Assembly (NCBI RefSeq): GCF_000970285.1
Contig: NZ_CP009516.1
Coordinates: 2,025,036 to 2,089,035, forward strand
Direction of reading: 5' to 3'
DNA: 64,000 nt
Origin: Methanosarcina horonobensis HB-1 = JCM 15518
Lineage (GTDB): Archaea > Halobacteriota > Methanosarcinia > Methanosarcinales > Methanosarcinaceae
The notes beneath the pieces are model-generated. The model was not told the origin of the DNA. It did no database searches and saw nothing but the letters and a program-made list of their open reading frames with translations. The translations under genes and the position numbers were made by a program. This document shows, piece by piece, positions 1 through 64,000 of this stretch. How positions within the stretch are numbered: the first letter of the stretch is position 1; each line of letters opens with the position of its first letter.

Positions 1-2
1 TT

Positions 3-374
3 GTGGAGGCAGTCCATCTTTTCCTGGTCGGCACGGTGCTCTTCCTTACTTCTATCGGGTTCTACCAGTTGTTTATCGAGCCGGTCCCTTTACCGGGTTG
101 GCTGGAGATAAATGATGTTGAGGAACTGGAGTTAAACCTGGTGGGGCTCACTATTGTCGTTCTGGGGGTTAACTTCTTGAGCGTGATCGAATCGCAGGAT
201 ACAGGTCTGGCTATTTACGGGATAGGTTATGCCTTGCCCATTATAGCTCTGGCTTACTTTATGAAGGTACGCTCACAGATGAGCAGGCAAAAAAGAGAGG
301 AAACAGATGCTGTTCATGGAGAATCAGCTTCTGAGGATAGTGATACAGGCAGGTTAACAAACAAAAAATATTGA
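3..374 (+). CDS. YqhA-family (UPF0114) membrane protein, C-terminal part
   Basis: The reading frame is open to the window edge, so the 5' end of the gene lies outside and the GTG at position 3 is probably not the real start. About 123 residues remain. Two hydrophobic segments (about residues 5-25 and 45-85) surround a conserved acidic turn with PLPGWLEINDVEEL, followed by NLVGLTIVVLGVNFLSVIE; this pattern matches the YqhA/UPF0114 inner-membrane family. The last 35 residues are charged and probably cytoplasmic. The molecular function of the family is not established. Family call from motif memory; no search was run. Confidence 0.75.
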   Translation: MEAVHLFLVGTVLFLTSIGFYQLFIEPVPLPGWLEINDVEELELNLVGLTIVVLGVNFLSVIESQDTGLAIYGIGYALPIIALAYFMKVRSQMSRQKREETDAVHGESASEDSDTGRLTNKKY

Positions 375-438
375 AGTTGAATTTGTTAATTACCCAGCTT
401 CTCTTTTTTCGGCATGTTCTTCAATAATGAAGTGTTAA

Positions 439-1983
439 TCACTGGTAAGGCGCATAACTTTTCAGCAGGTTTTCAAGGAAAAACCAGATTTTTTCAATCG
501 AGGGAATAAAAACCCTCTCAGCCGGAGAATGAGGATCCTTGATAGTCGGCCCGAAGGATATCATTTCAATGCACTCGCATTTCGAGCCTATTACCCCGCA
601 TTCAAGCCCGGCATGTACGACTTTGATTTCCGGTTCTTTCCCGAAGGTCCCAGCATAAGCCTGCTTGCACTTCATAAGCAGCTCTGATTGAAGGTCCGGT
701 TCCCAGGCAGGATATCCGCATTCATGTTCAACCCTGGCTCCTGCCAGTTTTGCAACGGTTTCCACCTTTCCCGTGACTTCGGCAAGTCGTGACATGACAG
801 AACTGCGCTGGCTCGATACGATTCTTATTTCGTTTTCTCCTGTTCTTACGATTGCCAGGTTATTTGAGGTCTCAACAAGTCCGGGGATAGTATCAGAGAC
901 CCTGTGCACCCCATGAGGCATTCCGAGGAGAAGCCCGAAAAGCCTTTCTTCCGTCCCGGCTGAAAAGACCCTGTCTGAAGGCACTTCTCTTCTTGTAACC
1001 TTTTCTCTTGTAACCTTTCCTCCTGAAGTCTCAAAGATAACCCTGTTCTCAACCTCTTTAAGCTGGAGGGTAATTTCAGGATCAGACACTGCATACTCAT
1101 TCCTGAGCGTCTGCTTGAGTCCGGAGACAAAGTCTTCTGCCTGCTTTTCTTTACTCCTTGAGAGGGCGATAAATGCTTCTGCATGATTTGGAATTGCGTT
1201 ATGGACATTGCCTCCACTGAAGAAAACGATTCTGAGGTCTTCTTTTCCGACTTTTTCCTTAAGACTTACCAGCACTCTGGCAAGTAACTGAATCCCGTTT
1301 GCCCGCTGCCTGTGGATCTCAACTCCCGAGTGCCCTCCTTCAAGCCCCTCAACCGAGAGCCTGAATAGCCTGAACTCGTTTTCCTTGCTGTAGTTAAAAG
1401 GCTCCCATTCAACAGGCAGGTAAACCCTGGAGTTCTGCCCTCCTGCACATCCGACTATAAATATCCCTTCATCCTCCGAGTCCAGGTTCAGCAGGATTCT
1501 GCCTTCAAAGAAGCCTTCTTCAAGCCCACTGGCTCCTGTCAGTCCGGTTTCTTCGTCAACCGTGAAAAGAAGCTCCAGAGGCGGATGCTCAATCTCTCCG
1601 TTTATTCCGGATTCTGCAAGTACAAGCCCTATTACAATTGCAATCCCGTTGTCCGCCCCTATTGAAGTCCCATCTCCTCGCAACCATTCCCCGTCATACA
1701 CACATTTTATAGGATCTTTGGAAAAATCGTGTCCTGACTCTCTGCATTTCTCACATACCATATCCATATGCCCCTGCAGCACAATTCCCGGAGAATCTTC
1801 GTATCCCGGAGTGGGAGGGACTTTTATCAGGACATTGTTTAAAGCATCGGTTTTCGCTTCAAGATTATGATTTCCTGCCCATTCCAGTAGCCACAGGGCA
1901 AGTTTTTCTTCATTTTTAGAACGGCGAGGGATTTTATTGATTTCTTCAAACGTTTTCAGGATTTCTCGGGTTTTTGGGTGCAT
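439..1983 (-). CDS. pepD: PepD-like aminoacyl-histidine dipeptidase (M20C)
   Basis: A 514-residue cytosolic metallopeptidase expected to hydrolyse Xaa-His and other dipeptides with two active-site zinc ions. Visible M20 signatures are GHMDM (His72 and Asp74), the bridging Asp111 in GADNG, the catalytic and metal-binding Glu pair in DEETG (144-145), and a C-terminal DPHSPAERV carrying the last ligand histidine. An insert between about 200 and 400 corresponds to the lid/dimerisation domain. Length is close to the family norm (about 485-500). The ATG lies a few bases after a weak GAG-type ribosome site. It is transcribed on the same strand as the NUDIX gene upstream (about 60 bp away), so the two may share a transcript. 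Confidence 0.88.
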   Translation of the reverse strand: MHPKTREILKTFEEINKIPRRSKNEEKLALWLLEWAGNHNLEAKTDALNNVLIKVPPTPGYEDSPGIVLQGHMDMVCEKCRESGHDFSKDPIKCVYDGEWLRGDGTSIGADNGIAIVIGLVLAESGINGEIEHPPLELLFTVDEETGLTGASGLEEGFFEGRILLNLDSEDEGIFIVGCAGGQNSRVYLPVEWEPFNYSKENEFRLFRLSVEGLEGGHSGVEIHRQRANGIQLLARVLVSLKEKVGKEDLRIVFFSGGNVHNAIPNHAEAFIALSRSKEKQAEDFVSGLKQTLRNEYAVSDPEITLQLKEVENRVIFETSGGKVTREKVTRREVPSDRVFSAGTEERLFGLLLGMPHGVHRVSDTIPGLVETSNNLAIVRTGENEIRIVSSQRSSVMSRLAEVTGKVETVAKLAGARVEHECGYPAWEPDLQSELLMKCKQAYAGTFGKEPEIKVVHAGLECGVIGSKCECIEMISFGPTIKDPHSPAERVFIPSIEKIWFFLENLLKSYAPYQ

Positions 1984-2045
1984 GGGATCAGCTCATTTTT
2001 CCGGGTATTTGTCTGTACTCAAATTAGAAGTTTCTTGCTTTTGGT

Positions 2046-2492
2046 TTAGAATTGTTTTTGTGCTTTTAAATTACTTTTATGCATTTTTTCCAGCTTCTTC
2101 AATCCGTAATAAACCTCCAGTATTTTAATAGTATTATGAGAAACTTTCACTTCCATTTCCTTTCCAGGCTCAAAGAAAGCAAAATAGTTAATTTCACTGC
2201 TAGGTACCGGTACTCCTTTTGCCCGAATCCTGAATACTTTGGATTTGTGAAATCGGAAAAGATATCCAACATTATAAGCTCGAAGCCCGGTTTCTTCTCT
2301 CAACTCCCTGATTGACGCTTCAATGCTTGCTTCTCCTTTCTTCGGTTTTCCTCCGGGAAGCCGATAGTAACCCCCCGAGCTGCTCACAAGTAAAACTCCT
2401 TTATCAGTGTCAACTATCACCGAGCCTCTTCGATTATCATATGCGCTGGGAATATGTGTCACCCTCTTGAATGGATTACATTCCCCTGGCAT
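2046..2492 (-). CDS. NUDIX hydrolase
   Basis: A 148-residue single-domain protein with a complete Nudix box at about residues 48-70: G, five residues, E, seven residues, then REL-REETGL, matching GX5EX7REUXEEXGU exactly. Such enzymes cleave a nucleoside diphosphate linked to another moiety and need Mg2+ held by the REXXEE glutamates. Substrate cannot be read from the sequence; the family includes nucleotide-pool cleaning and diadenosine or sugar-nucleotide hydrolases. The ATG follows AAAGGAA closely. The C-terminal tail (about 25 residues) is Lys-rich. It lies directly upstream of pepD on the minus strand. Confidence 0.85.
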   Translation of the reverse strand: MPGECNPFKRVTHIPSAYDNRRGSVIVDTDKGVLLVSSSGGYYRLPGGKPKKGEASIEASIRELREETGLRAYNVGYLFRFHKSKVFRIRAKGVPVPSSEINYFAFFEPGKEMEVKVSHNTIKILEVYYGLKKLEKMHKSNLKAQKQF

Positions 2493-2704
2493 TTCCTTTA
2501 AAGTTTTTCTTGAAATTATTTAAAATATCGGTAGGCTCTGACTAATGATCGGTCTATTTCCGACATCTGTAGCTTGAATAAAAGAAAGAAAATTGAGACT
2601 AAAGAGCAAGCTTGAAAAGAAATGTATTTCCAAGAGTTTCAATTATGAAATAATACAGCTATGACATCTCACGGGCTAGAAAGATCTGTAGTTCAGCCCA
2701 CCTG

Positions 2705-2780
2705 AGCGAAGTTCGCTTCTAAAACCCATGCATTCATGGGAAGACTAGGAAATAAAGTTAATTGGCGCCAGATAGCGCCA
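2705..2780. other. Three successive short hairpins in a 340-bp gene-free stretch
   Basis: The stretch 2493-2830 holds no gene. It contains three perfect stems: AGCGAA/TTCGCT (2705-2717, one-base loop), CCCATG/CATGGG (2725-2740, 4-nt loop) and TGGCGC/GCGCCA (2763-2780, 6-nt loop). They sit downstream of the minus-strand ferritin-like gene, so they may stabilise or end its transcript. No long U tract follows, so a classical terminator is not clear. Confidence 0.5.
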
Positions 2781-2830
2781 CATACCTGAACTGAAAAACC
2801 TTTATTCTGAACTGATGCGGGTTTTTCTGA

Positions 2831-4078
2831 TTACATAGGGCTTGGTCTTCCAGCCATAAGATCTTCCGTGCGTCTGGTTACTTCGTTCTTAAACTGTTTG
2901 ATCTTTTCAGCCTGGTCACGCTGTGCCAGTTCACTCTTCGCTTTACTGACCACTTCTTCACTGGGGACTCCGGCTCTGTTCATCTTCCACTGGAACTTGA
3001 TGCTGGACCACTGATCAGCTATATCTTTAAACCTTCTGTACTCCATTTTATGAGGCGAAAGGTCAAGCTGTTCTTCAATTACCCGGTTTACATAGTCTTT
3101 ATTTGGCTCGAAAACGACCAGCGGCTCTATAATATCAGCCTTTACGATATCCCTTATGTCACGACCTTCGTATTTTTCAATGAGATTCGCACAGGCATTG
3201 AAGTGGGAGATCTCCATTTTTGCAAAGCTCTCCCAGATGCCCCTTATTCTTGAATCTGTTTCAGTCTGTGCGCAGGAGTAATAGATGTAGGCCTCACAGA
3301 GCTGCATGAGTGCTGACTTCTCAAGCATTGTTTCCTTCGGGTCACCGAGTAACCCGTACTGGGTGACGTGCTGTTCTTCGACATCAGCAATCTCGGAGTA
3401 AAGCTGCCTTGCAAGCTCATCTGAATACATGAACCCGTGAGACTTATAGAAAAGCTCGGTCTGCTGTTCACCTGCAACGATAGTAAGATAGTTCATCTTG
3501 GTCTTGATGTCGGCCGTATCTTTATTGTAATGCTTGCGCATGGTATCATCCGGGTGGCGGTGTTCAACGCTTGTCGGCCTTCCGGGTTTTACCTCGGTCT
3601 TACCCTGAACAATTGACTCGTAATCGCCTCCTTCAAGATAGTCGTAAAGGCAACTGTAGCGATACAGGTGATCAAAGTCCTCAATCAGAGCAAAGTCCAG
3701 AGTCTGCTTTACATATGGGTCGGGCTCATTCTTGGCAAGGTTTGCAGTGAGATCGACAGCTACCTGCTCATAGCCCAGTGTGGTCTCTATAATAGTCTGG
3801 TTAGCAGGATTTAACCAGTTAACAGTTTGCTGCTGGAAGGAATCAATGCGTCGAATTAACGCCATCTGGCGTTTAATCTCAGGATCGGAAGTCATTCTCT
3901 CTATGGCGTGAGACATAAGGACAGAAGCGTTCTCAATCCCATTCATAAGGATCACGCGTGTCCGGGTATATGCATCGACAGCCTTCTTGTCATACGGAGC
4001 TTTGACCAATTCTTTCCAGTTCATAAACTGATCTTCTATCGGGATGCTATCCATGTCAAAAGGTCTGAACTGTGCCAT
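2831..4078 (-). CDS. Duplicated ferritin-like domain protein
   Basis: About 415 residues, largely helical and soluble. Two ferritin-like halves can be seen. The first has glutamates at about 100 and 106 and EDFDH at about 135-139. The second has EEQH near 236, a helix with CEAYIYY near 263, and KMEISHF near 290. Spaced Glu and ExxH-type residues are typical of carboxylate-bridged di-iron four-helix bundles, so an oxygen- or peroxide-related role in the cytosol is possible, but the substrate is unknown. I prefer the second ATG (4078): the strong site GGAGG lies 8 nt before it and only 2 nt before the first ATG (4084). It is divergent from the membrane-protein pair across a 556-bp region that carries the iteron array. 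Confidence 0.7.
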   Translation of the reverse strand: MAQFRPFDMDSIPIEDQFMNWKELVKAPYDKKAVDAYTRTRVILMNGIENASVLMSHAIERMTSDPEIKRQMALIRRIDSFQQQTVNWLNPANQTIIETTLGYEQVAVDLTANLAKNEPDPYVKQTLDFALIEDFDHLYRYSCLYDYLEGGDYESIVQGKTEVKPGRPTSVEHRHPDDTMRKHYNKDTADIKTKMNYLTIVAGEQQTELFYKSHGFMYSDELARQLYSEIADVEEQHVTQYGLLGDPKETMLEKSALMQLCEAYIYYSCAQTETDSRIRGIWESFAKMEISHFNACANLIEKYEGRDIRDIVKADIIEPLVVFEPNKDYVNRVIEEQLDLSPHKMEYRRFKDIADQWSSIKFQWKMNRAGVPSEEVVSKAKSELAQRDQAEKIKQFKNEVTRRTEDLMAGRPSPM

Positions 4079-4400
4079 TACCATATCCTCCGGAATTCTT
4101 TACCAACACAGCTCTTTACAGGTGATCAAATTTATTAATAGTTCCAGCTGCTGGAGATTCCAGTTGCCGGACACAGACCCGCAAAAGAGCGAAACCGTAA
4201 CCTGTTAACATTATTGCTCAGCAGAGTACCCCACATATCTGCAATAATTCCCGCCTTAAACTTCACTGACCCCAACTGCGGGCAAGGTGATTGGCACGTA
4301 ACTGATGTTTTTAATTTCTTTTATTTTCTACTTATTTAGCTTAAATTCGACTTAATTGGATTATATGTATAAATTTAACCTATATAAAATCCGTCATATA

Positions 4401-4500
4401 ATAATTTCAATATGAGTAAAGTGATTTCATGCAGGATAGTATAGTTTCGAAGTGAATGGAATAGTTTCAAAATGAGTAATATAGTTTCGATACGATATAA
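4401..4500. repeat. Five contiguous 20-bp iterons
   Basis: Units begin at 4401, 4421, 4441, 4461 and 4481, each exactly 20 bp. Each opens with RTRRTTTC and most continue with an AA-TGA-like second half; the 4421 unit is the most divergent. A degenerate sixth unit may follow at 4501. There are no spacers, so this is not a CRISPR. Near-two-turn phasing places repeated sites on one DNA face, as expected for cooperative protein binding. The array lies in the divergent region 4079-4635, about 135 bp before the first membrane-protein gene. The rest of that region is AT-rich with no gene. Confidence 0.7.
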
Positions 4501-4635
4501 TAATCGAAGTAATATAAAATTAAGTAACAGCTTTACGACATGATATTCCAGCTGTGTAATTGTCACGAAAATATTCCTCTTCATAGGGAGGGCAGACTCA
4601 AGGAGAATAGCGCCTAAGGGGGAAGTACACTTACA

Positions 4636-5745
4636 ATGGTAGACACTTCAGATATGTTGATTTTCTGGGCCGTAGTCATAGCCCGTTTCTTGATACCGCT
4701 TTCCATTCCTCGCTACCCTCTCCCAGGCGTGCTTGCCTGCCTTATCCTTGACGCTGTAGACCAGACGATCTTCCAGCTGTTTACGAACCTGCCTCTTGAA
4801 GGTTACCAGAGCTACGATAAATCCCTTGATATTTATTACCTGAGTATAACCTACCTTTCGACCCTGCGAAACTGGTCTAACCTCTACGCGTTCAAACTGG
4901 ATCGCTTCCTTTTCTACTACCGGCTGGTTGGTGTGGCGCTCTTCGAACTCACACAACTGCGCCCTCTACTGCTGGTTTTTCCCAACACCTTTGAGTACTT
5001 CTTTATTTTTTATGAGGCAGTTCGCCTGAAATGGAACCCGAAAATGCTGACAAAAAACAAATTGATAACTTCGGCAGCCGTGATATGGATTTTCGTCAAA
5101 CTGCCACAGGAATACTGGATCCATGTCGCTCAGATGGACACCACAGACTGGATCAGGGCAAACCCCTCAAACGCCCTCATCCTGATCGCCTATGCAGCTT
5201 TCCTGCTCGGACTGGCATGGTGGCTCTTACGGGATCTACCTCCCATGAGACCGGGCCTTGAAATTGAAGCCCTACCCGTGGCAGCTGCCCCGATTTTCCC
5301 ACCCGTGCCAGAGAACGTAAAGGAACAGCGGGAGCGCCTCATAAACAAGCAGGTTATCGAAAAGATCGTGCTGATCTCTCTAATTACAATTATCTTCGCC
5401 CAGATTCTTCCGGGGGTGCGGGCAAGTAATCTCCAGCTTGCAACAGGTATGGCTATCCTTATCATAATAAATACAGCTCTGAGCCACTGGCTGGTCAGGA
5501 AAGGAAGACACTGGCGTTCTATCGCAAGGGAATTTATCGTGATGTCCGCAGTAAACATGGGTCTGGTCCTGCTTGTTGACTACTTCCTGCCCAGATATGA
5601 CGGCTCGATCAACCTCGGAGTCACACTTTTCTTTGTCCTGCTCCTGACCCTGATCATCACTCTCTACGACCGCTACTGGCAGCTCCATGCAAAAAACAAT
5701 GTCAACAGCAGGGATTCAGGGAAAGAGGGAGAAAAAAGTTCTTAA
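4636..5745 (+). CDS. Multi-pass membrane protein, paralogue A
   Basis: A 369-residue integral membrane protein that I do not recognise. Hydrophobic segments lie at about 5-25, 95-120, 140-165, 180-200, 245-265, 275-295, 305-325 and 330-350. Conserved blocks shared with the next gene include DTSDM at the N-terminus, IPRYPLPG, YLSTLRNWSNL, QEYWIH/LH and DWIRANPSNALIL. The central loop (about 205-245) differs between the two copies, and the last 20 residues are charged. The start MVDTSDM matches MADTSDM of the paralogue. The gene is followed by about 300 bp and then its paralogue, implying a tandem duplication with separate promoters. Function unknown. Confidence 0.8.
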   Translation: MVDTSDMLIFWAVVIARFLIPLSIPRYPLPGVLACLILDAVDQTIFQLFTNLPLEGYQSYDKSLDIYYLSITYLSTLRNWSNLYAFKLDRFLFYYRLVGVALFELTQLRPLLLVFPNTFEYFFIFYEAVRLKWNPKMLTKNKLITSAAVIWIFVKLPQEYWIHVAQMDTTDWIRANPSNALILIAYAAFLLGLAWWLLRDLPPMRPGLEIEALPVAAAPIFPPVPENVKEQRERLINKQVIEKIVLISLITIIFAQILPGVRASNLQLATGMAILIIINTALSHWLVRKGRHWRSIAREFIVMSAVNMGLVLLVDYFLPRYDGSINLGVTLFFVLLLTLIITLYDRYWQLHAKNNVNSRDSGKEGEKSS

Positions 5746-6049
5746 TTCTGATCCGTACCATCATATATTCACCTACTGTGTAGTTCCGGTCACTCTAGCC
5801 GCAGAAGAGCGGTCTTTCCTACAAAAAGTTTTGAAGAACCTCCAGACAGAGAAGCTTTCAGTTCTCTCTTTATTTCGGAAGATATCAAATGTTAGTGTCG
5901 TGAAGGATATAAATATCGAAGTATAAAATTAACTAGAGAATTGTACAAATTAAGTAAAGAGATTTTAAGAGCAATTTTCAGACTGGATAACCTGGAAACG
6001 GCAACAGATCTTTCCAGGTTGGGTGTTAAAAAGGGAGGCAAGCTTCATA
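5746..6049 (+). promoter_or_regulatory. Promoter region of paralogue B, echoing that of paralogue A
   Basis: No gene is seen in these 304 bp. Around 5911-5935 the sequence ATCGAAGTATAAAATTAA closely resembles ATCGAAGTAATATAAAATTA around 4503-4523 upstream of paralogue A, so a TATA-like promoter element was probably copied with the gene. The iteron array itself is not repeated here. GGGAGG about 14 nt before the ATG at 6050 fixes the start of the next gene. Confidence 0.5.
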
Positions 6050-7180
6050 ATGGCAGATACCTCGGATATGGTGATTTTCTGGGCTATATTTATGGCTCGT
6101 TTCTTTGTACCGCTTACCATTCCTCGTTATCCTCTCCCCGGAATTATAGCTTGTCTGGTCCTTGATGCTGTTGACAGGGAAATTTTCCAGCTGTTTACCG
6201 GCCTACCTCTGGACAGTTATCAGGGATACGATAAAGCCCTAGACATTTATTACCTGGCTATCATGTATCTTTCGACTCTGCGCAACTGGTCGAACCTCCA
6301 TGCCTTCAAGCTAAACAGGTTCCTTTTCTACTACAGGCTTGTTGGTGTGACTCTTTTCGAGATAACAAATCTGCGACCCCTGCTGCTCATATTCCCCAAT
6401 ATCTCTGAGTATTTATTTATTTTTTATGAGGCAGTCCGCCTGAAATGGGACCCGAAGGTGCTGACAAAAGAAAAACTAATTGTTACTGCAGCCCTTATCT
6501 GGATTTTCGTCAAACTGCCCCAGGAATACTGGCTACATATCGCCGAAATGGACACAACCGACTGGATCAGGGCAAACCCCTCAAATGCTCTCATCCTGGT
6601 TGTCTGGGCTGCAGTCATGGCTATAATGGCATGGTGGATCTTGCGGGACCTGCCTCCCATGAGCTCTGGTTTCTCAGTTACTGCTCACTATGCAATTTTT
6701 AAATTTGACGGCCCGCAGGCATCCAGAGTGATAGACAACTATACGAGTGAGAGATTTTTTGATGATTTTCTGAATCATGAACTGATCGAGAAGATTGTGC
6801 TGGTCTCTCTCCTGAGCATAATCTTCGCGCAAATCCTTCCCGGAGTCCGGGCAAATGATGTCCAGATAGCAATCGGTGTATCCATTCTTATCATAATAAA
6901 TACGGAATTGAGCCAGTGGCTTGCCAGACACGGGACACACTGGAAGTCAATAGTGAGAGAGTTCATTGTAATGGCTATTGTAAACCTCATCATGGTTCTG
7001 CTCTTCGATTTCCTTCTGGCAATGTATGGTGGCTCAATTAACCTCCTTAACACTCTATTCTTCACCCTCCTCCTGACCCTGAATGTAACTCTCTATGACA
7101 GGTACCGGAGGGTGCAGATCTGGAGCCTTGCAACAAGAACCAGGCGTGAAGAGATGGATAAAAAATTAGAAGAGGCTTGA
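6050..7180 (+). CDS. Multi-pass membrane protein, paralogue B
   Basis: A 376-residue paralogue of the preceding membrane protein, with the same order of hydrophobic segments and the same conserved blocks (IPRYPLPG, YLSTLRNWSNL, DWIRANPSNALIL, QILPGVRA). A longer frame begins at 6023, but I chose the ATG at 6050: it gives MADTSDM, aligned with MVDTSDM of paralogue A, and has GGGAGG upstream. The central loop (about 215-250) is longer and unrelated to that of A, which suggests the loop is where the copies have diverged in function. Unrecognised family; role unknown. Confidence 0.8.
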   Translation: MADTSDMVIFWAIFMARFFVPLTIPRYPLPGIIACLVLDAVDREIFQLFTGLPLDSYQGYDKALDIYYLAIMYLSTLRNWSNLHAFKLNRFLFYYRLVGVTLFEITNLRPLLLIFPNISEYLFIFYEAVRLKWDPKVLTKEKLIVTAALIWIFVKLPQEYWLHIAEMDTTDWIRANPSNALILVVWAAVMAIMAWWILRDLPPMSSGFSVTAHYAIFKFDGPQASRVIDNYTSERFFDDFLNHELIEKIVLVSLLSIIFAQILPGVRANDVQIAIGVSILIIINTELSQWLARHGTHWKSIVREFIVMAIVNLIMVLLFDFLLAMYGGSINLLNTLFFTLLLTLNVTLYDRYRRVQIWSLATRTRREEMDKKLEEA

Positions 7181-7198
7181 AAAATGGAGCTCAATGTT

Positions 7199-7250
7199 TA
7201 AACTCTTTTTAAACTCTTTTTAAACTCTTTTTAAGTAACTCTTTTTAAGT
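7199..7250. repeat. Tandem 11-bp repeat AAACTCTTTTT
   Basis: Three head-to-tail copies of AAACTCTTTTT and a fourth variant (AAGTAACTCTTTTT) follow the stop codon of paralogue B. The repeated T5 tracts could act as an archaeal intrinsic transcription stop, which needs only U-rich runs. That role is inference. Confidence 0.6.
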
Positions 7251-7280
7251 TATCGAGAAGTATGTCAAAAGAATTATAAC

Positions 7281-7703
7281 CTAAATACCAGGCTCCTGAT
7301 TAAACTCTGTTGCCGAAACTCCTGAATCCAAGCAGGTTTTAACAATACTCTTTCTCATTACGTCTTCATTTTTTTCATTTTCGTTGATAATTTCAGCTTT
7401 TAAAGCAATTTTTTTGACCCATACATCTATAGGTTGCAGATAAATCAAATCTTCTTTCTTTATTTCTTTATCCAATGGATAAATATAGCTTAAATCCCTT
7501 AGATAAAAAGAACTGCATTTTGGCCCGATTAAATGGATTTTTTGAAATTTATTAAAATGATTTATAATGTTTCCATTTTGAATTCTGGAAAGAGAATACT
7601 TTACAATATTTCTATCACTTAATTTGGAAATAAACTCTAATATTGAAATTACCATCTCAATATCTCTACTCTTACCCACTTTACCTTTCCCGATAACTTT
7701 CAT
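7281..7703 (-). CDS. HhH-GPD DNA glycosylase-like protein, C-terminal half
   Basis: About 140 residues. The stretch LIGPKCSSFYLRDLS followed some 20 residues later by LQPIDVWVKKIA matches the layout of the helix-hairpin-helix/GPD core of Ogg-type DNA glycosylases. The Lys of GPK would be the Schiff-base lysine and the Asp of PIDVW the catalytic aspartate. The start at 7703 overlaps the stop of the upstream ORF (TAATG); an alternative ATG is at 7715. The upstream ORF (7703-7978) also looks like part of the same fold. The pair is therefore either two coupled subunits or one gene of about 230 codons split by a frameshift. Family call is by motif only. Confidence 0.5.
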   Translation of the reverse strand: MKVIGKGKVGKSRDIEMVISILEFISKLSDRNIVKYSLSRIQNGNIINHFNKFQKIHLIGPKCSSFYLRDLSYIYPLDKEIKKEDLIYLQPIDVWVKKIALKAEIINENEKNEDVMRKSIVKTCLDSGVSATEFNQEPGI

Positions 7704-7978
7704 TAGCCGAGACATATTTCAGGAAAGTTTTCGATATTAAGAATAACCTCTGAATCACCATCATACTTTTTTATAAATTTTTCAATAATCACTATCACTC
7801 TTTCTTCAACTTCCCATGAAATATCATCCCTTCTGCCTTGATAAAACGAATGACCAAATAAAAATCTTAAACCTGCATACCAGTCAGTTAAAAGGATGTT
7901 TCCATCATACCCGGAAAGGTTTTCTTCAATATATTTGTCCCCATAGCTGGCTATTTTTTGAATGAGATAAGTTCTCGT
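7703..7978 (-). CDS. Upstream half of the glycosylase-like locus; no canonical start codon
   Basis: An open frame of 91 codons too short for usual ORF calling. It encodes recognisable protein-like sequence, including TDWYAGLRFLFGHSFYQGRR, and ends in TAATG overlapping the next gene. A strong Shine-Dalgarno GGAGG lies at 7986-7990, but no in-frame ATG, GTG or TTG follows; the codon 7 nt downstream is ACG. Either a near-cognate start is used or a frameshift has cut off the true 5' end: in the neighbouring frame a TTG-started stretch LEELIRELISFKK runs to a stop at an A6 run, which is compatible with a slip there. Possibly a pseudogene. Confidence 0.45.
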   Translation of the reverse strand, partial: TRTYLIQKIASYGDKYIEENLSGYDGNILLTDWYAGLRFLFGHSFYQGRRDDISWEVEERVIVIIEKFIKKYDGDSEVILNIENFPEICLG

Positions 7979-8300
7979 ATTAATTCCTCCAAAAAATAAA
8001 CTGTATGAATTTATATAAAGTGAAGACGTGAAAGAATATAAAATAATCGGAGTGAAGTTCGAAATCTTAAAAATCTTATTTTATTCTAGCAAATATGCTC
8101 CTCACAAATATTCATAAATGCTAATGTTTTATAATTGGCTTCTATAATACAAAAGATCAATTTGCCAGATAAAATATTATTCCGATTGTAGTGGCAGTTA
8201 TCTGGAGTAAAAAAGGAAGTTTCCTATATAAATTAAAAAATGACTAAATATTTTTAAACATAGAAAAAAATTTAAATATGATTAAAGAGTTTATAAATTC
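7979..8300. other. AT-rich intergenic DNA
   Basis: Very AT-rich with no gene seen. TATA-like tracts near 8264-8290 (TTTAAATATG) could serve the tiny ORF at 8301. Confidence 0.4.
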
Positions 8301-8387
8301 ATGGAGACAGAATTCAGGAACAATTTACTTTCAGCCATTGGATGGCTCATTGTCTGGCTTGCTGTCAGGATATATTTGAACATTTAA
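8301..8387 (+). CDS. Possible 28-residue single-span membrane peptide
   Basis: ATG to TAA gives 28 residues with a polar start (METEFRNN), a hydrophobic centre (AIGWLIVWLAV) and RIYLNI at the end, which is the make-up of a single-pass micropeptide. TTTAAATATG lies about 25-30 bp upstream and could be a TATA box, which would give a nearly leaderless message. There is no clear Shine-Dalgarno. It stands alone between two minus-strand genes. Chance occurrence is quite possible for so short a frame. Confidence 0.25.
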   Translation: METEFRNNLLSAIGWLIVWLAVRIYLNI

Positions 8388-8576
8388 ACTCCTTACTTCT
8401 ATGTAGCACAAAAGAAAGGTCATAAAAGAGTTTGACTTCTTTCACAGTAGTTCCGAATATCCCTGGTTTTGAAATTTAGTTTTTATAAAAGAAGATATAA
8501 TCAAAACTTTCTACAAAAAATTAAATATAAAAAGTAAACTTTGAGAATTCAAAAAGAGCATAGCCGCCAGTGACAC

Positions 8577-9743
8577 TCATACTGAAGTCCGCTGCAGGAG
8601 GCTCATTACTTTTGTTAAGACTCCGGTTAATGTATCTGTAAACGCCACACTCAGTGGTGCAAGCCTAGTTGTCAGATTACCGGTGAAATTAGCAACTGGA
8701 TTTGTCGGTTGAACTACATTAATTGTTCTGGTTATCGAGTGGTTGGAAACGTCATTTGTTACCGTTAAATTAACCGTATAAGTTCCTGGTGTTGTATATT
8801 TATGAACAACATTTGCAGTACTGCTGTTAGAACCGTCACCAAAATCAAGCAGTTCAGTGGTCTGGTTGACGCTGTAATCCGCAAAAGTCACATTTTCCCC
8901 TGTATATACATTATCTGAAGAAACTGTGAAATTTGCAGTCACATTAGAAAATCTGCCAGGTCTTACCCAGGAGGAATTTCCAAGATCTCCCATGAGATAG
9001 AATGTTCCGTTCTTCTGGTTAGTATAATTCAGAATTGATTCCAGCCTTGATGTTGAAGTTTGATATTCCCCGGTAACATTTGAAGTAATTGCATGTCCGT
9101 ATAACACTAACACGTACCCGTTTTCTATTGCGTAATCAATCCCATATTGTATGGACTCCAGACTAACATTGGACTGGTCGTCTATTTCAACAGCGTACAG
9201 AACCTGAGTGTCGTTCCACGTGTAATAGGCAGCTGATTCATTTACATTTACTGTCTTGAAGTTCGTCGATCTAAGTGTCCTGAAATATGGAGCCAGTAAT
9301 GCATCAGTAGTTTCATTTCTAGCTGAATAGGGATATATAAAGGAATAAACCGGATAACCGTAACCGGTTATTTCTATGATGTTCGGGAATATTTCCGTTT
9401 CCAGCCACTCTTCAGAAGTGTGATTGTCTAGAAAAGCAATTGAATCTATGTGATTGTACCCGTGCCCAGCTATTTCCCATCCGGCATCGTGCAGTGCAGC
9501 CAGTTGAGTTTCTGTACCCACTCCCCAACTATTTAATGTATTTACATTTATAGTACACACAGCATTGTACTGCTTGAAAATTGATAGATTTTGATAGCAC
9601 TCATCAATACTTATTGTATCGTCCCATGATAGAGCAATGCCTCCTGTATGATTCGCAGCCGCATTAGCAGTACCAGCCAGACTAACTACCAGTATAAGAA
9701 ATAATCCATGTTTTATACAGGATTTAAAATTGCGGGGTTTCAT
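8577..9743 (-). CDS. Secreted polysaccharide-deacetylase-like protein with PKD domain, C-terminus broken
   Basis: 388 residues. A signal peptide (about 1-28, ending AGTANAA) is followed by a NodB-homology domain: SWDDTIS supplies the catalytic and metal aspartates, and the HGYNH pattern the two zinc histidines. A PKD domain (about 265-345; FTVSSDNVYTGENVTF to INVV) follows. A second PKD begins (PVANFTGNLTTRLAPLSVAF) but is cut by a change of frame. In the alternate frame the sequence resumes as SNEPPAADFSMSVTGGYA, the beginning of another PKD, and then ends. The 3' end has therefore lost sequence. Likely an extracellular enzyme acting on N-acetylated polysaccharide; substrate not readable. 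Confidence 0.7.
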   Translation of the reverse strand: MKPRNFKSCIKHGLFLILVVSLAGTANAAANHTGGIALSWDDTISIDECYQNLSIFKQYNAVCTINVNTLNSWGVGTETQLAALHDAGWEIAGHGYNHIDSIAFLDNHTSEEWLETEIFPNIIEITGYGYPVYSFIYPYSARNETTDALLAPYFRTLRSTNFKTVNVNESAAYYTWNDTQVLYAVEIDDQSNVSLESIQYGIDYAIENGYVLVLYGHAITSNVTGEYQTSTSRLESILNYTNQKNGTFYLMGDLGNSSWVRPGRFSNVTANFTVSSDNVYTGENVTFADYSVNQTTELLDFGDGSNSSTANVVHKYTTPGTYTVNLTVTNDVSNHSITRTINVVQPTNPVANFTGNLTTRLAPLSVAFTDTLTGVLTKVMSLLQRTSV

Positions 9744-10305
9744 AGCGATTAGATCTCCTTAATGAAAATAACATTGAATGATTTCTTCCTAAACAGTAAT
9801 CTAAAATCCTCGTTCTTTTCCATCCTGATGGAAAGACTTCCTCTTCTGGTGAATAAGGCAGGATTGTCACTTTTGCAGTTTGATTTAATCTCATTATTAT
9901 CCTCCGAATACGTACTGACATGAACCCCATTTTTATGCTTAGAATGTTAAAAAATGACCCCTTAGCCAGAATATATTCATTAATAAACAAATGAAATCCT
10001 TTATTGGAATTAATCTCAGTTGTGAATATACTAAAGTCTATTGAGTTTATTGTAATATAAAATTCTACTATATATAGTTAAGTTTTTCAAAATTAGATTC
10101 AGTTCAAGAAATACTTTATCAAAAATCGTATAGATATGAGTGTAAGTGTCCAGGGCAAAACTACACGGTAGCTAAAACATATAATTAATTTCTAGTATGA
10201 AAAAGCACAGAAAACTGTGCCTTTACTCAGTCGCTCCAAATATTATAGAAGAAACTAGTAGAAACTACAAACAATCTTTTATATCAAAAATCCGATTTAT
10301 TCCGT
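9744..10305. other. Gene-free AT-rich stretch
   Basis: Open frames here have no coding character that I can recognise. The minus-strand part next to 9743 (GATCTCCTT) carries the ribosome site AAGGAGATC for the deacetylase gene. Confidence 0.4.
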
Positions 10306-10881
10306 ATGGTTGCCTCCTGGTCCCAATCCCACACCCTTGGACCAAAAGAGAAGGCTTTTTCCTGGCGGATAGACAGCCAGGGAAATATCTTCATAAAAAG
10401 GAAATTCAGGAATGCCCTTTTTCCCAGAATCGAGAAAGTTAGTTGCAGCCACCTGGACAAGCTCCATGTGTTCATGCAGGATAGAGAATGGAAAGACCTG
10501 GCAAACGACGCAGAAAAATTGTATACGGGGACTGAAAAGGAAGGCATAGGCAAATTTCTTTACAGGCTCAGATCTGAGGTTCCGTATGCTCAGCTCTCAA
10601 GCCAGTTAGTAGCTATTTTTTACCACTCCGAAGTCTGGGAATGGAATGAGCAGAAAAAAGGTATGAAGTTTCTGCTTATCCCGGGAAACTGGCAGGAGAA
10701 AACAGTACATTACTACAGGAACTCGCTGGTCCTGGAAGACGAAAGCCATTTTCTAGCCGGATTCTCGGAAAACAGCCTGCAAAAAGGAAAGGGACAGGCA
10801 CGTGAAGAACTGCAAGAAACCCTGCAAGAAGAGCCAGTTCAGAAAATTGAGCAAACAAAACTTTCGGCTTTTTTAAGATAA
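10306..10881 (+). CDS. Hypothetical protein
   Basis: 191 residues, soluble and unrecognised. The N-terminal half is basic and aromatic (VASWSQSHTLGPKEKAFSWR). The middle has LRSEVPYAQLSSQLVAIFYHSEVWEW, and the last 40 residues are rich in Glu and Gln. No signal peptide, membrane span or metal motif is seen. The GC level and codon use fit a real gene better than the flanking DNA does. The start is uncertain, as there is no strong ribosome site at the ATG. Confidence 0.55.
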   Translation: MVASWSQSHTLGPKEKAFSWRIDSQGNIFIKRKFRNALFPRIEKVSCSHLDKLHVFMQDREWKDLANDAEKLYTGTEKEGIGKFLYRLRSEVPYAQLSSQLVAIFYHSEVWEWNEQKKGMKFLLIPGNWQEKTVHYYRNSLVLEDESHFLAGFSENSLQKGKGQAREELQETLQEEPVQKIEQTKLSAFLR

Positions 10882-10964
10882 GGAAAAATACAGAGAAAAA
10901 GATAAGGGAAAATAATAGAAAGGCATAGCTTTTAAGCCAATCTTAAGCCATATGGAAGCCCGAT

Positions 10965-11234
10965 TCAGGCAGTTTCAAGTTCCATTTCGATGCCGCCAAA
11001 TCTCTTCGCGATAAAATTATATATGGCTCCAATAAGGAATCCTCCTATTCCTCCCGCAATTCCATAAAAGAGAATGATTGCTAGAATCATAATTACACTT
11101 TCGGTAAGACCAATCTGCCCCCCTGCACTTGCCATAAGAAGAATAAACGGCGAAAAGATAACTGCAAGAATCAGATACATAAGCCCGAGGACTTTTGCCA
11201 GAGATGTACTATTTAAGGATTTGATTTGTACCAT
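10965..11234 (-). CDS. Small membrane protein, DUF3566-like
   Basis: 89 residues with two long hydrophobic segments (about 15-37 and 45-72) joined by a Gly-rich turn (GIAGGIGGFLIGAIYNFIAKRFGGIEMEL). The N-terminal QIKSLNSTSLAKVLG and the C-terminal NFIAKRFGGIEMEL arrangement recalls DUF3566-type two-span proteins. Function unknown. The ATG is preceded by AAGGAGG on the minus strand at a proper spacing. It lies 38 bp downstream of the next minus-strand gene (11273-11797), also a membrane protein, so the two may be cotranscribed. Confidence 0.7.
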   Translation of the reverse strand: MVQIKSLNSTSLAKVLGLMYLILAVIFSPFILLMASAGGQIGLTESVIMILAIILFYGIAGGIGGFLIGAIYNFIAKRFGGIEMELETA

Positions 11235-11272
11235 TTAAGGACCTCCTTTTTAAATATTAAAGGTTGTTTTGA

Positions 11273-11797
11273 CTACGGATTGTATACACTTCCAACTACT
11301 TTTTCTGCAAGGTCCCCGGCTACAGGCAATATGTATCTCTGTCTCCTGTATGTTTTATACATAAGGAAAAGCCACAGGAAAAACGGGAACAGGCTTAGAA
11401 CCAGCATTCCGTCAAATAAATGGTCGATAACTGTGCTGGGGTTATGTATGAAAATATATATAAGCAGTGCAGGGTTGAGGTTGACAAGGAAATAATCGAT
11501 AAACCTGTTGGTCTCGGTACCAAAAAAGGTTTGCAGGGCACTGATTACTATTGCGAGAATTGTAAAGGTCAAAAAAGACTGCATTGCGTGAAATCTGACC
11601 AGTTTGCTCTTGGTCTCAAGTACAAAGAAAATCAGACCTGTCAACCAGGTCAGAAAATAACATAAAAATCCTTCTATGTTTTCTTTCAAACCCACAGATG
11701 TCCTTGAAGATGCAATCTCACTTCCAATTTCACTTTCCGGTTCAGCTTTCAGTACAGACCCCCCATGACTGAAATTTATCCAATAAATATGGTTCAT
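11273..11797 (-). CDS. DUF4870/Tic20-like membrane protein
   Basis: Up to 174 residues. After a polar N-terminus the sequence LKENIEGFLCYFLTWLTG and then KSKLVRFHAMQSFLTF is the hallmark of the DUF4870 (Tic20-like) family: one span ending in a conserved Gly, then RFHAMQS before the second span, with two more spans at about 100-120 and 130-150. Role in the cell membrane unknown. The listed ATG (11797) has no good ribosome site; GGGGGG lies 6 nt before an in-frame CTG (about residue 16), so the true start may lie further in. Confidence 0.75.
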   Translation of the reverse strand: MNHIYWINFSHGGSVLKAEPESEIGSEIASSRTSVGLKENIEGFLCYFLTWLTGLIFFVLETKSKLVRFHAMQSFLTFTILAIVISALQTFFGTETNRFIDYFLVNLNPALLIYIFIHNPSTVIDHLFDGMLVLSLFPFFLWLFLMYKTYRRQRYILPVAGDLAEKVVGSVYNP

Positions 11798-12083
11798 TTT
11801 AACTGTAATTCTTAAATCAGCCTATAATTTACTAAATTGGCTAGCTTAAAACCATAAATTAGCTATTATTATAATTCTAATTATACAAAAACCGTTCTTA
11901 TCGAAATATCTCTCTATAAAAGTAATTCTTATCAAAATTATTCTTACCAGTTGCAGGAAAGTATCAAAAAATTAAAAACCTGCCACCAGGTATATAGAGA
12001 TAATAGAGGTAGAGGAAATACATAATAGAGGAAATAGAAAAAGGGTAGATAAAAAAAGAAATTATAATAAAACCATGTTCCGA

Positions 12084-12341
12084 TTATCTGTACATTCGGC
12101 TCAGGGGTTCTATTGTAATTACTACAAGGGTTCTTTTTTCGTAATCAACTCTATAAAGCAGCCTTAAATGCCTGGATCTGAGCCGGAATATTTTTTCCTG
12201 ACTTTCGATAATTCTTTTTGCACCCTGAGGCACGGGATCAAGGGCAAGCTCTTCAAGGGTTTCCCTGACCCGGGAATGCACACTCTCATCTGCATTCTGC
12301 ATAAAGTCCTGCGCAGGGATATCAAAAAAAACTTCGAACAC
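12084..12341 (-). CDS. RelE/ParE-type toxin
   Basis: 85 residues with the compact RelE/ParE make-up: an N-terminal strand VFFDIPAQDFM, two helices (SVHSRVRETLEELALDP), then basic strands with RIIESQEKIFRLRSRHLRLLYRVDYEKRTLVVITIEPLSRMYR. The Arg-rich strand and the terminal tyrosine suit a ribosome-dependent mRNA endonuclease of the RelE group, though ParE-like activity cannot be excluded. It lies 50 bp downstream of a small acidic and Lys-rich partner on the same strand, the normal antitoxin-first order. Confidence 0.72.
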   Translation of the reverse strand: MFEVFFDIPAQDFMQNADESVHSRVRETLEELALDPVPQGAKRIIESQEKIFRLRSRHLRLLYRVDYEKRTLVVITIEPLSRMYR

Positions 12342-12391
12342 TTAAGACCCTCATTTTTCAAGCTTATTTAGATCTTTATATTTAAGTTTAT

Positions 12392-12592
12392 TTAGATTTT
12401 CATTTTCTCGAGTTTCTTTAACGGTACAAGCTTTCCTCTTGCCTCATTTTCAAAACTTCTGAAAACAAGCTCTTTTTCTTCTGAAGTTAGCAGGACATCT
12501 ATGTCTACCATATGCTCCTTTATTTCTGCAAGCTGTTTCTTTATGAAATTGAGCTCTTCAAAGATTTTTTTATCGATTTTCTCCCCGGTCAT
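12392..12592 (-). CDS. Antitoxin partner of the RelE-type toxin
   Basis: 66 residues, mostly helical and coiled-coil-like at the start (DKKIFEELNFIKKQLAEIKEHM), then DIDVLLTSEEKELVFRSFENEARGKLVPLKKLEKMKI. The size, the charge pattern and the position just upstream of the toxin make it the likely antitoxin; the N-terminal half could dimerise and the C-terminal half wrap the toxin. No clear DNA-binding fold is visible. It probably controls its own operon. Confidence 0.65.
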   Translation of the reverse strand: MTGEKIDKKIFEELNFIKKQLAEIKEHMVDIDVLLTSEEKELVFRSFENEARGKLVPLKKLEKMKI

Positions 12593-13024
12593 CGGAACAC
12601 TGCCTTACTTATATAATTTGTAAATCGGTACTCATTAGTAAATCGGTATTCGTTATCAATATAGTAAAATATCTTTTAAGAGTTATCCCATAAAAATTAT
12701 CCTTAAATGTTCCATGCATACTGTTTCCATAATGCATAGAATTTCCTGGTAGAAAGTATCTTCTTACTTCCTCATCAAAGTATCGTACAATAATATAGTC
12801 GTAAAACATCTCATGAGATAACGCTGTCGTGAAATTAAACAGTCTGGATAAGTTTAAATTCTGGTTATCCAGATTATATTGTTTTAACTTTTACATTTTA
12901 CTTTTATATTTTACTTTTAAGAAAGAGAATATAAAAAATCTGACAGAATTAAAAAGATAAATATTATAAGAATGATAAAATTATACATACAGATCTGGAG
13001 TCTGTAAATGAGCAGGAGAAAAAA
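12593..13024. other. AT-rich region with the marC promoter
   Basis: No credible gene. A TATA-like tract (ATAAATATTATAAG, near 12958-12971) lies some 55-65 bp before the marC start codon, and AGGAG just before the ATG at 13025 is its ribosome site. Confidence 0.45.
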
Positions 13025-13663
13025 ATGGTAGCCGAAAACCTCGGGTTTTTCATCTATGTATTCTCATCCATCTTTGTAGTTGTAAGCCCTATCAGCGGAG
13101 TTGTAACTTTTATCTCCCTGACAAGCAAGATGACTCACAAAGAAAAAAATGATATTGCCAAAAAAGCGGTGACACTTGCATGTGTAATTGCCCTCTTTTT
13201 TGCAGTTACTGGAAGTATGATACTTAAACTATTCAGCATCAGTGTGGACTCTCTCAGGGTAGCCGGAGGACTCCTGCTTTTCAGTATCGCATTTGACATG
13301 ATGCACGCAAAGGTCTCAAGAGAAAGCATCACCGAAGAAGAAATTTCTCAGTCTCAGGAAAGGGAAGATATCTGGGTCTTTCCAATAGGCCTTCCGCTCC
13401 TGACAGGACCGGGTACGATCAGCACGGTAATCGTTCTTATGGGAATGGCAGACGGTGTTCAACAAAAAGTAATTGTAGTCATTTCAATTATACTTACATT
13501 TGTAATTTGCCTGATTGTCTTTTATTTCTCAAGGAGGCTCCACAAGTTCATAGGATATAACGGAATGCTTGTCTTTACAAGACTTATGGGGCTTTTACTC
13601 GCAGCGCTTGCTGTTGACCTGACGGCTACAGGAATAATAAACATATTCCAGCCGGTTCTTTGA
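13025..13663 (+). CDS. MarC-family membrane protein
   Basis: 212 residues with six hydrophobic segments. Typical MarC blocks are visible: FVVVSPISGVVTFISLT near the start, SLRVAGGLLLFSIAFDM at about 76-92, and GLPLLTGPGTISTVIVL at about 123-140. The family is a group of inner-membrane proteins once tied to multiple antibiotic resistance; the transported substrate is not settled. The start is well supported by AGGAG 5 nt before the ATG. A stable hairpin follows the stop codon at 13705-13739. Confidence 0.85.
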   Translation: MVAENLGFFIYVFSSIFVVVSPISGVVTFISLTSKMTHKEKNDIAKKAVTLACVIALFFAVTGSMILKLFSISVDSLRVAGGLLLFSIAFDMMHAKVSRESITEEEISQSQEREDIWVFPIGLPLLTGPGTISTVIVLMGMADGVQQKVIVVISIILTFVICLIVFYFSRRLHKFIGYNGMLVFTRLMGLLLAALAVDLTATGIINIFQPVL

Positions 13664-13704
13664 AACCTTCAGGTTTGAGAGTTTTTAACTCTAAGGCGGG
13701 AAGT

Positions 13705-13739
13705 CCCCTTCCTCACTTTCATCAGAAAGCAGGGAGGGG
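13705..13739. other. Hairpin after marC, IS605-end-like
   Basis: CCCCTTCCT pairs with AGGGAGGGG, and CTTTC with GAAAG, around a 4-nt loop. The flanks read GGCGGGAAGT before and TAGTTCA after. It could act as a terminator. The form also recalls the structured right end of IS200/IS605-type elements, but no tnpA or tnpB lies nearby. Confidence 0.45.
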
Positions 13740-13905
13740 TAGTTCATTTCTTAAACCAGAAACTCCTAACCAAAAATTGTTAAATCCTCAAATTCCAGGA
13801 CATGCAGGTTAAACAGGCAGAATTTTTCAGACTGAGCTATCAAGAGTTATCATAATTGTTAAGGATTACCACAAATCAACTGACAGAGTTATAAGGAAAG
13901 ACCAG

Positions 13906-15162
13906 TTAACCCGATTTTCCGTTATACCTTCTGTTAACATATTCGATCAGTTTACTGCCCGTAAGCCTTTCGCTTGAAGGGCCTATGCGGATATAGAACT
14001 CTTCGTCGTTTTTATCCGGCTTAAGGAAAACAGCTTCGTCGCTTTTTTTACAGTCGATCTCCAAGACTTCTTTACCGTTTACAGGCACAAGGGTATACTC
14101 TATCATGGGAGCGTAGTTAAGGCCTATATGCTGTTTTATGAGCTGTTTGAAGTGCAGGAGGAACCTGTCCTCACTAAGAAAACCGTCGTTTTTGATTCCA
14201 AGGACTTCCCCGCTGTTGGAAACACCGACGAGAAGGATGCCACCATCGGTGTTCAGGTAAGCGACTATTGTCTTCAGGACGGCGTGTTCAATGTTCCAGT
14301 CAGGTTTTCCGGTGATAAGGTTCATACGCAGTGTGGACTTGAACTCAAGTCTCTTGCTCTCTCCGCGCCGAATCAATTCCAGGATGTAATCGGAATCGTT
14401 TGCAAGCTTCACGGCCTCCCGTATGAGTTCAAGCTTCTTGCGGATATGGGTTATACTTTTTGGGTAAGTTGAAAGCCTGCACTCGAACACACTTAGCTGG
14501 GAAATAAGTTCTTTTGTGAGAGCTTTGATTTTAAGGACCTCAAGCTGGACCTGCAGGTCAGGGAGATAGAGTTTGCTATGCATAAGGGAGTCGAGATCCA
14601 CATTCGGAATAGGTAGAATCCCGGGAAAAGGGGAAACAGCAGCTTCCGAAAATACAGAAGTCCTTTCCCAGGTTCCCTCACACATACTCTCAATCGAAAG
14701 TTTTCCTTCAAATGCGATGTCATCTGCCGCAATGGGAGAAGCCTCCGAAAACCCAGATTTTTCTGAAAAAAAGGCAGGACCGTTCAGGTCAGAAGCCTGT
14801 GTGGACTCCATAACCGGAACATCAGCTTTCCGGACTTCAGGTCTCAGGATAAAACCCCTTGCTTCCCAGGCCTTCCTGATCTTCAGGCCGAGAGGATTAT
14901 TAAAAAAGTCTGCAAGATACTCCGAACTTACCTTTTCGGGATCGAGAACAAGCTGAATGTAAGCTGAAGAATAACCTTCCCCAGGGGGAGAACTGGCTGC
15001 GTTTAATTCCTGGTAAAGGGAGAGATAAAAAGAATTTTCTTCTGCCGAAAAGCCATGTTCCATATCAGGGTCAGGAAAATTGACCTTTAAAGTAAGGTCC
15101 GAAAGATTTGTCGGTTTCAGTCCATACTGACTGCATAAGGAATCTATTTCTTTTTCAACCAT
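13906..15162 (-). CDS. AlbA_2 (Schlafen-type) domain protein
   Basis: About 418 residues. The last third is an AlbA_2/divergent AAA-4 domain: ESKRLEFKSTL, then TIVAYLNTDGGILLVGVSNSGEVLGI, then a strand ending in KEVLEIDC, and YIRIGPSSERL before a terminal helix. Such domains bind nucleic acids and occur in Schlafen-like and transcriptional proteins. The first 250 residues are unrecognised, with a helical stretch at about 195-260 (LDSLMHSKLYLPDLQVQLEV). TTG at 15171 or ATG at 15162 could start it; neither has a good ribosome site. Stands alone on its strand. Function unknown. Confidence 0.7.
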   Translation of the reverse strand: MVEKEIDSLCSQYGLKPTNLSDLTLKVNFPDPDMEHGFSAEENSFYLSLYQELNAASSPPGEGYSSAYIQLVLDPEKVSSEYLADFFNNPLGLKIRKAWEARGFILRPEVRKADVPVMESTQASDLNGPAFFSEKSGFSEASPIAADDIAFEGKLSIESMCEGTWERTSVFSEAAVSPFPGILPIPNVDLDSLMHSKLYLPDLQVQLEVLKIKALTKELISQLSVFECRLSTYPKSITHIRKKLELIREAVKLANDSDYILELIRRGESKRLEFKSTLRMNLITGKPDWNIEHAVLKTIVAYLNTDGGILLVGVSNSGEVLGIKNDGFLSEDRFLLHFKQLIKQHIGLNYAPMIEYTLVPVNGKEVLEIDCKKSDEAVFLKPDKNDEEFYIRIGPSSERLTGSKLIEYVNRRYNGKSG

Positions 15163-15590
15163 GCGGATCAAACAGAGGGGGTTTCTGATGTTAGGGTTAC
15201 TTCATGTTGATACATTGTTAAAATTAATGTTGCGTATTGAGTTTTAAAACTCATATATTTTTTCTATTCAGGTTACTTAAAATCTAATTTTCCTATTGGG
15301 AACCGGAAATTTGTCTCTGTTATGCGGTTGATGTTCTTAAATCTGAATTTAAGTCCGAACTGGAGTGTCGATCCGGAAACATTCTAAAAGGCCCGGAAAA
15401 AAACAGAGAAAATGGTTCAAAAAAGGAAACTGCTTCGAATTTAAACAATTATTGATTCGAGCCGGTTTGCCTGAAATTAGATTTAAAATTATATTTGATA
15501 TTAACCATCTCATAAGCTTTATTACCTGATCTTTATCTGGTCTGAGAGATTAATATCGGTTAGAGAAATCGGTTATCCTTTTATGTTCTC
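15163..15590. other. Gene-free stretch between minus-strand genes
   Basis: AT-rich; no gene, repeat or strong hairpin seen. Confidence 0.4.
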
Positions 15591-15767
15591 TTAAATGTTC
15601 GCTATTCCCTGGACTTCAGATTCGATGGAGGCGCCGAAAGATGTAATTGAAGATGTGCACCCGCATTTTCTGCAATAGTAAAAGCTGTTCGAGCCAATTA
15701 CCTGTCTTTTAAGAGGTGTGCCACACCTGACACATTTCGAAGGGAGATCAAACATATCTTTACTCAC
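15591..15767 (-). CDS. Tiny zinc-ribbon protein, second of a coupled pair
   Basis: 58 residues, shorter than a usual ORF cut-off. It starts with GTG inside the stop of the upstream gene (GTGA overlap), a standard arrangement for translational coupling. Two knuckles, KCVRCG and YYCRKCGC, separated by 15 residues would hold one zinc ion. The rest (SSITSFGASIESEVQGIANI) is simple and polar. An in-frame ATG at 15755 is an alternative start. Zinc ribbons of this size often bind nucleic acid or form part of larger complexes. The partner is unknown. Confidence 0.6.
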   Translation of the reverse strand: MSKDMFDLPSKCVRCGTPLKRQVIGSNSFYYCRKCGCTSSITSFGASIESEVQGIANI

Positions 15768-15958
15768 TCCAGAATCATCAATGGCTCAAGTCTTGCAGTT
15801 TCTTTTCTTGTCCAGTATCCGCATACAGTACAATATTGAAATCCGTTAAAAAGATCATTTTCGAGTTTGGAATGGCATTCAGGACATCTTTTTAAAAAAA
15901 GTGTATGCTCCGACTCTTTTTTGTCCCCTGCATTTTCTATTATGGTTACTTTTTGCAT
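15764..15958 (-). CDS. Tiny zinc-ribbon protein, first of a coupled pair
   Basis: 64 residues with two zinc knuckles, RCPECH and YCTVCGYW, spaced as in a classical zinc ribbon and flanked by an N-terminal polar strand (MQKVTIIENAGDKKESEH). GGAAG lies upstream of the ATG. Its last codons overlap the GTG start of a second zinc ribbon (15591-15767), so the two are probably made together. No catalytic motif. A nucleic-acid or protein-binding role is inferred from the fold only. Confidence 0.7.
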   Translation of the reverse strand: MQKVTIIENAGDKKESEHTLFLKRCPECHSKLENDLFNGFQYCTVCGYWTRKETARLEPLMILE

Positions 15959-16179
15959 AGTTGATTACTTCCTTTTGATTTTTCACACCAATTATATATA
16001 ATTTTATATCACATATATAGATTTCCCTGCAAAATAAGCTATTTAACTCAGATATTGTTATATTCTGCAGAGACATATAGAAATTCATAAGCAGCCGCTG
16101 ATAAACCGCCATGAACATTCATCAGTTGAAAACCTGGCCGACTTCATAAAAAATAAGTTGGCGGATTCTCTGGTACATT

Positions 16180-18597
16180 TCAATTCTTCCCGAGCTCCTT
16201 TTCAGTTTCGAGAACCTTCAGGGTGATTTTCATAACAGAGTCCGGATTAAGGGAAATAGAGTCAATTCCCTCTTTTACCAGGAATTCTGCAATCTCAGGG
16301 AAATCGCTCGGGGCCTGCCCGCAGATCCCGCTGTGCCTTCCATTCCGTTTTGCTCCCTGCACTGCCATAGACATGATTTTCATGACTCCAGGGTCCCGCT
16401 CATCAAATTCTGCAGCAAGCAGTTCGGAATCACGGTCAACCCCAAGAGTCAGCTGGGTCAGGTCGTTTGAGCCTATGGAAAAACCGTCAAAGAATTCACT
16501 GAATTCGTCGACGAGCAGGACATTATTGGGAATTTCGCACATAACATAGACCTGAAGTCCGTTTTCTCCTCGCCTGAGCCCGTTTTTTTCCATCTCGGCA
16601 ACAACCTTCCTTGCTTCTTCAACAGTCCGACAGAAGGGAACCATAAGAATAAGGTTTGTAAGCCCCATTTCACCCCGGACCCTTTTCATAGCCCTGCACT
16701 CAAGGGCAAAACCTTCTCTGTAGCGTTCGTCAAAGTATCTGGAAGCTCCTCTGAACCCTATCATGGGATTATTTTCTTCCATTTCAAAATAGCTGCCCCC
16801 AACAAGGCTTGCATATTCGTTGGTTTTGAAATCGCTCATCCTGACCACAACAGGCTTCGGGTAAAAAGCCGCTGCAATCATCCCTACCCCTCTGGAAAGC
16901 TGCTCGACAAAATAATCTTCCTTTTTTTCATATCCCCGCGTCAGTTTTTCTATTTCCCCCAGTTCTCGCGGATCTTTCACCTTTTCAGGATGCACAAGAG
17001 CCATAGGATGGACTTTGATATAGCTCGTGATAATGAATTCGAGCCTTGCAAGCCCTATCCCGTCATTAGGAATCATGGAAAGGGCAAAAGCGCTTTCAGG
17101 ATTTCCAAGGTTCATCATTAGTTCGGTTCTGGGTCGCTCCAGATCTTTCAGGCTGATAGTATCTTTGTGGAAAGGAAGTATGCCTGCGTATACAAGCCCG
17201 TCTTCTCCTTCGGCACAGCTCACCGTGATCTCCCTGCCCGTTTCGAGGACTTCGGTAGCATTCCCAGCCCCGACAACCGCAGGAATTCCAAGTTCACGGC
17301 TGACGATAGCGGCATGACAGGTCCTGCCTCCCTTGTTCGTGACTATCGCGGCTGCGGTTTTCATAACTGGCTCCCAGTCAGGAGTAGTAGTGTCCGCAAT
17401 AAGGATCTCTCCTGGCCTGAAAGAGGGCAGGTCAGAAACGTCAGGAATTACATGGGCTTTTCCGGAGGCGATCTTGTCTCCCACGCTCCTGCCTTTTGCA
17501 AGGACTTCGGATTTCTCTTCAAGGACATAAGTCTCCAGCACATCTTTCTCTCTCTGGGACTGAACGGTTTCGGGCCTCGCCTGCACTATGAAGAGTTCCC
17601 CTGTTATGCCGTCTTTTGCCCACTCAATATCCATGGGCCTGGATTCCCTGTATTTGTTAGAATAATGGTCTTCGATATCGATTGCATATTCGGCAAGCTT
17701 GAGCACCTCGTCATCACTAATACAGAAACGCAGCCTATCAGCTTCGGGAACCTCCACGTTCCGTGTAAGAACCTTGGAATCACCTCTGCCGTAAATCATC
17801 TTGATTTCTTTGCTTCCCAGCTTCTTCTGGATGATCGGCTTATACCCTTCCCGGAAAGTGGGCTTGAATACATAGAACTCATCAGGGTTGACCTGCCCCT
17901 GCACGATATTCTCTCCGAGCCCATATGCCCCGGTAATAAAAACGACATCTCTGAAACCTGTCTCCGTATCCAGAGTAAAAATTACTCCGCTTGATGCAAG
18001 GTCAGACCTGACCATTTTCATTATTCCTATGGAAAGGGCTACCTTGAAGTGATCAAAATTATTGGTTACACGATAGGAAATGGCCCTGTCCGTAAAAAGA
18101 GAAGCAAAGCAGCGTATACAGGCGTCCCTGAGTCCGGGATATCCCCGGATATTGAGGTAAGTTTCCTGCTGCCCGGCAAAAGAAGCGGTTGGCAGGTCTT
18201 CAGCAGTTGCCGAACTCCTTACAGCTACATCCGTATTCTCTCCGTACTGCTCGCAGAGGCGGTCATAAGCCCCTTTAATCTCCTGCCAGAGGTCATCAGG
18301 AAGTCCTGCATCAAGAATAAGGTCTCTTGCAGCCTTTCCCCTCTTTGCAAGGTCTGATACATCCGACGTATCAAGCCCTTCCATTGTTTTCTTGAGATTT
18401 TCCAGGATTCCTCCTTTTTCCAGCATGTGCCAGTAAGCATCAGCAGTAACTGAAAAGCCATTAGGAATCCTCACCCCTTTTGAAGTAAGTTCTCTGTACA
18501 TCTCCCCTATTGAGGCATTCTTCCCGCCAACCAGCGGCACGTCCTCAATAGTGGTCTCCTCAAACCAGCGGATGTATTTGTTTTTATCTCCAGGCAT
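16180..18597 (-). CDS. ppsA: Phosphoenolpyruvate synthase
   Basis: About 805 residues. Converts pyruvate, ATP and water to PEP, AMP and phosphate, the entry to gluconeogenesis in methanogens that fix carbon through acetyl-CoA. Domains in order: the ATP-grasp pyruvate-phosphate dikinase domain (KNASIGEM; VRSSATAEDLPTASFAGQQET), the swivelling phosphohistidine domain with GGRTCHAAIVSRELGIPAVVG holding the catalytic His, and the C-terminal PEP/pyruvate TIM barrel (SIGSNDLTQLTLGVDRDS; GICGQAPSDFPE with the catalytic Cys). The frame extends to 18654, but GAGGAG about 12 nt before the ATG at 18597 and the usual MPGD-type opening favour the later start. Confidence 0.93.
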   Translation of the reverse strand: MPGDKNKYIRWFEETTIEDVPLVGGKNASIGEMYRELTSKGVRIPNGFSVTADAYWHMLEKGGILENLKKTMEGLDTSDVSDLAKRGKAARDLILDAGLPDDLWQEIKGAYDRLCEQYGENTDVAVRSSATAEDLPTASFAGQQETYLNIRGYPGLRDACIRCFASLFTDRAISYRVTNNFDHFKVALSIGIMKMVRSDLASSGVIFTLDTETGFRDVVFITGAYGLGENIVQGQVNPDEFYVFKPTFREGYKPIIQKKLGSKEIKMIYGRGDSKVLTRNVEVPEADRLRFCISDDEVLKLAEYAIDIEDHYSNKYRESRPMDIEWAKDGITGELFIVQARPETVQSQREKDVLETYVLEEKSEVLAKGRSVGDKIASGKAHVIPDVSDLPSFRPGEILIADTTTPDWEPVMKTAAAIVTNKGGRTCHAAIVSRELGIPAVVGAGNATEVLETGREITVSCAEGEDGLVYAGILPFHKDTISLKDLERPRTELMMNLGNPESAFALSMIPNDGIGLARLEFIITSYIKVHPMALVHPEKVKDPRELGEIEKLTRGYEKKEDYFVEQLSRGVGMIAAAFYPKPVVVRMSDFKTNEYASLVGGSYFEMEENNPMIGFRGASRYFDERYREGFALECRAMKRVRGEMGLTNLILMVPFCRTVEEARKVVAEMEKNGLRRGENGLQVYVMCEIPNNVLLVDEFSEFFDGFSIGSNDLTQLTLGVDRDSELLAAEFDERDPGVMKIMSMAVQGAKRNGRHSGICGQAPSDFPEIAEFLVKEGIDSISLNPDSVMKITLKVLETEKELGKN

Positions 18598-18952
18598 ATT
18601 CCCCGAAATCTCCTCATAAGGTTTTGTGTGAACTAAGTAAGTACTGCATAACATTTAAAGTTTAGTGATATTGTGGAAAAGTTTCTCAAAAGTGCAAATT
18701 GACACCTGAACAGAAACCTCTCCTGACCAAATTTTATACCCCACATTAATTATGTTTTAATGAGAGAAATTTGTTTTCCTACTTAATAAAAATTAAACTA
18801 AGGTACCGGCTAAAACTAAAAAAATAAAAAAGCCAGGTTCAGACGAATTTTTTCCGTAAGGTATTTTGTATAGAGTATTGTATAGAGTAAAAAAGCGTGA
18901 AGTTAAACTATTGAGGATTCGGGCCGTTCGGTACTCTACCTTTTTCCCAGTT
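18598..18952. promoter_or_regulatory. ppsA upstream region
   Basis: About 355 bp without a gene. The left part carries the ppsA ribosome site and, further up, AT-rich DNA (around 18718-18795) suited to its promoter. The right part is the 3' side of the deaminase gene. Confidence 0.4.
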
Positions 18953-19426
18953 TCAGTATTCCACTTTATTTTCGGATTTTTCCCACGCCCTGAAAGCTTC
19001 AAGGGCTTCTTCCCTGAGAAGCTGTTTGAACTCAATTTTTCGTTCCTGAATAGGGCGTGAGATTTCCTCATATATGAAAGAGTCATCAAAACCAATATTC
19101 TCAGCATCAAATCTTGTGCCGGCAAAAAAGACCTTATCTATCCTTGCCCAGTAAATGGCCCCAAAACACATAGGGCAGGGCTCACAGGAAATATAAATGC
19201 TGCATCCGCTGAGATCAAAGGTATTCAGTTTTCGGGCTGCCTCTCTTATGGCGCCGATTTCGGCATGTGCAGTCGGATCATTGGTTAAGGTGACCTGATT
19301 GCAACTTTCTGAGATTACTTTTCCGTTTTTTGTTACCACAGCACCAAAAGGCCCCCCTCCCCTTTTTACATTCTCAAGAGAAAGCTCAATGGCACGCCTT
19401 ACAAACATGAGATCTTTTTCTGACAT
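18953..19426 (-). CDS. Cytidine-deaminase-fold nucleobase deaminase, GuaD-like
   Basis: 157 residues. Zinc motifs HAE (54-56) and PCPMC (about 83-87) define the CDA fold. The opening blocks GGGPFGAVV and the C-terminal region with FDDSFIYEEI resemble the compact guanine deaminases of the Bacillus GuaD type more than tRNA adenosine deaminase TadA, so deamination of guanine to xanthine in purine salvage is the likely role. Other free bases are possible. GGAG lies 4 nt before the ATG. Confidence 0.78.
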   Translation of the reverse strand: MSEKDLMFVRRAIELSLENVKRGGGPFGAVVTKNGKVISESCNQVTLTNDPTAHAEIGAIREAARKLNTFDLSGCSIYISCEPCPMCFGAIYWARIDKVFFAGTRFDAENIGFDDSFIYEEISRPIQERKIEFKQLLREEALEAFRAWEKSENKVEY

Positions 19427-19608
19427 ATAGCTCCTTCATTTATTTTTTCATCTATGTGATAAATATAATGATATTATATGTCCTTTAGAGGCAGATCGAG
19501 CTTTATACCGGAAATAAAACCCATTGCGAAAGGAAAAATCGAAAAAAGGATGTCTTGCAGAACAAACCTTAAGTACAAAGACAGATGAAATCATTATCCG
19601 GAGTGATA

Positions 19609-19887
19609 ATGTTGACAACTAAAAGTTTTACCGCTGAAGAAGCAAAGGCGGTCGGGGAAAAACTAGGAATAACCTGGGACAAATTTGATATTGACCAGTT
19701 CCGCAGAGGCATGGACGTGGAACTCGAGCATGGGACAAGAGATCCGGCAACAAATGTTACAAACGATGACCCTATAATGACAGGAAAGATCGCGCTGGCT
19801 CACCTTAACGAGTTTCCGGACTATTACGACAGGCTGGAGGAAATGGAAGAAGAAGCCGAAGAATATTGGGAAAAATCCGAACACTGA
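19609..19887 (+). CDS. Small acidic protein, DUF5661-like
   Basis: 92 residues. The sequence FTAEEAKAVGEKLGITWDKFDIDQFRRGMDVELEHGT, then a middle ending KIALAHLNEFPDYYDRLEEMEEEAE, matches a widespread small DUF5661-type family that is often seen in prokaryotes and viruses. Function unknown. A longer frame starts at 19585, but GGAG at 19600-19603 and typical length favour the ATG at 19609. The C-terminal helix is strongly acidic. Confidence 0.75.
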   Translation: MLTTKSFTAEEAKAVGEKLGITWDKFDIDQFRRGMDVELEHGTRDPATNVTNDDPIMTGKIALAHLNEFPDYYDRLEEMEEEAEEYWEKSEH

Positions 19888-20027
19888 GCCCTAAAAAAGC
19901 ATTATTTTAAAAACATTATTTCATTTTTAGCTTTTATTTTTCTCTATTTTTGCTCTTCTTTCTTCCCTTTTGTCTGCTAGGCCGCTCTCCTTCGTCGAGC
20001 GTGACAAAATTCCAAAGGCTGATCATT

Positions 20028-21293
20028 TTAAAAGAGAGTCTTTACAAATGTCCCGAAGGCCTTCATGAGCCTCAAAGAGTTTCCTGAAAACATCAGTTTT
20101 CTCATAAGGACAGACGGGTGATCCATGTCTCCATATTCGGTGATTGTGTTAAGGATGGAAGGGGTATTTAACGAGCCTATAAGCTCGTTCAACTGATTGT
20201 CTTCCAGTCTTCCCATATAATCATGGATTTTCATGCCTATCTCGAGTTCTTTTGCCAGACCCTTTTGCCAGAGCTTATCATATTCTGAAAGCCTGCCTGC
20301 AGAGGTATCTCCTTCAAGGGCGGCCTCAGCTGCAATCTTTCCTGCGATTTTTGCTGCAAAAGCCCCTGTATATACCCCACCTGCGGAAGTGGGTTTAGCC
20401 TGTCCTGCGGCATCGCCTGCAAGCAAGACTCCGTCAGAAAAGGTTCTTTCCTGGGGACCGATTGGAATTCCCCCAACCACGAAATCAAGCATGCCTCCGG
20501 AGTACCTTGCTTTTACGTGAGGGTTTGAGCAGAGAAGTTTTTCGAGATAGAAAAGCGGAGAGTTTTCTCCAGGCCATCTTTTGCAGGCAAGTCCCGGGTC
20601 AAGGGCAAGCCCGATTCGTGAGACTTTTTCATCAAGGGGTACTGTCCAGGCAAAAAAACCCGGAGCTGAAGAGCCTGGGAACAGTTCTACAAAGTCACAG
20701 TCATCCGAGGCATAGGGAGCTTCGATCTGAATTCCGGGAAGCACGCGTGCAGGTTTCTTAAGGCCTGCATAACTGGCTATGCGGCTTTTTACCCCATCCG
20801 CGCCTATAACCACGGATGTAGATATGGTTTCTGGCCTGCCGTTTCTGATCACTTTGAGCTTCACAGGGGAGCTTTTTTCTTTACCACTTCTATCTATCCC
20901 GTTTCCGGCTTCAGAATTATTTTTTTCAAACCCTATAGCTCTTGTTTTCAGGGAAAGTTCAACACCTTCTTCTACAGCCATTACTGCAAGGGTGCGATCA
21001 AAATTTTTCCGAGAGACAACATATGCTCTTGTTCGCTTTCCATCAATAGGCAGACACTGTCCATCAGGAGCGTGTACAAAAGCCCCGCGCACGGAATTGA
21101 ACACAAATTCGTCCGATGGCCTGAGTTCGCACTCTTCAACAGCTCTCGTGCTCAGGAGTCCTGTACAGCCTACAGGAGACCCTATTGAGGCGTGCTCTTC
21201 AAGCAGAAGAACCTTTGCCCCATTCATTGCCGCATAACGGGCAGCCGTAGAACCCACAGGGCCGGCTCCTACCACAACAACATCATACTTCAT
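20028..21293 (-). CDS. Geranylgeranyl reductase family FAD-dependent oxidoreductase
   Basis: 421 residues. Rossmann FAD motif VVVGAGPVGSTAARYAA with the adenosine-binding Glu (LLLEEHASIGSPVGCTG), GADGVKSRIA near 185, and the second FAD site GDAAGQAKPTSAGGVYTG near 290-307 are the GGR-family signature. Members saturate geranylgeranyl chains of archaeal membrane lipids or related isoprenoids (menaquinone or chlorophyll side chains in other organisms). Which substrate this copy uses cannot be told. It acts at the inner face of the membrane. Stands alone, divergent from the plus-strand PAPS-reductase-like gene. Confidence 0.85.
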   Translation of the reverse strand: MKYDVVVVGAGPVGSTAARYAAMNGAKVLLLEEHASIGSPVGCTGLLSTRAVEECELRPSDEFVFNSVRGAFVHAPDGQCLPIDGKRTRAYVVSRKNFDRTLAVMAVEEGVELSLKTRAIGFEKNNSEAGNGIDRSGKEKSSPVKLKVIRNGRPETISTSVVIGADGVKSRIASYAGLKKPARVLPGIQIEAPYASDDCDFVELFPGSSAPGFFAWTVPLDEKVSRIGLALDPGLACKRWPGENSPLFYLEKLLCSNPHVKARYSGGMLDFVVGGIPIGPQERTFSDGVLLAGDAAGQAKPTSAGGVYTGAFAAKIAGKIAAEAALEGDTSAGRLSEYDKLWQKGLAKELEIGMKIHDYMGRLEDNQLNELIGSLNTPSILNTITEYGDMDHPSVLMRKLMFSGNSLRLMKAFGTFVKTLF

Positions 21294-21639
21294 GCATTAC
21301 CACGTTCGAATTAAAGTCACACTGGAGTAACAGGCTTACTTTCCTGAGAAGCTTTCCATCTATTCTAAGTACAGCTTAGTGCCTCTCAGGAAATTTAATA
21401 TACTCATGACTCGTATTATCTGTAAAATATAACAATTTAAATATAAGATTTAAGTTATATTTAATGACGGGCTATTTAATGATAAAGCTGAATTTAATAT
21501 TCTTTTAAAGTATTATCAGGTTTTCCTATATCGAATCTTTCTTTCTCTCAAAATATTGATATATCGATAAACGCATCCTTGCAGAAAACTGAACGATAAA
21601 ATACTTAATCATTTCTTCCAACTACCGGTCAGGGCTTCC
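21294..21639. promoter_or_regulatory. Divergent promoter region
   Basis: About 346 bp between two divergent genes. AT-rich with TATA-like tracts around 21423-21465 (AATTTAAATATAAG at about 21433-21446). No gene or repeat seen. Confidence 0.4.
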
Positions 21640-23868
21640 ATGCATCAGAAAAAAGAAAATCAGAAAAAAGAAAAATACCAGACTTCAAGCTCCTCAAAAC
21701 AAAAAAGGAACGGTCAGGACAGAAAAAGTCAGGATAATAGAAACAGTCAGGGCAGAAAGAATCTGCAAACCCGAGAAAAAAGGGCAGAAGGCAGGTCACG
21801 GGATTTTAAAGAGAAATACTCTACCAGAAAAAGCTCTGGCTCTGAAAAACAGCCTGAAACTGCGGCTTTTTCAAAGAAAAAGTCCTCTCCGCGTTTCGAA
21901 TATGAAGATGATTACATTTTCTGGTGCAGGAAATGCAACCTGCCACTTATAGGGGGAGAGTGCGGGATTTGCGGCGGTAAAGGAGAGATACTCAATCTTT
22001 CCCAGCCTGCCGACGTAAGGTTATGTTTTCCTTATGAGCGGGAAGTTCTTGCAGGGCAGCTAATTTCGTCATTTGGCTGCGATCCTCTGGGAGACAGGCT
22101 TGTTCTCCTTAATAAAATCCCCGGAGAAGACAAAACTGACGAAGTTATCGTAGACGGCTTCGTTTTCGGAGTACTCAGTTTCGAACTTTCGCAAATGGAT
22201 TACCGTTTTGAGCCTTCCCTTCAGGGAGCTAAAATCCTCCTCAAACACGCTGGAGGCAAAAAAGTCGAGCTTAAGAAAACAAACAGGCACCTTAATGGAA
22301 AAAACGTGCCCGAAGAACTTATCGACTCTTTTGCCGGCAACATAAAAGCAGGGAATTTTGTCCTTGTGACTGCAGGTAACCTTAGCGGGTATGGGATTTC
22401 TTACATTGACGGTACGGACTTTGCAGATATGGAAAAACAGCCAGAGTCCGCTCAATCCGGAAGTGAAACAAAAATTCTCAGGGTTAGAAAGGTTGACAGT
22501 AGCGAAGCATTCCTGCATCCCGAGACTCCGGATCTCAAGGCATGCATAGAAGCTAATCGAAAGCATCTGCAAACCCTGGGGAAAAATGCCATCAATGCAA
22601 TCCGCGGGATTGTCTCAAGGAACGAGTACAGGGATCTGCCTGTGTATGTTTCCTTCAGCGGGGGAAAAGACAGCCTTGTGGTACTGGACCTGACAAGGGC
22701 TGCCCTCAAGCAGAGGGAGTTTAAGGCATTTTTCCTGAATACGGGAATTGAATTTCCCGAGACTGTGGATTTTGCCCGAAGTTTCTGCACGGAGATGAAA
22801 GTCCAGCTTGAAGAGATGAATTCAGGTTCTGCTTTCTGGAAGCAGGTAGAAAAGTTCGGGCCTCCTGCAAAGGATTTTCGATGGTGCTGCAAGGTCTGCA
22901 AGCTGGCTTCGGCAGGAGATCTGGAAACAGGAAAAGAGAGCTGTTCCCTTCCTGAAAAAGGGGCTGCAAATGCAGTTACTTACCTGACAATAGATGGCAA
23001 GCGGAAACACGAATCCTTTTCAAGGGCAAGAATTGCAGCGAGTGAAACAAATCCCTTTGTCCCTGCACAGCTTAATATTTTCCCTATCCGTGACTGGCGT
23101 GCACTTGAAGTCTGGCTCTATATCCACTGGAGAGGGCTTTCATACAATCCGCTCTATGACCTGGGCTTTGAAAGAGTAGGGTGCTGGCTCTGCCCATCTG
23201 CCCTTGCTGCCGAGTATGTCAGGGTAAAAGAGCTGCACCCTGAAATGCATGCCAGGTGGAATGCTTTTCTGCTTGAGTGGGCAAAAACACGCGGGCTTTC
23301 TGAAAAGTTCATAGAGCACGGGTTCTGGCGCTGGAAAGAACTGCCTCCGAAAATGCTCAGGCTGGCAGGCGAACTCGGAATCTCTGTTCTTGCGAAAGAA
23401 AAAGCTGAAGATTTTGAAATTGAAGTAGTTTCGGGGATTTCTCCCTGCAGAGCCGGAGGTTTTTCCGTTGAGGCAGGGATTAAGGGTATTCGGGAAAAAG
23501 AAGCTGCAGATTTCATTAATGTTCTCGGAAAGACCGTTTATGCAGAAGAGCTGGGCATGCTGCTGGTAAAAACAGGAGACGGGACTGTGAAATTTTTCTC
23601 TAATGGAAATCTGCTTGTAAGTTCGGAAACAAAAGAAAAAGCTCTCCAGATTTTAAAGGAGACAGCAAAACAGTTTGTAAGGCTTTCCCGCTGTACAGGC
23701 TGCGGGATCTGCGAAAAAGCCTGCCCTGTAGAAGCGGTATCAATTAAAGAAGGGAAGCCACATGTAAGTGAAGCCTGTATAAGATGTGGGAAATGCGCGG
23801 AGTCCTGTGTGGTAACCAGATATTTTGCTAAAATTGTGCCCGAACTGGATGAAAAGCTAAAAATTTGA
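21640..23868 (+). CDS. PAPS-reductase-like protein with zinc ribbon and 2x[4Fe-4S] ferredoxin domain
   Basis: 742 residues in four parts. The first 85 residues are a Lys/Gln/Ser-rich tail. Next is a zinc ribbon (CRKC near 98 and CGICG), followed by a PUA-like region. The central N-type ATP pyrophosphatase/PAPS-reductase domain has the PP-loop SGGKDS near 341. Cysteines in RWCCKVCK near 413 and CWLCP near 514 may bind a cluster. At the end are two ferredoxin motifs, CTGCGICEKACP and CIRCGKCAESC (about 683 onward). Family members of this layout occur in methanogens. Sulfate-activating reduction is unlikely without partners; a role in sulfur transfer or RNA thiolation is inferred from the PP-loop, cluster and PUA-like parts. 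Confidence 0.8.
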   Translation: MHQKKENQKKEKYQTSSSSKQKRNGQDRKSQDNRNSQGRKNLQTREKRAEGRSRDFKEKYSTRKSSGSEKQPETAAFSKKKSSPRFEYEDDYIFWCRKCNLPLIGGECGICGGKGEILNLSQPADVRLCFPYEREVLAGQLISSFGCDPLGDRLVLLNKIPGEDKTDEVIVDGFVFGVLSFELSQMDYRFEPSLQGAKILLKHAGGKKVELKKTNRHLNGKNVPEELIDSFAGNIKAGNFVLVTAGNLSGYGISYIDGTDFADMEKQPESAQSGSETKILRVRKVDSSEAFLHPETPDLKACIEANRKHLQTLGKNAINAIRGIVSRNEYRDLPVYVSFSGGKDSLVVLDLTRAALKQREFKAFFLNTGIEFPETVDFARSFCTEMKVQLEEMNSGSAFWKQVEKFGPPAKDFRWCCKVCKLASAGDLETGKESCSLPEKGAANAVTYLTIDGKRKHESFSRARIAASETNPFVPAQLNIFPIRDWRALEVWLYIHWRGLSYNPLYDLGFERVGCWLCPSALAAEYVRVKELHPEMHARWNAFLLEWAKTRGLSEKFIEHGFWRWKELPPKMLRLAGELGISVLAKEKAEDFEIEVVSGISPCRAGGFSVEAGIKGIREKEAADFINVLGKTVYAEELGMLLVKTGDGTVKFFSNGNLLVSSETKEKALQILKETAKQFVRLSRCTGCGICEKACPVEAVSIKEGKPHVSEACIRCGKCAESCVVTRYFAKIVPELDEKLKI

Positions 23869-24381
23869 ATGACAGAAACATAAATCCAGAAATTAGGGAG
23901 ATCTGGAATTAATCGGGATATATTATCTCAGGAAACTTGAGTGGCCTGAATGAAATCTTTCAGCCGTTTAATCCTGGACAGACAGTGTTATTGGGTGAGC
24001 AAAGACCTGAGTGGCTAAAACTTCAATTCTCAGGTCTGAATTTGCTTCTTTTTCATATTTCTATGATATTTTTAAATAGTTCCTAATTATATTTTCATAC
24101 TATACCAGTAATCTTACCCGGTCACTTCAACGTCACACATTACAAACTTCCTGGTAATATATGATATGTCCTGCTGTTTACCGAACCGAACTTGCGTGCA
24201 TCAAGGAAAATTTCAAAAAATAAATATAATCTTGTTGCATCTGAGTCTGGCTTAACAAGTTTACGTCCGGTCTTACTTAGTCTGATTCAAAGTACTTGCT
24301 TTTCGGTTTATGAATTAAATTACTTTACCTCACTTAGCTGATAAAATTACTATTATCTACCCATTATAATGGAACTTAAGA
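23869..24381. other. Gene-free stretch
   Basis: 513 bp with no gene that I can support. AT-rich tracts near 24060-24100 and 24310-24365 may hold the promoter of the following permease gene. Confidence 0.4.
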
Positions 24382-25482
24382 ATGCGACTTAATTACCCAC
24401 CTGACGGAGTCAGCCAGCTTATTGCCAGCCGCTGGAAAATAGGAGTAGCTATTGCATTAGCTGTGCTTTTGTTCTTTGCTTTCCTGATCCTGCTGCCCCT
24501 GGCAGACGGAATAGTTCTAGGGATAGTCTTTGCTTATATTGCCAGACCTATCCAGGTAAAATTTGGAAAGTACCGAAAAATAGGATCTCTTGTCGCCAGC
24601 CTCTGTATTTTCATCCCTATAGTGTTCATTGTAGGAGCCGGAATTGTTGAGATTCTTAACCAGCTCTCCTGGTTTATTGAACACCAAACTTCAGTTCTGA
24701 GCGGAATTCTGGATTTTATACATTCACTGGAAATTTCGGAAGCATATGTTGAAAGAATAAATAACGCAATCTGGAACCTTTTTACCTCTCTGCTCCCTGC
24801 TGTTGGCAGCATAGGACTAATCGCATATGCCCGGAGCATAGGACTTTTCGTAATTAACTTCATAGTTTCTATTTTCTTCTGCTATTTTCTGCTTGCCGAT
24901 GGGGACAGACTTTACTGTGCTTTTATTGGTGTAATTCCGGGAGATTACCGGCCTATTGTAAACCGTTATGCAGCTCACCTTGACCTTATCCTGAAAGGAG
25001 TTTTCATAGGCAATGCTTATTCCGCTCTCATCGTAAGCGTGACTTCAGTGTTTGTATTTTACGCTTTCGGATTTACCCATGTGCTTGCCCTTGCAACCCT
25101 GATCTTTATAGCCTCGGTTATCCCTCTTTTTGCCGGATATATGGTGCTTGTGCCCCTGGCTATAATACGTTATTTTGAGCAGGGACTTGAAAGTGCATTT
25201 CTTTTCTTTCTGGTTTCTTCCCTTGTAATCTATGGTCCCCCTGAACTTATTCTCAGGCCTTACCTGACCAGCCTGAAATCAAAGATCCATCCAATGCTGC
25301 TTATGCTCGCTTTCCTGGGAGGAGCTTTTGTAGGGGGAGTTGCAGGTTTTTTTGCAGCCCCAATCCTCCTTGGAGCGCTCGTTGCAGCTTACAGGGTTTA
25401 TCAGGAGCAGATCCATCCTGAACTGGTTGCCCAGGCTGACCCCGACCTTAGAAATCCGGCAGAATCGTGCAGGACTGGTTGA
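24382..25482 (+). CDS. AI-2E/PerM-family permease
   Basis: 366 residues with about eight hydrophobic segments: a pair near 18-60, one near 70-92, one near 150-178, and a cluster from 215 to 345. The blocks VLLFFAFLILLPLADGIVLG and GVFIGNAYSALIVSV and the C-terminal GGVAGFFAAPILLG match the AI-2 exporter (TqsA/UPF0118) superfamily. Archaeal members are of unknown substrate; some relatives are Na+/H+ antiporters. The stop is followed by 270 bp before thrS. Confidence 0.83.
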   Translation: MRLNYPPDGVSQLIASRWKIGVAIALAVLLFFAFLILLPLADGIVLGIVFAYIARPIQVKFGKYRKIGSLVASLCIFIPIVFIVGAGIVEILNQLSWFIEHQTSVLSGILDFIHSLEISEAYVERINNAIWNLFTSLLPAVGSIGLIAYARSIGLFVINFIVSIFFCYFLLADGDRLYCAFIGVIPGDYRPIVNRYAAHLDLILKGVFIGNAYSALIVSVTSVFVFYAFGFTHVLALATLIFIASVIPLFAGYMVLVPLAIIRYFEQGLESAFLFFLVSSLVIYGPPELILRPYLTSLKSKIHPMLLMLAFLGGAFVGGVAGFFAAPILLGALVAAYRVYQEQIHPELVAQADPDLRNPAESCRTG

Positions 25483-25752
25483 AAAAGTAATCTTAAATGA
25501 AGCGAAAGGGATTGTTTTATATCATTGCAGGATGTTAGGACTGTCATATATTCTTCCTTACTTCCTCTAATCAGGATCTACTGACGGGTACAGACCTCAA
25601 ACAGCCTTAAAATCAGGTTATAGTATTAAGTCATTTAAGTTATAATACTGAATCATAATACTGTTTGATTCGATACTGTTTGATTCTCTGTTTGACCGAG
25701 AACCGAAGCAAATTCGGAATCCATATTCGGCTTAGAAAACACAGGTGATAGA

Positions 25753-27660
25753 ATGCAGTTATTGCTCATTCACTCTGATTATATTGAATACGAAACCAAA
25801 AAACAAACTCCAGTTGCTGAAAAAATAGAAGAGTCCTTGAAGTCGGGAAGACTTGAGGAAGCTCTCACGGCTTTTACGGCTGTGGAAAGTGTGGATGAAG
25901 CCAATCCGGAAGAAGCCATAGAAAAGGCTGTTTCTGAAATTGAAAAAGTTGCAGCCCAGGTCAAAACAAACCGTATAATGCTTTATCCTTACGCCCACCT
26001 GAGTTCTGACCTTTCTTCTCCTAAAGTTGCAGTTCAGGTTTTAAAAGGTATGGAAACAGCTCTCTCAGCTAAATACGAGGTTAAAAGAGCTCCTTTCGGC
26101 TGGTACAAAGCTTTTACCGTAAGCTGTAAAGGACATCCCCTGTCCGAACTGTCCCGGAGCATCCGCCCCCAGGGTGCGGCAAAACCGGCAGCCAAAACCG
26201 AAGAAGCCGGGGAAAAAGAAGAGGTCGTTTCCGAAGCCCTGAAAGCCGAAGGCACTGCCAGGTCTTACTGGCGCATCCTGACTCCGGATGGAGAACTCCA
26301 TGAGATCGAAGGTTTTGACCTTGCCCCTTACCCCAAACTTCAGCAGTTTGTAAATTATGAAATCTCCAAGAGCAGGGCAGTTGAGCGTGCCCCTCCCCAT
26401 GTAGAACTTATGCGCAGGCTTGAGCTTGCAGACTACGAGCCAGGGTCCGACTCCGGAAACATGCGTTATTACCCCAAGGGAAGGCTTGTCAAATCCCTCC
26501 TTGAGAACTACGTGCTTGATGTCGCAACCGAGTTCGGGGCAATGGAAGTCGAAACTCCGCTGATGTACGACATGAACCACCCGACCCTCAAGAAGTACCT
26601 TGACAGATTCCCTGCAAGGCAGTACTCCATAGAGTCGGACAAGCGGCAGATGTTCCTGCGCTTTGCAGCCTGTTTCGGACAGTTCCTTATGAACCACGAC
26701 ATGACGATATCTTACAAGAACCTGCCACTCAGGATGATCGAAATGACCCGCTACAGTTTTAGAAAAGAACAGCGTGGGGAACTTGTGGGATTAAGGAGGC
26801 TCAGGGCTTTTACCATGCCGGATATGCACACCCTCTGCGAGGACATGGACCAGGCTGTAAGCCAGTTCAAAGAACAGTATGACCTCTGCATCGATGTGCT
26901 TGAAAATATAGGAATCCATGTCGATGATTATGAAGTTGCGATCCGCTTCACCAGGGATTTCTACGAATCTAATAAAGACCTTGTAGTCAGCATGGCAAAA
27001 ACTGTCAACAAGCCCGTGCTTGTTGAGATGTGGGACACCCGTTTCTTCTACTTCGTGCTCAAGTTCGAGTTTAACTTTGTAGATGCCCTTGCCAAAGCCA
27101 GTGCACTTTCGACTGTCCAGATCGATGTGGAAAATGCCGAGAGGTACGATATTTCTTATGTGAATGCCGAAGGTAAGCTGGAAAGGCCGACTGTGCTCCA
27201 CTGCTCTCCAAGCGGTGCAATAGAAAGATGCATTTATGCTCTCCTTGAAAAAGCTGCGATGGAAACTGAAGAAGGAAAAGTTCCGATGCTGCCTGTCTGG
27301 CTTTCCCCCACTCAGGTAAGGATTGTACCTGTTTCAGAAAAGCACATCACTTTTGCCGAAGAGGTTTCAAGGAAACTGGACTGCAGGGTTGATGTTGACG
27401 ACCGCGACCTGTCAATAGGAAAGAAGGTAAGGGAAGCTGGCAGGGAATGGGTGCCTTATGTTGTGGTCATTGGAGATAAGGAAATAGAAGAAGGCACGAT
27501 TAACGTAACTATCCGTGAAGAATCCGAACAAAATAAACCGCAAAAAATCCAGATGACTCCGGAAGAACTCAATGTCCGCATAAAAGAAGAAACCGCTGGC
27601 AAACCCTACAGGAAGCTGCCGCTGGCAAAATACCTTTCTGCAAGACCGAAGTTCTTCTAA
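25753..27660 (+). CDS. thrS: Threonyl-tRNA synthetase, archaeal type
   Basis: 635 residues. Joins threonine to tRNA-Thr in the cytosol. The first 145 residues form the archaeal editing domain ([14 protein letters not shown] and the [11 protein letters not shown] block), which removes mischarged serine and is related to D-aminoacyl-tRNA deacylase. The class II core follows, with motif 2 in [21 protein letters not shown] (about 338-358) and motif 3 near the [17 protein letters not shown] block. The C-terminal anticodon-binding domain starts near [15 protein letters not shown] linker of about 30 residues rich in Ala, Lys and Glu lies at 145-175. AGGTGA precedes the ATG. Confidence 0.95.
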
Positions 27661-27874
27661 ACAATTTGAATTTTATCTAGGATTGTTTAGATTCACTTTC
27701 CGGAAAACTTGAAAAGTTTCAAAGGACACCTGCTCAGAAATGAGCCTTTCCTTTGACTTTTCCTTTAATTCTTTAAATCCTCTTTAATTCATTAAATCAT
27801 ATACTTTCAAAATCTTTATATCTTTATAGTTATTATATCCTACAGTTTTATATATTCTGCAACTTTATATTATA

Positions 27875-27920
27875 GTAATTCTTATACCGCCGTAATTCTT
27901 ATATTGCCGTAGTTATTATT
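27875..27920. repeat. Short 17-bp tandem repeat
   Basis: Two 17-bp units, GTAATTCTTATACCGCC and GTAATTCTTATATTGCC, followed by a partial third, in the AT-rich 550-bp gap between thrS and the helicase gene. No gene is seen in the gap. Confidence 0.6.
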
Positions 27921-28077
27921 ATTGAAATGGGATTCCTTTTAATTAAAAGAAGTTCAGACATACTCTTTTCGATTTTATGATGAAAAGGGATAGTCCAGAT
28001 TTAGTCTAAGTTTTCTTGACTGAAGATTTTTATTCATTATTTTAAGTGAGGGGAGTTAATTCTTAGAATCTTTCCAG

Positions 28078-28105
28078 TTCCATGCACTGTTTCCTGTGCA
28101 TGGAA
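28078..28105 (+). other. Perfect 10-bp stem hairpin upstream of the helicase
   Basis: TTCCATGCAC (28078-28087) pairs fully with GTGCATGGAA (28096-28105) across an 8-nt loop, about 105 bp before the start codon of the SF2 helicase. It could be a leader structure or an operator. It is not followed by a T run. Confidence 0.55.
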
Positions 28106-28211
28106 CATGCAGTTTTCCGGAAAACTCTTTGAAAGGTAGCTTTCTGGTTTTCAGCGTATTAAATATCTCATTAATATCTCATAGAGTTAAAAGCATAAGG
28201 ACAGCGTACTG

Positions 28212-30398
28212 ATGACAATTTCAAATGAAGCCGCAGCCGGCATGGAAACAGTCGAGCTCGAGCCCTTGAGGGAAGATAAGAAGAGAATCTTTAAGGAAAT
28301 TCTGGGATATTTTGAAACCCATCAGAGAGGCTATATTAAAGTTCCAACGGGCTGGGGTAAAACTTTTCTTGCAAAGCATATAATGAAAAAACACTACGAA
28401 GACGGAAAACTTGTACTTTTCCTGATCTCAAAAAACAATCCTCTCCTGAGCCAGACTTACTATGACAGGAAAAAAGACAGGCCTCTTTTTCCAAATAGTG
28501 CTCTCCTCTCTTCCGAACAGAAGATAGCGAGAAAAGAGATTGCAGAAGCTCTAAGAAAATCAGGACAGGAGAAAGGTAAAGGTTTTGTGCTCTTTGCCTC
28601 TTTGCAGACTGTTCTCGGAAAACAAGCATCCGAGATCAAAGAGTTGCTTCTTGAGTATACCGACCTTGCAATAGTTGACGAGATCCACAATTTCATTAAT
28701 AACAGGGGAAATGATTTCCTCAATGAGTTCGGAGAACGGACTAAAATCCTGGGGATGACCGCAACTCCTTTCCAGGGTGTTGTCGGAAACGTCAAGTTTG
28801 TAGACGAGATTGCAGGAGACATGAGGGAGGTCTATGCAAAGACCCTGCCTGAGTGTATCCTTGATAACGAACTTGCACCCCTTAAGTACACGATAGCAGA
28901 AAGTTCGGAAGATATCTTTGAGATCTTTGATTTTGAAAAAGGACTGGATGAACTTGACAGGCAGGACCTTTTCCTTGACTGCAGCACAGCTGACAAACTG
29001 AAAAAAGTAGTTAAAAGAACGCAGCTTGCAAAAGATGTGTACGATTCGATGGTAAAACAAAAGAACGCAAAGACGCTTGTATTCTGCGCTCCTGTCCGGA
29101 AAAGAGTCTATGGAGCCGGGGCAGAAGGAGAGGAGATCAATGCTTTTCATGCAAAACTCACTGCTTCGGTCTTTAACGGAGAAATCTCAGCTCCTAAGCT
29201 CGAAAAGGACCTTGATCCTGTTTTACCTCTCGATTTTGATAATTATACCCCCGAAGGGGAATTCAAAGACTCAGCTTTTATAACCTCAGAACTGCCCAAA
29301 GATGAACAGAGCGCCCTTCTTGCAGCTTTCAGGGACGCAGAAAAACCGCCTTATATCTTATGTACGGTCGGCATGCTGATAGAAGGTTTTGATTTTCCGG
29401 GCCTCGAAACACTTATCCTGCTGCGTCCTACCCTGAGCATGCGGCTCTTTGAGCAGCAGGTAGGAAGGGTTACAAGGCTTTCTCCTGTTTCCGGAAAGGA
29501 TAAAGGAAATATCTTTGAGATCTCGGACAGCATAGACTCCCTCTACCAGCGCTTCGGAGAAGGAGTTTTTAACGGGGAAAAGGTTGACCAGGTTCAGATG
29601 CTCCAGCCCGAAATCCGTCTTGAAGAACTTTTCTCTGAAGGGGACGCGGCAAGAGCAATTGAGGAAGGAAAAATAGAGATTAATAAGGTAGACTTCAGTG
29701 CTCTCGGAAAAGGGAAAGGAAAAGGCGCTCAAATCAGAGAAGTGCCTGTAAGGCTCCCCCCAACCGTGCTCAGGGCAAAGTATTTCTCACGCCTGCTCGC
29801 TCTGACCGAAGAAAAGGACGTAGGAGCTTTTGAACGGGAAAAGCGAGAACTTATGCGGGCTACCTTGCGGTTCAGAGTAAGGGAACTCAGGGACGCCGAA
29901 GAGCTTTCTGAGCTTTCAGGCAAGACAAATAAGCTCAAGCGAGAAGCCTATGAAGACCGCAGGTTAGGGGATGTCTCAAGGCAGCACAAGCCCAAGGTCT
30001 TCGGGGAAGTCGAGTGGCTCCTGAAACTTCAGGCCTTGAATTCCCTGAAGTATGAAGGCGAGCGTATCTCTATGCCCGAGAAAAACAAAATTCTAAGGAC
30101 TCTGGGGTTTGAACCTGATATGAGAAAAATAGATAGCTACAGGCTTAAATGCCTTAAGCTCGGTTCTGCCCAGAAGACCATTCCCGACCTTGTAAAAGTG
30201 CTCGGTTTTGTGAGCCGCCTCTCATCTTCCGAAACCTATCAGTTCCTTGATAAGAAGAAAAAGGAGCAGTGGAAACGTGAGTTTCTGCCTGCGGTTTACT
30301 GGGGCTTCTGCTTTATTGAAGATTCTCCGGAACTGAAGGAGCTTTTCGAGTCCACGGAATGGGACAGGCGTGTTAAAAATATCATCCGGCAAAAGTAA
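28212..30398 (+). CDS. Superfamily II DEAD/DEAH-type helicase
   Basis: 728 residues. Walker A VPTGWGKT (about 44-51), motif II DEIH (about 156-159), motif III MTATPF, and motif VI QQVGRVTRL (about 414) with IEGFDFPGL before it define an SF2 enzyme of the restriction-helicase/UvrB-like set. Such proteins couple ATP hydrolysis to movement along DNA. The C-terminal 230 residues (from about 500) are Arg/Glu-rich helices and then a domain ending in WDRRVKNIIRQK that I do not recognise. No nuclease motif is seen. It stands alone; a repair or defence role is possible, but context does not decide it. Confidence 0.8.
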   Translation: MTISNEAAAGMETVELEPLREDKKRIFKEILGYFETHQRGYIKVPTGWGKTFLAKHIMKKHYEDGKLVLFLISKNNPLLSQTYYDRKKDRPLFPNSALLSSEQKIARKEIAEALRKSGQEKGKGFVLFASLQTVLGKQASEIKELLLEYTDLAIVDEIHNFINNRGNDFLNEFGERTKILGMTATPFQGVVGNVKFVDEIAGDMREVYAKTLPECILDNELAPLKYTIAESSEDIFEIFDFEKGLDELDRQDLFLDCSTADKLKKVVKRTQLAKDVYDSMVKQKNAKTLVFCAPVRKRVYGAGAEGEEINAFHAKLTASVFNGEISAPKLEKDLDPVLPLDFDNYTPEGEFKDSAFITSELPKDEQSALLAAFRDAEKPPYILCTVGMLIEGFDFPGLETLILLRPTLSMRLFEQQVGRVTRLSPVSGKDKGNIFEISDSIDSLYQRFGEGVFNGEKVDQVQMLQPEIRLEELFSEGDAARAIEEGKIEINKVDFSALGKGKGKGAQIREVPVRLPPTVLRAKYFSRLLALTEEKDVGAFEREKRELMRATLRFRVRELRDAEELSELSGKTNKLKREAYEDRRLGDVSRQHKPKVFGEVEWLLKLQALNSLKYEGERISMPEKNKILRTLGFEPDMRKIDSYRLKCLKLGSAQKTIPDLVKVLGFVSRLSSSETYQFLDKKKKEQWKREFLPAVYWGFCFIEDSPELKELFESTEWDRRVKNIIRQK

Positions 30399-30666
30399 TC
30401 TGATGGTTCCTGATTAATCGATTTATATTATTCGGCACATCCGAAGTAGGAGCTTTTGTTTTTCTCTTCTGCGCCTTGCAGGACTGAAACGGCTTGCCAG
30501 CTAGTACGTACTTTATTAATCCTGGAAGCCGCTTTTGAATATATAGGTAATAGAGCCTCTGCCAGCCTGTCTGGCAGCCCTCCTCAAAAAGAAACGGAAA
30601 GAAGAAGACAGAAAATTAAGGAAAAAAAGAGTCTTGACAAACATTAAAACATTTCACAAAGCTGGA

Positions 30667-31076
30667 CTGTATCCTTAGTTTGACAGTATAAATTAAATTT
30701 AGTGAGAAACTTCGACTTTTTTGTCAAAAACCAATTGACAGCATTCATAAATTTCATCAAATTGCCTCTGATTTTTCAGCTTCACAATCACTATAAGGTA
30801 AATTAGTAGAGATTTTTGTCCAATTTTAACACTTTTGGCATCTGGTTTTTTGGATGGTATCTATATTTTATCTGAGATTCATGGTATCTGTCAAATTCTA
30901 TACCAAAAATTTGATCAAAAATTATGAAAATAGCCATCAAGAGGAAGAGAATTATCTGTCAAATTGAATCGTAAAAAATGGGCAAAAATTTGTTAAAATA
31001 ATATTACTTATTATTCCAACAGATATGAAAACGACCTTTCAACATAAAAATTAAACTGTCAAACTCAGGCTGTATC
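30667..31076. mobile_element. MITE-like sequence with short inverted ends
   Basis: AGTTTGACAGT (30677-30687) and its complement ACTGTCAAACT (31055-31065) bound about 390 bp without coding capacity. Just outside lie direct copies of CTGTATC (30667-30673 and 31070-31076), which could be a target duplication with slight decay. This is part of the 1.7-kb gene-free stretch 30399-32087. Confidence 0.35.
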
Positions 31077-31230
31077 TTCATAGTCTGCGGATATAGAGGA
31101 AGGTATTCCAAAAGAAGAATTACTTACAGGAAAAATAACAGCGTAGCGAATTTTCTGTAAATTCGAAGTCCAGTCTCTGTAATTGCTGAATAAACAGACT
31201 TTCTTATATTGAGTTTTTGCGCGGATAACT

Positions 31231-31495
31231 TCTTGAGCTGACTTTCCGCAGATGTCTTCAAAAAAATAACATTTTTCCTGTTATCGTTTTTGGAGAATTA
31301 TTCGAATATCTTTAATTATTATCCCAACTGAATCTTCGGGAAATGGCTGCTGGAAGCTTTTAATGAAGGCAAAAGGTCGAGAATTGTAGGACATTTAAAA
31401 AACACTTGCTTGAGTAACCAAGGAGATTTCCAGAAAAAACGATAGCAAGAAAAATTATAAAAATTGAAAGGACATCTGCGGAAAGTGAGTTGAGA
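31231..31495. repeat. Long imperfect inverted repeat
   Basis: About 65 bp at 31231-31295 reappears as its reverse complement at about 31430-31495. The best blocks are GACATCTGCGGAAAGT (present in full on both arms) and AAAACGATARCARGAAAAAT. The 135 bp between the arms have no recognisable gene. The arms may be two inverted copies of a decayed element. Confidence 0.55.
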
Positions 31496-31626
31496 TTTAC
31501 AAGTACACAGAAAATTCAACACACTGCCAGCGTTTGAATTGTTTATCTTCAAAAAGGTTAAGGTTCAGGGAAAGGAAAAATCTCTGCGAAGAAAATATTC
31601 TATAAACCAGGGAGGGAAAGCTGTTA

Positions 31627-31683
31627 TCCAGAAAAACATAGCTTCCTTTTTTCCGGCCTATCCGGCAACATAGTTTTTCTGGA
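31627..31683. other. Hairpin with 11-bp outer stem
   Basis: TCCAGAAAAAC pairs with GTTTTTCTGGA over 35 nt; an inner CCGG-CCTAT-CCGG palindrome lies in the loop. Nothing else is seen between here and the IS element at 32088, apart from AT-rich DNA. Confidence 0.5.
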
Positions 31684-32087
31684 TTAGTGCTCTCTCTGTA
31701 ATTTACTTACTTTCCTGAATAATTTCACGTAATTCTTGCAAGGAGATATTCCGGTGCTCTTCCATCACTTTAGGCCGGATTGCGCGATCGTCCACTATTT
31801 TGAACTTTCCATGTGCTCTGGAAGGTTTGTTTGAACTTCACATTCAAAAATCTCTCTTAGTCTTCTCCTATACATTTATTACGGTGATGAATTTTCATCG
31901 CTCTGATTAACATTAATTAAATCGATTCTCTTTTTCATAAAAAATAACGAAATTTTATAGCTCTAATTGATGTCAAGAATTTGACCTACTTTTAGCAAAT
32001 AATCTGTATATTTTTTCTTCACTAAACTATAAAATTAACAAAAAGATAGCAACATACATGCCCTAACAAAAGAAAAGAATATATTGT

Positions 32088-32945
32088 GAGCCTATCCCAA
32101 AACTTCATTTAATCTAATTACTGCTGCTACCATTACGACTCCTAGATATGATTCCTCTTTTATTTCATATCTTGGAAATACTTTCTTACATGACTCTATC
32201 CAGCTAAAGAACCTTTCTACTATACTTTTCATTTTGTATTCTTTCTGATCTACCTTTATTGGTCTTCCTATCTTCTTTTTCTTCCTATTTCTTTTATTTA
32301 CTGGTATATTGGACTTTATTCCTCTTTTTCTGTTATATTTTCTAATTTTAGCTGTATCATACATTCCATCAGCTGTTACTTTTGAAGGCCTGTTAACAGG
32401 CCTTCCTACAGGTCTTTTTATCTTGAAATTTTTAAGTGTAGGTATATAAAGTGTTGAATCATTCTCATTTGCGGGAACAACAATTATAGAGAGAGGTAGA
32501 CCCTGTAAGTCTACTAAAACGCTTAATTTTATTCCTTTTACTTTTTTATGACCGTCGTAGCCGATATTCCCCCTTTTTTAGTCGGAATATCCTTTGTATC
32601 AGTAAAACAATGAGAGAGATCTATTTTCTTCAAATCATAACCTTTGTTTAAAAGTTCATTAAAGATTTCCTGATAAATTCCATGTTCACAGAGGTAGAGG
32701 TGGAATCTATGAACGGTTGATTTAGAACCATAGCGGCGAGGAACATCTTTCCATGTACAACCTGTCATAACAACGTACAAAATACCATTCATTAACTTCC
32801 TCATATTTGCACGTGGTCTTCCTGTATGTGGTTTCTGAGGAGGAAGATAAGGCTTTATTGATTCCCATAGAACGTCATCGATTTCATGGAATGACATATA
32901 ACTATATTTATAATTTCAGCATAATATTACTTTTGGGATAGGCTC
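32088..32945 (-). mobile_element. IS5-type insertion sequence, 858 bp
   Basis: Ends are a perfect 15-bp terminal inverted repeat, GAGCCTATCCCAAAA on the left and TTTTGGGATAGGCTC on the right. It carries one transposase in two overlapping frames. No matching target duplication is obvious in the flanks. Its right end joins directly to an open HEAT-repeat frame that lacks its 5' part. No matching N-terminal part is found on the left side, so the flank was probably rearranged after insertion. Confidence 0.85.
32092..32897 (-). CDS. IS5-family DDE transposase, probably made by -1 frameshifting
   Basis: Frame A (32538-32897, 119 codons) starts MSFHEIDDVLWESIKPYLPP and carries the helix-turn-helix-like DUF4096 region and the first catalytic Asp (HCFTDTKDIP). 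Frame B continues in the -1 frame from an A6G5 run (about 32569-32579) with GHKKVKGIKLSVLVDLQGLP, then VTADGMYDTAKIRKYNRKRG holding the second Asp, and VERFFSWIES with the Glu; it ends inside the left inverted repeat at 32092. Joined, the product is about 268 residues, the normal length. The frames are otherwise intact, so programmed slippage is more likely than decay. Confidence 0.8.
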
Positions 32946-34271
32946 CCTAATAAACTGAAAGCATGGGATGATTTACACGATTTAGTTTTTCATGACGATT
33001 TTCAAGTGCGCATAGGTATTGCTTATTCGCTAGGTAGAGCATTTCCTTTTGTCCCGAATAAGTATGAGGCATCCAAAGATTTGCAAATTCTTACGCATGA
33101 TTATTTTTGTGATGTAAGAATATTTGCAGCATACTCGATTGGCTCCATTTTTCCATATATTCCTGACAAAAAATGTGCATGGCAAGAACTAATAAAGCTT
33201 AAAGAAAATGAAGAAAATGAAGTAAGAAGTTCCACAACTCACTCCCTAGGAAGAATCTGTATATTTAAAGCATCTCAAGCGGAAACCGATAAAGAATATG
33301 AAAAAGAACTAAAAAATGCCATAACTTTTTTTGAACAAGCCTCTATAAATTCTAGATTCATTAATCCATCCAAATTTTGCCTTCCGTTTTACCGTTCATT
33401 CTACACGATAATCTTTAATGAAGAAAAACAAACGCAAAATGAAATTGAAAAATATCTCGCGGAAGCAAAAAATGTAATAGTAAAATCCCATAATGAGAAA
33501 TTACTCCTCAAAGCAGTTGAAAACCTTGCAAACGTATTAAAGCAAGTTCAGAATTTTGAAAGAATGGATCTCAATGCCAAAAAAGATAAACTTAATTTTT
33601 GTAGGATATATTGTGAACAGACCGCTGAGTTGCTCAATTATACAGAAAAAGTATCACCTTATACCACAGAATTGATAAGAAAAGGTCTTCCTATATTCAA
33701 TAGAAAATTAAAACCACTCTTCGAAGAAATACAAGAAAAAGCAAAGATCGTGTGTCGGGAATCTGAAGGTACTCCAACACAAGAAATTGCATGCGCTATC
33801 AGTCGAGAAGTTCAGAAATGGGAGATTGGTAGCCAGGAAGAAATGACTTGGTATGTTGAAAACCTTGTTTTTGCTTTAGAATCAAGTATTCCTAAAGTAC
33901 CTGAAAATCAGCATATTTTCGATAGAATCCAACAAATTAGGGAACAAAAAGACATTCCAAAGCAGTATGGAATGGTATCTACTCTCATTCCGTTGATTCC
34001 CAAATTATGTATGGAACAAAAAATAGACTCAATGGAGAAAAAGCTTGATGAGCTAATCGTCCACTTTTCTGAATCTCATACAGATCTTACAATATCTCTG
34101 GGAGCAGATTTTTACGGGAATGGCATTAAAGTCACAAAAACAATTCCCCTTCAGAAGTTTTCAGATAAAGAAAAAGGAGAGATCGAAGGAAAAATTCAGG
34201 GAAATGAGGGAATTAAACTGTCAAGTTTATCTACAACACTGATTAAAAAAATAAAAGATAATCTTTTTTGA
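32946..34271 (+). pseudogene. HEAT-repeat protein truncated at its 5' end by the IS
   Basis: The frame is open from the IS edge. PNKLKAWDDLHDLV precedes the GTG at 33006, which is therefore probably not a natural start. At least three HEAT-like units of the Methanosarcina type are visible (VRIGIAYSLGRAFPFVPNK, VRIFAAYSIGSIFPYIPDK, VRSSTTHSLGRI). The following 300 residues are helical and unrecognised, ending KVTKTIPLQKFSDKEKGEIEGK and a Ser/Lys tail. HEAT arrays act in protein-protein contacts, and related proteins with such C-termini occur in variable regions. Function of the remaining piece is doubtful. Confidence 0.7.
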
Positions 34272-34387
34272 ACCTCAGAATTTGGCTCAACAATCAGAGT
34301 GTTGCCATTTATTACTTAACTCTTCATTATATCAACCAATGTATGAGCCTCTCATGCGTCTCTCATGAATACGGTATTCAGCCAATA

Positions 34388-34512
34388 GTTTTTCAATTGA
34401 ATCAGAAAAACCTCCTCAAGAGGAAAAAGAACCACTTAATCTAAAGAAGTCCTGTAAAGTGCCCTTTAAAGATGCAAAAATCGTGGGTTTTGTCTTGATT
34501 TAGTTAAGATAT
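34388..34512 (+). repeat. Interspersed hairpin repeat, 5' part only
   Basis: Contains the CAGAAAAACCTCC...AGAGGAAAAAGAA and CCTGTAAAGTGCC blocks of the family described at 44971-45213, but not the GC-rich stem. Leftmost copy in the window. Confidence 0.6.
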
Positions 34513-34573
34513 TTGATTGCAGCAAGGAAAGGAAAAATTGTATGATATAAGAACTTGAAATGGAAACCCATAA

Positions 34574-36481
34574 TCAAGAGACTTCATCATTGATTGGTAT
34601 ATAACAGTATACGTTTTTATGTGTTGTCTTTATATCCTCTTCTTTTAAGTTTATGCCACTACAATTAATTTTTAATTTTTCGTTGACATTTAGTAAAAGT
34701 TGTTTTCTTGCATCAGCAATGCATCCAATTTTTTGTTTTTTTGCTTCAGTAATTAAAAGATATAGTCTTTTGTCTTTATAGCCAAACCCTATACCATCTA
34801 TATCTGTTAGTTCGTTTCTTTTTCGATCTAAGACCTTTATTTGATTTGGACAAACAAGTATTGGACCATTATGACAAACTTCTTGAATAGCATTTCCCAA
34901 ACTTATGAGTTCATGTCTTCTACTGTTATTTATTAAAGTTGACTCCTCTAGAAACTTCATTAACTTTTCAGATGTTTGAGTTGAGTCAAAACCTCCGATA
35001 CAAGGTAAGTCCAATACGTCATAGTTATTATATTTAAAAATACAATCATTTCTGCAGATTTGATTTAAGGTGTATAAAATAAATTTTGAATATATTTTTT
35101 CAAAACCGTTTACATGATATATTTGTTGTTTATGCACTAATTCCTTTAATCTAATTAGATCTCCCATCAATTCTCCAAGTATTTCAAGACGTTTTACTGT
35201 AGTACAGCTTTTAAAAAAAGAAAATGCTATATTGAAAGTATCCTGCTTTATACTTGGTTCTACTGAAACAATGCACTCTTTTATTCCATATTTTGTGTTT
35301 AAGCAGTTTTCTAAATCAAAGTTTAAAATATCTTTGAAAATTCTATCATGTTTATCAAAGGCATACTCAGAGTTATTTGGTAGACTTGTGTTTATTGAAA
35401 ACTTTATTTTTGTATTTGTATCTAAGTATTCTAAACAGCTATATTTGTATTGAAAATTAGAGCTGTCTTTTAAAAATTCTAGTAATCGATCAGAATCATA
35501 TATACTTTCATCAATGCATTGGTTCTTTATATGATCAACAGTTTTTCTTACATGAAGACCATGAGCTTGTAAAGAGTCTTCTGATAAATATATAGTTGCA
35601 GAAAGTAGTTTATCAAAGTCGCTTATGCTTTGAGAAATATAACTATCACCATCAATGAACAGGTTATTCACATATTCAGGCAAATTGATTAGTACAGTTT
35701 CCAATTCAAAATTAAAAGGAGTAGGTCCATACTTAGAATCTAAATACAAATAAGAAATTTGTCTAACTTTAAAAAAGATTTGTTTTAAATGCTTCCTCGC
35801 TCTTTCAAAAGCTTCTTTGTCGCTGTCATCATATTCTTGATATTTATCAATAACATAAGACCCGATGCAATTATATTCTAAAATTTTTATTAAATATTCC
35901 GTTAAATCTGGATCGGATTCTGCATATTTTTCTTTGTATTTAATTAAATAGAAAAAAGATAAAACTTTATGGAATTCATATATACTTTCGTTTTCTATAA
36001 TTTTTTCAAAATACTTCTTTGTGCCTTCAGACGGGAGACTATCGTAAACAATTTTTTGTAATTTAGAGTCCTCTTTTATGCATTTGATAAGTGCTTTCTC
36101 GCTCGAAAAAGTACCTGGAAGATGACCCATGTTTAACAACAAAATCCACATTTGGATAATTTCAAAGTAGGTTGGTTTGTTGTTTCCAATAGACACATTT
36201 GAACTAAGTCCTGTACCTTTTGAAGGCTTGAAACCAAGATCAAAATCTGTCGTGTTTAGTCTATGAAGAACTCCTAATTGCAGCATTACATACTCCCATC
36301 TAGAGTGATGCGCTCCCTCATAGACATTTCTAATAACGCCTAATTGATCAATACTTTTCAATCGATCTATATGACCATTTTCTTTCAATAAATTATAAGC
36401 CTTTGAAGAGTTCTCATAAAGATCTGATTTTAATTCTCCTAAACCTGGAACATGATACTTCAAAGTAGCTTTTACTGGCAT
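34574..36481 (-). CDS. HD-like and PD-(D/E)XK nuclease-like fusion protein
   Basis: 635 residues. Near the N-terminus GAHHSRWEYV (about 57-65) and LLLNMGHLPGTFSSE (about 114-128) match the dGTPase/SAMHD1 branch of the HD superfamily in layout, but the HD dyad is replaced by Asn117-Met118, so metal-dependent hydrolysis is doubtful. The middle is helical and unrecognised. Near the C-terminus TDIDGIGFG (Asp560 and Asp562) and LITEAKK (Glu579 and Lys581) give the spacing of a PD-(D/E)XK nuclease core. The gene is divergent from the methyltransferase-nurA-herA operon with 700 bp between, and shares its lower GC content. A nuclease or effector role in defence is inference. Confidence 0.6.
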   Translation of the reverse strand: MPVKATLKYHVPGLGELKSDLYENSSKAYNLLKENGHIDRLKSIDQLGVIRNVYEGAHHSRWEYVMLQLGVLHRLNTTDFDLGFKPSKGTGLSSNVSIGNNKPTYFEIIQMWILLLNMGHLPGTFSSEKALIKCIKEDSKLQKIVYDSLPSEGTKKYFEKIIENESIYEFHKVLSFFYLIKYKEKYAESDPDLTEYLIKILEYNCIGSYVIDKYQEYDDSDKEAFERARKHLKQIFFKVRQISYLYLDSKYGPTPFNFELETVLINLPEYVNNLFIDGDSYISQSISDFDKLLSATIYLSEDSLQAHGLHVRKTVDHIKNQCIDESIYDSDRLLEFLKDSSNFQYKYSCLEYLDTNTKIKFSINTSLPNNSEYAFDKHDRIFKDILNFDLENCLNTKYGIKECIVSVEPSIKQDTFNIAFSFFKSCTTVKRLEILGELMGDLIRLKELVHKQQIYHVNGFEKIYSKFILYTLNQICRNDCIFKYNNYDVLDLPCIGGFDSTQTSEKLMKFLEESTLINNSRRHELISLGNAIQEVCHNGPILVCPNQIKVLDRKRNELTDIDGIGFGYKDKRLYLLITEAKKQKIGCIADARKQLLLNVNEKLKINCSGINLKEEDIKTTHKNVYCYIPINDEVS

Positions 36482-36667
36482 GGGGATATAAATTTGTTAA
36501 CAGCTATATATTGTTTTTCATCTGGTATGAAAACAAATGTATAACTCCAATTATTTAAATTAAAACTAAATAATGTTTACTTAAGTTCCCCACTAAAAAA
36601 AGTATAAAAATAACCTAATGAAATCGTTTAATAGAACCTCTATTTCTTTCTGATTAATTAAATAAGT

Positions 36668-36857
36668 GAAAAAAGTCCTGCAAAGTGCCCCTTATAAAGC
36701 TGCAAAAATCACGGATTTTGAATTTCACTTTTTCTTAACTTTATCTTGACAAACGTATTGGGGGTAGATTTAAGCAGACCGCCGGCAGGAAAAATATATT
36801 TAAAGTGAATTGAATGGAAAGACAGAGTTTTCATACTATATTCAGCAGTCTCGTTTC
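36668..36857 (+). repeat. Interspersed hairpin repeat, nearly full
   Basis: Has the core TTAAGCAGACCGCCGGCAGG followed by the TATA-like AAAATATATTTAAA. The second arm is altered (CAGCAGTCT), so the stem is weaker than in the best copies. Lies in the divergent region of the nuclease/methyltransferase block. Confidence 0.75.
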
Positions 36858-37101
36858 TTATATCCTTAGAAACCAAAATTTCCTTTCAAGCATTGTTATA
36901 ATTTAAAAGAATAACTCTAATTCTTTATTCTTTGAAAGGAGACTAAGCTAATTATTGAGCTGTTACTAAAACACAAGGTATCCAACATATGAAAGGCTCA
37001 TATTATATATACAAACTAATTATAAAACTTTTCGAATGGGTTTTACATTCGAAGATAAATTAATAATTAAACCTTGAGTTTTTTACACAACTAATTTATT
37101 T

Positions 37102-37142
37102 TTCTATAAATAATCAAACCATCTATTAAATTATTTATAGAA
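37102..37142. promoter_or_regulatory. 13-bp inverted repeat upstream of the methyltransferase operon
   Basis: TTCTATAAATAAT (37102-37114) and ATTATTTATAGAA (37130-37142) are perfect complements 15 nt apart, 41 bp before the ATG at 37184. The spacing suits a dimeric regulator rather than an RNA stem. A TATA-like TTAAATATTTA lies between it and the gene (about 37156-37166). Confidence 0.6.
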
Positions 37143-37183
37143 TTAAAAAGAATGATTAAATATTTAGCATAAGTGAGGATACA

Positions 37184-38338
37184 ATGGACAAAATATATAA
37201 TAACAAAAATAGTCTCAATTTTCCCTTGAAAATTCTTCCTAAAAAAAGTAATCCATTTTTGAGACTTAATACTATTTGTCCATATTACACTATGTTTCCA
37301 CTTGATTTCCCCTTTAGAGTCTTAAGGAAAGCAAATTCGAAAGAAAAAGTTTTGGATCCCTTTTGTGGAAGGGGAACAAGTAATTTTGCAGCTCGCTTAA
37401 GAGGAATGGAATCAGTTGGGATTGATACAAACCCTGTTGCATGTGCTATTGCATCTGCAAAACTTGTACACACAACCCCTGAGAAAATTATTGAACTATG
37501 CAAGATGATACTGAAAAGTAAAAAGAAACCAGAAGATACCCCGATTGGAGAATTTTGGGATCTTTGCTACCATCCTTCTACATTGCATCAAGTTTGTAAA
37601 TTGCGAGAATATTTTTTAGATAGATGTGAAAGCAATGAAGAAGTTGCATTGAGAGCTATCGTCCTCGGAACAATGCATGGACCGAGGAATAAAAAAACTC
37701 CTTCTTACTTATCAAATCAAATGCCAAGGACCTATGCATCAAAACCCAATTATTCTATAAAATTCTGGGAAAAGAACCATCTAGTTCCTCTCGAAATAAA
37801 TATTTTAGATATTATAATTAGAAAAGCACATTATTCGTTCTCACACTTACCACCCTCTACAGGTGGAGAGATTTTTAAAGCCGATTGTAGCTATCCTTTA
37901 AATGACTGTTCTGTATACGAATTTAATTGGGTAATTACTTCTCCTCCTTATTATCAGATGAAAACGTACGTTCAAGACCAATGGTTAAGGAATTGGTTCT
38001 TAGGAGGAAATCCTGAAATTGATTACTCTGTCAAAGGGCAATTATCTCACTCATCTCAGGAGACATTTGTGGGAGAATTAGGGAAAGTATGGAAAAATGT
38101 AGCTGATGTCTGTGCCCCAGAAGCTAAACTCGTAATACGTTTTGGAGCCTTACCTAGTTCTCCAGTAAATCCAACGGAACTATTGAGGGCATCGTTAGAA
38201 AAATCGAATTGTGGTTGGAAAGTATTAACCGTTAAATATGCCGGCAGTATACCAAAAGGAAAAAGACAAGCAGATCAGTTTTCAAAAAACGTAGGAGAGA
38301 TACAAAGAGAGATTGATTTATACGCAGTTTTAAGGTGA
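37184..38338 (+). CDS. DNA methyltransferase (N4-cytosine/N6-adenine type)
   Basis: 384 residues. SAM-binding motif I DPFCGRGT (58-65) with the acidic VGIDTNP loop after it, and catalytic motif IV TSPPYYQM near 252-259, mark an amino-methyltransferase. TSPPY is typical of N4-cytosine enzymes but also seen for adenine. Motif I precedes motif IV with about 190 residues between, which could hold target recognition. GTGAGG lies before the ATG. The stop codon TGA overlaps the GTG start of the nurA-like gene, so the three genes 37184-41600 form one translationally coupled unit. It may mark host DNA to protect it from the downstream nuclease; that link is inference. Confidence 0.82.
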   Translation: MDKIYNNKNSLNFPLKILPKKSNPFLRLNTICPYYTMFPLDFPFRVLRKANSKEKVLDPFCGRGTSNFAARLRGMESVGIDTNPVACAIASAKLVHTTPEKIIELCKMILKSKKKPEDTPIGEFWDLCYHPSTLHQVCKLREYFLDRCESNEEVALRAIVLGTMHGPRNKKTPSYLSNQMPRTYASKPNYSIKFWEKNHLVPLEINILDIIIRKAHYSFSHLPPSTGGEIFKADCSYPLNDCSVYEFNWVITSPPYYQMKTYVQDQWLRNWFLGGNPEIDYSVKGQLSHSSQETFVGELGKVWKNVADVCAPEAKLVIRFGALPSSPVNPTELLRASLEKSNCGWKVLTVKYAGSIPKGKRQADQFSKNVGEIQREIDLYAVLR

Positions 38339-39501
38339 TTTTTTTGCTTGATGTTAATACATTACCCCCTTTGAAAAAAGCAATTAATGATAGAGCAAAA
38401 GCTGACAGATTTTTATTGGATAATTTAAGAAAAGAAGTTCGATATTTTGCTCCCGATAAACATCGAATTCAACCTTACTCTACAACTGCGGTGTCTCTAG
38501 TAGCCAGCGATGGCGGTAATAACAAACTTGCTTTTGATCCATTTTATGTACAATTAATCCGTGTCACTGACTCATATGGCAAAGAGTTGTGTCTTGACGC
38601 TGTGTCTCCTTCAACTGATACTGATGAATTAAGTGATTGTCAGTTTAATCCAGATGGCACCCCAAGAACAGCGCTTGGAAAAATGATGAGGGGGTTAAGA
38701 GTTACTAAGCTTCACAGATTAAGCCCGATGATCCCAAAAGGCGCAAAAATTAGAAGTGATCCTCATTCTGTCAAACCCGGTTGGGTAATGGTTTACCGTG
38801 ATCTTTGTGAATGGGCTGTATTATATGAACGCCTGTGCCACACAACTTTTGCAACAGATACTCTTATTGTTAGAGATGGGCTCTTAAGAAGTAAAATTTT
38901 TTCTAAAGATCTATTTATCAAATGGCGGAAAAATGTTGAAGAAGCAATCATAAGAATCCAACAAGAAGATAAAAGACGGGTTTTTTTAGTAGGGCTTGCC
39001 AAGCATAGTAAAGTTATTGATAGATACCAGCTCGCTATGGCTATTGAAGATATATTCCCCTCTGGAGATGCTTGGTATGTTAGGATTCCACGAGATTTAG
39101 AGGCAAAAGCCTATATCTGGCAAGAATATGCTCGAGGTGCGGAAGTTGAAGGTGAAGAAACTGAAGCTCCAAAATTTGTCGCTGGGGATATGTATCTCGT
39201 AAGGTTTGGGAAAATGAGTGGAGATCCTATTTGGGCAGTAGATATTTTTTCACATCAGAGTCCTCATTCTTCTGAAATCTTTGGGTACCTTCTTAACGAC
39301 GCAATCAATGGATTTCCAGTTCCCTTTTATCCACTCTGCCTACAAAAGGCACATGAATATGCTCAAGTCGTGGACTTTGATTTAGAAATTTTCCAGGATG
39401 AGATATACTCAGCGGTTAGAGATTTGTTGCCGCCAGAAAAACAACCAATAATAGATTCATGGAGATTTAAGTCTGATGTTTCAATGAGGCGATATGGTTG
39501 A
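38335..39501 (+). CDS. nurA: NurA-domain nuclease
   Basis: 388 residues. NurA hallmarks: the metal-binding Asp in SLVASDGGNN (Asp59), LIVRDGLLRSK near 176-186, the KHSKVI block near 223, and the C-terminal PFYPLCLQKAHEYAQVVDFD. NurA enzymes are Mn2+-dependent 5'-3' nucleases that work with HerA in DNA end processing. The GTG start overlaps the previous stop (GTGA), and its own stop overlaps the TTG of herA. The gene is a divergent member, and its methyltransferase partner is not part of the usual Mre11-Rad50-HerA-NurA repair cluster, pointing to a separate specialised system. Confidence 0.8.
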   Translation: MIFLLDVNTLPPLKKAINDRAKADRFLLDNLRKEVRYFAPDKHRIQPYSTTAVSLVASDGGNNKLAFDPFYVQLIRVTDSYGKELCLDAVSPSTDTDELSDCQFNPDGTPRTALGKMMRGLRVTKLHRLSPMIPKGAKIRSDPHSVKPGWVMVYRDLCEWAVLYERLCHTTFATDTLIVRDGLLRSKIFSKDLFIKWRKNVEEAIIRIQQEDKRRVFLVGLAKHSKVIDRYQLAMAIEDIFPSGDAWYVRIPRDLEAKAYIWQEYARGAEVEGEETEAPKFVAGDMYLVRFGKMSGDPIWAVDIFSHQSPHSSEIFGYLLNDAINGFPVPFYPLCLQKAHEYAQVVDFDLEIFQDEIYSAVRDLLPPEKQPIIDSWRFKSDVSMRRYG

Positions 39502-41600
39502 TTCTTTTTCCTAAAGATAAAGTTGTAGGAATATTCAGAGGATTCAGTAAAGGAGGTATGGAATTTCATGCCGAAATTATTCTGCCTTACCGTAACGAAT
39601 TCCAAAGTATTCCCATGCACGGACAGTTTCTTTTAATTCAACTTGAGTCTGAAAATGAAGCTGTTTTGGGCAGGATTACTTCTCTTTCATCTGAAGGTAG
39701 ATTAGCTTCGAGTCCTGGAGAAGACTATGGTTTAAGAGCAGTTGCTGATGATCGACCCATACCAGAAGATTTACGTCAGCAATATCTCAAATATCGTGTA
39801 GATGTTCGTGTACTTGGTGTAATCAGGATTATTGATGAAAAAATTATCTTTGCACCATCTCACCGAAGACTTCCACATGTAGGAAGCAAGGTTGCTTTTC
39901 TATCCAATGAAATCATAAAAGAGATCGCAGGCCATAATTTAGAAGGAGTTGAAATTGGGTATTTTGCACTTGGAGAGTTTATTTACTCCGGTAGAGATAA
40001 TCGTCTTGCCCCTCTGCCCTGGATGCGAATACAAAACCCAGCAGTTATCCCTCGTTTTCCGGTACAAAATTTAGTTTCAAGAAGAACTTTCGTGTTTGCT
40101 AGAGCTGGTTTTGGCAAATCAAACCTTAATAAACTTTTATTTAGCAATTTATATAAGGAAACTCCAGTAATTGAAAAAAGAGGTGGCAAAACGGCCCCTG
40201 TAGGTACAATTATTTTTGATCCCGATGGCGAATATTATTGGCCTGATGACAAAAATAGACCTGGATTATGTGATGTTCCAGAACTTGAAGACAAAATTGT
40301 AGTATTCACAAAGAAGACAGGACCTAGCCCCTTTTATAATTCATTTGTCGCATCTGACATTCGATTTGATATACGCAGATTTAAAGCAAGTGATGTAGTT
40401 TCGATTGCTTTGGCTCCTGAAAAACAGGAACAACAAAATGTCAGAAAATTAAGAGGTCTAAGCAGTGATAAGTGGGCAAAATTGGTTGACTTGATACATA
40501 AAGACGAGAATTATGCTGATGGTGATGAAGTAAAGAAACTGTTAGGCTTAGATAACAATCAAGATGTAGAGATGAATGCTGCTCGAGCTAATATGACTTC
40601 CATAGTTAGAATGTTACATGATCCTGGAAGTTTAATGTGGGATATGCTGCTCAACAGTTTAAAAGAAGGAAAACTATGCATAATTGATGTTTCTCAATTA
40701 AGAGGAGAACCAGCCTTAATTCTTTCAGGTCTCATCTTACAAAGAATTTTTGAATATAATCAGGACCAATTCACAAGAGCGGATCCTAAGACTATCCCCA
40801 CAATAGCTGTAGTTGAAGAGGCGCAGTCTGTTCTTGGAAACACAAAAAGCTTTGCTCCATATGTTAGCTGGGTTAAAGAAGGAAGAAAGTATGATTTAGG
40901 GGCAGTTCTGATAACTCAACAACCTGGAAGTATATCAAATGAGATTTTGAGTCAGGGTGACAATTGGTTTACTTTCCATCTGATTTCCGCAGGAGATCTT
41001 CAGGCACTCAAGAAAGCAAATGCCCATTTTAGTGACGACATACTAAGTTCCCTATTAAATGAGCCCATTGTTGGTAACGGTGTTTTTTGGAGCAGTGCTG
41101 GTGGGACAAGCTATCCGATTCCAATACGTGTAATGTCATTTGAACAATTATATGAAGTACAAGATCCTGAATATAACTTACCTGAAGCAGAAACATTTGC
41201 TAGGATATTGAAGAACGAATTTAGTAGATACGCTGAAATCTCGGAAAACACTTCTCGTGTAGAAAATAGTCAAGTTGATAGTAATTGCGAAGAAAAAGAG
41301 GAAGATGTAGAAGAAGATTATTTTAATGCGTATGTTACCGATGCAATTAAAAAATTAAAAAATGATGTGGAATTGATAAGTAAGATAGAAAAAAGAGGAA
41401 TGACATGGAGAGGCATAGTTAATGAGTTGGAGAAAAGGCTTCCAGATTTTATTGATCCGGAAGAAAAAAATTCAATAGCTTATAGCAATGTAAAAAATGC
41501 CCTCGATATACTTTTTGGCTCTGAGAAGTGGGATACTGAAAAACGACCTAGTAAATCTGGAAGTGGTCAGACACTTTGGGTGTTTATAAAAAACAAGTGA
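39498..41600 (+). CDS. herA: HerA-type hexameric ATPase
   Basis: 700 residues. An N-terminal beta-barrel HAS-like region (1-150) is followed by the FtsK/HerA ATPase core: Walker A ARAGFGKSN (about 201-209, with Phe in place of the usual residue), IIFDPDGEYYW typical of DUF87, Walker B IPTIAVVEEAQ near 434-444, and KYDLGAVLITQQPGSI near 470. About 150 residues follow the core, with an acidic linker (EEKEEDVEEDYFN) and a winged-helix-like end (GMTWRGIVNELEKRLP). It would pump DNA to the NurA nuclease. Start is TTG at 39498, overlapping the nurA stop, with GAGG 9 nt upstream. Confidence 0.85.
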   Translation: MILFPKDKVVGIFRGFSKGGMEFHAEIILPYRNEFQSIPMHGQFLLIQLESENEAVLGRITSLSSEGRLASSPGEDYGLRAVADDRPIPEDLRQQYLKYRVDVRVLGVIRIIDEKIIFAPSHRRLPHVGSKVAFLSNEIIKEIAGHNLEGVEIGYFALGEFIYSGRDNRLAPLPWMRIQNPAVIPRFPVQNLVSRRTFVFARAGFGKSNLNKLLFSNLYKETPVIEKRGGKTAPVGTIIFDPDGEYYWPDDKNRPGLCDVPELEDKIVVFTKKTGPSPFYNSFVASDIRFDIRRFKASDVVSIALAPEKQEQQNVRKLRGLSSDKWAKLVDLIHKDENYADGDEVKKLLGLDNNQDVEMNAARANMTSIVRMLHDPGSLMWDMLLNSLKEGKLCIIDVSQLRGEPALILSGLILQRIFEYNQDQFTRADPKTIPTIAVVEEAQSVLGNTKSFAPYVSWVKEGRKYDLGAVLITQQPGSISNEILSQGDNWFTFHLISAGDLQALKKANAHFSDDILSSLLNEPIVGNGVFWSSAGGTSYPIPIRVMSFEQLYEVQDPEYNLPEAETFARILKNEFSRYAEISENTSRVENSQVDSNCEEKEEDVEEDYFNAYVTDAIKKLKNDVELISKIEKRGMTWRGIVNELEKRLPDFIDPEEKNSIAYSNVKNALDILFGSEKWDTEKRPSKSGSGQTLWVFIKNK

Positions 41601-41710
41601 AAAAGAGCGATAAGGTGTTTAATTTGAAGTAATTTTTTAAGCTAAGATTTAGATGACAGGTTTCCATATTAATTTGAAAACTGTCCTGATAAGTAAAATA
41701 ACTTTGATCA

Positions 41711-41905
41711 AAAACAGCCCCGCAAAGTGCCCCTTCTAAAACCGCAAAAATCACAGGTTTTTCGATTTCACTTTTCTTAACATTATCTTAACAAACGTGT
41801 TCGGGGTAGATTTAAGCAGACCGCCGGCAGGAAAAATATATTTTAGCTGAACTGGTTACGGAGGAAGATTTTCATTTCTTATTCGGCGGTCCAGTTTCTA
41901 CTGGC
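41711..41905 (+). repeat. Interspersed hairpin repeat, full stem
   Basis: GACCGCCG (41819-41826) pairs perfectly with CGGCGGTC (41884-41891). Lies between herA and the 107-residue protein. Confidence 0.8.
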
Positions 41906-41954
41906 TTTCCTTATAGTAAGCGGCGTTTTTATGCAATAAAGGAAAATCAAAAGT

Positions 41955-42278
41955 ATGGACTTCACAGGGACATGGCACATTTATGAGATGGAACTATGGG
42001 ATGAGGACTATTTCAATATGGACGTTCAGGCTTATATTACGATAGAGCCAGACAACATGGGATATTTTCAATTTGGTTTAGTTTATGGTGATATAGACGG
42101 AAGGATCGTTGAATATGCTGATGGCAAAAGATTTGAATTTACCTGGGAAGGAAATGAAGAATGCGACCATGTTTTTGGTAGCGGCTGGGTAAAGATTAAG
42201 CAAAAAGACGTACTGGAAGGCGAGTTTAGATTTCATCTAGGAGACAGTTCTACCTTTTTAGCAAGGAGAGCAAAATAA
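41955..42278 (+). CDS. Small soluble protein, unknown family
   Basis: 107 residues, acidic, rich in aromatic residues and beta-prone: MDFTGTWHIYEMELWDEDYFNMD, ITIEPDNMGYFQFG, FTWEGNEECDHVFGSGWVKI and GEFRFHLGDSSTF. It resembles small lipocalin- or beta-barrel-like hypothetical proteins found across bacteria and archaea. No catalytic motif is seen. AAAGGAAAA lies before the ATG. It is flanked on both sides by copies of the hairpin repeat. Confidence 0.65.
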   Translation: MDFTGTWHIYEMELWDEDYFNMDVQAYITIEPDNMGYFQFGLVYGDIDGRIVEYADGKRFEFTWEGNEECDHVFGSGWVKIKQKDVLEGEFRFHLGDSSTFLARRAK

Positions 42279-42289
42279 TAAACTGAAGT

Positions 42290-42385
42290 TTTTAAATTCA
42301 ACTTTTCTTGACTTTATTTTCACAAACGTATTCAAGGAAGACTTAAGCAGACCGCCGGCAGGAAAAATATATTTAAACTGAATTG
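42290..42385 (+). repeat. Interspersed hairpin repeat, core part
   Basis: Has the ACAAACGTATTC block and the AAGCAGACCGCCGGCAGG core plus the TATA-like tract; the second arm and the 5' part are missing. It ends close to the 3' end of the hicB gene on the other strand. Confidence 0.7.
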
Positions 42386-42410
42386 AAAAGAGGTTTGAAG
42401 TAATAAAAAT

Positions 42411-42653
42411 TTATACAACTTCAGAACTGGTAGATGATTTTTCAGCAATAGCCACATATTCGGCAAAGGATTCTGATTCCGGAATAGGTAAATTGTCCTC
42501 AAGCAGTCCCTGTACGTGCATCTCAATAGCTTCATAGATGTTTTTTTCTGCCTCCTCTCGCGTGGAGCCGGTAGCTACACAGCCTGGGAGGTCAGGTGAA
42601 TATGCCGAATAGTTGTTTTTTGCTTTTTCGATTACAACGAGGAAACGGTGCAT
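42411..42653 (-). CDS. hicB: HicB-type antitoxin
   Basis: 80 residues with the degenerate RNase-H-like HicB fold: FLVVIEKAKNNYSAYSPDLPGCVATGSTREEAEKNIYEAI. It neutralises the HicA mRNA interferase made from the gene directly upstream, whose stop region (GGAGGATTAA) contains this gene's ribosome site, so the two are tightly coupled. No DNA-binding tail is seen after the fold (ends SSTSSEVV). A near copy lies at 47169-47411. Confidence 0.85.
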   Translation of the reverse strand: MHRFLVVIEKAKNNYSAYSPDLPGCVATGSTREEAEKNIYEAIEMHVQGLLEDNLPIPESESFAEYVAIAEKSSTSSEVV

Positions 42654-42656
42654 GAT

Positions 42657-42851
42657 TTAATCCTCCATTTTTAATTGAGCTTGTTTTAATATGCTGTTCA
42701 ATGTTCCTGGAGCAAGATCATCTCCACTATGCCCTGCAATTGTTACCCTGCCTGGTTTAGTAGGGTGCTTATATTGCCGGTAGCTACCTTTTGTTGCAAC
42801 CAGATACCAACCATCGGCTTCAAGAAGTTTTATGACCTCACGTACTTTCAT
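42657..42851 (-). CDS. hicA: HicA-type toxin
   Basis: 64 residues, a complete HicA double-stranded-RNA-binding-like fold: KVREVIKLLEADGWYLVATKGSYRQYKHP, with the catalytic His in YKHP, then GRVTIAGHSGDDLAPGTLNSILKQAQL. HicA cleaves mRNA in the cytosol and is held in check by HicB. It lies between two hicB genes on the same strand (42920-43102 upstream and 42411-42653 downstream), which is unusual. Confidence 0.87.
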   Translation of the reverse strand: MKVREVIKLLEADGWYLVATKGSYRQYKHPTKPGRVTIAGHSGDDLAPGTLNSILKQAQLKMED

Positions 42852-42919
42852 TCCAATCTGTCTTCATGTATATTTAAATGTAATTAGAAAACTCAGCTTT
42901 TTCTCGCAGGAAGCTTATT

Positions 42920-43102
42920 TCAAAGAGGGTTATGCAGTTCATCTTCTGCGAGGGATTCCAGGCAGGCCTGAATTGCTTCTTTAATATTTTCAATAGCTTC
43001 TTCAACCGTATCTCCCTGTGAAAAACAGCCTGGCAAACCGGGGCAGCTGGCAATAAATCCCCCTACATCTTCGTCTTCCTCAAGGATAATTTTGAACTGC
43101 AT
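42920..43102 (-). CDS. Second HicB-type antitoxin upstream of hicA
   Basis: 60 residues: MQFKIILEEDEDVGGFIASCPGLPGCFSQGDTVEEAIENIKEAIQACLESL, the core HicB fold. A longer frame extends upstream to 43264, but it runs into the interspersed repeat, and the ATG at 43102 gives the normal HicB opening. It is closely related to the orphan at 48367-48549 rather than to its neighbour at 42411. It could interact with the same HicA or be a stray antitoxin. Confidence 0.78.
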   Translation of the reverse strand: MQFKIILEEDEDVGGFIASCPGLPGCFSQGDTVEEAIENIKEAIQACLESLAEDELHNPL

Positions 43103-43209
43103 AAGACCGATTATGAGGTTTTTGCTTAAATTTGTATGGGTGAAAGGATTTAACATTCGAATAGATTCCATGAAAATATAATTCAACTGACGATTTTTCG
43201 CTTCTATTA

Positions 43210-43395
43210 GATACGAATCCCTCCTAAAGGGAAAAGAATCGCTTAATCTAAAGAAGCCCTGCAAAGTGCCCCTTTTAAATCTGCGAAAATCACGGTTTTT
43301 TGGCTTTCTTTTCTTACCATTATCTTAATAAACGTATTCGGGGTAGATTTAAGCAGATTGCCGGCAGGAAAAATATATCAAATGAATTGAAGGAC
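43210..43395 (+). repeat. Interspersed hairpin repeat
   Basis: 5' blocks and the core are present; the first arm reads GATTGCCGG, and the second arm is not found. It ends about 75 bp before the two palindromic sites upstream of the ATPase gene. Confidence 0.72.
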
Positions 43396-43467
43396 AAAAT
43401 AAGAAATCTCCTTTCTTGTTCAACATCCCTAAATTATAAGCTTCAAATCCACTTCCATTTAAATAAC

Positions 43468-43514
43468 CGTCATTATAATGATGATTATAGTTTCAAATAT
43501 CGTCATTATAATGA
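43468..43514. promoter_or_regulatory. Two direct copies of a palindromic site
   Basis: CGTCATTATAATGA occurs at 43468-43481 and 43501-43514, start to start 33 bp (about three helical turns). The central TCATTATAATGA is a perfect palindrome. The second copy abuts the TATA-like AAAAATATAAATAC, about 30 bp before the ATG at 43549, so a bound protein could block the promoter. Confidence 0.6.
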
Positions 43515-43548
43515 AAAATATAAATACTCAACACACAAATATTTCCTT

Positions 43549-44835
43549 ATGAAACAGCTCATGAAAATGTGGAACCCCTGGTGGACAGAAGGAAAAGTCC
43601 CTGCTTCTAAAAAAAGGATCTCACGCCCTGAAACCCTTGAAACAATCCTGAAGCTTCTGGATATCAGGGAGGTTATCTGCATTACCGGGGTCAGGCGATG
43701 TGGTAAGTCAACTGTGATGTACCAGGCAATAGACCACCTTATAGGAAAGGGTGTGAAACCTGAAAATATACTCTACTTCAACCTCGATGAACCTTTTGAA
43801 GACAAAAGCATAGGACTGCTCGACAGAATATTTGGGGAATACATAGAGATCCATGTGCCAAAAGGGAGAAAATATATCTTCCTTGATGAAATCCAGAATA
43901 TAAAAGATTGGGAACAGTGGGTCAAAAAGTTCTATGACCTTTATGGGGAAGAAATCAAGTTTGTACTTACGGGTTCGAACAGCAGCATGCTTTCTGACCA
44001 GCTCTCTACCCTTTTGACCGGGAGGATGATCACACAACACGTGTTTCCCCTTTCGTTTAAAGAGTATCTGGATTTTGAGGGTTTTGAATTAAAAGATCCT
44101 GACATTCAGAGAAACGAAATTCTGCACTATTTTAACAAATATCTCTTCAAAGGAGGTTTTCCCGAAGTTGTCCTTGAAGATGATATGGATATCAATCACC
44201 TCCGGTTAACCGAGTACTTCAACAGCATCCTCCTTCGGGACATAGTGGTGGGTCGGAATATCCGGGAAAGCGCAAAACTGATCGAACTTGCGAATTATTC
44301 CCTATCAAATGTCTCCACTCTCCTGAGTTATTCAAAAATCTCGAATGCCACCGGGCTCTCAGTCAACAGCTTGAAAGAATACCTGCTTTATCTAGAACAG
44401 GCCTACCTGATATACCAGTTGAACTTTTTTTCATACTCAGTCAAAGATTCAATCTCAATCAAAATGCCCAAAAAGGTCTACTGCATTGATAATGGGCTTC
44501 GAAATTCAGCGGCATTCACCTTTTCTGCTGATGAAGGAAGGCTTGCAGAGAACCTGGCTTTTGTAGAGTTGAAGCGGAGAAAAGTAGAATTCTTTTACTG
44601 GAAAGAAAAAAGAGAAGTAGATTTTGTCGTCAAAGGCATAGATGGAGCGCTCACAGGTATAAACTGCACTTGTACAGATCATATAAGACAGGGAGAAATC
44701 AATGCTCTTCTGGAATTCAAGGAACATTTTGGGGAGAAAGTTTCCGGCTTAATCTTGCTTACGAAGAATCTCGAAAAAAAGGAAAATGATATCAGTTATG
44801 TTCCTCTCTGGAAATGGGTTCTTGGAACCAGATGA
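43549..44835 (+). CDS. AAA ATPase with DUF4143 domain
   Basis: 428 residues. The N-terminal AAA_14 domain has Walker A ITGVRRCGKST (about 46-56) and Walker B YIFLDEIQNIKDW (about 109-121), then the sensor LTGSNSSML. The C-terminal DUF4143 region (from about 220) includes LRDIVVGRNIR, a winged-helix-like SVNSLKEYLLYLEQAYLI, and the restriction-like end FYWKEKREVDFVVKG. Such ATPases are common and variable in archaea; their cell role is unsettled. The frame runs back to 43300, but there it crosses the repeat and operator-like sites, so I place the start at MKQLMKMWNPWW. Confidence 0.85.
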   Translation: MKQLMKMWNPWWTEGKVPASKKRISRPETLETILKLLDIREVICITGVRRCGKSTVMYQAIDHLIGKGVKPENILYFNLDEPFEDKSIGLLDRIFGEYIEIHVPKGRKYIFLDEIQNIKDWEQWVKKFYDLYGEEIKFVLTGSNSSMLSDQLSTLLTGRMITQHVFPLSFKEYLDFEGFELKDPDIQRNEILHYFNKYLFKGGFPEVVLEDDMDINHLRLTEYFNSILLRDIVVGRNIRESAKLIELANYSLSNVSTLLSYSKISNATGLSVNSLKEYLLYLEQAYLIYQLNFFSYSVKDSISIKMPKKVYCIDNGLRNSAAFTFSADEGRLAENLAFVELKRRKVEFFYWKEKREVDFVVKGIDGALTGINCTCTDHIRQGEINALLEFKEHFGEKVSGLILLTKNLEKKENDISYVPLWKWVLGTR

Positions 44836-44897
44836 TTAAATGGCTTAGATTCCTGCTGAGGATATCGGTTGGGAAGATGATTTTGAGTTACCTGGAT

Positions 44898-44945
44898 AGA
44901 TAAGGAGGAACTTTCGCCTCTTATTAAGCGGTCCATTTTCTGATG
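44898..44945 (+). repeat. Interspersed hairpin repeat, 3' tail fragment
   Basis: Only the distal arm region (TTTCGCCTCTTATTAAGCGG then TCCATTTTCTGATGAC) is recognisable, directly before the full copy at 44971. Confidence 0.5.
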
Positions 44946-44970
44946 ACTTTTTTAGTCTATAGTTCTTCTG

Positions 44971-45213
44971 AAAAACGTCGCTTGAGTCAGAAAAACCTCC
45001 CCCAGAGGAAGAAGAATCGCTTAATCTAAAGAAGCCCGCAAAGTGCCCCTTATAAAGATGAAAAATCCGGGTTTGAAATTTCGTTTTCTGAACCTTATCT
45101 TAACAAACGTGTTCGGGGTAGATTTAAGCAGACTGCCGGCAAGAAAAATATATTTTAATTGAACTGTTTATGAGCGAAGATTTTCATTTCGTGTCCGGCG
45201 GTCCGGTTTCGGA
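44971..45213 (+). repeat. Interspersed hairpin repeat, reference copy
   Basis: The fullest copy of a family of more than 20 copies between 34.4 and 63.9 kb, all in this orientation and almost all intergenic. Blocks in order: AAAAACGTCGCTTGAGTCAG; CCTCCCCCAGAGG (mini-hairpin); AAGAATCGCTTAATCTAAAG; GCAAAGTGCCCCTTATAAAG; a short AAATCCGGGTTT palindrome; CTTATCTTAACAAACGTG; TTCGGGGTAGATTTAAGCAG; arm 1 GACTGCCGG (45131-45139); TATA-like AAAAATATATTTTAATTGAA; AAGATTTTCATTTCGTG; arm 2 CCGGCGGTC (45195-45203). The arms pair with one G-U. No open frame is conserved. It could be a structured RNA, a MITE-like element or a protein site. Confidence 0.85.
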
Positions 45214-45244
45214 GAGATCCAACGAAAACTGAATCCGGTTACCA

Positions 45245-45330
45245 AGTTTCACTTGAATCAGAAAAACCTCTCCCAGAGGAAAGATCGCTGAATCTAGAGA
45301 ATCCCTGCAAATGTCTCTTCTAAATCGAGT
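45245..45330 (+). repeat. Interspersed hairpin repeat, 5' part
   Basis: Starts 30 bp after the previous copy, giving a tandem arrangement: CACTTGAATCAGAAAAACCT, CTCCCAGAGGAAAG and CCCTGCAAATGTCTCTTCTA. It breaks off before the core. Confidence 0.65.
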
Positions 45331-45432
45331 TCATCCCAAAACTCACTTTATTCTTACTCATTAAACGTTTTTAGAATTGTTTTCACAATCAGTAACTCGA
45401 TTGATCATTTAAAATTTGAAAATAAGGAGATT

Positions 45433-45879
45433 TTAAGAAATAAGGCCTTTTTCGCGTAATATTCCCTGTTCATCACCCGTAATATAAGCAAAAATTTTCG
45501 GTTTTTCATCTCTCATTTGGACAAAATAAATTACATCAAACTCAATCAGTTCTTCTCTTCCGTCTTTTTTGCTGTAAAATGAACGCCAGTGCACTTTCGC
45601 CATTGAATGGTATTCGTCTAAAGAAGATACCTTAACTGAATCAATGATCATGGACTTTGTCCCAATGCTTTTGTAAAACTCATACCCTTGAGTAATCACA
45701 GCACGAAATTGATCATCATTCTTACCGCATAGAACCCCGAAGGGATTAGCTCCAATAAAACAGTCTGTAAATGAATTTGCAGCCTCTTCAACGTCAATTG
45801 TCCCGACTAATGACTCATTAAATCGAGCTTCATATTTTCTAAAAAAATCTTCCAGTTTCTTCTCAATATTATTATCCAT
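45433..45879 (-). CDS. NTF2-like/SnoaL-fold protein
   Basis: 148 residues. An N-terminal helix (KKLEDFFRKYEARFNESLVG) followed by DVEEAANSFTDCFIGANPFGVLCGKNDDQF, and then alternating strands ending in KVHWRSFYSKKDGREELIEFDVIYFVQMRDEKPKIFAYITGDEQ, fits the cone-shaped NTF2-like fold (SnoaL/DUF4440 set). Members bind small ligands or act as isomerases and hydrolases; no catalytic residues can be named here. Stands alone, between repeat copies. Confidence 0.72.
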   Translation of the reverse strand: MDNNIEKKLEDFFRKYEARFNESLVGTIDVEEAANSFTDCFIGANPFGVLCGKNDDQFRAVITQGYEFYKSIGTKSMIIDSVKVSSLDEYHSMAKVHWRSFYSKKDGREELIEFDVIYFVQMRDEKPKIFAYITGDEQGILREKGLIS

Positions 45880-46077
45880 AATCCAACTTCCTCTGAGATA
45901 CCTCTGATTTTATGCAGATGTCTGACAATTTTTTCCTTTTTTATTAATGAGCCTTTCCCAAAAACAATTTTTATTCCTTTATTTAGAAAAGTTTCAGAAA
46001 TACTCTTCTGATCAAATACTTAATTGACTATTTCAAAATCGAGAATTATAGAAATAGATTTTGAGTTCTGGGATCAG

Positions 46078-46145
46078 CTCCTTAACAAACGTGTTCGAGG
46101 GAGATTTAAGCAGATCGCCGGCAGGAAAAATATATTTAGACCTGA
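46078..46145 (+). repeat. Interspersed hairpin repeat, core fragment
   Basis: CTTAACAAACGTGTTCGAGG and AAGCAGATCGCCGGCAGG with the TATA-like tract; neither the 5' part nor the second arm is found. Confidence 0.65.
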
Positions 46146-46332
46146 TCTCAAAAACAATTTTGATCTTCAGATTAATTAAATTTCAGAATCACTTTCATAA
46201 TAAAAAACTTGAGTGATCATTCGAAATTTGGTAATTAAGAGATACTGTTTTGAGTTTTGACATAAGCTCCACAAATGTAGCTAAAAATGTAAAGCGATTA
46301 GTTTACAAATAGTTATCTGGATAGTTATCCAT

Positions 46333-46351
46333 CCCTGCAGAAGCTGCAGGG
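46333..46351. other. Perfect 8-bp hairpin
   Basis: CCCTGCAG-AAG-CTGCAGGG, lying in the 560-bp gap between the NTF2-like gene and the IscA-like gene, about 90 bp past the 3' end of the latter. It could mark a transcript end on the minus strand. Confidence 0.55.
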
Positions 46352-46443
46352 TGTTTGATTGAGATAACCTCTATGTGTTCCTCCAGACAAACGTTATATC
46401 AGTCAGATGAATATGGTTGTGTTCATTAAGCTTGTTCAAAATT

Positions 46444-46773
46444 TTACTCTGCATCGCATATGTAACATTCTTCGCAGCTGTCACAGTTGCCAGTGAACGC
46501 ATTTTGTATTATAAAAGTTTTACCCGCGCTATCAGCTTTGAAATCAATGCTGCCATCAGGAAAGCCAGCCGCTACTTTTGGTGCCATGACGATCTTGATA
46601 CCATTATTCTCCGTGATTACATCAAATTCATTTATGTCATCAGCAAGTGCTAATCCGTAGTGAACATCTGCACTTGACTCAGTTATATAGATCCGTATCG
46701 CTGGTTGCTCGATCTCTTCTTTGTCGAATAAAGATTTAAGCTCTGCAGCAGCTCTGTCTGTTATTTCTATCAT
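46444..46773 (-). CDS. IscA/HesB-like protein with Cys-rich tail
   Basis: 109 residues. MIEITDRAAAELKSLFDKEEIEQPAIRIYI and DFKADSAGKTFIIQN follow the HesB/IscA (A-type iron-sulfur carrier) pattern. The usual first cysteine of the fold is absent. The tail GNCDSCEECYICDAE brings four cysteines in close spacing, more than the canonical CGC. It may carry a cluster or a metal in a modified way. The ATG follows GGGGGC closely. Two direct copies of GSCAATTTATAT lie upstream (about 46803-46840) and probably include the promoter. Confidence 0.75.
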   Translation of the reverse strand: MIEITDRAAAELKSLFDKEEIEQPAIRIYITESSADVHYGLALADDINEFDVITENNGIKIVMAPKVAAGFPDGSIDFKADSAGKTFIIQNAFTGNCDSCEECYICDAE

Positions 46774-46937
46774 TGTATGCCCCCAATTTCCAAATATAAA
46801 TTGCCAATTTATATATGATAAGAAATCGGCAATTTATATGGGATCATTTATTAAAACTGGTATATAAATATCCGGTTTTCTAATTAAACTATCTATAAAC
46901 CAATTTTACTACTATATTGTTACCTGATCCATAATTC

Positions 46938-47140
46938 ACTCGAAAAACGTCGCTTGAATCCTAAAACTTCCCACAGGGAAAAAGAATCGCTTAATCTAAA
47001 GAAGCTCTGCAAAGTATCCCTTATAAAGCTGCAAAAATCACGGGTTTTTGTTCTCTTTTCTTAACTTTATCTTAACAAACGTGTTCGGGGTAGATTTAAG
47101 CAGATCGCCAGCAGGGAAAAATATATTTTAAATTGACTTA
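46938..47140 (+). repeat. Interspersed hairpin repeat
   Basis: Nearly all 5' blocks plus a core reading AAGCAGATCGCCAGCAGG; the second arm is missing. It ends close to the 3' end of the orphan hicB copy on the other strand, as in the copy at 42290. Confidence 0.75.
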
Positions 47141-47168
47141 AAAAGAAGCTTACAAGTAAAAAATAAAA

Positions 47169-47411
47169 TTATACAAGTTCAGAACTGGTAGAGAGTTTTT
47201 CAGCAATAACCACATATTCGGCAAAGGATTCTGATTCCGGAATAGATAAATTGTCCTCTATCAGTCCCTGTACGTGCATCTCAATAGCTTCATAGATATT
47301 TTTCTCTACTTCTTCACGAGTAGAACCTGTGGCCCCACATCCTGGAAGGTCAGGAGAATATGCTGAATAGTTGTTTTTTGCTTTTTCGATTACAACGAGG
47401 AAACGGTGCAT
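47169..47411 (-). CDS. Orphan HicB-type antitoxin
   Basis: 80 residues, almost the same as the HicB at 42411-42653 (a handful of changes, such as GCGATG for GCVATG). No hicA lies next to it. The DNA just upstream (about 47412-47440) resembles the 3' end of hicA with its embedded ribosome site, so the toxin gene seems to have been lost by recombination while the antitoxin remained. It could still counter the HicA at 42657. Confidence 0.82.
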   Translation of the reverse strand: MHRFLVVIEKAKNNYSAYSPDLPGCGATGSTREEVEKNIYEAIEMHVQGLIEDNLSIPESESFAEYVVIAEKLSTSSELV

Positions 47412-47465
47412 GGTTAGCCCTCAATTTTTAATTTTGATTTCCTGGAAAGATGAGAATTAGTTGCT

Positions 47466-47841
47466 TCACATTTCTAAACTCAACAGTTTCTCCACTTCAC
47501 GAAGGACATCTTCTATAAAGACTTCGGGAGACTCTTTTGGCTCCATATCATTTCCCTGATGAACATGATATGAAAAAGTTTTAAGGTCCTTCCAGTGAGG
47601 AGAATTGTCCCAGCGTTTTATTGTCCTAGCGTTTTACCATCTCATTTCCTTTTTGCAGGTGGTAGGAATAACGTCTAAAATCTGACCCTGAACTTTCACT
47701 AATCTGCAATGTATAACCACCTTTGAGAGTCACTGTAGCTTTTAAGGCCTGAACAGGTGGTTCAAAAACTGCTTTGATAACTTTTAGCTCCAGAACAATC
47801 TCACTGGAAGAAAGGGCAGAAACAGTTTTGCTTATTGTCAT
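47466..47841 (-). pseudogene. TumE-like (DUF6516) toxin, broken by a 16-bp duplication
   Basis: Starts MTISKTVSALSSSEIVLELKV with ATGA overlap to the upstream gene. The intact-looking part ends FRRYSYHLQKGNEMVKR and a TAG. In the other frame the family sequence goes on as RWDNSPHWKDLKTFSYHVHQ up to a TGA at 47466. The break is caused by a perfect-position tandem duplication of 16 bp (47604-47619 and 47620-47635, one mismatch), which brings both a stop and a frame change. The RWDN-PH and HxH-type residues are the presumed catalytic centre, so the product made today would be inactive. Confidence 0.8.
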
Positions 47842-48158
47842 AGGAACTGTTCCCAGTACCTTAATGCTGCAACATAGCTTTCCCAGAGAATAAAATCATC
47901 CCATTCTTCAAAATCTTCTTCCTCTGCTCTTGATTGGATTCTGTTCTCAAAAGCAGAAAAGTCCATTCCGTACTTCTGTTCCATTTCAGCAATCTTTTTG
48001 CCGTAGTAATCTATCTTTTGTTCAGCCTGGTCGTGCACAAGCCTCTTCAAGGCCTCCTGTTCGTCTTTATACAGGCCTGCTTTTACCATGTCACTGATCG
48101 GCTCAAAGACTTTTCTGGGAACTTTTACATACTCAATAGCATCTCCCAAGAGTACCAC
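47838..48158 (-). CDS. Antitoxin-like partner of the TumE-like toxin
   Basis: 106 residues: EYVKVPRKVFEPISDMVKAGLYKDEQEALKRLVHDQAEQKI, then a helical acidic half with EQKYGMDFSAFENRIQ and EEWDDFILWESYVAAL. The first part looks like a ribbon-helix-helix-type or VapB-like opening, and the second half suits toxin binding. It overlaps the toxin start by 4 nt, the usual antitoxin-first order. With the toxin now broken, it may persist as a free antitoxin. Confidence 0.65.
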   Translation of the reverse strand: MVLLGDAIEYVKVPRKVFEPISDMVKAGLYKDEQEALKRLVHDQAEQKIDYYGKKIAEMEQKYGMDFSAFENRIQSRAEEEDFEEWDDFILWESYVAALRYWEQFL

Positions 48159-48366
48159 CTAATTATCATTTTGTTGTTCTTATCTTAAATGTGTTTGTTA
48201 GTCCGATTCCCGCTGTCTTCCTCTTTTCTTGATTTTTCACTTTTTGACGTGGCGAACGAGACAGTTTGCGGGGAAATAAATATAATAAATTTCTAAAGCT
48301 ATCCAGTTTAATGCAAGAAAAGATATGACTTGATCCAAAAAAAGTTTAACTTACATGAAGCTCGCT

Positions 48367-48549
48367 TCAGAAAGTAGTATGCAGTTCATCTTCTAAGAGG
48401 GATTCCAGGCAAGCCTGAAGTGCTTCTTTAATGTTTTCGATAGCTTCATCTACCGTATCTCCCTGTGAAAAACAGCCCGGCAAGCCAGGGCAGCTGGCAA
48501 TAAATCCCCCAACTTCTTCGTCTTCCTCAAGGATAATTTTGGACCGCAC
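48367..48549 (-). CDS. Orphan HicB-type antitoxin
   Basis: 60 residues starting at GTG: RSKIILEEDEEVGGFIASCPGLPGCFSQGDTVDEAIENIKEALQACLESL. Very close to the protein at 42920-43102, including similar upstream DNA, so the two come from one duplication. No hicA neighbour is present. Confidence 0.75.
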   Translation of the reverse strand: MRSKIILEEDEEVGGFIASCPGLPGCFSQGDTVDEAIENIKEALQACLESLLEDELHTTF

Positions 48550-48714
48550 AAGACCACTTATAAGGCTTTTTGCTTAAATTTGTATGGGTAAGGATTTGAT
48601 GTTAGATGTGTTCCATGAAAATATAACACCTGAAAATTGTTTTTTTAGTAATTATAAATACTACAACCGCAGATACTATAACGCATTAAAAGGAACCAAA
48701 CAGAGCCTGAAAAA

Positions 48715-49020
48715 ATGCCAGAAAATCGAAAAGAAGCTGAAATCTATATTAGGAAACTCCATGAGATGCTCCCTGAGCTTAAAGAAAAGTATCATGTCAG
48801 TTACCTGGGTATTTTTGGATCTTACATAAGGGGAGAGCAGAAGCCCGGAAGTGATCTGGATGTACTTGTTGAGTTTTCCAGAACTCCTACTATTTTTAAA
48901 TTTGTCAACCTTGAGAACTACCTTTCGGAGGCTCTGGGCGTTAAGGTAGACCTGGTTATGAAAGACGCATTGAAGCCAAACATAGGCAAACATATCCTGA
49001 GTGAAGTTGAAGCTGTCTGA
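48715..49020 (+). CDS. MntA-type minimal nucleotidyltransferase antitoxin
   Basis: 101 residues of the MNT family: the GSY-RGE motif (GIFGSYIRGEQKPGSDLDVLVEF) gives the G-S of the nucleotide-binding turn and the two metal aspartates in SDLDV. MntA proteins silence the HepT toxin by attaching AMP to its tyrosine. The gene overlaps the next (hepT-like) by about 20 nt. Confidence 0.87.
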   Translation: MPENRKEAEIYIRKLHEMLPELKEKYHVSYLGIFGSYIRGEQKPGSDLDVLVEFSRTPTIFKFVNLENYLSEALGVKVDLVMKDALKPNIGKHILSEVEAV

Positions 49021-49369
49021 AGAGGGATCGAAAATTCGTGAAGTAAAAGATTGTATTCGGGATATTTATGACGCAATGGAAGCAGCAGAGGAATTTGTCA
49101 GCGACTGGACATTTGAAGAGTTTACCGAAGATCGCAAAACACAGTTTGCAGTAATCAGAGCTCTAGAAATCATTGGCGAAGCAACAAAGAATATCCCATA
49201 TGAAGTGCGTGAAAAATATCCTTTTGTTCCGTGGAAAGATCTGGCAGGGATACGGGACAAGTTAATCCACGCTTACTTTGGAGTTAATCTGAAAGTAGTT
49301 TGGTTATCTGTTAAAGAGGGTATTCCCGAAGCAAAACCAGATATCAAACGCATACTGGATGAAATGTGA
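49001..49369 (+). CDS. HepT-type toxin
   Basis: 122 residues, all-helical HEPN domain: AVIRALEIIGEATKNIP and the RX4-6HXY-type active site in IRDKLIHAYFGVN, where Arg and His make the RNase site and the Tyr is the target of AMPylation by MntA. The frame opens with GTG at 49001; a TTG at 49007 is an alternative. It forms a two-gene operon with the MntA-like gene upstream. Confidence 0.86.
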   Translation: MKLKLSEEGSKIREVKDCIRDIYDAMEAAEEFVSDWTFEEFTEDRKTQFAVIRALEIIGEATKNIPYEVREKYPFVPWKDLAGIRDKLIHAYFGVNLKVVWLSVKEGIPEAKPDIKRILDEM

Positions 49370-49515
49370 CTTAGAAAGATTCTTCTCAAGAGGAAAAAGG
49401 ATCACTTAATCTAAAGAAGCCCTGCAAAGTGCCCCTTATAAAGCTGCAAAAACCGTGGGTTTTAGTTCTTTTTCCTTAATCTTTTTCTTATAAACGTATT
49501 CGAGGAAAGGGATTA
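49370..49515 (+). repeat. Interspersed hairpin repeat, 5' part
   Basis: Begins at the hepT stop codon: TTCTCAAGAGGAAAAAGGA, AAGCCCTGCAAAGTGCCCC and a TAAACGTATTCGAGG block; the core stem is lost. Confidence 0.68.
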
Positions 49516-49691
49516 AAGACAATATATGAAAAAAATATCATGAGAAGTCCAAATGATATTACAAAAATTAAGGATCAGGTTCAAGATACTTCTCGCCGAA
49601 AAACAGTAAACAAAAAGGTAGATTTTAAATCTGGCAAGTGGATCTATTCGATTTATTTAGCCAGATTTGACCAGTTACCTGCTGTCTTTTT

Positions 49692-52147
49692 TTAACCGTT
49701 TTTATCATTCGGGTTGGATACTGAGATATATTTAGATATTTCTTCCGTATCCGTTCCGTTTTCATTTTTGACTATTAAACTGACGGTATAGTCTCCAGCT
49801 TTATTGTATGTACAGGATTTCTGTCTGCTGAGTATGTATTGTCTCCAAAATCCCATTTCCATTCTGTTGCATTTTCTGATAAATCTGTAAATTGTACAGA
49901 AAGAGGAGCACAGCCATTTGTAAAATTGGTGCTGAAATTTGCAACAGGTATTCTCGGTTCCTTCAATGAAATAGTACACATGTAAATGTCACTGCCATAC
50001 TTTCTACTATCATACCACAATATTCTGTCCCCGTATATTACAGGACAATCCTGAATTAATCTACTGGTGGTGATCTGAATTTCTTTCTGGGTGGAGAGAT
50101 TATACATGAAAATATCAGGGTTCCCATTTCGTTGATCCTGCCAGACTATCCTATCACCGTAGATATCAGGGCGCTGTTGACTTAAGTTATCAGGAGTTAT
50201 CTTGATTTCCGTGGAATCGGAGATATTATACACATAGATCTGCCTTTTTTCATAGCCATCATCCTCCCACACTATCCTATCATCATAGATAGCAACAGGA
50301 TATCCTGCTGACCCGCTGGTAGTTATCTGAATTTTTTTGGAAGTAGAGAGATCGTACATATAAATATTGGAGAATCCATTGCTATAGGATACACTGGTAT
50401 AGTTCAGCCACACTATCTTGTCACCATAGATATCAAGCTCCACAGCTGATGTATCGTTAATAATTTTACTTTCTTCGGAAGTAGAAAGGTTATACATGTA
50501 AATATCGGACGTTCCTTCTTCATCACGATTATCTGCCCACACTATCCTGTCCTCATAAATAGCAGGATGGGATGTGGTTCCGCAGGTGGTAATTTGAGTT
50601 TCCTTGGAAGTAGAGATATTATACATGTAAATATCGGACTGGCCATTGCGAGCTTCATACCAGACAATCCTGTCCTTGTAAATCTCAAGTCCATACACTA
50701 ATCCGTTAGTAGTGTGTATCCGAGTCTCTCTTTTAGTTGAAGTATTGTACAGACAGATGTCATACTTATCATTCCCACTATAATCTCCGGTATGATCAAT
50801 CCATACTACTTTGTCATCGTAGATTGAAGGAGAATCGTACGTAGCTTTTCCACTGGTGCTAATTTGAGTTTCTGTTAGGACGAGTTGATCATCTAAAAGT
50901 TGTTCAGCAAATACTAAGACTGTAAATAGTTTTGAATCGGTAGTATTTATATCGCTTACTGTCAGATTAACAAGATAGTTTCCAGGATTGGTGTATACGT
51001 AAACAGGATTTTTTTCTGTAGATTCAGGTACTCCGTCATTATTGAAGTCCCATGATCTTAATATCGCATTTTTTGAGAAATCTGTGAACTGTACAGACAG
51101 AGGGGAAAATCCCAAATCTGGGGCCACAGAAAAGTTTGCGACGGGAGATTTGAATACTGCCGAAGCCATACAGGTGTAAACATCAGAATGTCCATCCTTT
51201 GCGTTACGATTATCCTTCCACACTATCCTATCATCATAAATAGCAGGCCACATTTGACCTGATTCACCTCTGGATACCTGAAATTCTTCCTGTGTGGAAA
51301 TATTGTACATGTAAATATTCCAGCTGCCATTGCGGCTATCCATCCATATTATGTTCTCTTTATATATTTTAGGTCGAGATGCGGATTCACTATTTGTAAT
51401 TTGAGTTATTTTTGAAGTTGAGACATTATACATGTAAATGTCTGAATTTAGACTGTAACGCCGTCCACCACGGTCACCCGCCCATACAATAGTGTCACCG
51501 TATATCGAGGGATATAACTGCGGATATTCGCTGTCGGTAATCTGAGTCTCTTTTGAAGCAGATAAATTATACATACAAATATTGGGGTTTCCATTGCGAT
51601 AGTCTGTCCATACTATTCTATCAGCATAAATGGCGGGATGAAGTGCTACTCTATTGGATGTGATCTGATATTCGGTAGATGTGGACAGATTATACATGTA
51701 GATGTCATCGACTCCATTTCGAGAATTATGCCATACAATCTTATCTTCGTAAATAGCAGGAATGCTGTCTTCAGATACATTTTTGGTAATCTGAAATTTC
51801 TCAGCTGTTGAAATATCGTAAACAGAAAGATTGTAATTCTCATTGTTTCCACAGATTTGATAATCTCGCCATACAATTTTATCGCCGTAGATTGCAGGCC
51901 GGCTCCCATGGAATGACTCAAGCTGGATATCTTCTGAGGTGGTCAAATTATACAGGTGAATTATCCCTGAATCATTAACAAAATCTGCCCATACGACTTT
52001 ATCCCCATAAATAGCAGGAGTAGATGCTCGTGAACCGTTTTGCGTAAGCTGAATTTCCTGTACAGCAGCTGATATTGAAGTTAAGATAAATAAAACCAAA
52101 ATTGTTGAAGTTAAAATCATTGAACATAGCTTTTCTTTGTTCATCAT
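49692..52147 (-). pseudogene. Secreted beta-propeller/PKD surface protein with a 3' frameshift
   Basis: About 815 codons. Signal peptide (residues 1-28) is followed by TolB/WD40-like repeats of about 50 residues, each with DRIVWxDxRNGxxxIYMYNLSTS. A PKD domain (about 335-415) splits two propeller blocks of about six or seven repeats. A second PKD starts near residue 755. The frame breaks at about 49812 by a one-base change: the product ends HTIKLETIPSV instead of continuing in the other frame as NKAGDYTVSLIVKNENGTDT to a stop at 49692. Only the last part of the PKD is lost, so the protein may still work at the cell surface. Such proteins are typical of Methanosarcina envelopes. Confidence 0.8.
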
Positions 52148-52609
52148 TTATTCCCCCCAATATGATTTATCTAATCTTTAACACATAAGCCTTAATAGTG
52201 TCATTATTTCTCATTAGTCCCTAGAGATTAAAACGAAAGGAATAAAATGACCATAAATATATTTAGTAAAAAAATTATACCCTGAAAGTTTCTTCTGTTA
52301 TTTTTAAAAATGATTGCCAAAACAAATTTAATGCTGAATTCGTGAAGCATAAACAGACAAAGGAGAACAGACTAATTAAAAGAGTTCAATACACTTTCAG
52401 AATGGAAAATCTTTAGTATCTCTGCATATGGAAAAAAGAGTTGCTTATCGAGGTTCTAACAGTTGAACTGGCATCAGGAAAGCAAATGAGATATTTCTAA
52501 AATATGAGTAAACAAGACAAATATACTTTCCTGCCAATTTTGATAAGTAATCCTCTTTTTAATTAAGATTCATAATGATTTACTGGTACTGACAGATAAA
52601 GAAAGTACT

Positions 52610-52775
52610 CTCTTTTGAAGCTGCAAAAATTACGAATTTTTCAATTTCACTTTTCTTACTTAATCTTAACAAATGTATTCGGGGAAGATTTAAGCAGACC
52701 GCCGGCAGGAAAAATATATTTCAATTGATTGTGTTGGGGGGAGATATTCATTTCGTATCCGGCGGTTCGTTCTGA
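52610..52775 (+). repeat. Interspersed hairpin repeat, full stem
   Basis: GACCGCCGG (52697-52705) pairs with CCGGCGGTT (52759-52767), the end pair being G-U. Lies in the 1-kb region 52148-53179 upstream of the methyltransferase; a short extra block (CTTAACAAATGTACTCGAGG) follows at 52790. Confidence 0.8.
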
Positions 52776-52811
52776 TAGTTACTTCTGATTCTTAACAAAT
52801 GTACTCGAGGG

Positions 52812-52940
52812 AGAGCCCTCTACTCCGAAGACCTGGTCTCATTTGATAGTCAGACCATTGACCAGAAGGATGCAGAAGGGTTTGCGAAGTATCAGGGGTT
52901 CCAGGGGTTACAGAGTTCATGGATCTTTTCTGGATTGTGA
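52812..52940 (+). pseudogene. Gene fragment, C-terminal remnant of an unknown protein
   Basis: A 42-codon open stretch with coding look and higher GC than its surroundings: [20 protein letters not shown] then [20 protein letters not shown], ending in TGA. It has no start codon and abuts a repeat fragment on the left. I do not recognise the family. Probably the tail of a gene lost by recombination at the repeat. Confidence 0.4.
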
Positions 52941-53179
52941 CAATAGCTGCTTAAATCCTGATTTTTCTGAAAAAATAAGAAATGTTTATATCTTTTGCTT
53001 CAGTTAGTAAGAATCAGAAATATTAATTTCATACTTCTGCTTGAAAAATCAGGTTCTTTGTTTTTCCTGTAAAGTGGGGTTAACCCCCTTATCTTTGAGA
53101 GTCAGAAGAACCTCAAGTTATACTGATCATGATTTATCTCCACCAGAATGTCTGTTAAGATTCCAGAAGGTGAACGAAA

Positions 53180-54001
53180 ATGAGCGAAATTGACTGGGAC
53201 TCTCCCGAAGGGGCCGAAAGGTATGACCGGAACTGTGATCATCAGTTCCAGAAAGGACATGTACTGATAGAAATGATGGGAATAAAGATAGGGGATTTCG
53301 TGCTTGACGTTGGCTGCGGAACCGGGCGGCAGGCCCTGAACGTCGCCGGAATTATTGGGCCGGCTGGCAAGCTCACGGGGATCGATCCTTCTTCATATCG
53401 CATTGAACTTGCACGAAAAAAGTTTGACGGAGATTCCTCAGGCAATGTCCGTTTTCTGGTAGGACAGGCTGAGGATCTAAGAGACGTACCGGATAACTCG
53501 ATAAACCATGCATATTTCTGCTCCTCATTCCACTGGGTTGATGATAAGAAAACCGCCCTTAATGAAATATATCGGGTGCTCAGGCCAGGGGGCATGGTTG
53601 GCATGACAACAATTGACAGAGACAGCCCCAACACGAAGAAGGCACTTGCAGACCCCATTCTCGCAAAATATGGCATCGAAAGGCACCATGAATGGCACAG
53701 GGGCATGAAAAAAGTAACTTCACAGGAACTCCATGATCTGCTTTCAGAAGCCGGCTTTACCGGCATCTCAATAGAGCCAAGGGCAGTCCCACGGAAGTAT
53801 AATTCACCAGAAGAGTTTTTGCAGCACTTGGAAGAGAAGGACAGCCCCGAAGGAGTGTTGAAGGACATTCCCGACGAGGTCAGGGAAAAGATCAGACAGG
53901 AAATTACCGAAGAATTCAGGAAAGCCCAGACCCCGGAAAGCACAGGTTTTGGGAATATTACGCTGTTTGCAATCGCAACAAAAGCGAAAGAAGAGATGTG
54001 A
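53180..54001 (+). CDS. SAM-dependent methyltransferase (Methyltransf_11/UbiE-like)
   Basis: 273 residues. Motif I VLDVGCGTGRQALNVAG (about 37-53), the acidic ribose-binding LTGIDPSSYRI, and VLRPGGMVGM near 135 give a class I methyltransferase of the UbiE/COQ5-like set. It methylates a small molecule; the substrate cannot be read. The C-terminal third (about 175-273) is charged. AAGGTGA precedes the ATG. Confidence 0.82.
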   Translation: MSEIDWDSPEGAERYDRNCDHQFQKGHVLIEMMGIKIGDFVLDVGCGTGRQALNVAGIIGPAGKLTGIDPSSYRIELARKKFDGDSSGNVRFLVGQAEDLRDVPDNSINHAYFCSSFHWVDDKKTALNEIYRVLRPGGMVGMTTIDRDSPNTKKALADPILAKYGIERHHEWHRGMKKVTSQELHDLLSEAGFTGISIEPRAVPRKYNSPEEFLQHLEEKDSPEGVLKDIPDEVREKIRQEITEEFRKAQTPESTGFGNITLFAIATKAKEEM

Positions 54002-54214
54002 AGGGATATAAAATCAATTAGCAGGGATACTTTTCAAGGTTTTTCACGGCTTAGAGATTATCCGAAAAGTAGTTACCTGTTATAACTTTTACAATATTCA
54101 ATATTCACAACCGGAATGGGTGCTCTGATATTATAGATTGTGACTTCTCAACATGTATTACTGACTTTTCGGATAGGCTCTTAAATGAAGGCTTTCCTTG
54201 ATCCTTAATTTACT

Positions 54215-54350
54215 TTAAAAACGTCGCTTTAATCAGAAATATCTTCCCACAAGAAAAAAGAATCGCTTAATCTAAAAAAGCCCTGCAAAGTGCCCTTTTT
54301 AAGGCTACAAAAATCACAGGTTTTTCAATTTCTCTTTTCTTATTCTTTAA
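54215..54350 (+). repeat. Interspersed hairpin repeat, 5' part
   Basis: AAAAACGTCGCTTTAATCAG, CTTCCCACAAGAAAAAAGAA and CCCTGCAAAGTGCCCTTTTT are present; the core stem is missing. It lies 135 bp before alcohol dehydrogenase copy 1. Confidence 0.68.
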
Positions 54351-54485
54351 TCAACAAAATCGGAGGAAAATAGAAATCCTCTAATAATACAAAATTTCTA
54401 TATGTTAAGATGTAGTTGCTGCAGAATGTGGGTTACTACGAAAAACATTGAAAAGTAATTATTTTGAAAAGGTTGGTGTGATAAT

Positions 54486-55547
54486 ATGAAAGGATTTGCA
54501 ATGCTTGAAATCGGAAAAGTGGGATGGATTGATGCTGAAAGACCTTCAGCAGGACCATATGATGCAATAGTGAGGCCTCTTGCGGTCGCGCCGTGTACAT
54601 CAGATATTCATACTGTCTGGGAAGGTGCGCTTGGAGACCGCAAAAACATGATTTTAGGACACGAAGCCGTAGGTGTTATAGATGAAATCGGATCAGAGGT
54701 CAAAGACTTCAAACCAGGCGATAAAGTAATTGTTCCTGCAATTACACCTGACTGGAGGTCCATGGAGGCACAGGATGGAGTACCTATGCACTCAAATGGA
54801 ATGCTTTCTGGATGGAAGTTTTCAAACTTCAAAAGTGGGGTTTTTGCAGAATGTTTCCATGTAAATGATGCAGACATGAATTTAGCTCTACTTCCAGAAG
54901 GAATGCCCCTCGAACAGGCTGTCATGCTATCAGATATGGCAACTACCGGAATACAGGGTGCAGAAATGGCAAAAATTAAAACGGGCTCTACAGTTGCAGT
55001 CATAGGAATTGGTCCCGTTGGTCTGATGGCAGTGGCAGGTGCAACTATTCTTGGTGCAGGCAGGCTCTTTGCAGTAGGAAGCCGGAAAGTCTCTGTTGAT
55101 CTTGCTCTGGAATACGGAGCATCTGAAATTATTGACTACAGAAAAGGTGGACTTGTTGAACAGATTCTTGAAAAGACGAATGGAAAAGGTGTGGATTCTG
55201 TAATCATAGCAGGAGGAAATGAAAACACAATTTCGGATGCAGTCAAAATTGTAAAACCTGGAGGCACTGTATCAAACGTCAACTACTACGGAACCGGAGA
55301 CATACTTCCCATTCCACGTATTGAATGGGGGTCGGGTATGGCTCACAAAGACATACGTGGAGGCCTGACAACCGGAGGTCGTCTGAGAATGGAAAGAATG
55401 GCAGACCTGTGTACCTATGGAAGAATAAAACCGGAAAAAATGGTCACCCATGTATTCGAAGGATTCGACAAAATGGAAGAAGCTCTTATGCTCATGAAAA
55501 ATAAACCAAGAGATCTGATCAAACCTGTTGTTCTTCTGGATGAATAA
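54486..55547 (+). CDS. Zinc-dependent NAD(P) alcohol dehydrogenase, copy 1
   Basis: 353 residues of the medium-chain family close to the tetrameric Thermoanaerobacter/Clostridium secondary alcohol dehydrogenases. Zinc site: Cys in APCTSD (37), His-Glu in GHEAVG (about 59-60) and Asp in LSDMATTG (about 150). Rossmann turn VAVIGIGPVGLMAV (about 174-187), with GSRK near 198 suggesting NADP(H). The structural zinc loop is absent, as in that subgroup. Would interconvert 2-propanol-type alcohols and ketones. A near-identical copy is at 61210-62271, with matching upstream DNA and terminators. Confidence 0.88.
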   Translation: MKGFAMLEIGKVGWIDAERPSAGPYDAIVRPLAVAPCTSDIHTVWEGALGDRKNMILGHEAVGVIDEIGSEVKDFKPGDKVIVPAITPDWRSMEAQDGVPMHSNGMLSGWKFSNFKSGVFAECFHVNDADMNLALLPEGMPLEQAVMLSDMATTGIQGAEMAKIKTGSTVAVIGIGPVGLMAVAGATILGAGRLFAVGSRKVSVDLALEYGASEIIDYRKGGLVEQILEKTNGKGVDSVIIAGGNENTISDAVKIVKPGGTVSNVNYYGTGDILPIPRIEWGSGMAHKDIRGGLTTGGRLRMERMADLCTYGRIKPEKMVTHVFEGFDKMEEALMLMKNKPRDLIKPVVLLDE

Positions 55548-55557
55548 GCGAGTCAAC

Positions 55558-55606
55558 TACCCCTCCCTAAACTTTTCGCAAAGCTCAAAGTTTTAAGGAA
55601 GGGGTA
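55558..55606 (+). terminator. Hairpin after alcohol dehydrogenase copy 1
   Basis: TACCCCTCCCTAAACTTTT pairs, with a few gaps, with CAAAGTTTTAAGGAAGGGG plus TA. The same structure with sequence changes follows copy 2 at 62282-62330. Confidence 0.6.
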
Positions 55607-55644
55607 TTCTCGCCTTATGCATAAAGGATTGATCAGATAGATGG

Positions 55645-55800
55645 ATAGAATCGTAAAAATCCTGCGAAGTATCACTTTTAAATCTGCAAAAGTCACGGTT
55701 TTTCCAATTTCACTTTTCTTAACGTTATCTCAACAAACTTATTCTGGGGAGATTTTAGTAGACTTCCGGCAGGAAAATATACCTCAAATGAGCTGAGTGA
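55645..55800 (+). repeat. Interspersed hairpin repeat, altered core
   Basis: CCTGCGAAGTATCACTTTTA, AATCTGCAAAAGTCACGG and AGTAGACTTCCGGCAGG; the second arm is not found. Confidence 0.7.
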
Positions 55801-55842
55801 AAAAAAAACTGCAACATCGGATAGATCAAAAATTTGCCAATA

Positions 55843-55869
55843 CCGATATATATTATGGGCATATATCGG
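55843..55869. promoter_or_regulatory. Inverted repeat upstream of the fic gene
   Basis: CCGATATAT (55843-55851) and ATATATCGG (55861-55869) are perfect complements 9 nt apart, ending 12 bp before the ATG at 55882. TACCGATA occurs again inside the start of the gene (about 55891). It overlaps any likely promoter and so looks like a repressor site. Confidence 0.55.
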
Positions 55870-55881
55870 ATATACAGAGTT

Positions 55882-56814
55882 ATGGCAGATACCGATACTC
55901 AACTGATTAAAGGAGAACTTCTTGCAAGAATAAGTGAAAAAATGAAGCAGCTAGACTCCATGCGGCCCATTCCGGCAGATGTTTTAGGCAGGCTCCATGA
56001 AGAGACGAGGTTAGTGCACACCTACCACTCGAACGCGATAGAAGGTAATACGCTAACACTCCAGGAAACAAAACTTATCCTGGAAGAAGGGCTGACTATT
56101 GGCGGGAAATCTCTCAGAGAGCATATTGAAGCGACAAATAACGCGAAAGCTTTTGACCGGATGGAAGAGCTGGCAAAGAAAAAATGTTCAATAGACCATA
56201 TCATAATTCAGGAAATCCATGAAATTGTAACCAGAGGCATACTTGAAGATGCAGGCAGATACCGCACCAGAAATGTGAGGATAACCGGTGCAGTAAAATC
56301 TTCGCCCGATTGGTCGAAGATAGCGAAACTGATGGATGAACTTATCGAAAAGATAACTGAAAACAGTGAGCATCCCATTGAAACAGCTTCCTTCCTGCAT
56401 CACAGGTTTGTAGAAATTCATCCATTCAGTGACGGAAACGGACGGGTAGCCCGGCTTCTCACAAATTTATATTTGATTGCAAGGGATTATCCTCCTGTCG
56501 TGCTCAAAAAAGAGGACAGGGGAAAATACTACAAATGCCTTAGAGCTGCAGATACTGGTAACTTGGGACCGTTTGCCAATTACATAGCAAAAGCCGTGGA
56601 TGAAAACTTGACCCTTTATCTCTCCATCTCAGGAGGAAACGACGAACTATTGCCTCTGAAAGAACTTGCCATGGAAACTCCTTATTCTCAGGAATACCTC
56701 AGCCTGCGGGCCAGACAGGGGCTTCTGGATGCAGTAAAAATAGGAAAAACATGGCACAGTTCAAAACATGCGGTTGGACAGTATCTATCCGAGCATGGAA
56801 AAAAGGATATTTGA
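55882..56814 (+). CDS. Fic-domain AMPylator-type protein
   Basis: 310 residues. The Fic motif HPFSDGNGRVARLL (about 179-192) gives the catalytic His and the phosphate-binding loop. Near the N-terminus HSNAIEGN (about 49-56) fits the inhibitory (S/T)xxxE(G/N) helix, so this is a class II Fic protein that holds itself in check. The C-terminal part (about 240-310) looks like a winged helix (SQEYLSLRARQGLLDAVKIG). It would transfer AMP or a similar group from a nucleotide to a protein target. The frame extends to 55834, but that would cover the inverted repeat. Confidence 0.86.
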   Translation: MADTDTQLIKGELLARISEKMKQLDSMRPIPADVLGRLHEETRLVHTYHSNAIEGNTLTLQETKLILEEGLTIGGKSLREHIEATNNAKAFDRMEELAKKKCSIDHIIIQEIHEIVTRGILEDAGRYRTRNVRITGAVKSSPDWSKIAKLMDELIEKITENSEHPIETASFLHHRFVEIHPFSDGNGRVARLLTNLYLIARDYPPVVLKKEDRGKYYKCLRAADTGNLGPFANYIAKAVDENLTLYLSISGGNDELLPLKELAMETPYSQEYLSLRARQGLLDAVKIGKTWHSSKHAVGQYLSEHGKKDI

Positions 56815-56821
56815 TTTCTGT

Positions 56822-56890
56822 GTTTTTAACAAACGTTTTCGGGGTAAATTTAAGCAGGCCACCGGCAGGAAAAATATATTTCAATTGTAT
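56822..56890 (+). repeat. Interspersed hairpin repeat, core fragment
   Basis: TTAACAAACGTTTTCGGGGT, AAGCAGGCCACCGGCAGG and the TATA-like tract, starting 8 bp after the fic stop codon. Confidence 0.66.
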
Positions 56891-56911
56891 TCTGTTTGTG
56901 GACTCTAATTT

Positions 56912-57142
56912 TCAGGAATCCTCTCCAATCCATTCTTCCCGAGAAATCCGGGCTTGTTTAAGAATTCTGGTCAAAAGGTCAACTCCGATTGTACCTTTAT
57001 TCGGATTGGGAATCGTCAAAACAAGATCTCCTTTTCTCATAAAAGGATGCTTTCCGCCAGAATAAGGCCCTTCAAATCCCAGTTCCTGTAGCCTTTTAAC
57101 AAAAGTTCGCCAATCGACAGGAACCAATTTAGACAACTGCAA
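56912..57142 (-). CDS. hicA: HicA-type toxin
   Basis: 76 residues: DWRTFVKRLQELGFEGPYSGGKHPFM, with the catalytic His in GGKHPFM, then KGDLVLTIPNPNKGTIGVDLLTRILKQARI. A complete mRNA interferase of a second HicAB group, unlike the one at 42657. Overlaps its hicB (57129-57380) by 14 nt, with the antitoxin gene first. Confidence 0.86.
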   Translation of the reverse strand: MQLSKLVPVDWRTFVKRLQELGFEGPYSGGKHPFMRKGDLVLTIPNPNKGTIGVDLLTRILKQARISREEWIGEDS

Positions 57143-57380
57143 TATCTCCCGGTTCTTTGATTATATGGTTTCCTATCCGGGGAAGAGGCAGTCTGTTTCT
57201 TAATCTGATGACAATCCATTCATCGATAACTTCTTCCAGGTTTCGGCGGCATTCTTCAAGGGTCTTGCCTGTAGCCCATACACCCTCAAGTTCGGGGACT
57301 TCTCCATAATAAGGTTCTTCGTCATCGATTATTTCGTATTTTGCCCTTTCAAGAGCTGCTTGGATATATTGTATAAGCAT
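57129..57380 (-). CDS. hicB: HicB-type antitoxin
   Basis: 83 residues: YIQAALERAKYEIIDDEEPY, then YGEVPELEGVWATGKTLEECRRNLEEVIDEWIV, the HicB RNase-H-like fold with its acidic, substrate-mimic surface. Placed upstream of and overlapping hicA. It belongs to the larger-opening subgroup and is not close to the HicB copies at 42-48 kb. AAGGAG lies about 8 nt before its ATG. Confidence 0.84.
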   Translation of the reverse strand: MLIQYIQAALERAKYEIIDDEEPYYGEVPELEGVWATGKTLEECRRNLEEVIDEWIVIRLRNRLPLPRIGNHIIKEPGDIAVV

Positions 57381-57509
57381 TGATAAGACTCCTTTCTGAA
57401 CTTTTGTGTATTCAGTTCTATGCTGTCTAGGTCTTATATAGATTCTATGGATCGATTGATTAAGTTTTGGTTTACTGTTACTGAACGATAAAGAAATACC
57501 TCTTTCTAA

Positions 57510-57632
57510 AAATTCTTTCTAAAAATGCAAGAATCACATGTTTTTGGTTCTTTTTTCTTACTTTTTTCTCAATAAACATGTTTAGGGAAGATTTAAGAGA
57601 ACCGCCTACAAAAAAATATGTTTAAACTGGAT
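57510..57632 (+). repeat. Interspersed hairpin repeat, decayed
   Basis: TGCAAGAATCACATGTTTTT, AATAAACATGTTTAGGG and AAGAGAACCGCCTACAAAAA; the most degenerate copy with a core. Confidence 0.55.
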
Positions 57633-57660
57633 TAAAAATAAGTTTGATGAGAACTACAAC

Positions 57661-57966
57661 TTAAACAAATTCGAAATCAGTGGAAGGTTTTTCAGCAATA
57701 GCCACATACATGATATGGAAACGTTTTAGGATCTTTCCAGTGAGGAGAATTGTCCCATCGTTTTACCATCTCATCCCCTTTTTGAAGGTGGTAGAAGTAC
57801 CGTCTGAAGTTTGACCCTGAACTTTCACTAATCTGCAACGTGTAACCGCCTTGAGGGTTACTCTAGCTTTTATTGCCTGAACAGGCGACTCAAAGATTGC
57901 TTTGATAACTTTTAATTCCAGAACAATATCGCCGGAAGAAAAAGCAGAAACAGTTTTGTTTGTCAT
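57661..57966 (-). pseudogene. Chimera of a broken TumE-like toxin and a hicB tail
   Basis: Starts MTNKTVSAFSSGDIVLELKVIKAIF, a close copy of the gene at 47466-47841. A one-base loss near 57848-57853 shifts the frame and gives a stop after 67 codons. In the original frame the toxin goes on as RYFYHLQKGDEMVKRWDNSP and KTFPYHV, and then switches to YVAIAEKPSTDFEFV, the tail of a HicB of the 42411 type. So the toxin was both frameshifted and fused to a piece of another antitoxin gene. Confidence 0.75.
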
Positions 57967-58237
57967 ATCTTAAATATATCCGTTAATTCGATACTTCTTT
58001 ATTTTCCTCTTTTCTCTATTTTTCTCTCAAAATATGAAAGAGACTACGGAGAAATTAAAGAAAATAGTCTTTAGGGTTGTTTTATTAATGTCAGAAAAGA
58101 TTGATTTGATTCCGCAAATGAAGACAAATATTTAAAGTAATTTAAAAAATGGTAAAACTTTTAATAGATAAACAGCCTAACCATTATTAATAAGTGGGGA
58201 ACGCTTTATAGAAAATATGTTGAGCGGAGAGTAAAAT

Positions 58238-58567
58238 ATGGAAAGATATAAAGGATTCAAGGTATGGGCTCAACAGAATCCAAATAACTTCTTACTTTTG
58301 TCATTTGGTTCTGTGATGAGCTTTTTATTGCTAGTAGGCACTATCATCGGACTTCTTGCAGGAGTTGGGATGATTGTAATGCCCAATGAAATTTCTCTAA
58401 CGATACTTGAATTAATCATTTGGTGCTTGTTAATGGTTCCACTCTCTGCTTGGGCACTGGAGATAAAGGGAAGAAGCAAATGGTGGTTGATCCTTTCAAT
58501 TGCGTGGTGGGGAGTCGTAATATTAGTGCTACTCAAAAACAACAACAAAGGAACTTCATGCGTTTAA
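58238..58567 (+). CDS. Small membrane protein, unknown
   Basis: 109 residues. Three hydrophobic segments (about 19-45, 52-70 and 80-97), with a short soluble start (MERYKGFKVWAQQNPNN) and a polar end (KNNNKGTSCV). I do not recognise a family. GGAGAG lies 8 nt before the ATG, and the stretch TTAATAAGTGGGG upstream is AT-rich enough for a promoter. No partner gene is evident. Confidence 0.65.
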   Translation: MERYKGFKVWAQQNPNNFLLLSFGSVMSFLLLVGTIIGLLAGVGMIVMPNEISLTILELIIWCLLMVPLSAWALEIKGRSKWWLILSIAWWGVVILVLLKNNNKGTSCV

Positions 58568-58684
58568 TGTAATTGCTTAACTTGTTGTTGCAAGGAACTA
58601 TTCAAATTTATAGCGAATATATTATCTTGAATCCAAGAAATCTCTCGATAACAAATCTTAAACCTATTGTCTTTTAATAGACGA

Positions 58685-58740
58685 GTTCGATCAAAAATCC
58701 TGCAAAATGTCCCTTATAAAGCTGCAAAATTACAGGTATG
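58685..58740 (+). repeat. Interspersed hairpin repeat, short fragment
   Basis: Only CCTGCAAAATGTCCCTTATA and AAGCTGCAAAATTACAGG remain. Confidence 0.6.
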
Positions 58741-58753
58741 TTTAAAAATCAAG

Positions 58754-59581
58754 TTAGAGAAATAATTCACCATTTGTCCAGAGTTCATCAAATTTTGTCT
58801 TGAATCGCTTTGCATATGATTCATTATATATTCTTGTCATACCGAGGTTTCTACTCATATTGAACTGGTCTTCAATATCGATCAGGGTTATCTTAGAATC
58901 GATGATTGTAAAATTGTATTCGGTTTCTAAAATTCTTACTTCCATCAGATCCTTAAAATCGCGTTTAAATGACAGATCTTCTATTGAATCAATAAGCTCT
59001 TTTAATGATGGCAGTAGTTGTGATCCCGGATCTAAAATTTTAACTTTTATGCCGCGCTGTACTAAACTCATATAAGCTTTGCTAAAGGTGGATACTGAGG
59101 CATCATACAGCTCCGATCTTCCAGGCTTGTACTTAATATGAATTACAACACACATTTCTTGCTCTATTTTCTCAAAAGATGAAGTCACCATTTCATTTAG
59201 TTCATTATTACGAAACCTGTCAGGCCAGAAGATAGTTTCAACATTTTGTGGGGAACTGTCGTTGCAAAGTTCCCTTTCGATTTCATCAAATGTTTCTTTG
59301 AGAATTTTTAGCTCATTGAGTGTTTCTTCCTCTTTTCTTTTGTACATGAGTTTAAATGCGCTTTTAGGATCAACCGCCCGGTATCTCTGTGGTCGTGATG
59401 GCTGGATTTCGACAAGCTCATAATTTTTGAGGGCTTTGAGAACCTCGTAGATCTTTCCTATAGGGACTTTCGATGCATGTGATAATTTGCTTGCTTCTAT
59501 AGAATCCTGTTTTAGAAGTGTCAGGTAAACTGAACTCTCATACCTGTTCAATCCAATTTTTGCAAGTAATTTTTCATCCAT
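58754..59581 (-). CDS. TrmB-family transcription regulator
   Basis: 275 residues. The N-terminal winged helix (IGLNRYESSVYLTLLKQDSI, then ASKLSHASKVPIGKIYEVLKALKNYELVEIQPSRPQRYRAV) is typical of TrmB proteins. A short coiled coil follows (about 80-105), and then a phospholipase-D-like effector region that in relatives binds a sugar or other small ligand. It is divergent from the methyltransferase at 59808, which it may control. GAACGATAT occurs twice in the space between (59630-59638 and 59718-59726) and could be the binding site. Confidence 0.83.
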   Translation of the reverse strand: MDEKLLAKIGLNRYESSVYLTLLKQDSIEASKLSHASKVPIGKIYEVLKALKNYELVEIQPSRPQRYRAVDPKSAFKLMYKRKEEETLNELKILKETFDEIERELCNDSSPQNVETIFWPDRFRNNELNEMVTSSFEKIEQEMCVVIHIKYKPGRSELYDASVSTFSKAYMSLVQRGIKVKILDPGSQLLPSLKELIDSIEDLSFKRDFKDLMEVRILETEYNFTIIDSKITLIDIEDQFNMSRNLGMTRIYNESYAKRFKTKFDELWTNGELFL

Positions 59582-59807
59582 CTTTTCACTACTTTTCAGT
59601 TTATTGTAGAGTAAAACGATTATCTTTCTGAACGATATTAAGACTACTGTTCAAGCATATGAAAGTGAAGTTGTTAAGTTAAAGGCTATACTGACCGAAT
59701 ACATTAGTTCGAATAAAAGAACGATATGTGACAAAGGTTACATTGAACCTATAGAAGAATAATAAGTAACAAACTCCATGAAATAATATGGGATAGAGTA
59801 GCTAAAA

Positions 59808-60530
59808 GTGGTCAAGATGATGTTTACAAAAAGTAACAAATATGATTTTGATTTTGTTAAAGAAAACATGATGGGACCAAACTCAATGAAGATTCTTGAA
59901 GAAGTGTCCGAATCTTTGAAATTTGAGAAAGGTATGAGAATACTTGATCTTGGTTGTGGGAGAGGGCTGACCTCAATATTCCTGGCAAAAGAATATGATG
60001 TTACAGTTTTTGCAACTGATCTCTGGATCAGTGCAACAGAGAACTATGAGAGAATTAAGTCAATGGGCCTGGAAGATAAAATAATCCCAATCCATGCCGA
60101 AGCACACAACCTACCTTTTGCAAATGAGTTTTTTGATCTTGCCATAAGCATAGATGCCTATCATTATTTTGGGATCGAAGCAGATTATTTGACAAAGTAT
60201 TTTGCTCCACTCGTAAAAAAAGGAGGGCAAATGGCAGTTGCAGTTCCGGGCTTGAAGCAGGAATTTACAAATGGAGTTCCAGCAGAATTAGTGCCATACT
60301 GGTTTGATGATATGACTTTAACTCTACACTCATACGATTGGTGGTATAATTTATGGAAAAGCTCTGATTTGGTAAGTATTAAAGAATGCAAAGAATTAAA
60401 TTGCTTAAAAGAATCCTGGCAGGATTGGCTTTCGTGTGATAACGATTATGCTCGTAGGGATATAGGAATGATGGAAGCTGAAGGTGGAAACTACTTTAAT
60501 CTGGTTTCAATCATAGCTACAAAGTTATGA
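59808..60530 (+). CDS. SAM-dependent methyltransferase
   Basis: Up to 240 residues. Motif I RILDLGCGRGLTSIFLAKEY (about 44-63), acidic VTVFATDLW, and the later FDLAISIDAYHYFG and LVKKGGQMAVAVPG give a class I small-molecule methyltransferase near the cyclopropane-synthase-like set. The C-terminal part is rich in Trp (SYDWWYNLWKSSD, ESWQDWLS). It may start at GTG 59808 or ATG 59817 or 59820. It is divergent from the TrmB-type regulator. Confidence 0.8.
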   Translation: MVKMMFTKSNKYDFDFVKENMMGPNSMKILEEVSESLKFEKGMRILDLGCGRGLTSIFLAKEYDVTVFATDLWISATENYERIKSMGLEDKIIPIHAEAHNLPFANEFFDLAISIDAYHYFGIEADYLTKYFAPLVKKGGQMAVAVPGLKQEFTNGVPAELVPYWFDDMTLTLHSYDWWYNLWKSSDLVSIKECKELNCLKESWQDWLSCDNDYARRDIGMMEAEGGNYFNLVSIIATKL

Positions 60531-60734
60531 TTCAAAATTTGTTGAGGAGCTCACGACCTGGCCTACAAAATTCCGTTCATTAACTTCCTTAGATCGGCAA
60601 TGAAATTATTCAAATTACAGGCGAAAAGAAACGAAAGTACTTTTCAAGTCACATTACTTACATTCTAAATAAATAAAGGAAAAAATGAGCGGATTGGAAA
60701 CTGCTACTTCTTCAATGTACGTTGTCGGGTTTTC

Positions 60735-60860
60735 GATTTCTTAATCATCCAAATGTATTTGGGGAAGATTTCAGCAGACTGCGGCAGGAAAAATATATTT
60801 TTAATGAATTGCTTTGAGGGAAGATTTTCATTCAATATTAGGAGGGGTCCGATTTCTGAC
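60735..60860 (+). repeat. Interspersed hairpin repeat, 3' half
   Basis: CAAATGTATTTGGGGAAG, CAGCAGACTGCGGCAGG, TATA-like tract and AAGATTTTCATTCAATATTA; second arm degenerate (GGAGGGGTC). First half of a tandem pair; no gene is present between 60531 and 61209. Confidence 0.7.
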
Positions 60861-60884
60861 AGCTTTCCTCGATCCCTATACACT

Positions 60885-61090
60885 AGAAAAACTTCACTCG
60901 AATCAGAAAAATCCCCCCGAGGGAAAAAGAATCGCTTAATCTAAAGAAGCCCTGCAAAGTACCCCTTCAAGACTGCAAAAATCACGGATCTTTTAATTTC
61001 ACCTTTCTTAACTTTATCTTAACAAACGTATTCGTGGTAGATCTAAGCAGACCGCTGGCAGGAAAAAAATATTTTAACTGAATTGAATTG
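60885..61090 (+). repeat. Interspersed hairpin repeat, 5' part and core
   Basis: Directly follows the previous copy: TCACTCGAATCAGAAAAATC, CCCCCGAGGGAAAAAGAA, AAGCCCTGCAAAGTACCCCT and AAGCAGACCGCTGGCAGG. It ends about 120 bp before dehydrogenase copy 2; the second arm is missing. Confidence 0.76.
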
Positions 61091-61209
61091 AAAATAAAAC
61101 TCAAGTTTCCATCCTTAGTAATTATAAATACCACTACAGCAGATTAACATGGTGGGTTATTATAAAGGACATTGAAGAATAATTATTTTGAAAAGGTTGG
61201 TGGGATAAT

Positions 61210-62271
61210 ATGAAAGGATTTGCAATGCTTGGTATTGGGAAAGTGGGATGGATTGATGCTGAAAGACCTTCAGCAGGACCATATGATGCAATCGTTAGAC
61301 CTATTGCTGTTGCTCCGTGTACCTCAGATGTTCATACTGTCTGGGAAGGTGCGCTTGGAGACCGCAAAAACTTGATTTTAGGACATGAATCTGCAGGTGT
61401 TATAGATGAAATCGGATCAGAGGTCAAAGACTTCAAACCAGGCGATAAAGTAATTGTTCCTGCAATTACACCTGACTGGCGATCTATGGAGGCACAGGAT
61501 GGAGTACCTATGCACTCAAATGGAATGCTTGGTGGATGGAAATTTTCAAACTCCAAAAATGGAGTCTTTGCAGAATATTTCCATGTAAATGATGCAGACA
61601 TGAATTTAGCTCTACTTCCAGAAGGAATGCCCCTCGAACAGGCTGTCATGCTATCAGATATGGCAACTACCGGAATACAGGGTGCAGAAATGGCAAAAAT
61701 TAAAACGGGCTCTACAGTTGCAGTCATAGGAATTGGTCCCGTTGGTCTGATGGCAGTGGCAGGTGCAACTATTCTTGGTGCAGGCAGGCTCTTTGCAATA
61801 GGAAGTCGGAAAGCCTCTGTTGATCTTGCTCTGGAATACGGAGCATCTGAAATTATTGACTACAGAAAAGGTGGACTTGTTGAACAGATTCTTGAAAAGA
61901 CGAATGGAAAAGGTGTGGACTCTGTAATCATAGCAGGAGGAAATGAAAACACAATTTCGGATGCAGTCAAAATTGTAAAACCTGGAGGCACTGTATCAAA
62001 CGTCAACTACTACGGAACCGGAGACATACTTCCCATTCCACGTATTGAATGGGGGGTGGGTATGTCTCACAAAGACATACGTGGTAGCCTGACAACCGGA
62101 GGTCGTCTGAGAATGGAAAGAATGGCAAACCTATGTACCTACGGAAGAATAAAACCGGAAAAAATGGCCACCCACGTATTCAAAGGATTCGACAAAATAG
62201 AAGATGCTCTCATGCTCATGAAAAATAAACCAAGAGATCTGATCAAACCTGTTGTTCTTCTGGATAAATAA
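61210..62271 (+). CDS. Zinc-dependent NAD(P) alcohol dehydrogenase, copy 2
   Basis: 353 residues, differing from copy 1 at roughly 25 positions (for example GHESAG for GHEAVG, and LGGWKFSNSKNGVF for LSGWKFSNFKSGVF). All zinc and cofactor residues are kept. The DNA of the middle of the gene (about 61590-61795) is identical to copy 1, while the ends are more diverged, which suggests gene conversion. The shared stretch reaches from about 80 bp upstream to beyond the stop hairpin. The two copies may differ in regulation rather than in reaction. Confidence 0.88.
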   Translation: MKGFAMLGIGKVGWIDAERPSAGPYDAIVRPIAVAPCTSDVHTVWEGALGDRKNLILGHESAGVIDEIGSEVKDFKPGDKVIVPAITPDWRSMEAQDGVPMHSNGMLGGWKFSNSKNGVFAEYFHVNDADMNLALLPEGMPLEQAVMLSDMATTGIQGAEMAKIKTGSTVAVIGIGPVGLMAVAGATILGAGRLFAIGSRKASVDLALEYGASEIIDYRKGGLVEQILEKTNGKGVDSVIIAGGNENTISDAVKIVKPGGTVSNVNYYGTGDILPIPRIEWGVGMSHKDIRGSLTTGGRLRMERMANLCTYGRIKPEKMATHVFKGFDKIEDALMLMKNKPRDLIKPVVLLDK

Positions 62272-62281
62272 GCGAGTCAAT

Positions 62282-62330
62282 TATCCCTTCCAAAACTCTT
62301 CACAAAGCTAAGAGTTTTAAGGAAGGGGTA
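62282..62330 (+). terminator. Hairpin after alcohol dehydrogenase copy 2
   Basis: TATCCCTTCCAAAACTCTT pairs with AAGAGTTTTAAGGAAGGGG plus TA, with a 2-nt bulge. Stronger than the hairpin after copy 1, and with paired changes (CTCTT/AAGAG here, ACTTT/AAAGT there), which supports a real stem. Confidence 0.65.
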
Positions 62331-62364
62331 TTCTCGCCTTATGTAAGGGATTGATCAGATAGGA

Positions 62365-62515
62365 TAGAGTCGTAAAAACCCTGCAGAGTGCACCTTCTAA
62401 AGCTGCAAAAATCACGGGTTTTTAATTTTACATTCCTTAGCCCTTTTCTTAACAAACCTATTCGGGGGAGATTTAAGCAGACCGCCAGCAGGAAAAGTAT
62501 ATTAAAATAGAAAAT
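62365..62515 (+). repeat. Interspersed hairpin repeat
   Basis: CCCTGCAGAGTGCACCTTCT, AAAATCACGGGTTTTT, TTCGGGGGAGATTTAAGCAG and ACCGCCAGCAGG; the second arm is not found. Last copy with a core in the window. Confidence 0.72.
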
Positions 62516-62729
62516 AAGAGGGAATGAAAGAAGTTTCAGCATTTTTCTATAGTAATTATAAAAGCTAAAGTATGAGATTTCAATAAATCGTCTATAGAAT
62601 CTTGCCAGCAGCAACAGAGACGCGCTTCTGCAGAAAAGTAAAATATGGATTTCAGGCATCTTTTTCAGACACCTTTGTTTCAGATACCTGTTATATCAGG
62701 CATATCTTTATTCTATACTTTTAAAATCT

Positions 62730-63080
62730 TTACTTAATATAGCCTTTCCGCTCAAGCCATTCGACCTGAGGTCTTGTATATTTCCAGATTACTTCGGCTT
62801 TGGAGTCCTGGATTTCCCAGGGATTGGCTATGACAACATCGCCTTCGCGGATCCACATCTTCTTCTTTTTAGAACCTGGAATCCTGCCCATGCGAACGAC
62901 TCCATCCATACATTGAAGCGTTACCCTTTTCGAACCTAGTAAACTCGCAACCGTTGCCAGGACTTCATTTCGGTCTTTGCGGGGGATTCGTACCCTTGAT
63001 ACTTCAGGGGTATCTCCTGCATTTACTGGTTTGTTTGATCCCGATTGTCTTTTTCTAATAGTGCTTCTGTAATTAGCCAG
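62730..63080 (-). CDS. Translation initiation factor aIF-1A, apparent CTG start
   Basis: 116 residues when read from CTG at 63080 as Met: [17 protein letters not shown], then [54 protein letters not shown] and [20 protein letters not shown]. This is a full S1/OB-fold archaeal IF-1A, which sits in the ribosomal A site and, with aIF1, controls start-site selection. No in-frame ATG, GTG or TTG lies between the upstream TAA and residue 58. GGAGG at 63088-63092 has 7 nt to the CTG; the ATT nearer by is only 1 nt away. An ORF finder limited to usual starts misses the gene. The factor call is very safe; the exact start is inference. Confidence 0.88.
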
Positions 63081-63087
63081 ATTAATT

Positions 63088-63092
63088 CCTCC
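63088..63092 (-). promoter_or_regulatory. Shine-Dalgarno site that fixes the aIF-1A start
   Basis: AAGGAGG on the minus strand followed by AATTAAT and then CTG. A five-codon out-of-frame ORF (ATGTCAAGGAGGAATTAA) spans the site and ends one base before the CTG. Confidence 0.7.
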
Positions 63093-63306
63093 TTGACATA
63101 CTTATGTTAATTTGTTTAGAAGTAGTGTATTGAATAATTCGTACCGGTTCCCATTATCTATGCCGGTTTGTTCTTACTTTTTCTTTCCTCATGAGGTGGA
63201 AACAAGTAAAGAAACAAAGAGAATAAACCAAAAAAAACAAAAAGAAAAGATGAATCAGGCGTTAATGTAACTTTAATGACAAATTAACACCTGATGCAGA
63301 TTATCC

Positions 63307-63489
63307 TTAAAATTTCCTGTGGTTAGGAAGACATTCCCTGCAATACACTGGTCTTCCTTCGGTGGGTTTGAACGGTACCTCAGTTTCAACACCGCAGTCA
63401 GAACAGGTCACTTTTGTCATTTCCCTTGGTCCGCTGTTACCGCGGAAACCTCCGGAATTTCCCCTGAAATTTCTGTCATTAAAAGCCAT
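63307..63489 (-). CDS. CxxC zinc protein (CxxC-x17-CxxC type)
   Basis: 60 residues. A basic Gly/Asn/Arg-rich N-terminus (NDRNFRGNSGGFRGNSGP) resembles an RGG-type RNA-binding tail. A zinc domain follows: TCSDCGVETEVPFKPTEGRPVYCRECLPNHRKF, two CxxC pairs 17 residues apart. This small family is common in Methanosarcina and is probably RNA-associated, as judged by the RGG-like tail. GGAGGTGAAA lies directly before the ATG. A second copy begins at the right window edge. Confidence 0.8.
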   Translation of the reverse strand: MAFNDRNFRGNSGGFRGNSGPREMTKVTCSDCGVETEVPFKPTEGRPVYCRECLPNHRKF

Positions 63490-63963
63490 TTTCGTTTCAC
63501 CTCCGCTTGTAGCGGATATTTAATAATTTTAAAAACAAGATTGTATATCCCCTAGATTAAAAACAAAAATCGGTTTTTAATAACAGATCATACGTCTCTT
63601 TATTTTCAATACATACATCATACAGTCAAATTACATAAAGGTGCTTATACAAAAGAGAGCTCACTCTCTCAACGTAGAGAACTCTTTTTTTAAACATAGT
63701 TTACAGAGAAGGTAGCAGCCCATTTTTTGATGTTATGCTTTTGAAACCAGGATTGCTTGAAAAATTTTCACTATCCTTTAAAAACAGCCACTTCAATGCC
63801 AAAAGATCACTAAATTACATAACAATTGGCTCTGTAAAGTGCTCCTTCTCAAACTGTAAAAGGTCACAGGTATAATAATTATATTTTAAGACAGCCTCTA
63901 AGATAGACCTCAAAAAGTGGAAAAGAAAAAAGTGTTGATGTAACTCAGTTACATAAACAACAT
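63490..63963. other. Leader region between CxxC genes, with a repeat fragment
   Basis: 474 bp without a gene. It contains the likely long leader or promoter of the CxxC gene and, at about 63825-63880, a short fragment of the interspersed repeat (CTCTGTAAAGTGCTCCTTCT and GGTCACAGGTATAATAATTA). Confidence 0.45.
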
Positions 63964-64000
63964 TTAGTATCTGTTTTCTCTGGATTTCCTGTGGTTAGGA
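63964..64000 (-). CDS. Second CxxC zinc protein, C-terminal end only
   Basis: The last codons read PNHRKSRENRY and TAA. PNHRK and 17 bp of DNA are the same as in the end of the gene at 63307-63489. The rest of the gene lies beyond the window. So the CxxC genes form a tandem pair or more. Confidence 0.6.
   Translation of the reverse strand, partial: PNHRKSRENRY

Follow-up and report, generated by a model that had tools for sequence, protein, structure and literature searches.

The question raised by this locus is why a divergent intergenic region of Methanosarcina horonobensis should carry five direct 20-bp units in a row, and whether they act on the flanking promoters, on an RNA, or on replication. 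To our knowledge, few operators and regulators have been defined in methanogens. The window, i.e., the whole stretch of 64,000 nucleotides that was analyzed, belongs to a genome of 5.02 Mb on a single contig, and the features needed below are as follows (bit scores for the units are from a matrix trained on 14 sites from 8 other genomes).

2831–4084, minus strand: ferritin-like gene, 417 aa, divergent to the left (open reading frame with weak family and fold matches)
4183–4324, probably minus strand: conserved block of ~140 bp, a possible untranslated leader or small RNA (alignment and model search)
4381–4389, probably minus strand: leftward TATA-like element, named by resemblance and conserved in the 15-genome alignment
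4401–4420, plus strand: unit 1 (site A), the array's first and a strong match, 19.2 bits
4421–4440, plus strand: unit 2, in phase but degenerate, 3.0 bits
4441–4460, plus strand: unit 3, 9.8 bits
4461–4480, plus strand: unit 4, a strong match, 17.6 bits
4481–4500, plus strand: unit 5 (site B), adjoining the rightward promoter-like element, 8.0 bits
4505–4519, plus strand: rightward BRE/TATA-like element of m1, CGAA...ATATAAAA, which we take to be one from its resemblance to the archaeal consensus
4636–5745, plus strand: m1, a membrane-type protein of 369 aa, divergent to the right (no family matched)
6053–7180, plus strand: m2, a paralogue of m1 by sequence, whose promoter is without sites

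The first-pass annotation had described five exactly phased 20-bp units with a shared RTRRTTTC at 4401–4500 and had argued that they were not AT-rich drift, and both statements hold. The motif occurs five times at exact 20-bp steps, with units starting at 4401, 4421, 4441, 4461, and 4481 and TTTC cores at 4405, 4425, 4445, 4465, and 4485. In this register 6 of the 20 columns are invariant, and in the best register (start 4395) there are 7. By invariant columns and by fraction of the unit alike, this is the top five-unit phased array in the 64-kb window (periods 10–40). Of 2000 order-1 Markov simulations of the local sequence (260 bp each), none matched at period 20 the 7 columns that the array has in its best register; when any period of 10–40 was allowed, 4 attained the same invariant fraction. 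RTRRTTTC is found 23 times on the plus strand of the window, and over spacings of 10–40 its pairs there fall only at 20 (four pairs) and 40 (three pairs). Genome-wide, RTRRTTTC-N12-RTRRTTTC yields five pairs, four of them inside the array, and the reversed control yields 0. Tandem Repeats Finder scores the array as just 2.5 copies (score 58).

The consensus drawn from 33 sites is TTTC[AG]A-N-AT[GA]A[GA]TA, and it contains a partial dyad with its best center at base 7, where only 43% of positions pair over the 33 sites. With the matrix from other genomes, units 1 and 4 rank first and second among all positions on both strands of the window. The third-best match lies outside the array at 58852 on the minus strand (17.5 bits). 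The paralogue promoter had been said to lack the units, and indeed the best matrix score in the m2 promoter is 4.4 bits.

Read from the sequence and the alignment, the array sits between two divergent core-promoter-like elements, which bears out its earlier placement in a divergent promoter region. The centers of the outer sites, 4411 and 4491, are ~26 and ~25 bp from the centers of the two TATA-like elements. In 12 of the 15 genomes, site A begins 22–24 bp away from where the leftward TATA-like element starts; in the other three, site A falls below the score cut-off, so the distance is unscored. On the right, the last site ends 6 bp before the BRE-like CGAA in the window, and the two-site species described below have no TATA-like element as near site B as this. 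Because the element at 4381–4389 is nearly symmetric, it could also serve rightward, in which case it would drive m1 and the repeats would act as RNA within a long untranslated leader. We consider this improbable because on neither strand does the array outdo its shuffles in folding (z +1.33 and +0.65), because m1 has a BRE/TATA-like element closer by, with a similar stretch before the site-less m2, and because genomes without m1 retain both site A and the TATA-like element.

The first-pass annotation had also proposed a look in close relatives with the same gene order for the same array, and the outcome is mixed. We aligned the intergenic DNA of 15 genomes (the window and 14 others), and what recurs is the TATA-like element at 4381–4389 with site A, along with site B in genomes that have m1. 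Homologous sites are present in relatives, but the exact array of five 20-bp units was not seen in any of the 14 others. Two sites 20 bp apart are found in eight m1-bearing relatives (G005, G008, G014, G020, G021, G022, G027, and G028); in five of these both sites are above the score cut-off, and in three the spacing was read from the sequence. The distance from A to B is 80 bp in the window, with three units between, as compared to 60 bp in G006, 102 bp in G007, and about 59 bp in G004, and the steps in G007 are mostly 16 bp. The strict 20-bp period is therefore not general among the arrays; it holds for that of the window and for the m1-proximal pair. A further genome, G018, has two clear sites and a partial third in 20-bp steps at the matching place, near an M20 peptidase gene that by eye resembles a neighbor of the window locus, and these sites persist without m1, the block, or the ferritin-like gene. 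We conclude that the array is a real, locus-specific, operator-like element and an expanded form of a two-site element shared among Methanosarcina genomes.

In the tree of m1 proteins, the window genome, G004, G006, and G007 fall in one clade (99/98), which also includes G013, G024, G025, and G029, all without the block. On this tree, the simplest history would be a single start of expansion in the clade, with later changes and losses. Such an expansion could be neutral, i.e., a functional ancestral pair could have been multiplied by tandem duplication or slippage to leave units 2–4 functionless. Site number and spacing do vary between close relatives, unit 2 has decayed, other short tandem repeats occur upstream of m1-type genes elsewhere, and eight other rows of the Tandem Repeats Finder listing for the window equal or exceed the array's score of 58. 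Yet the exact 20-bp phase is retained even though the units have diverged, unit 4 is the second-best site match in the window, and G006, G007, and G004 likewise retain the site that stands 20 bp ahead of B. We regard a neutral origin of the middle units as unlikely.

The two outer sites differ in how they are conserved and in what they accompany. Among seven two-site relatives with m1, identity at site B is 84% versus 53% on either side of it, whereas identity at site A is 67%, no better than the 66% of the preceding 12 bases. In the three genomes that have the ferritin-like gene and are without m1, site A agrees with the consensus at 11 of its 14 positions in every case, and site B does so at 6, 7, and 12. 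From this pattern of conservation with and without m1, site B tends to go with m1 and site A with the leftward unit, with G018, which keeps both without m1, as the exception. The gene m1 is present in 17 of 30 genomes of the genus, 12 of which have the block; in the other five the block is absent and sites were not seen beside m1. The ferritin-like gene is found in 11 of the 30 (best E ≤ 1e-180), each of which has the block next to the sites. These associations of genes, sites, and block rest on few independent losses.

The 417-aa protein matches no Pfam family and is only a very weak match to the NCBIfam iron exporter MbfA (18.6 bits against a cut-off of 450). Its predicted model has two sets of four long helices (pLDDT 76.0), for which Foldseek gives weak matches to ferritin-like folds (e.g., 2fzf, probability 1.00, E 0.14) and no match at E ≤ 0.001, so that on the model a ferritin-like identity is plausible. 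The ferritin-like gene of G021 matches in two pieces in different frames (L029 and L109) and may be interrupted, and short ferritin-like fragments occur in G010 and G023. Ferritin-like proteins 53–64% identical are encoded on contigs labeled Armatimonadetes/Armatimonadota, Chloroflexota, and unnamed bacterium (L031, L033, L035, L036, and L038), and these sequences hint at either cross-domain transfer or mis-binned contigs. For m1, Pfam and NCBIfam return no known family, and the predicted model is of low confidence (pLDDT 46.2). One in-frame TGA is recorded for the m1 homologue of G028 (L050, G028:C2:1393506-1394615). Upstream of m1-type genes, G024 and G014 carry short tandem repeats that differ in sequence from the array and have 11–14-bp units (approximate coordinates, L014 about 1230–1460 and L016 about 1615–1735), and an 11-bp tandem repeat of 4.5 copies directly follows m2 (window 7197–7248).

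The conserved block occupies part of the interval from the leftward TATA-like element to the ferritin-like gene and is found once each in 15 of the 30 genomes of the genus by a model built from 13 of these 15, with 105 candidates scored per genome. In four of the 15 assemblies, the block is kept where the ferritin-like gene was not found, and two of these assemblies are incomplete (G004, 79%; G008, 75%) and two are 99% complete (G027 and G028). Leftward orientation is favored because G-U pairs would become A-C on the other strand, and because of the TATA-like element. The block has no match in Rfam. Two main stems are predicted, in which 94.3% of cells pair versus 93.8% in shuffles; covariation is not above shuffles (126 of 500 reach it), and the leftward strand of the window's block folds worse than most shuffles (z +1.73, with 193 of 200 shuffles folding equally well or better). 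A structured RNA is unproven. A short leftward frame in the block, starting ATG-CCA in many genomes, was a reading by eye that seemed broken in some genomes and was set aside. The block could represent a leader, a small RNA, or DNA to which a protein binds. One tentative reading, which we rate as possible but well short of favored, is that the array mainly drives the block as a leftward, single-copy small RNA specific to Methanosarcina, on whose transcript the ferritin-like gene rides, and that the number of sites tunes expression between species. This reading would fit the persistence of the block, the leftward TATA-like element, and site A where the ferritin-like gene is not found.

To look for an operator beyond this locus, we searched for the sites in pairs. 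With one mismatch allowed, paired sites across 30 genomes number 97 versus 102 in the reversed control (table sums), so no regulon is detected. In a second search, with a model of the pair (R1) covering 44 positions and 150 candidates scored per genome, the 12 matches under E 0.001 are all at the array locus (11 genomes) or in G018, and again no genome-wide regulon is seen. The best R1 match in the window's own genome lies within the array and is weak (E 0.0067), since expansion has taken the array away from the two-site form, and it is outranked by a match elsewhere, in G008:C263 (E 0.0048). G018 also contains 15 equal-scoring partial matches (model positions 6–26, 15.3 bits) that are probably a dispersed repeat there. 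A gapped pattern of paired sites has no match in the window's own genome, and a single exact site occurs at genome position 4579169, which by eye seems to be inside coding sequence. No match to an NrpR-like pattern was found in the intergenic region, and in the literature searched no title or abstract opening names the locus.

Plasmid replication iterons are direct repeats of ~20 bp, as in the array, and the first-pass annotation had raised replication or partition sites as an alternative. The likeness is in form only. Unlike plasmid iterons, the array is chromosomal and lies between promoters, in what is an ordinary chromosomal intergenic region in the relatives, and it is not adjacent to an initiator gene or origin. 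The two Orc1/Cdc6 genes that score above the cut-off map to 1 kb and 4.93 Mb of the contig, ~2 Mb or more from the array at 2.03 Mb. We find this alternative unsupported and give it next to no weight.

The layout is closer to that of archaeal Lrp-type operators, which are clusters of imperfect sites separated by two or three helical turns, in many cases with a site near the BRE (PMC2995911). In common with the Lrp/AsnC-family operators treated there (Ss-LrpB and Ptr2), the array has imperfect sites at a spacing of about two turns (20 bp being slightly under two turns) and a total length of ~100 bp. Two further points of likeness are less certain: the sites are only partly dyadic, and the 6-bp approach to the BRE-like CGAA in the window, an element named by resemblance, is not kept in the two-site species. 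Unlike those operators, the array has five direct units between two promoters, and their number and step vary by species. By analogy of layout, the putative regulator may belong to the Lrp family. Within the same genus, the TTCGN7-9CGAA sites of the MsvR operator of Methanosarcina acetivorans lie just upstream of the BRE/TATA (PMC3729527), a position shared by the array. There is no TTCGN7-9CGAA motif in the intergenic region at 4085–4635, and the single match in the window is at 30431.

Taken together, we assign a probability of roughly 0.6 to the view that the array is an operator at which a putative sequence-specific regulator would bind side by side at intervals of about two helical turns, and that it was expanded from a two-site form. 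The regulator, probably dimeric, would bind a site of ~14 bp, TTTCRANATRARTA, and neighboring molecules 20 bp apart, or about two turns, would touch each other. The outer site centers lie ~25 bp from the TATA-like centers of the two putative divergent promoters, the leftward one serving the block and the ferritin-like gene and the rightward one serving m1, and at either or both of these a row of bound regulators could bring in TBP/TFB or keep it out. The ancestor would most simply have had a pair 20 bp apart, which tandem duplication expanded in one clade; in the window this expansion would have reached five units by exact 20-bp steps, with the decay of one unit. What is observed is the sites themselves, how far apart they stand, that relatives have them, and that their numbers differ, whereas the protein, its cooperativity, the sign of its effect, and the control of both promoters are what the model proposes.

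We favor an operator because the phasing is beyond chance and units 1 and 4 hold the top matrix ranks; because the distance from site A to the TATA-like element, the conservation of site B, and the 20-bp pair in eight relatives point the same way; because the block stands beside the sites in 11 of 11 genomes with the ferritin-like gene, sites persist in G018, and the site is partly dyadic; and because archaeal Lrp-type operators share the layout. Counting against it are the failure to detect a regulon, the unexceptional conservation of site A, the poor unit 2, the 16-bp steps of G007, the lack in two-site species of a TATA-like element as near site B as in the window, the five of 17 m1 genomes without the block or seen sites, the sites of G018 without m1, and the other short tandem repeats upstream of m1-type genes in other genomes. 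In addition, with 10.5 bp to the turn, each 20-bp step covers 1.9 turns, and the phase would drift over five units.

The neighboring block may be an undescribed RNA. The locus itself offers natural variants of one operator with two, three, five, and six or seven sites in 16- or 20-bp steps, and these variants could help to fish out the putative regulator and could show how output at an archaeal TBP/TFB promoter depends on site number and phase.
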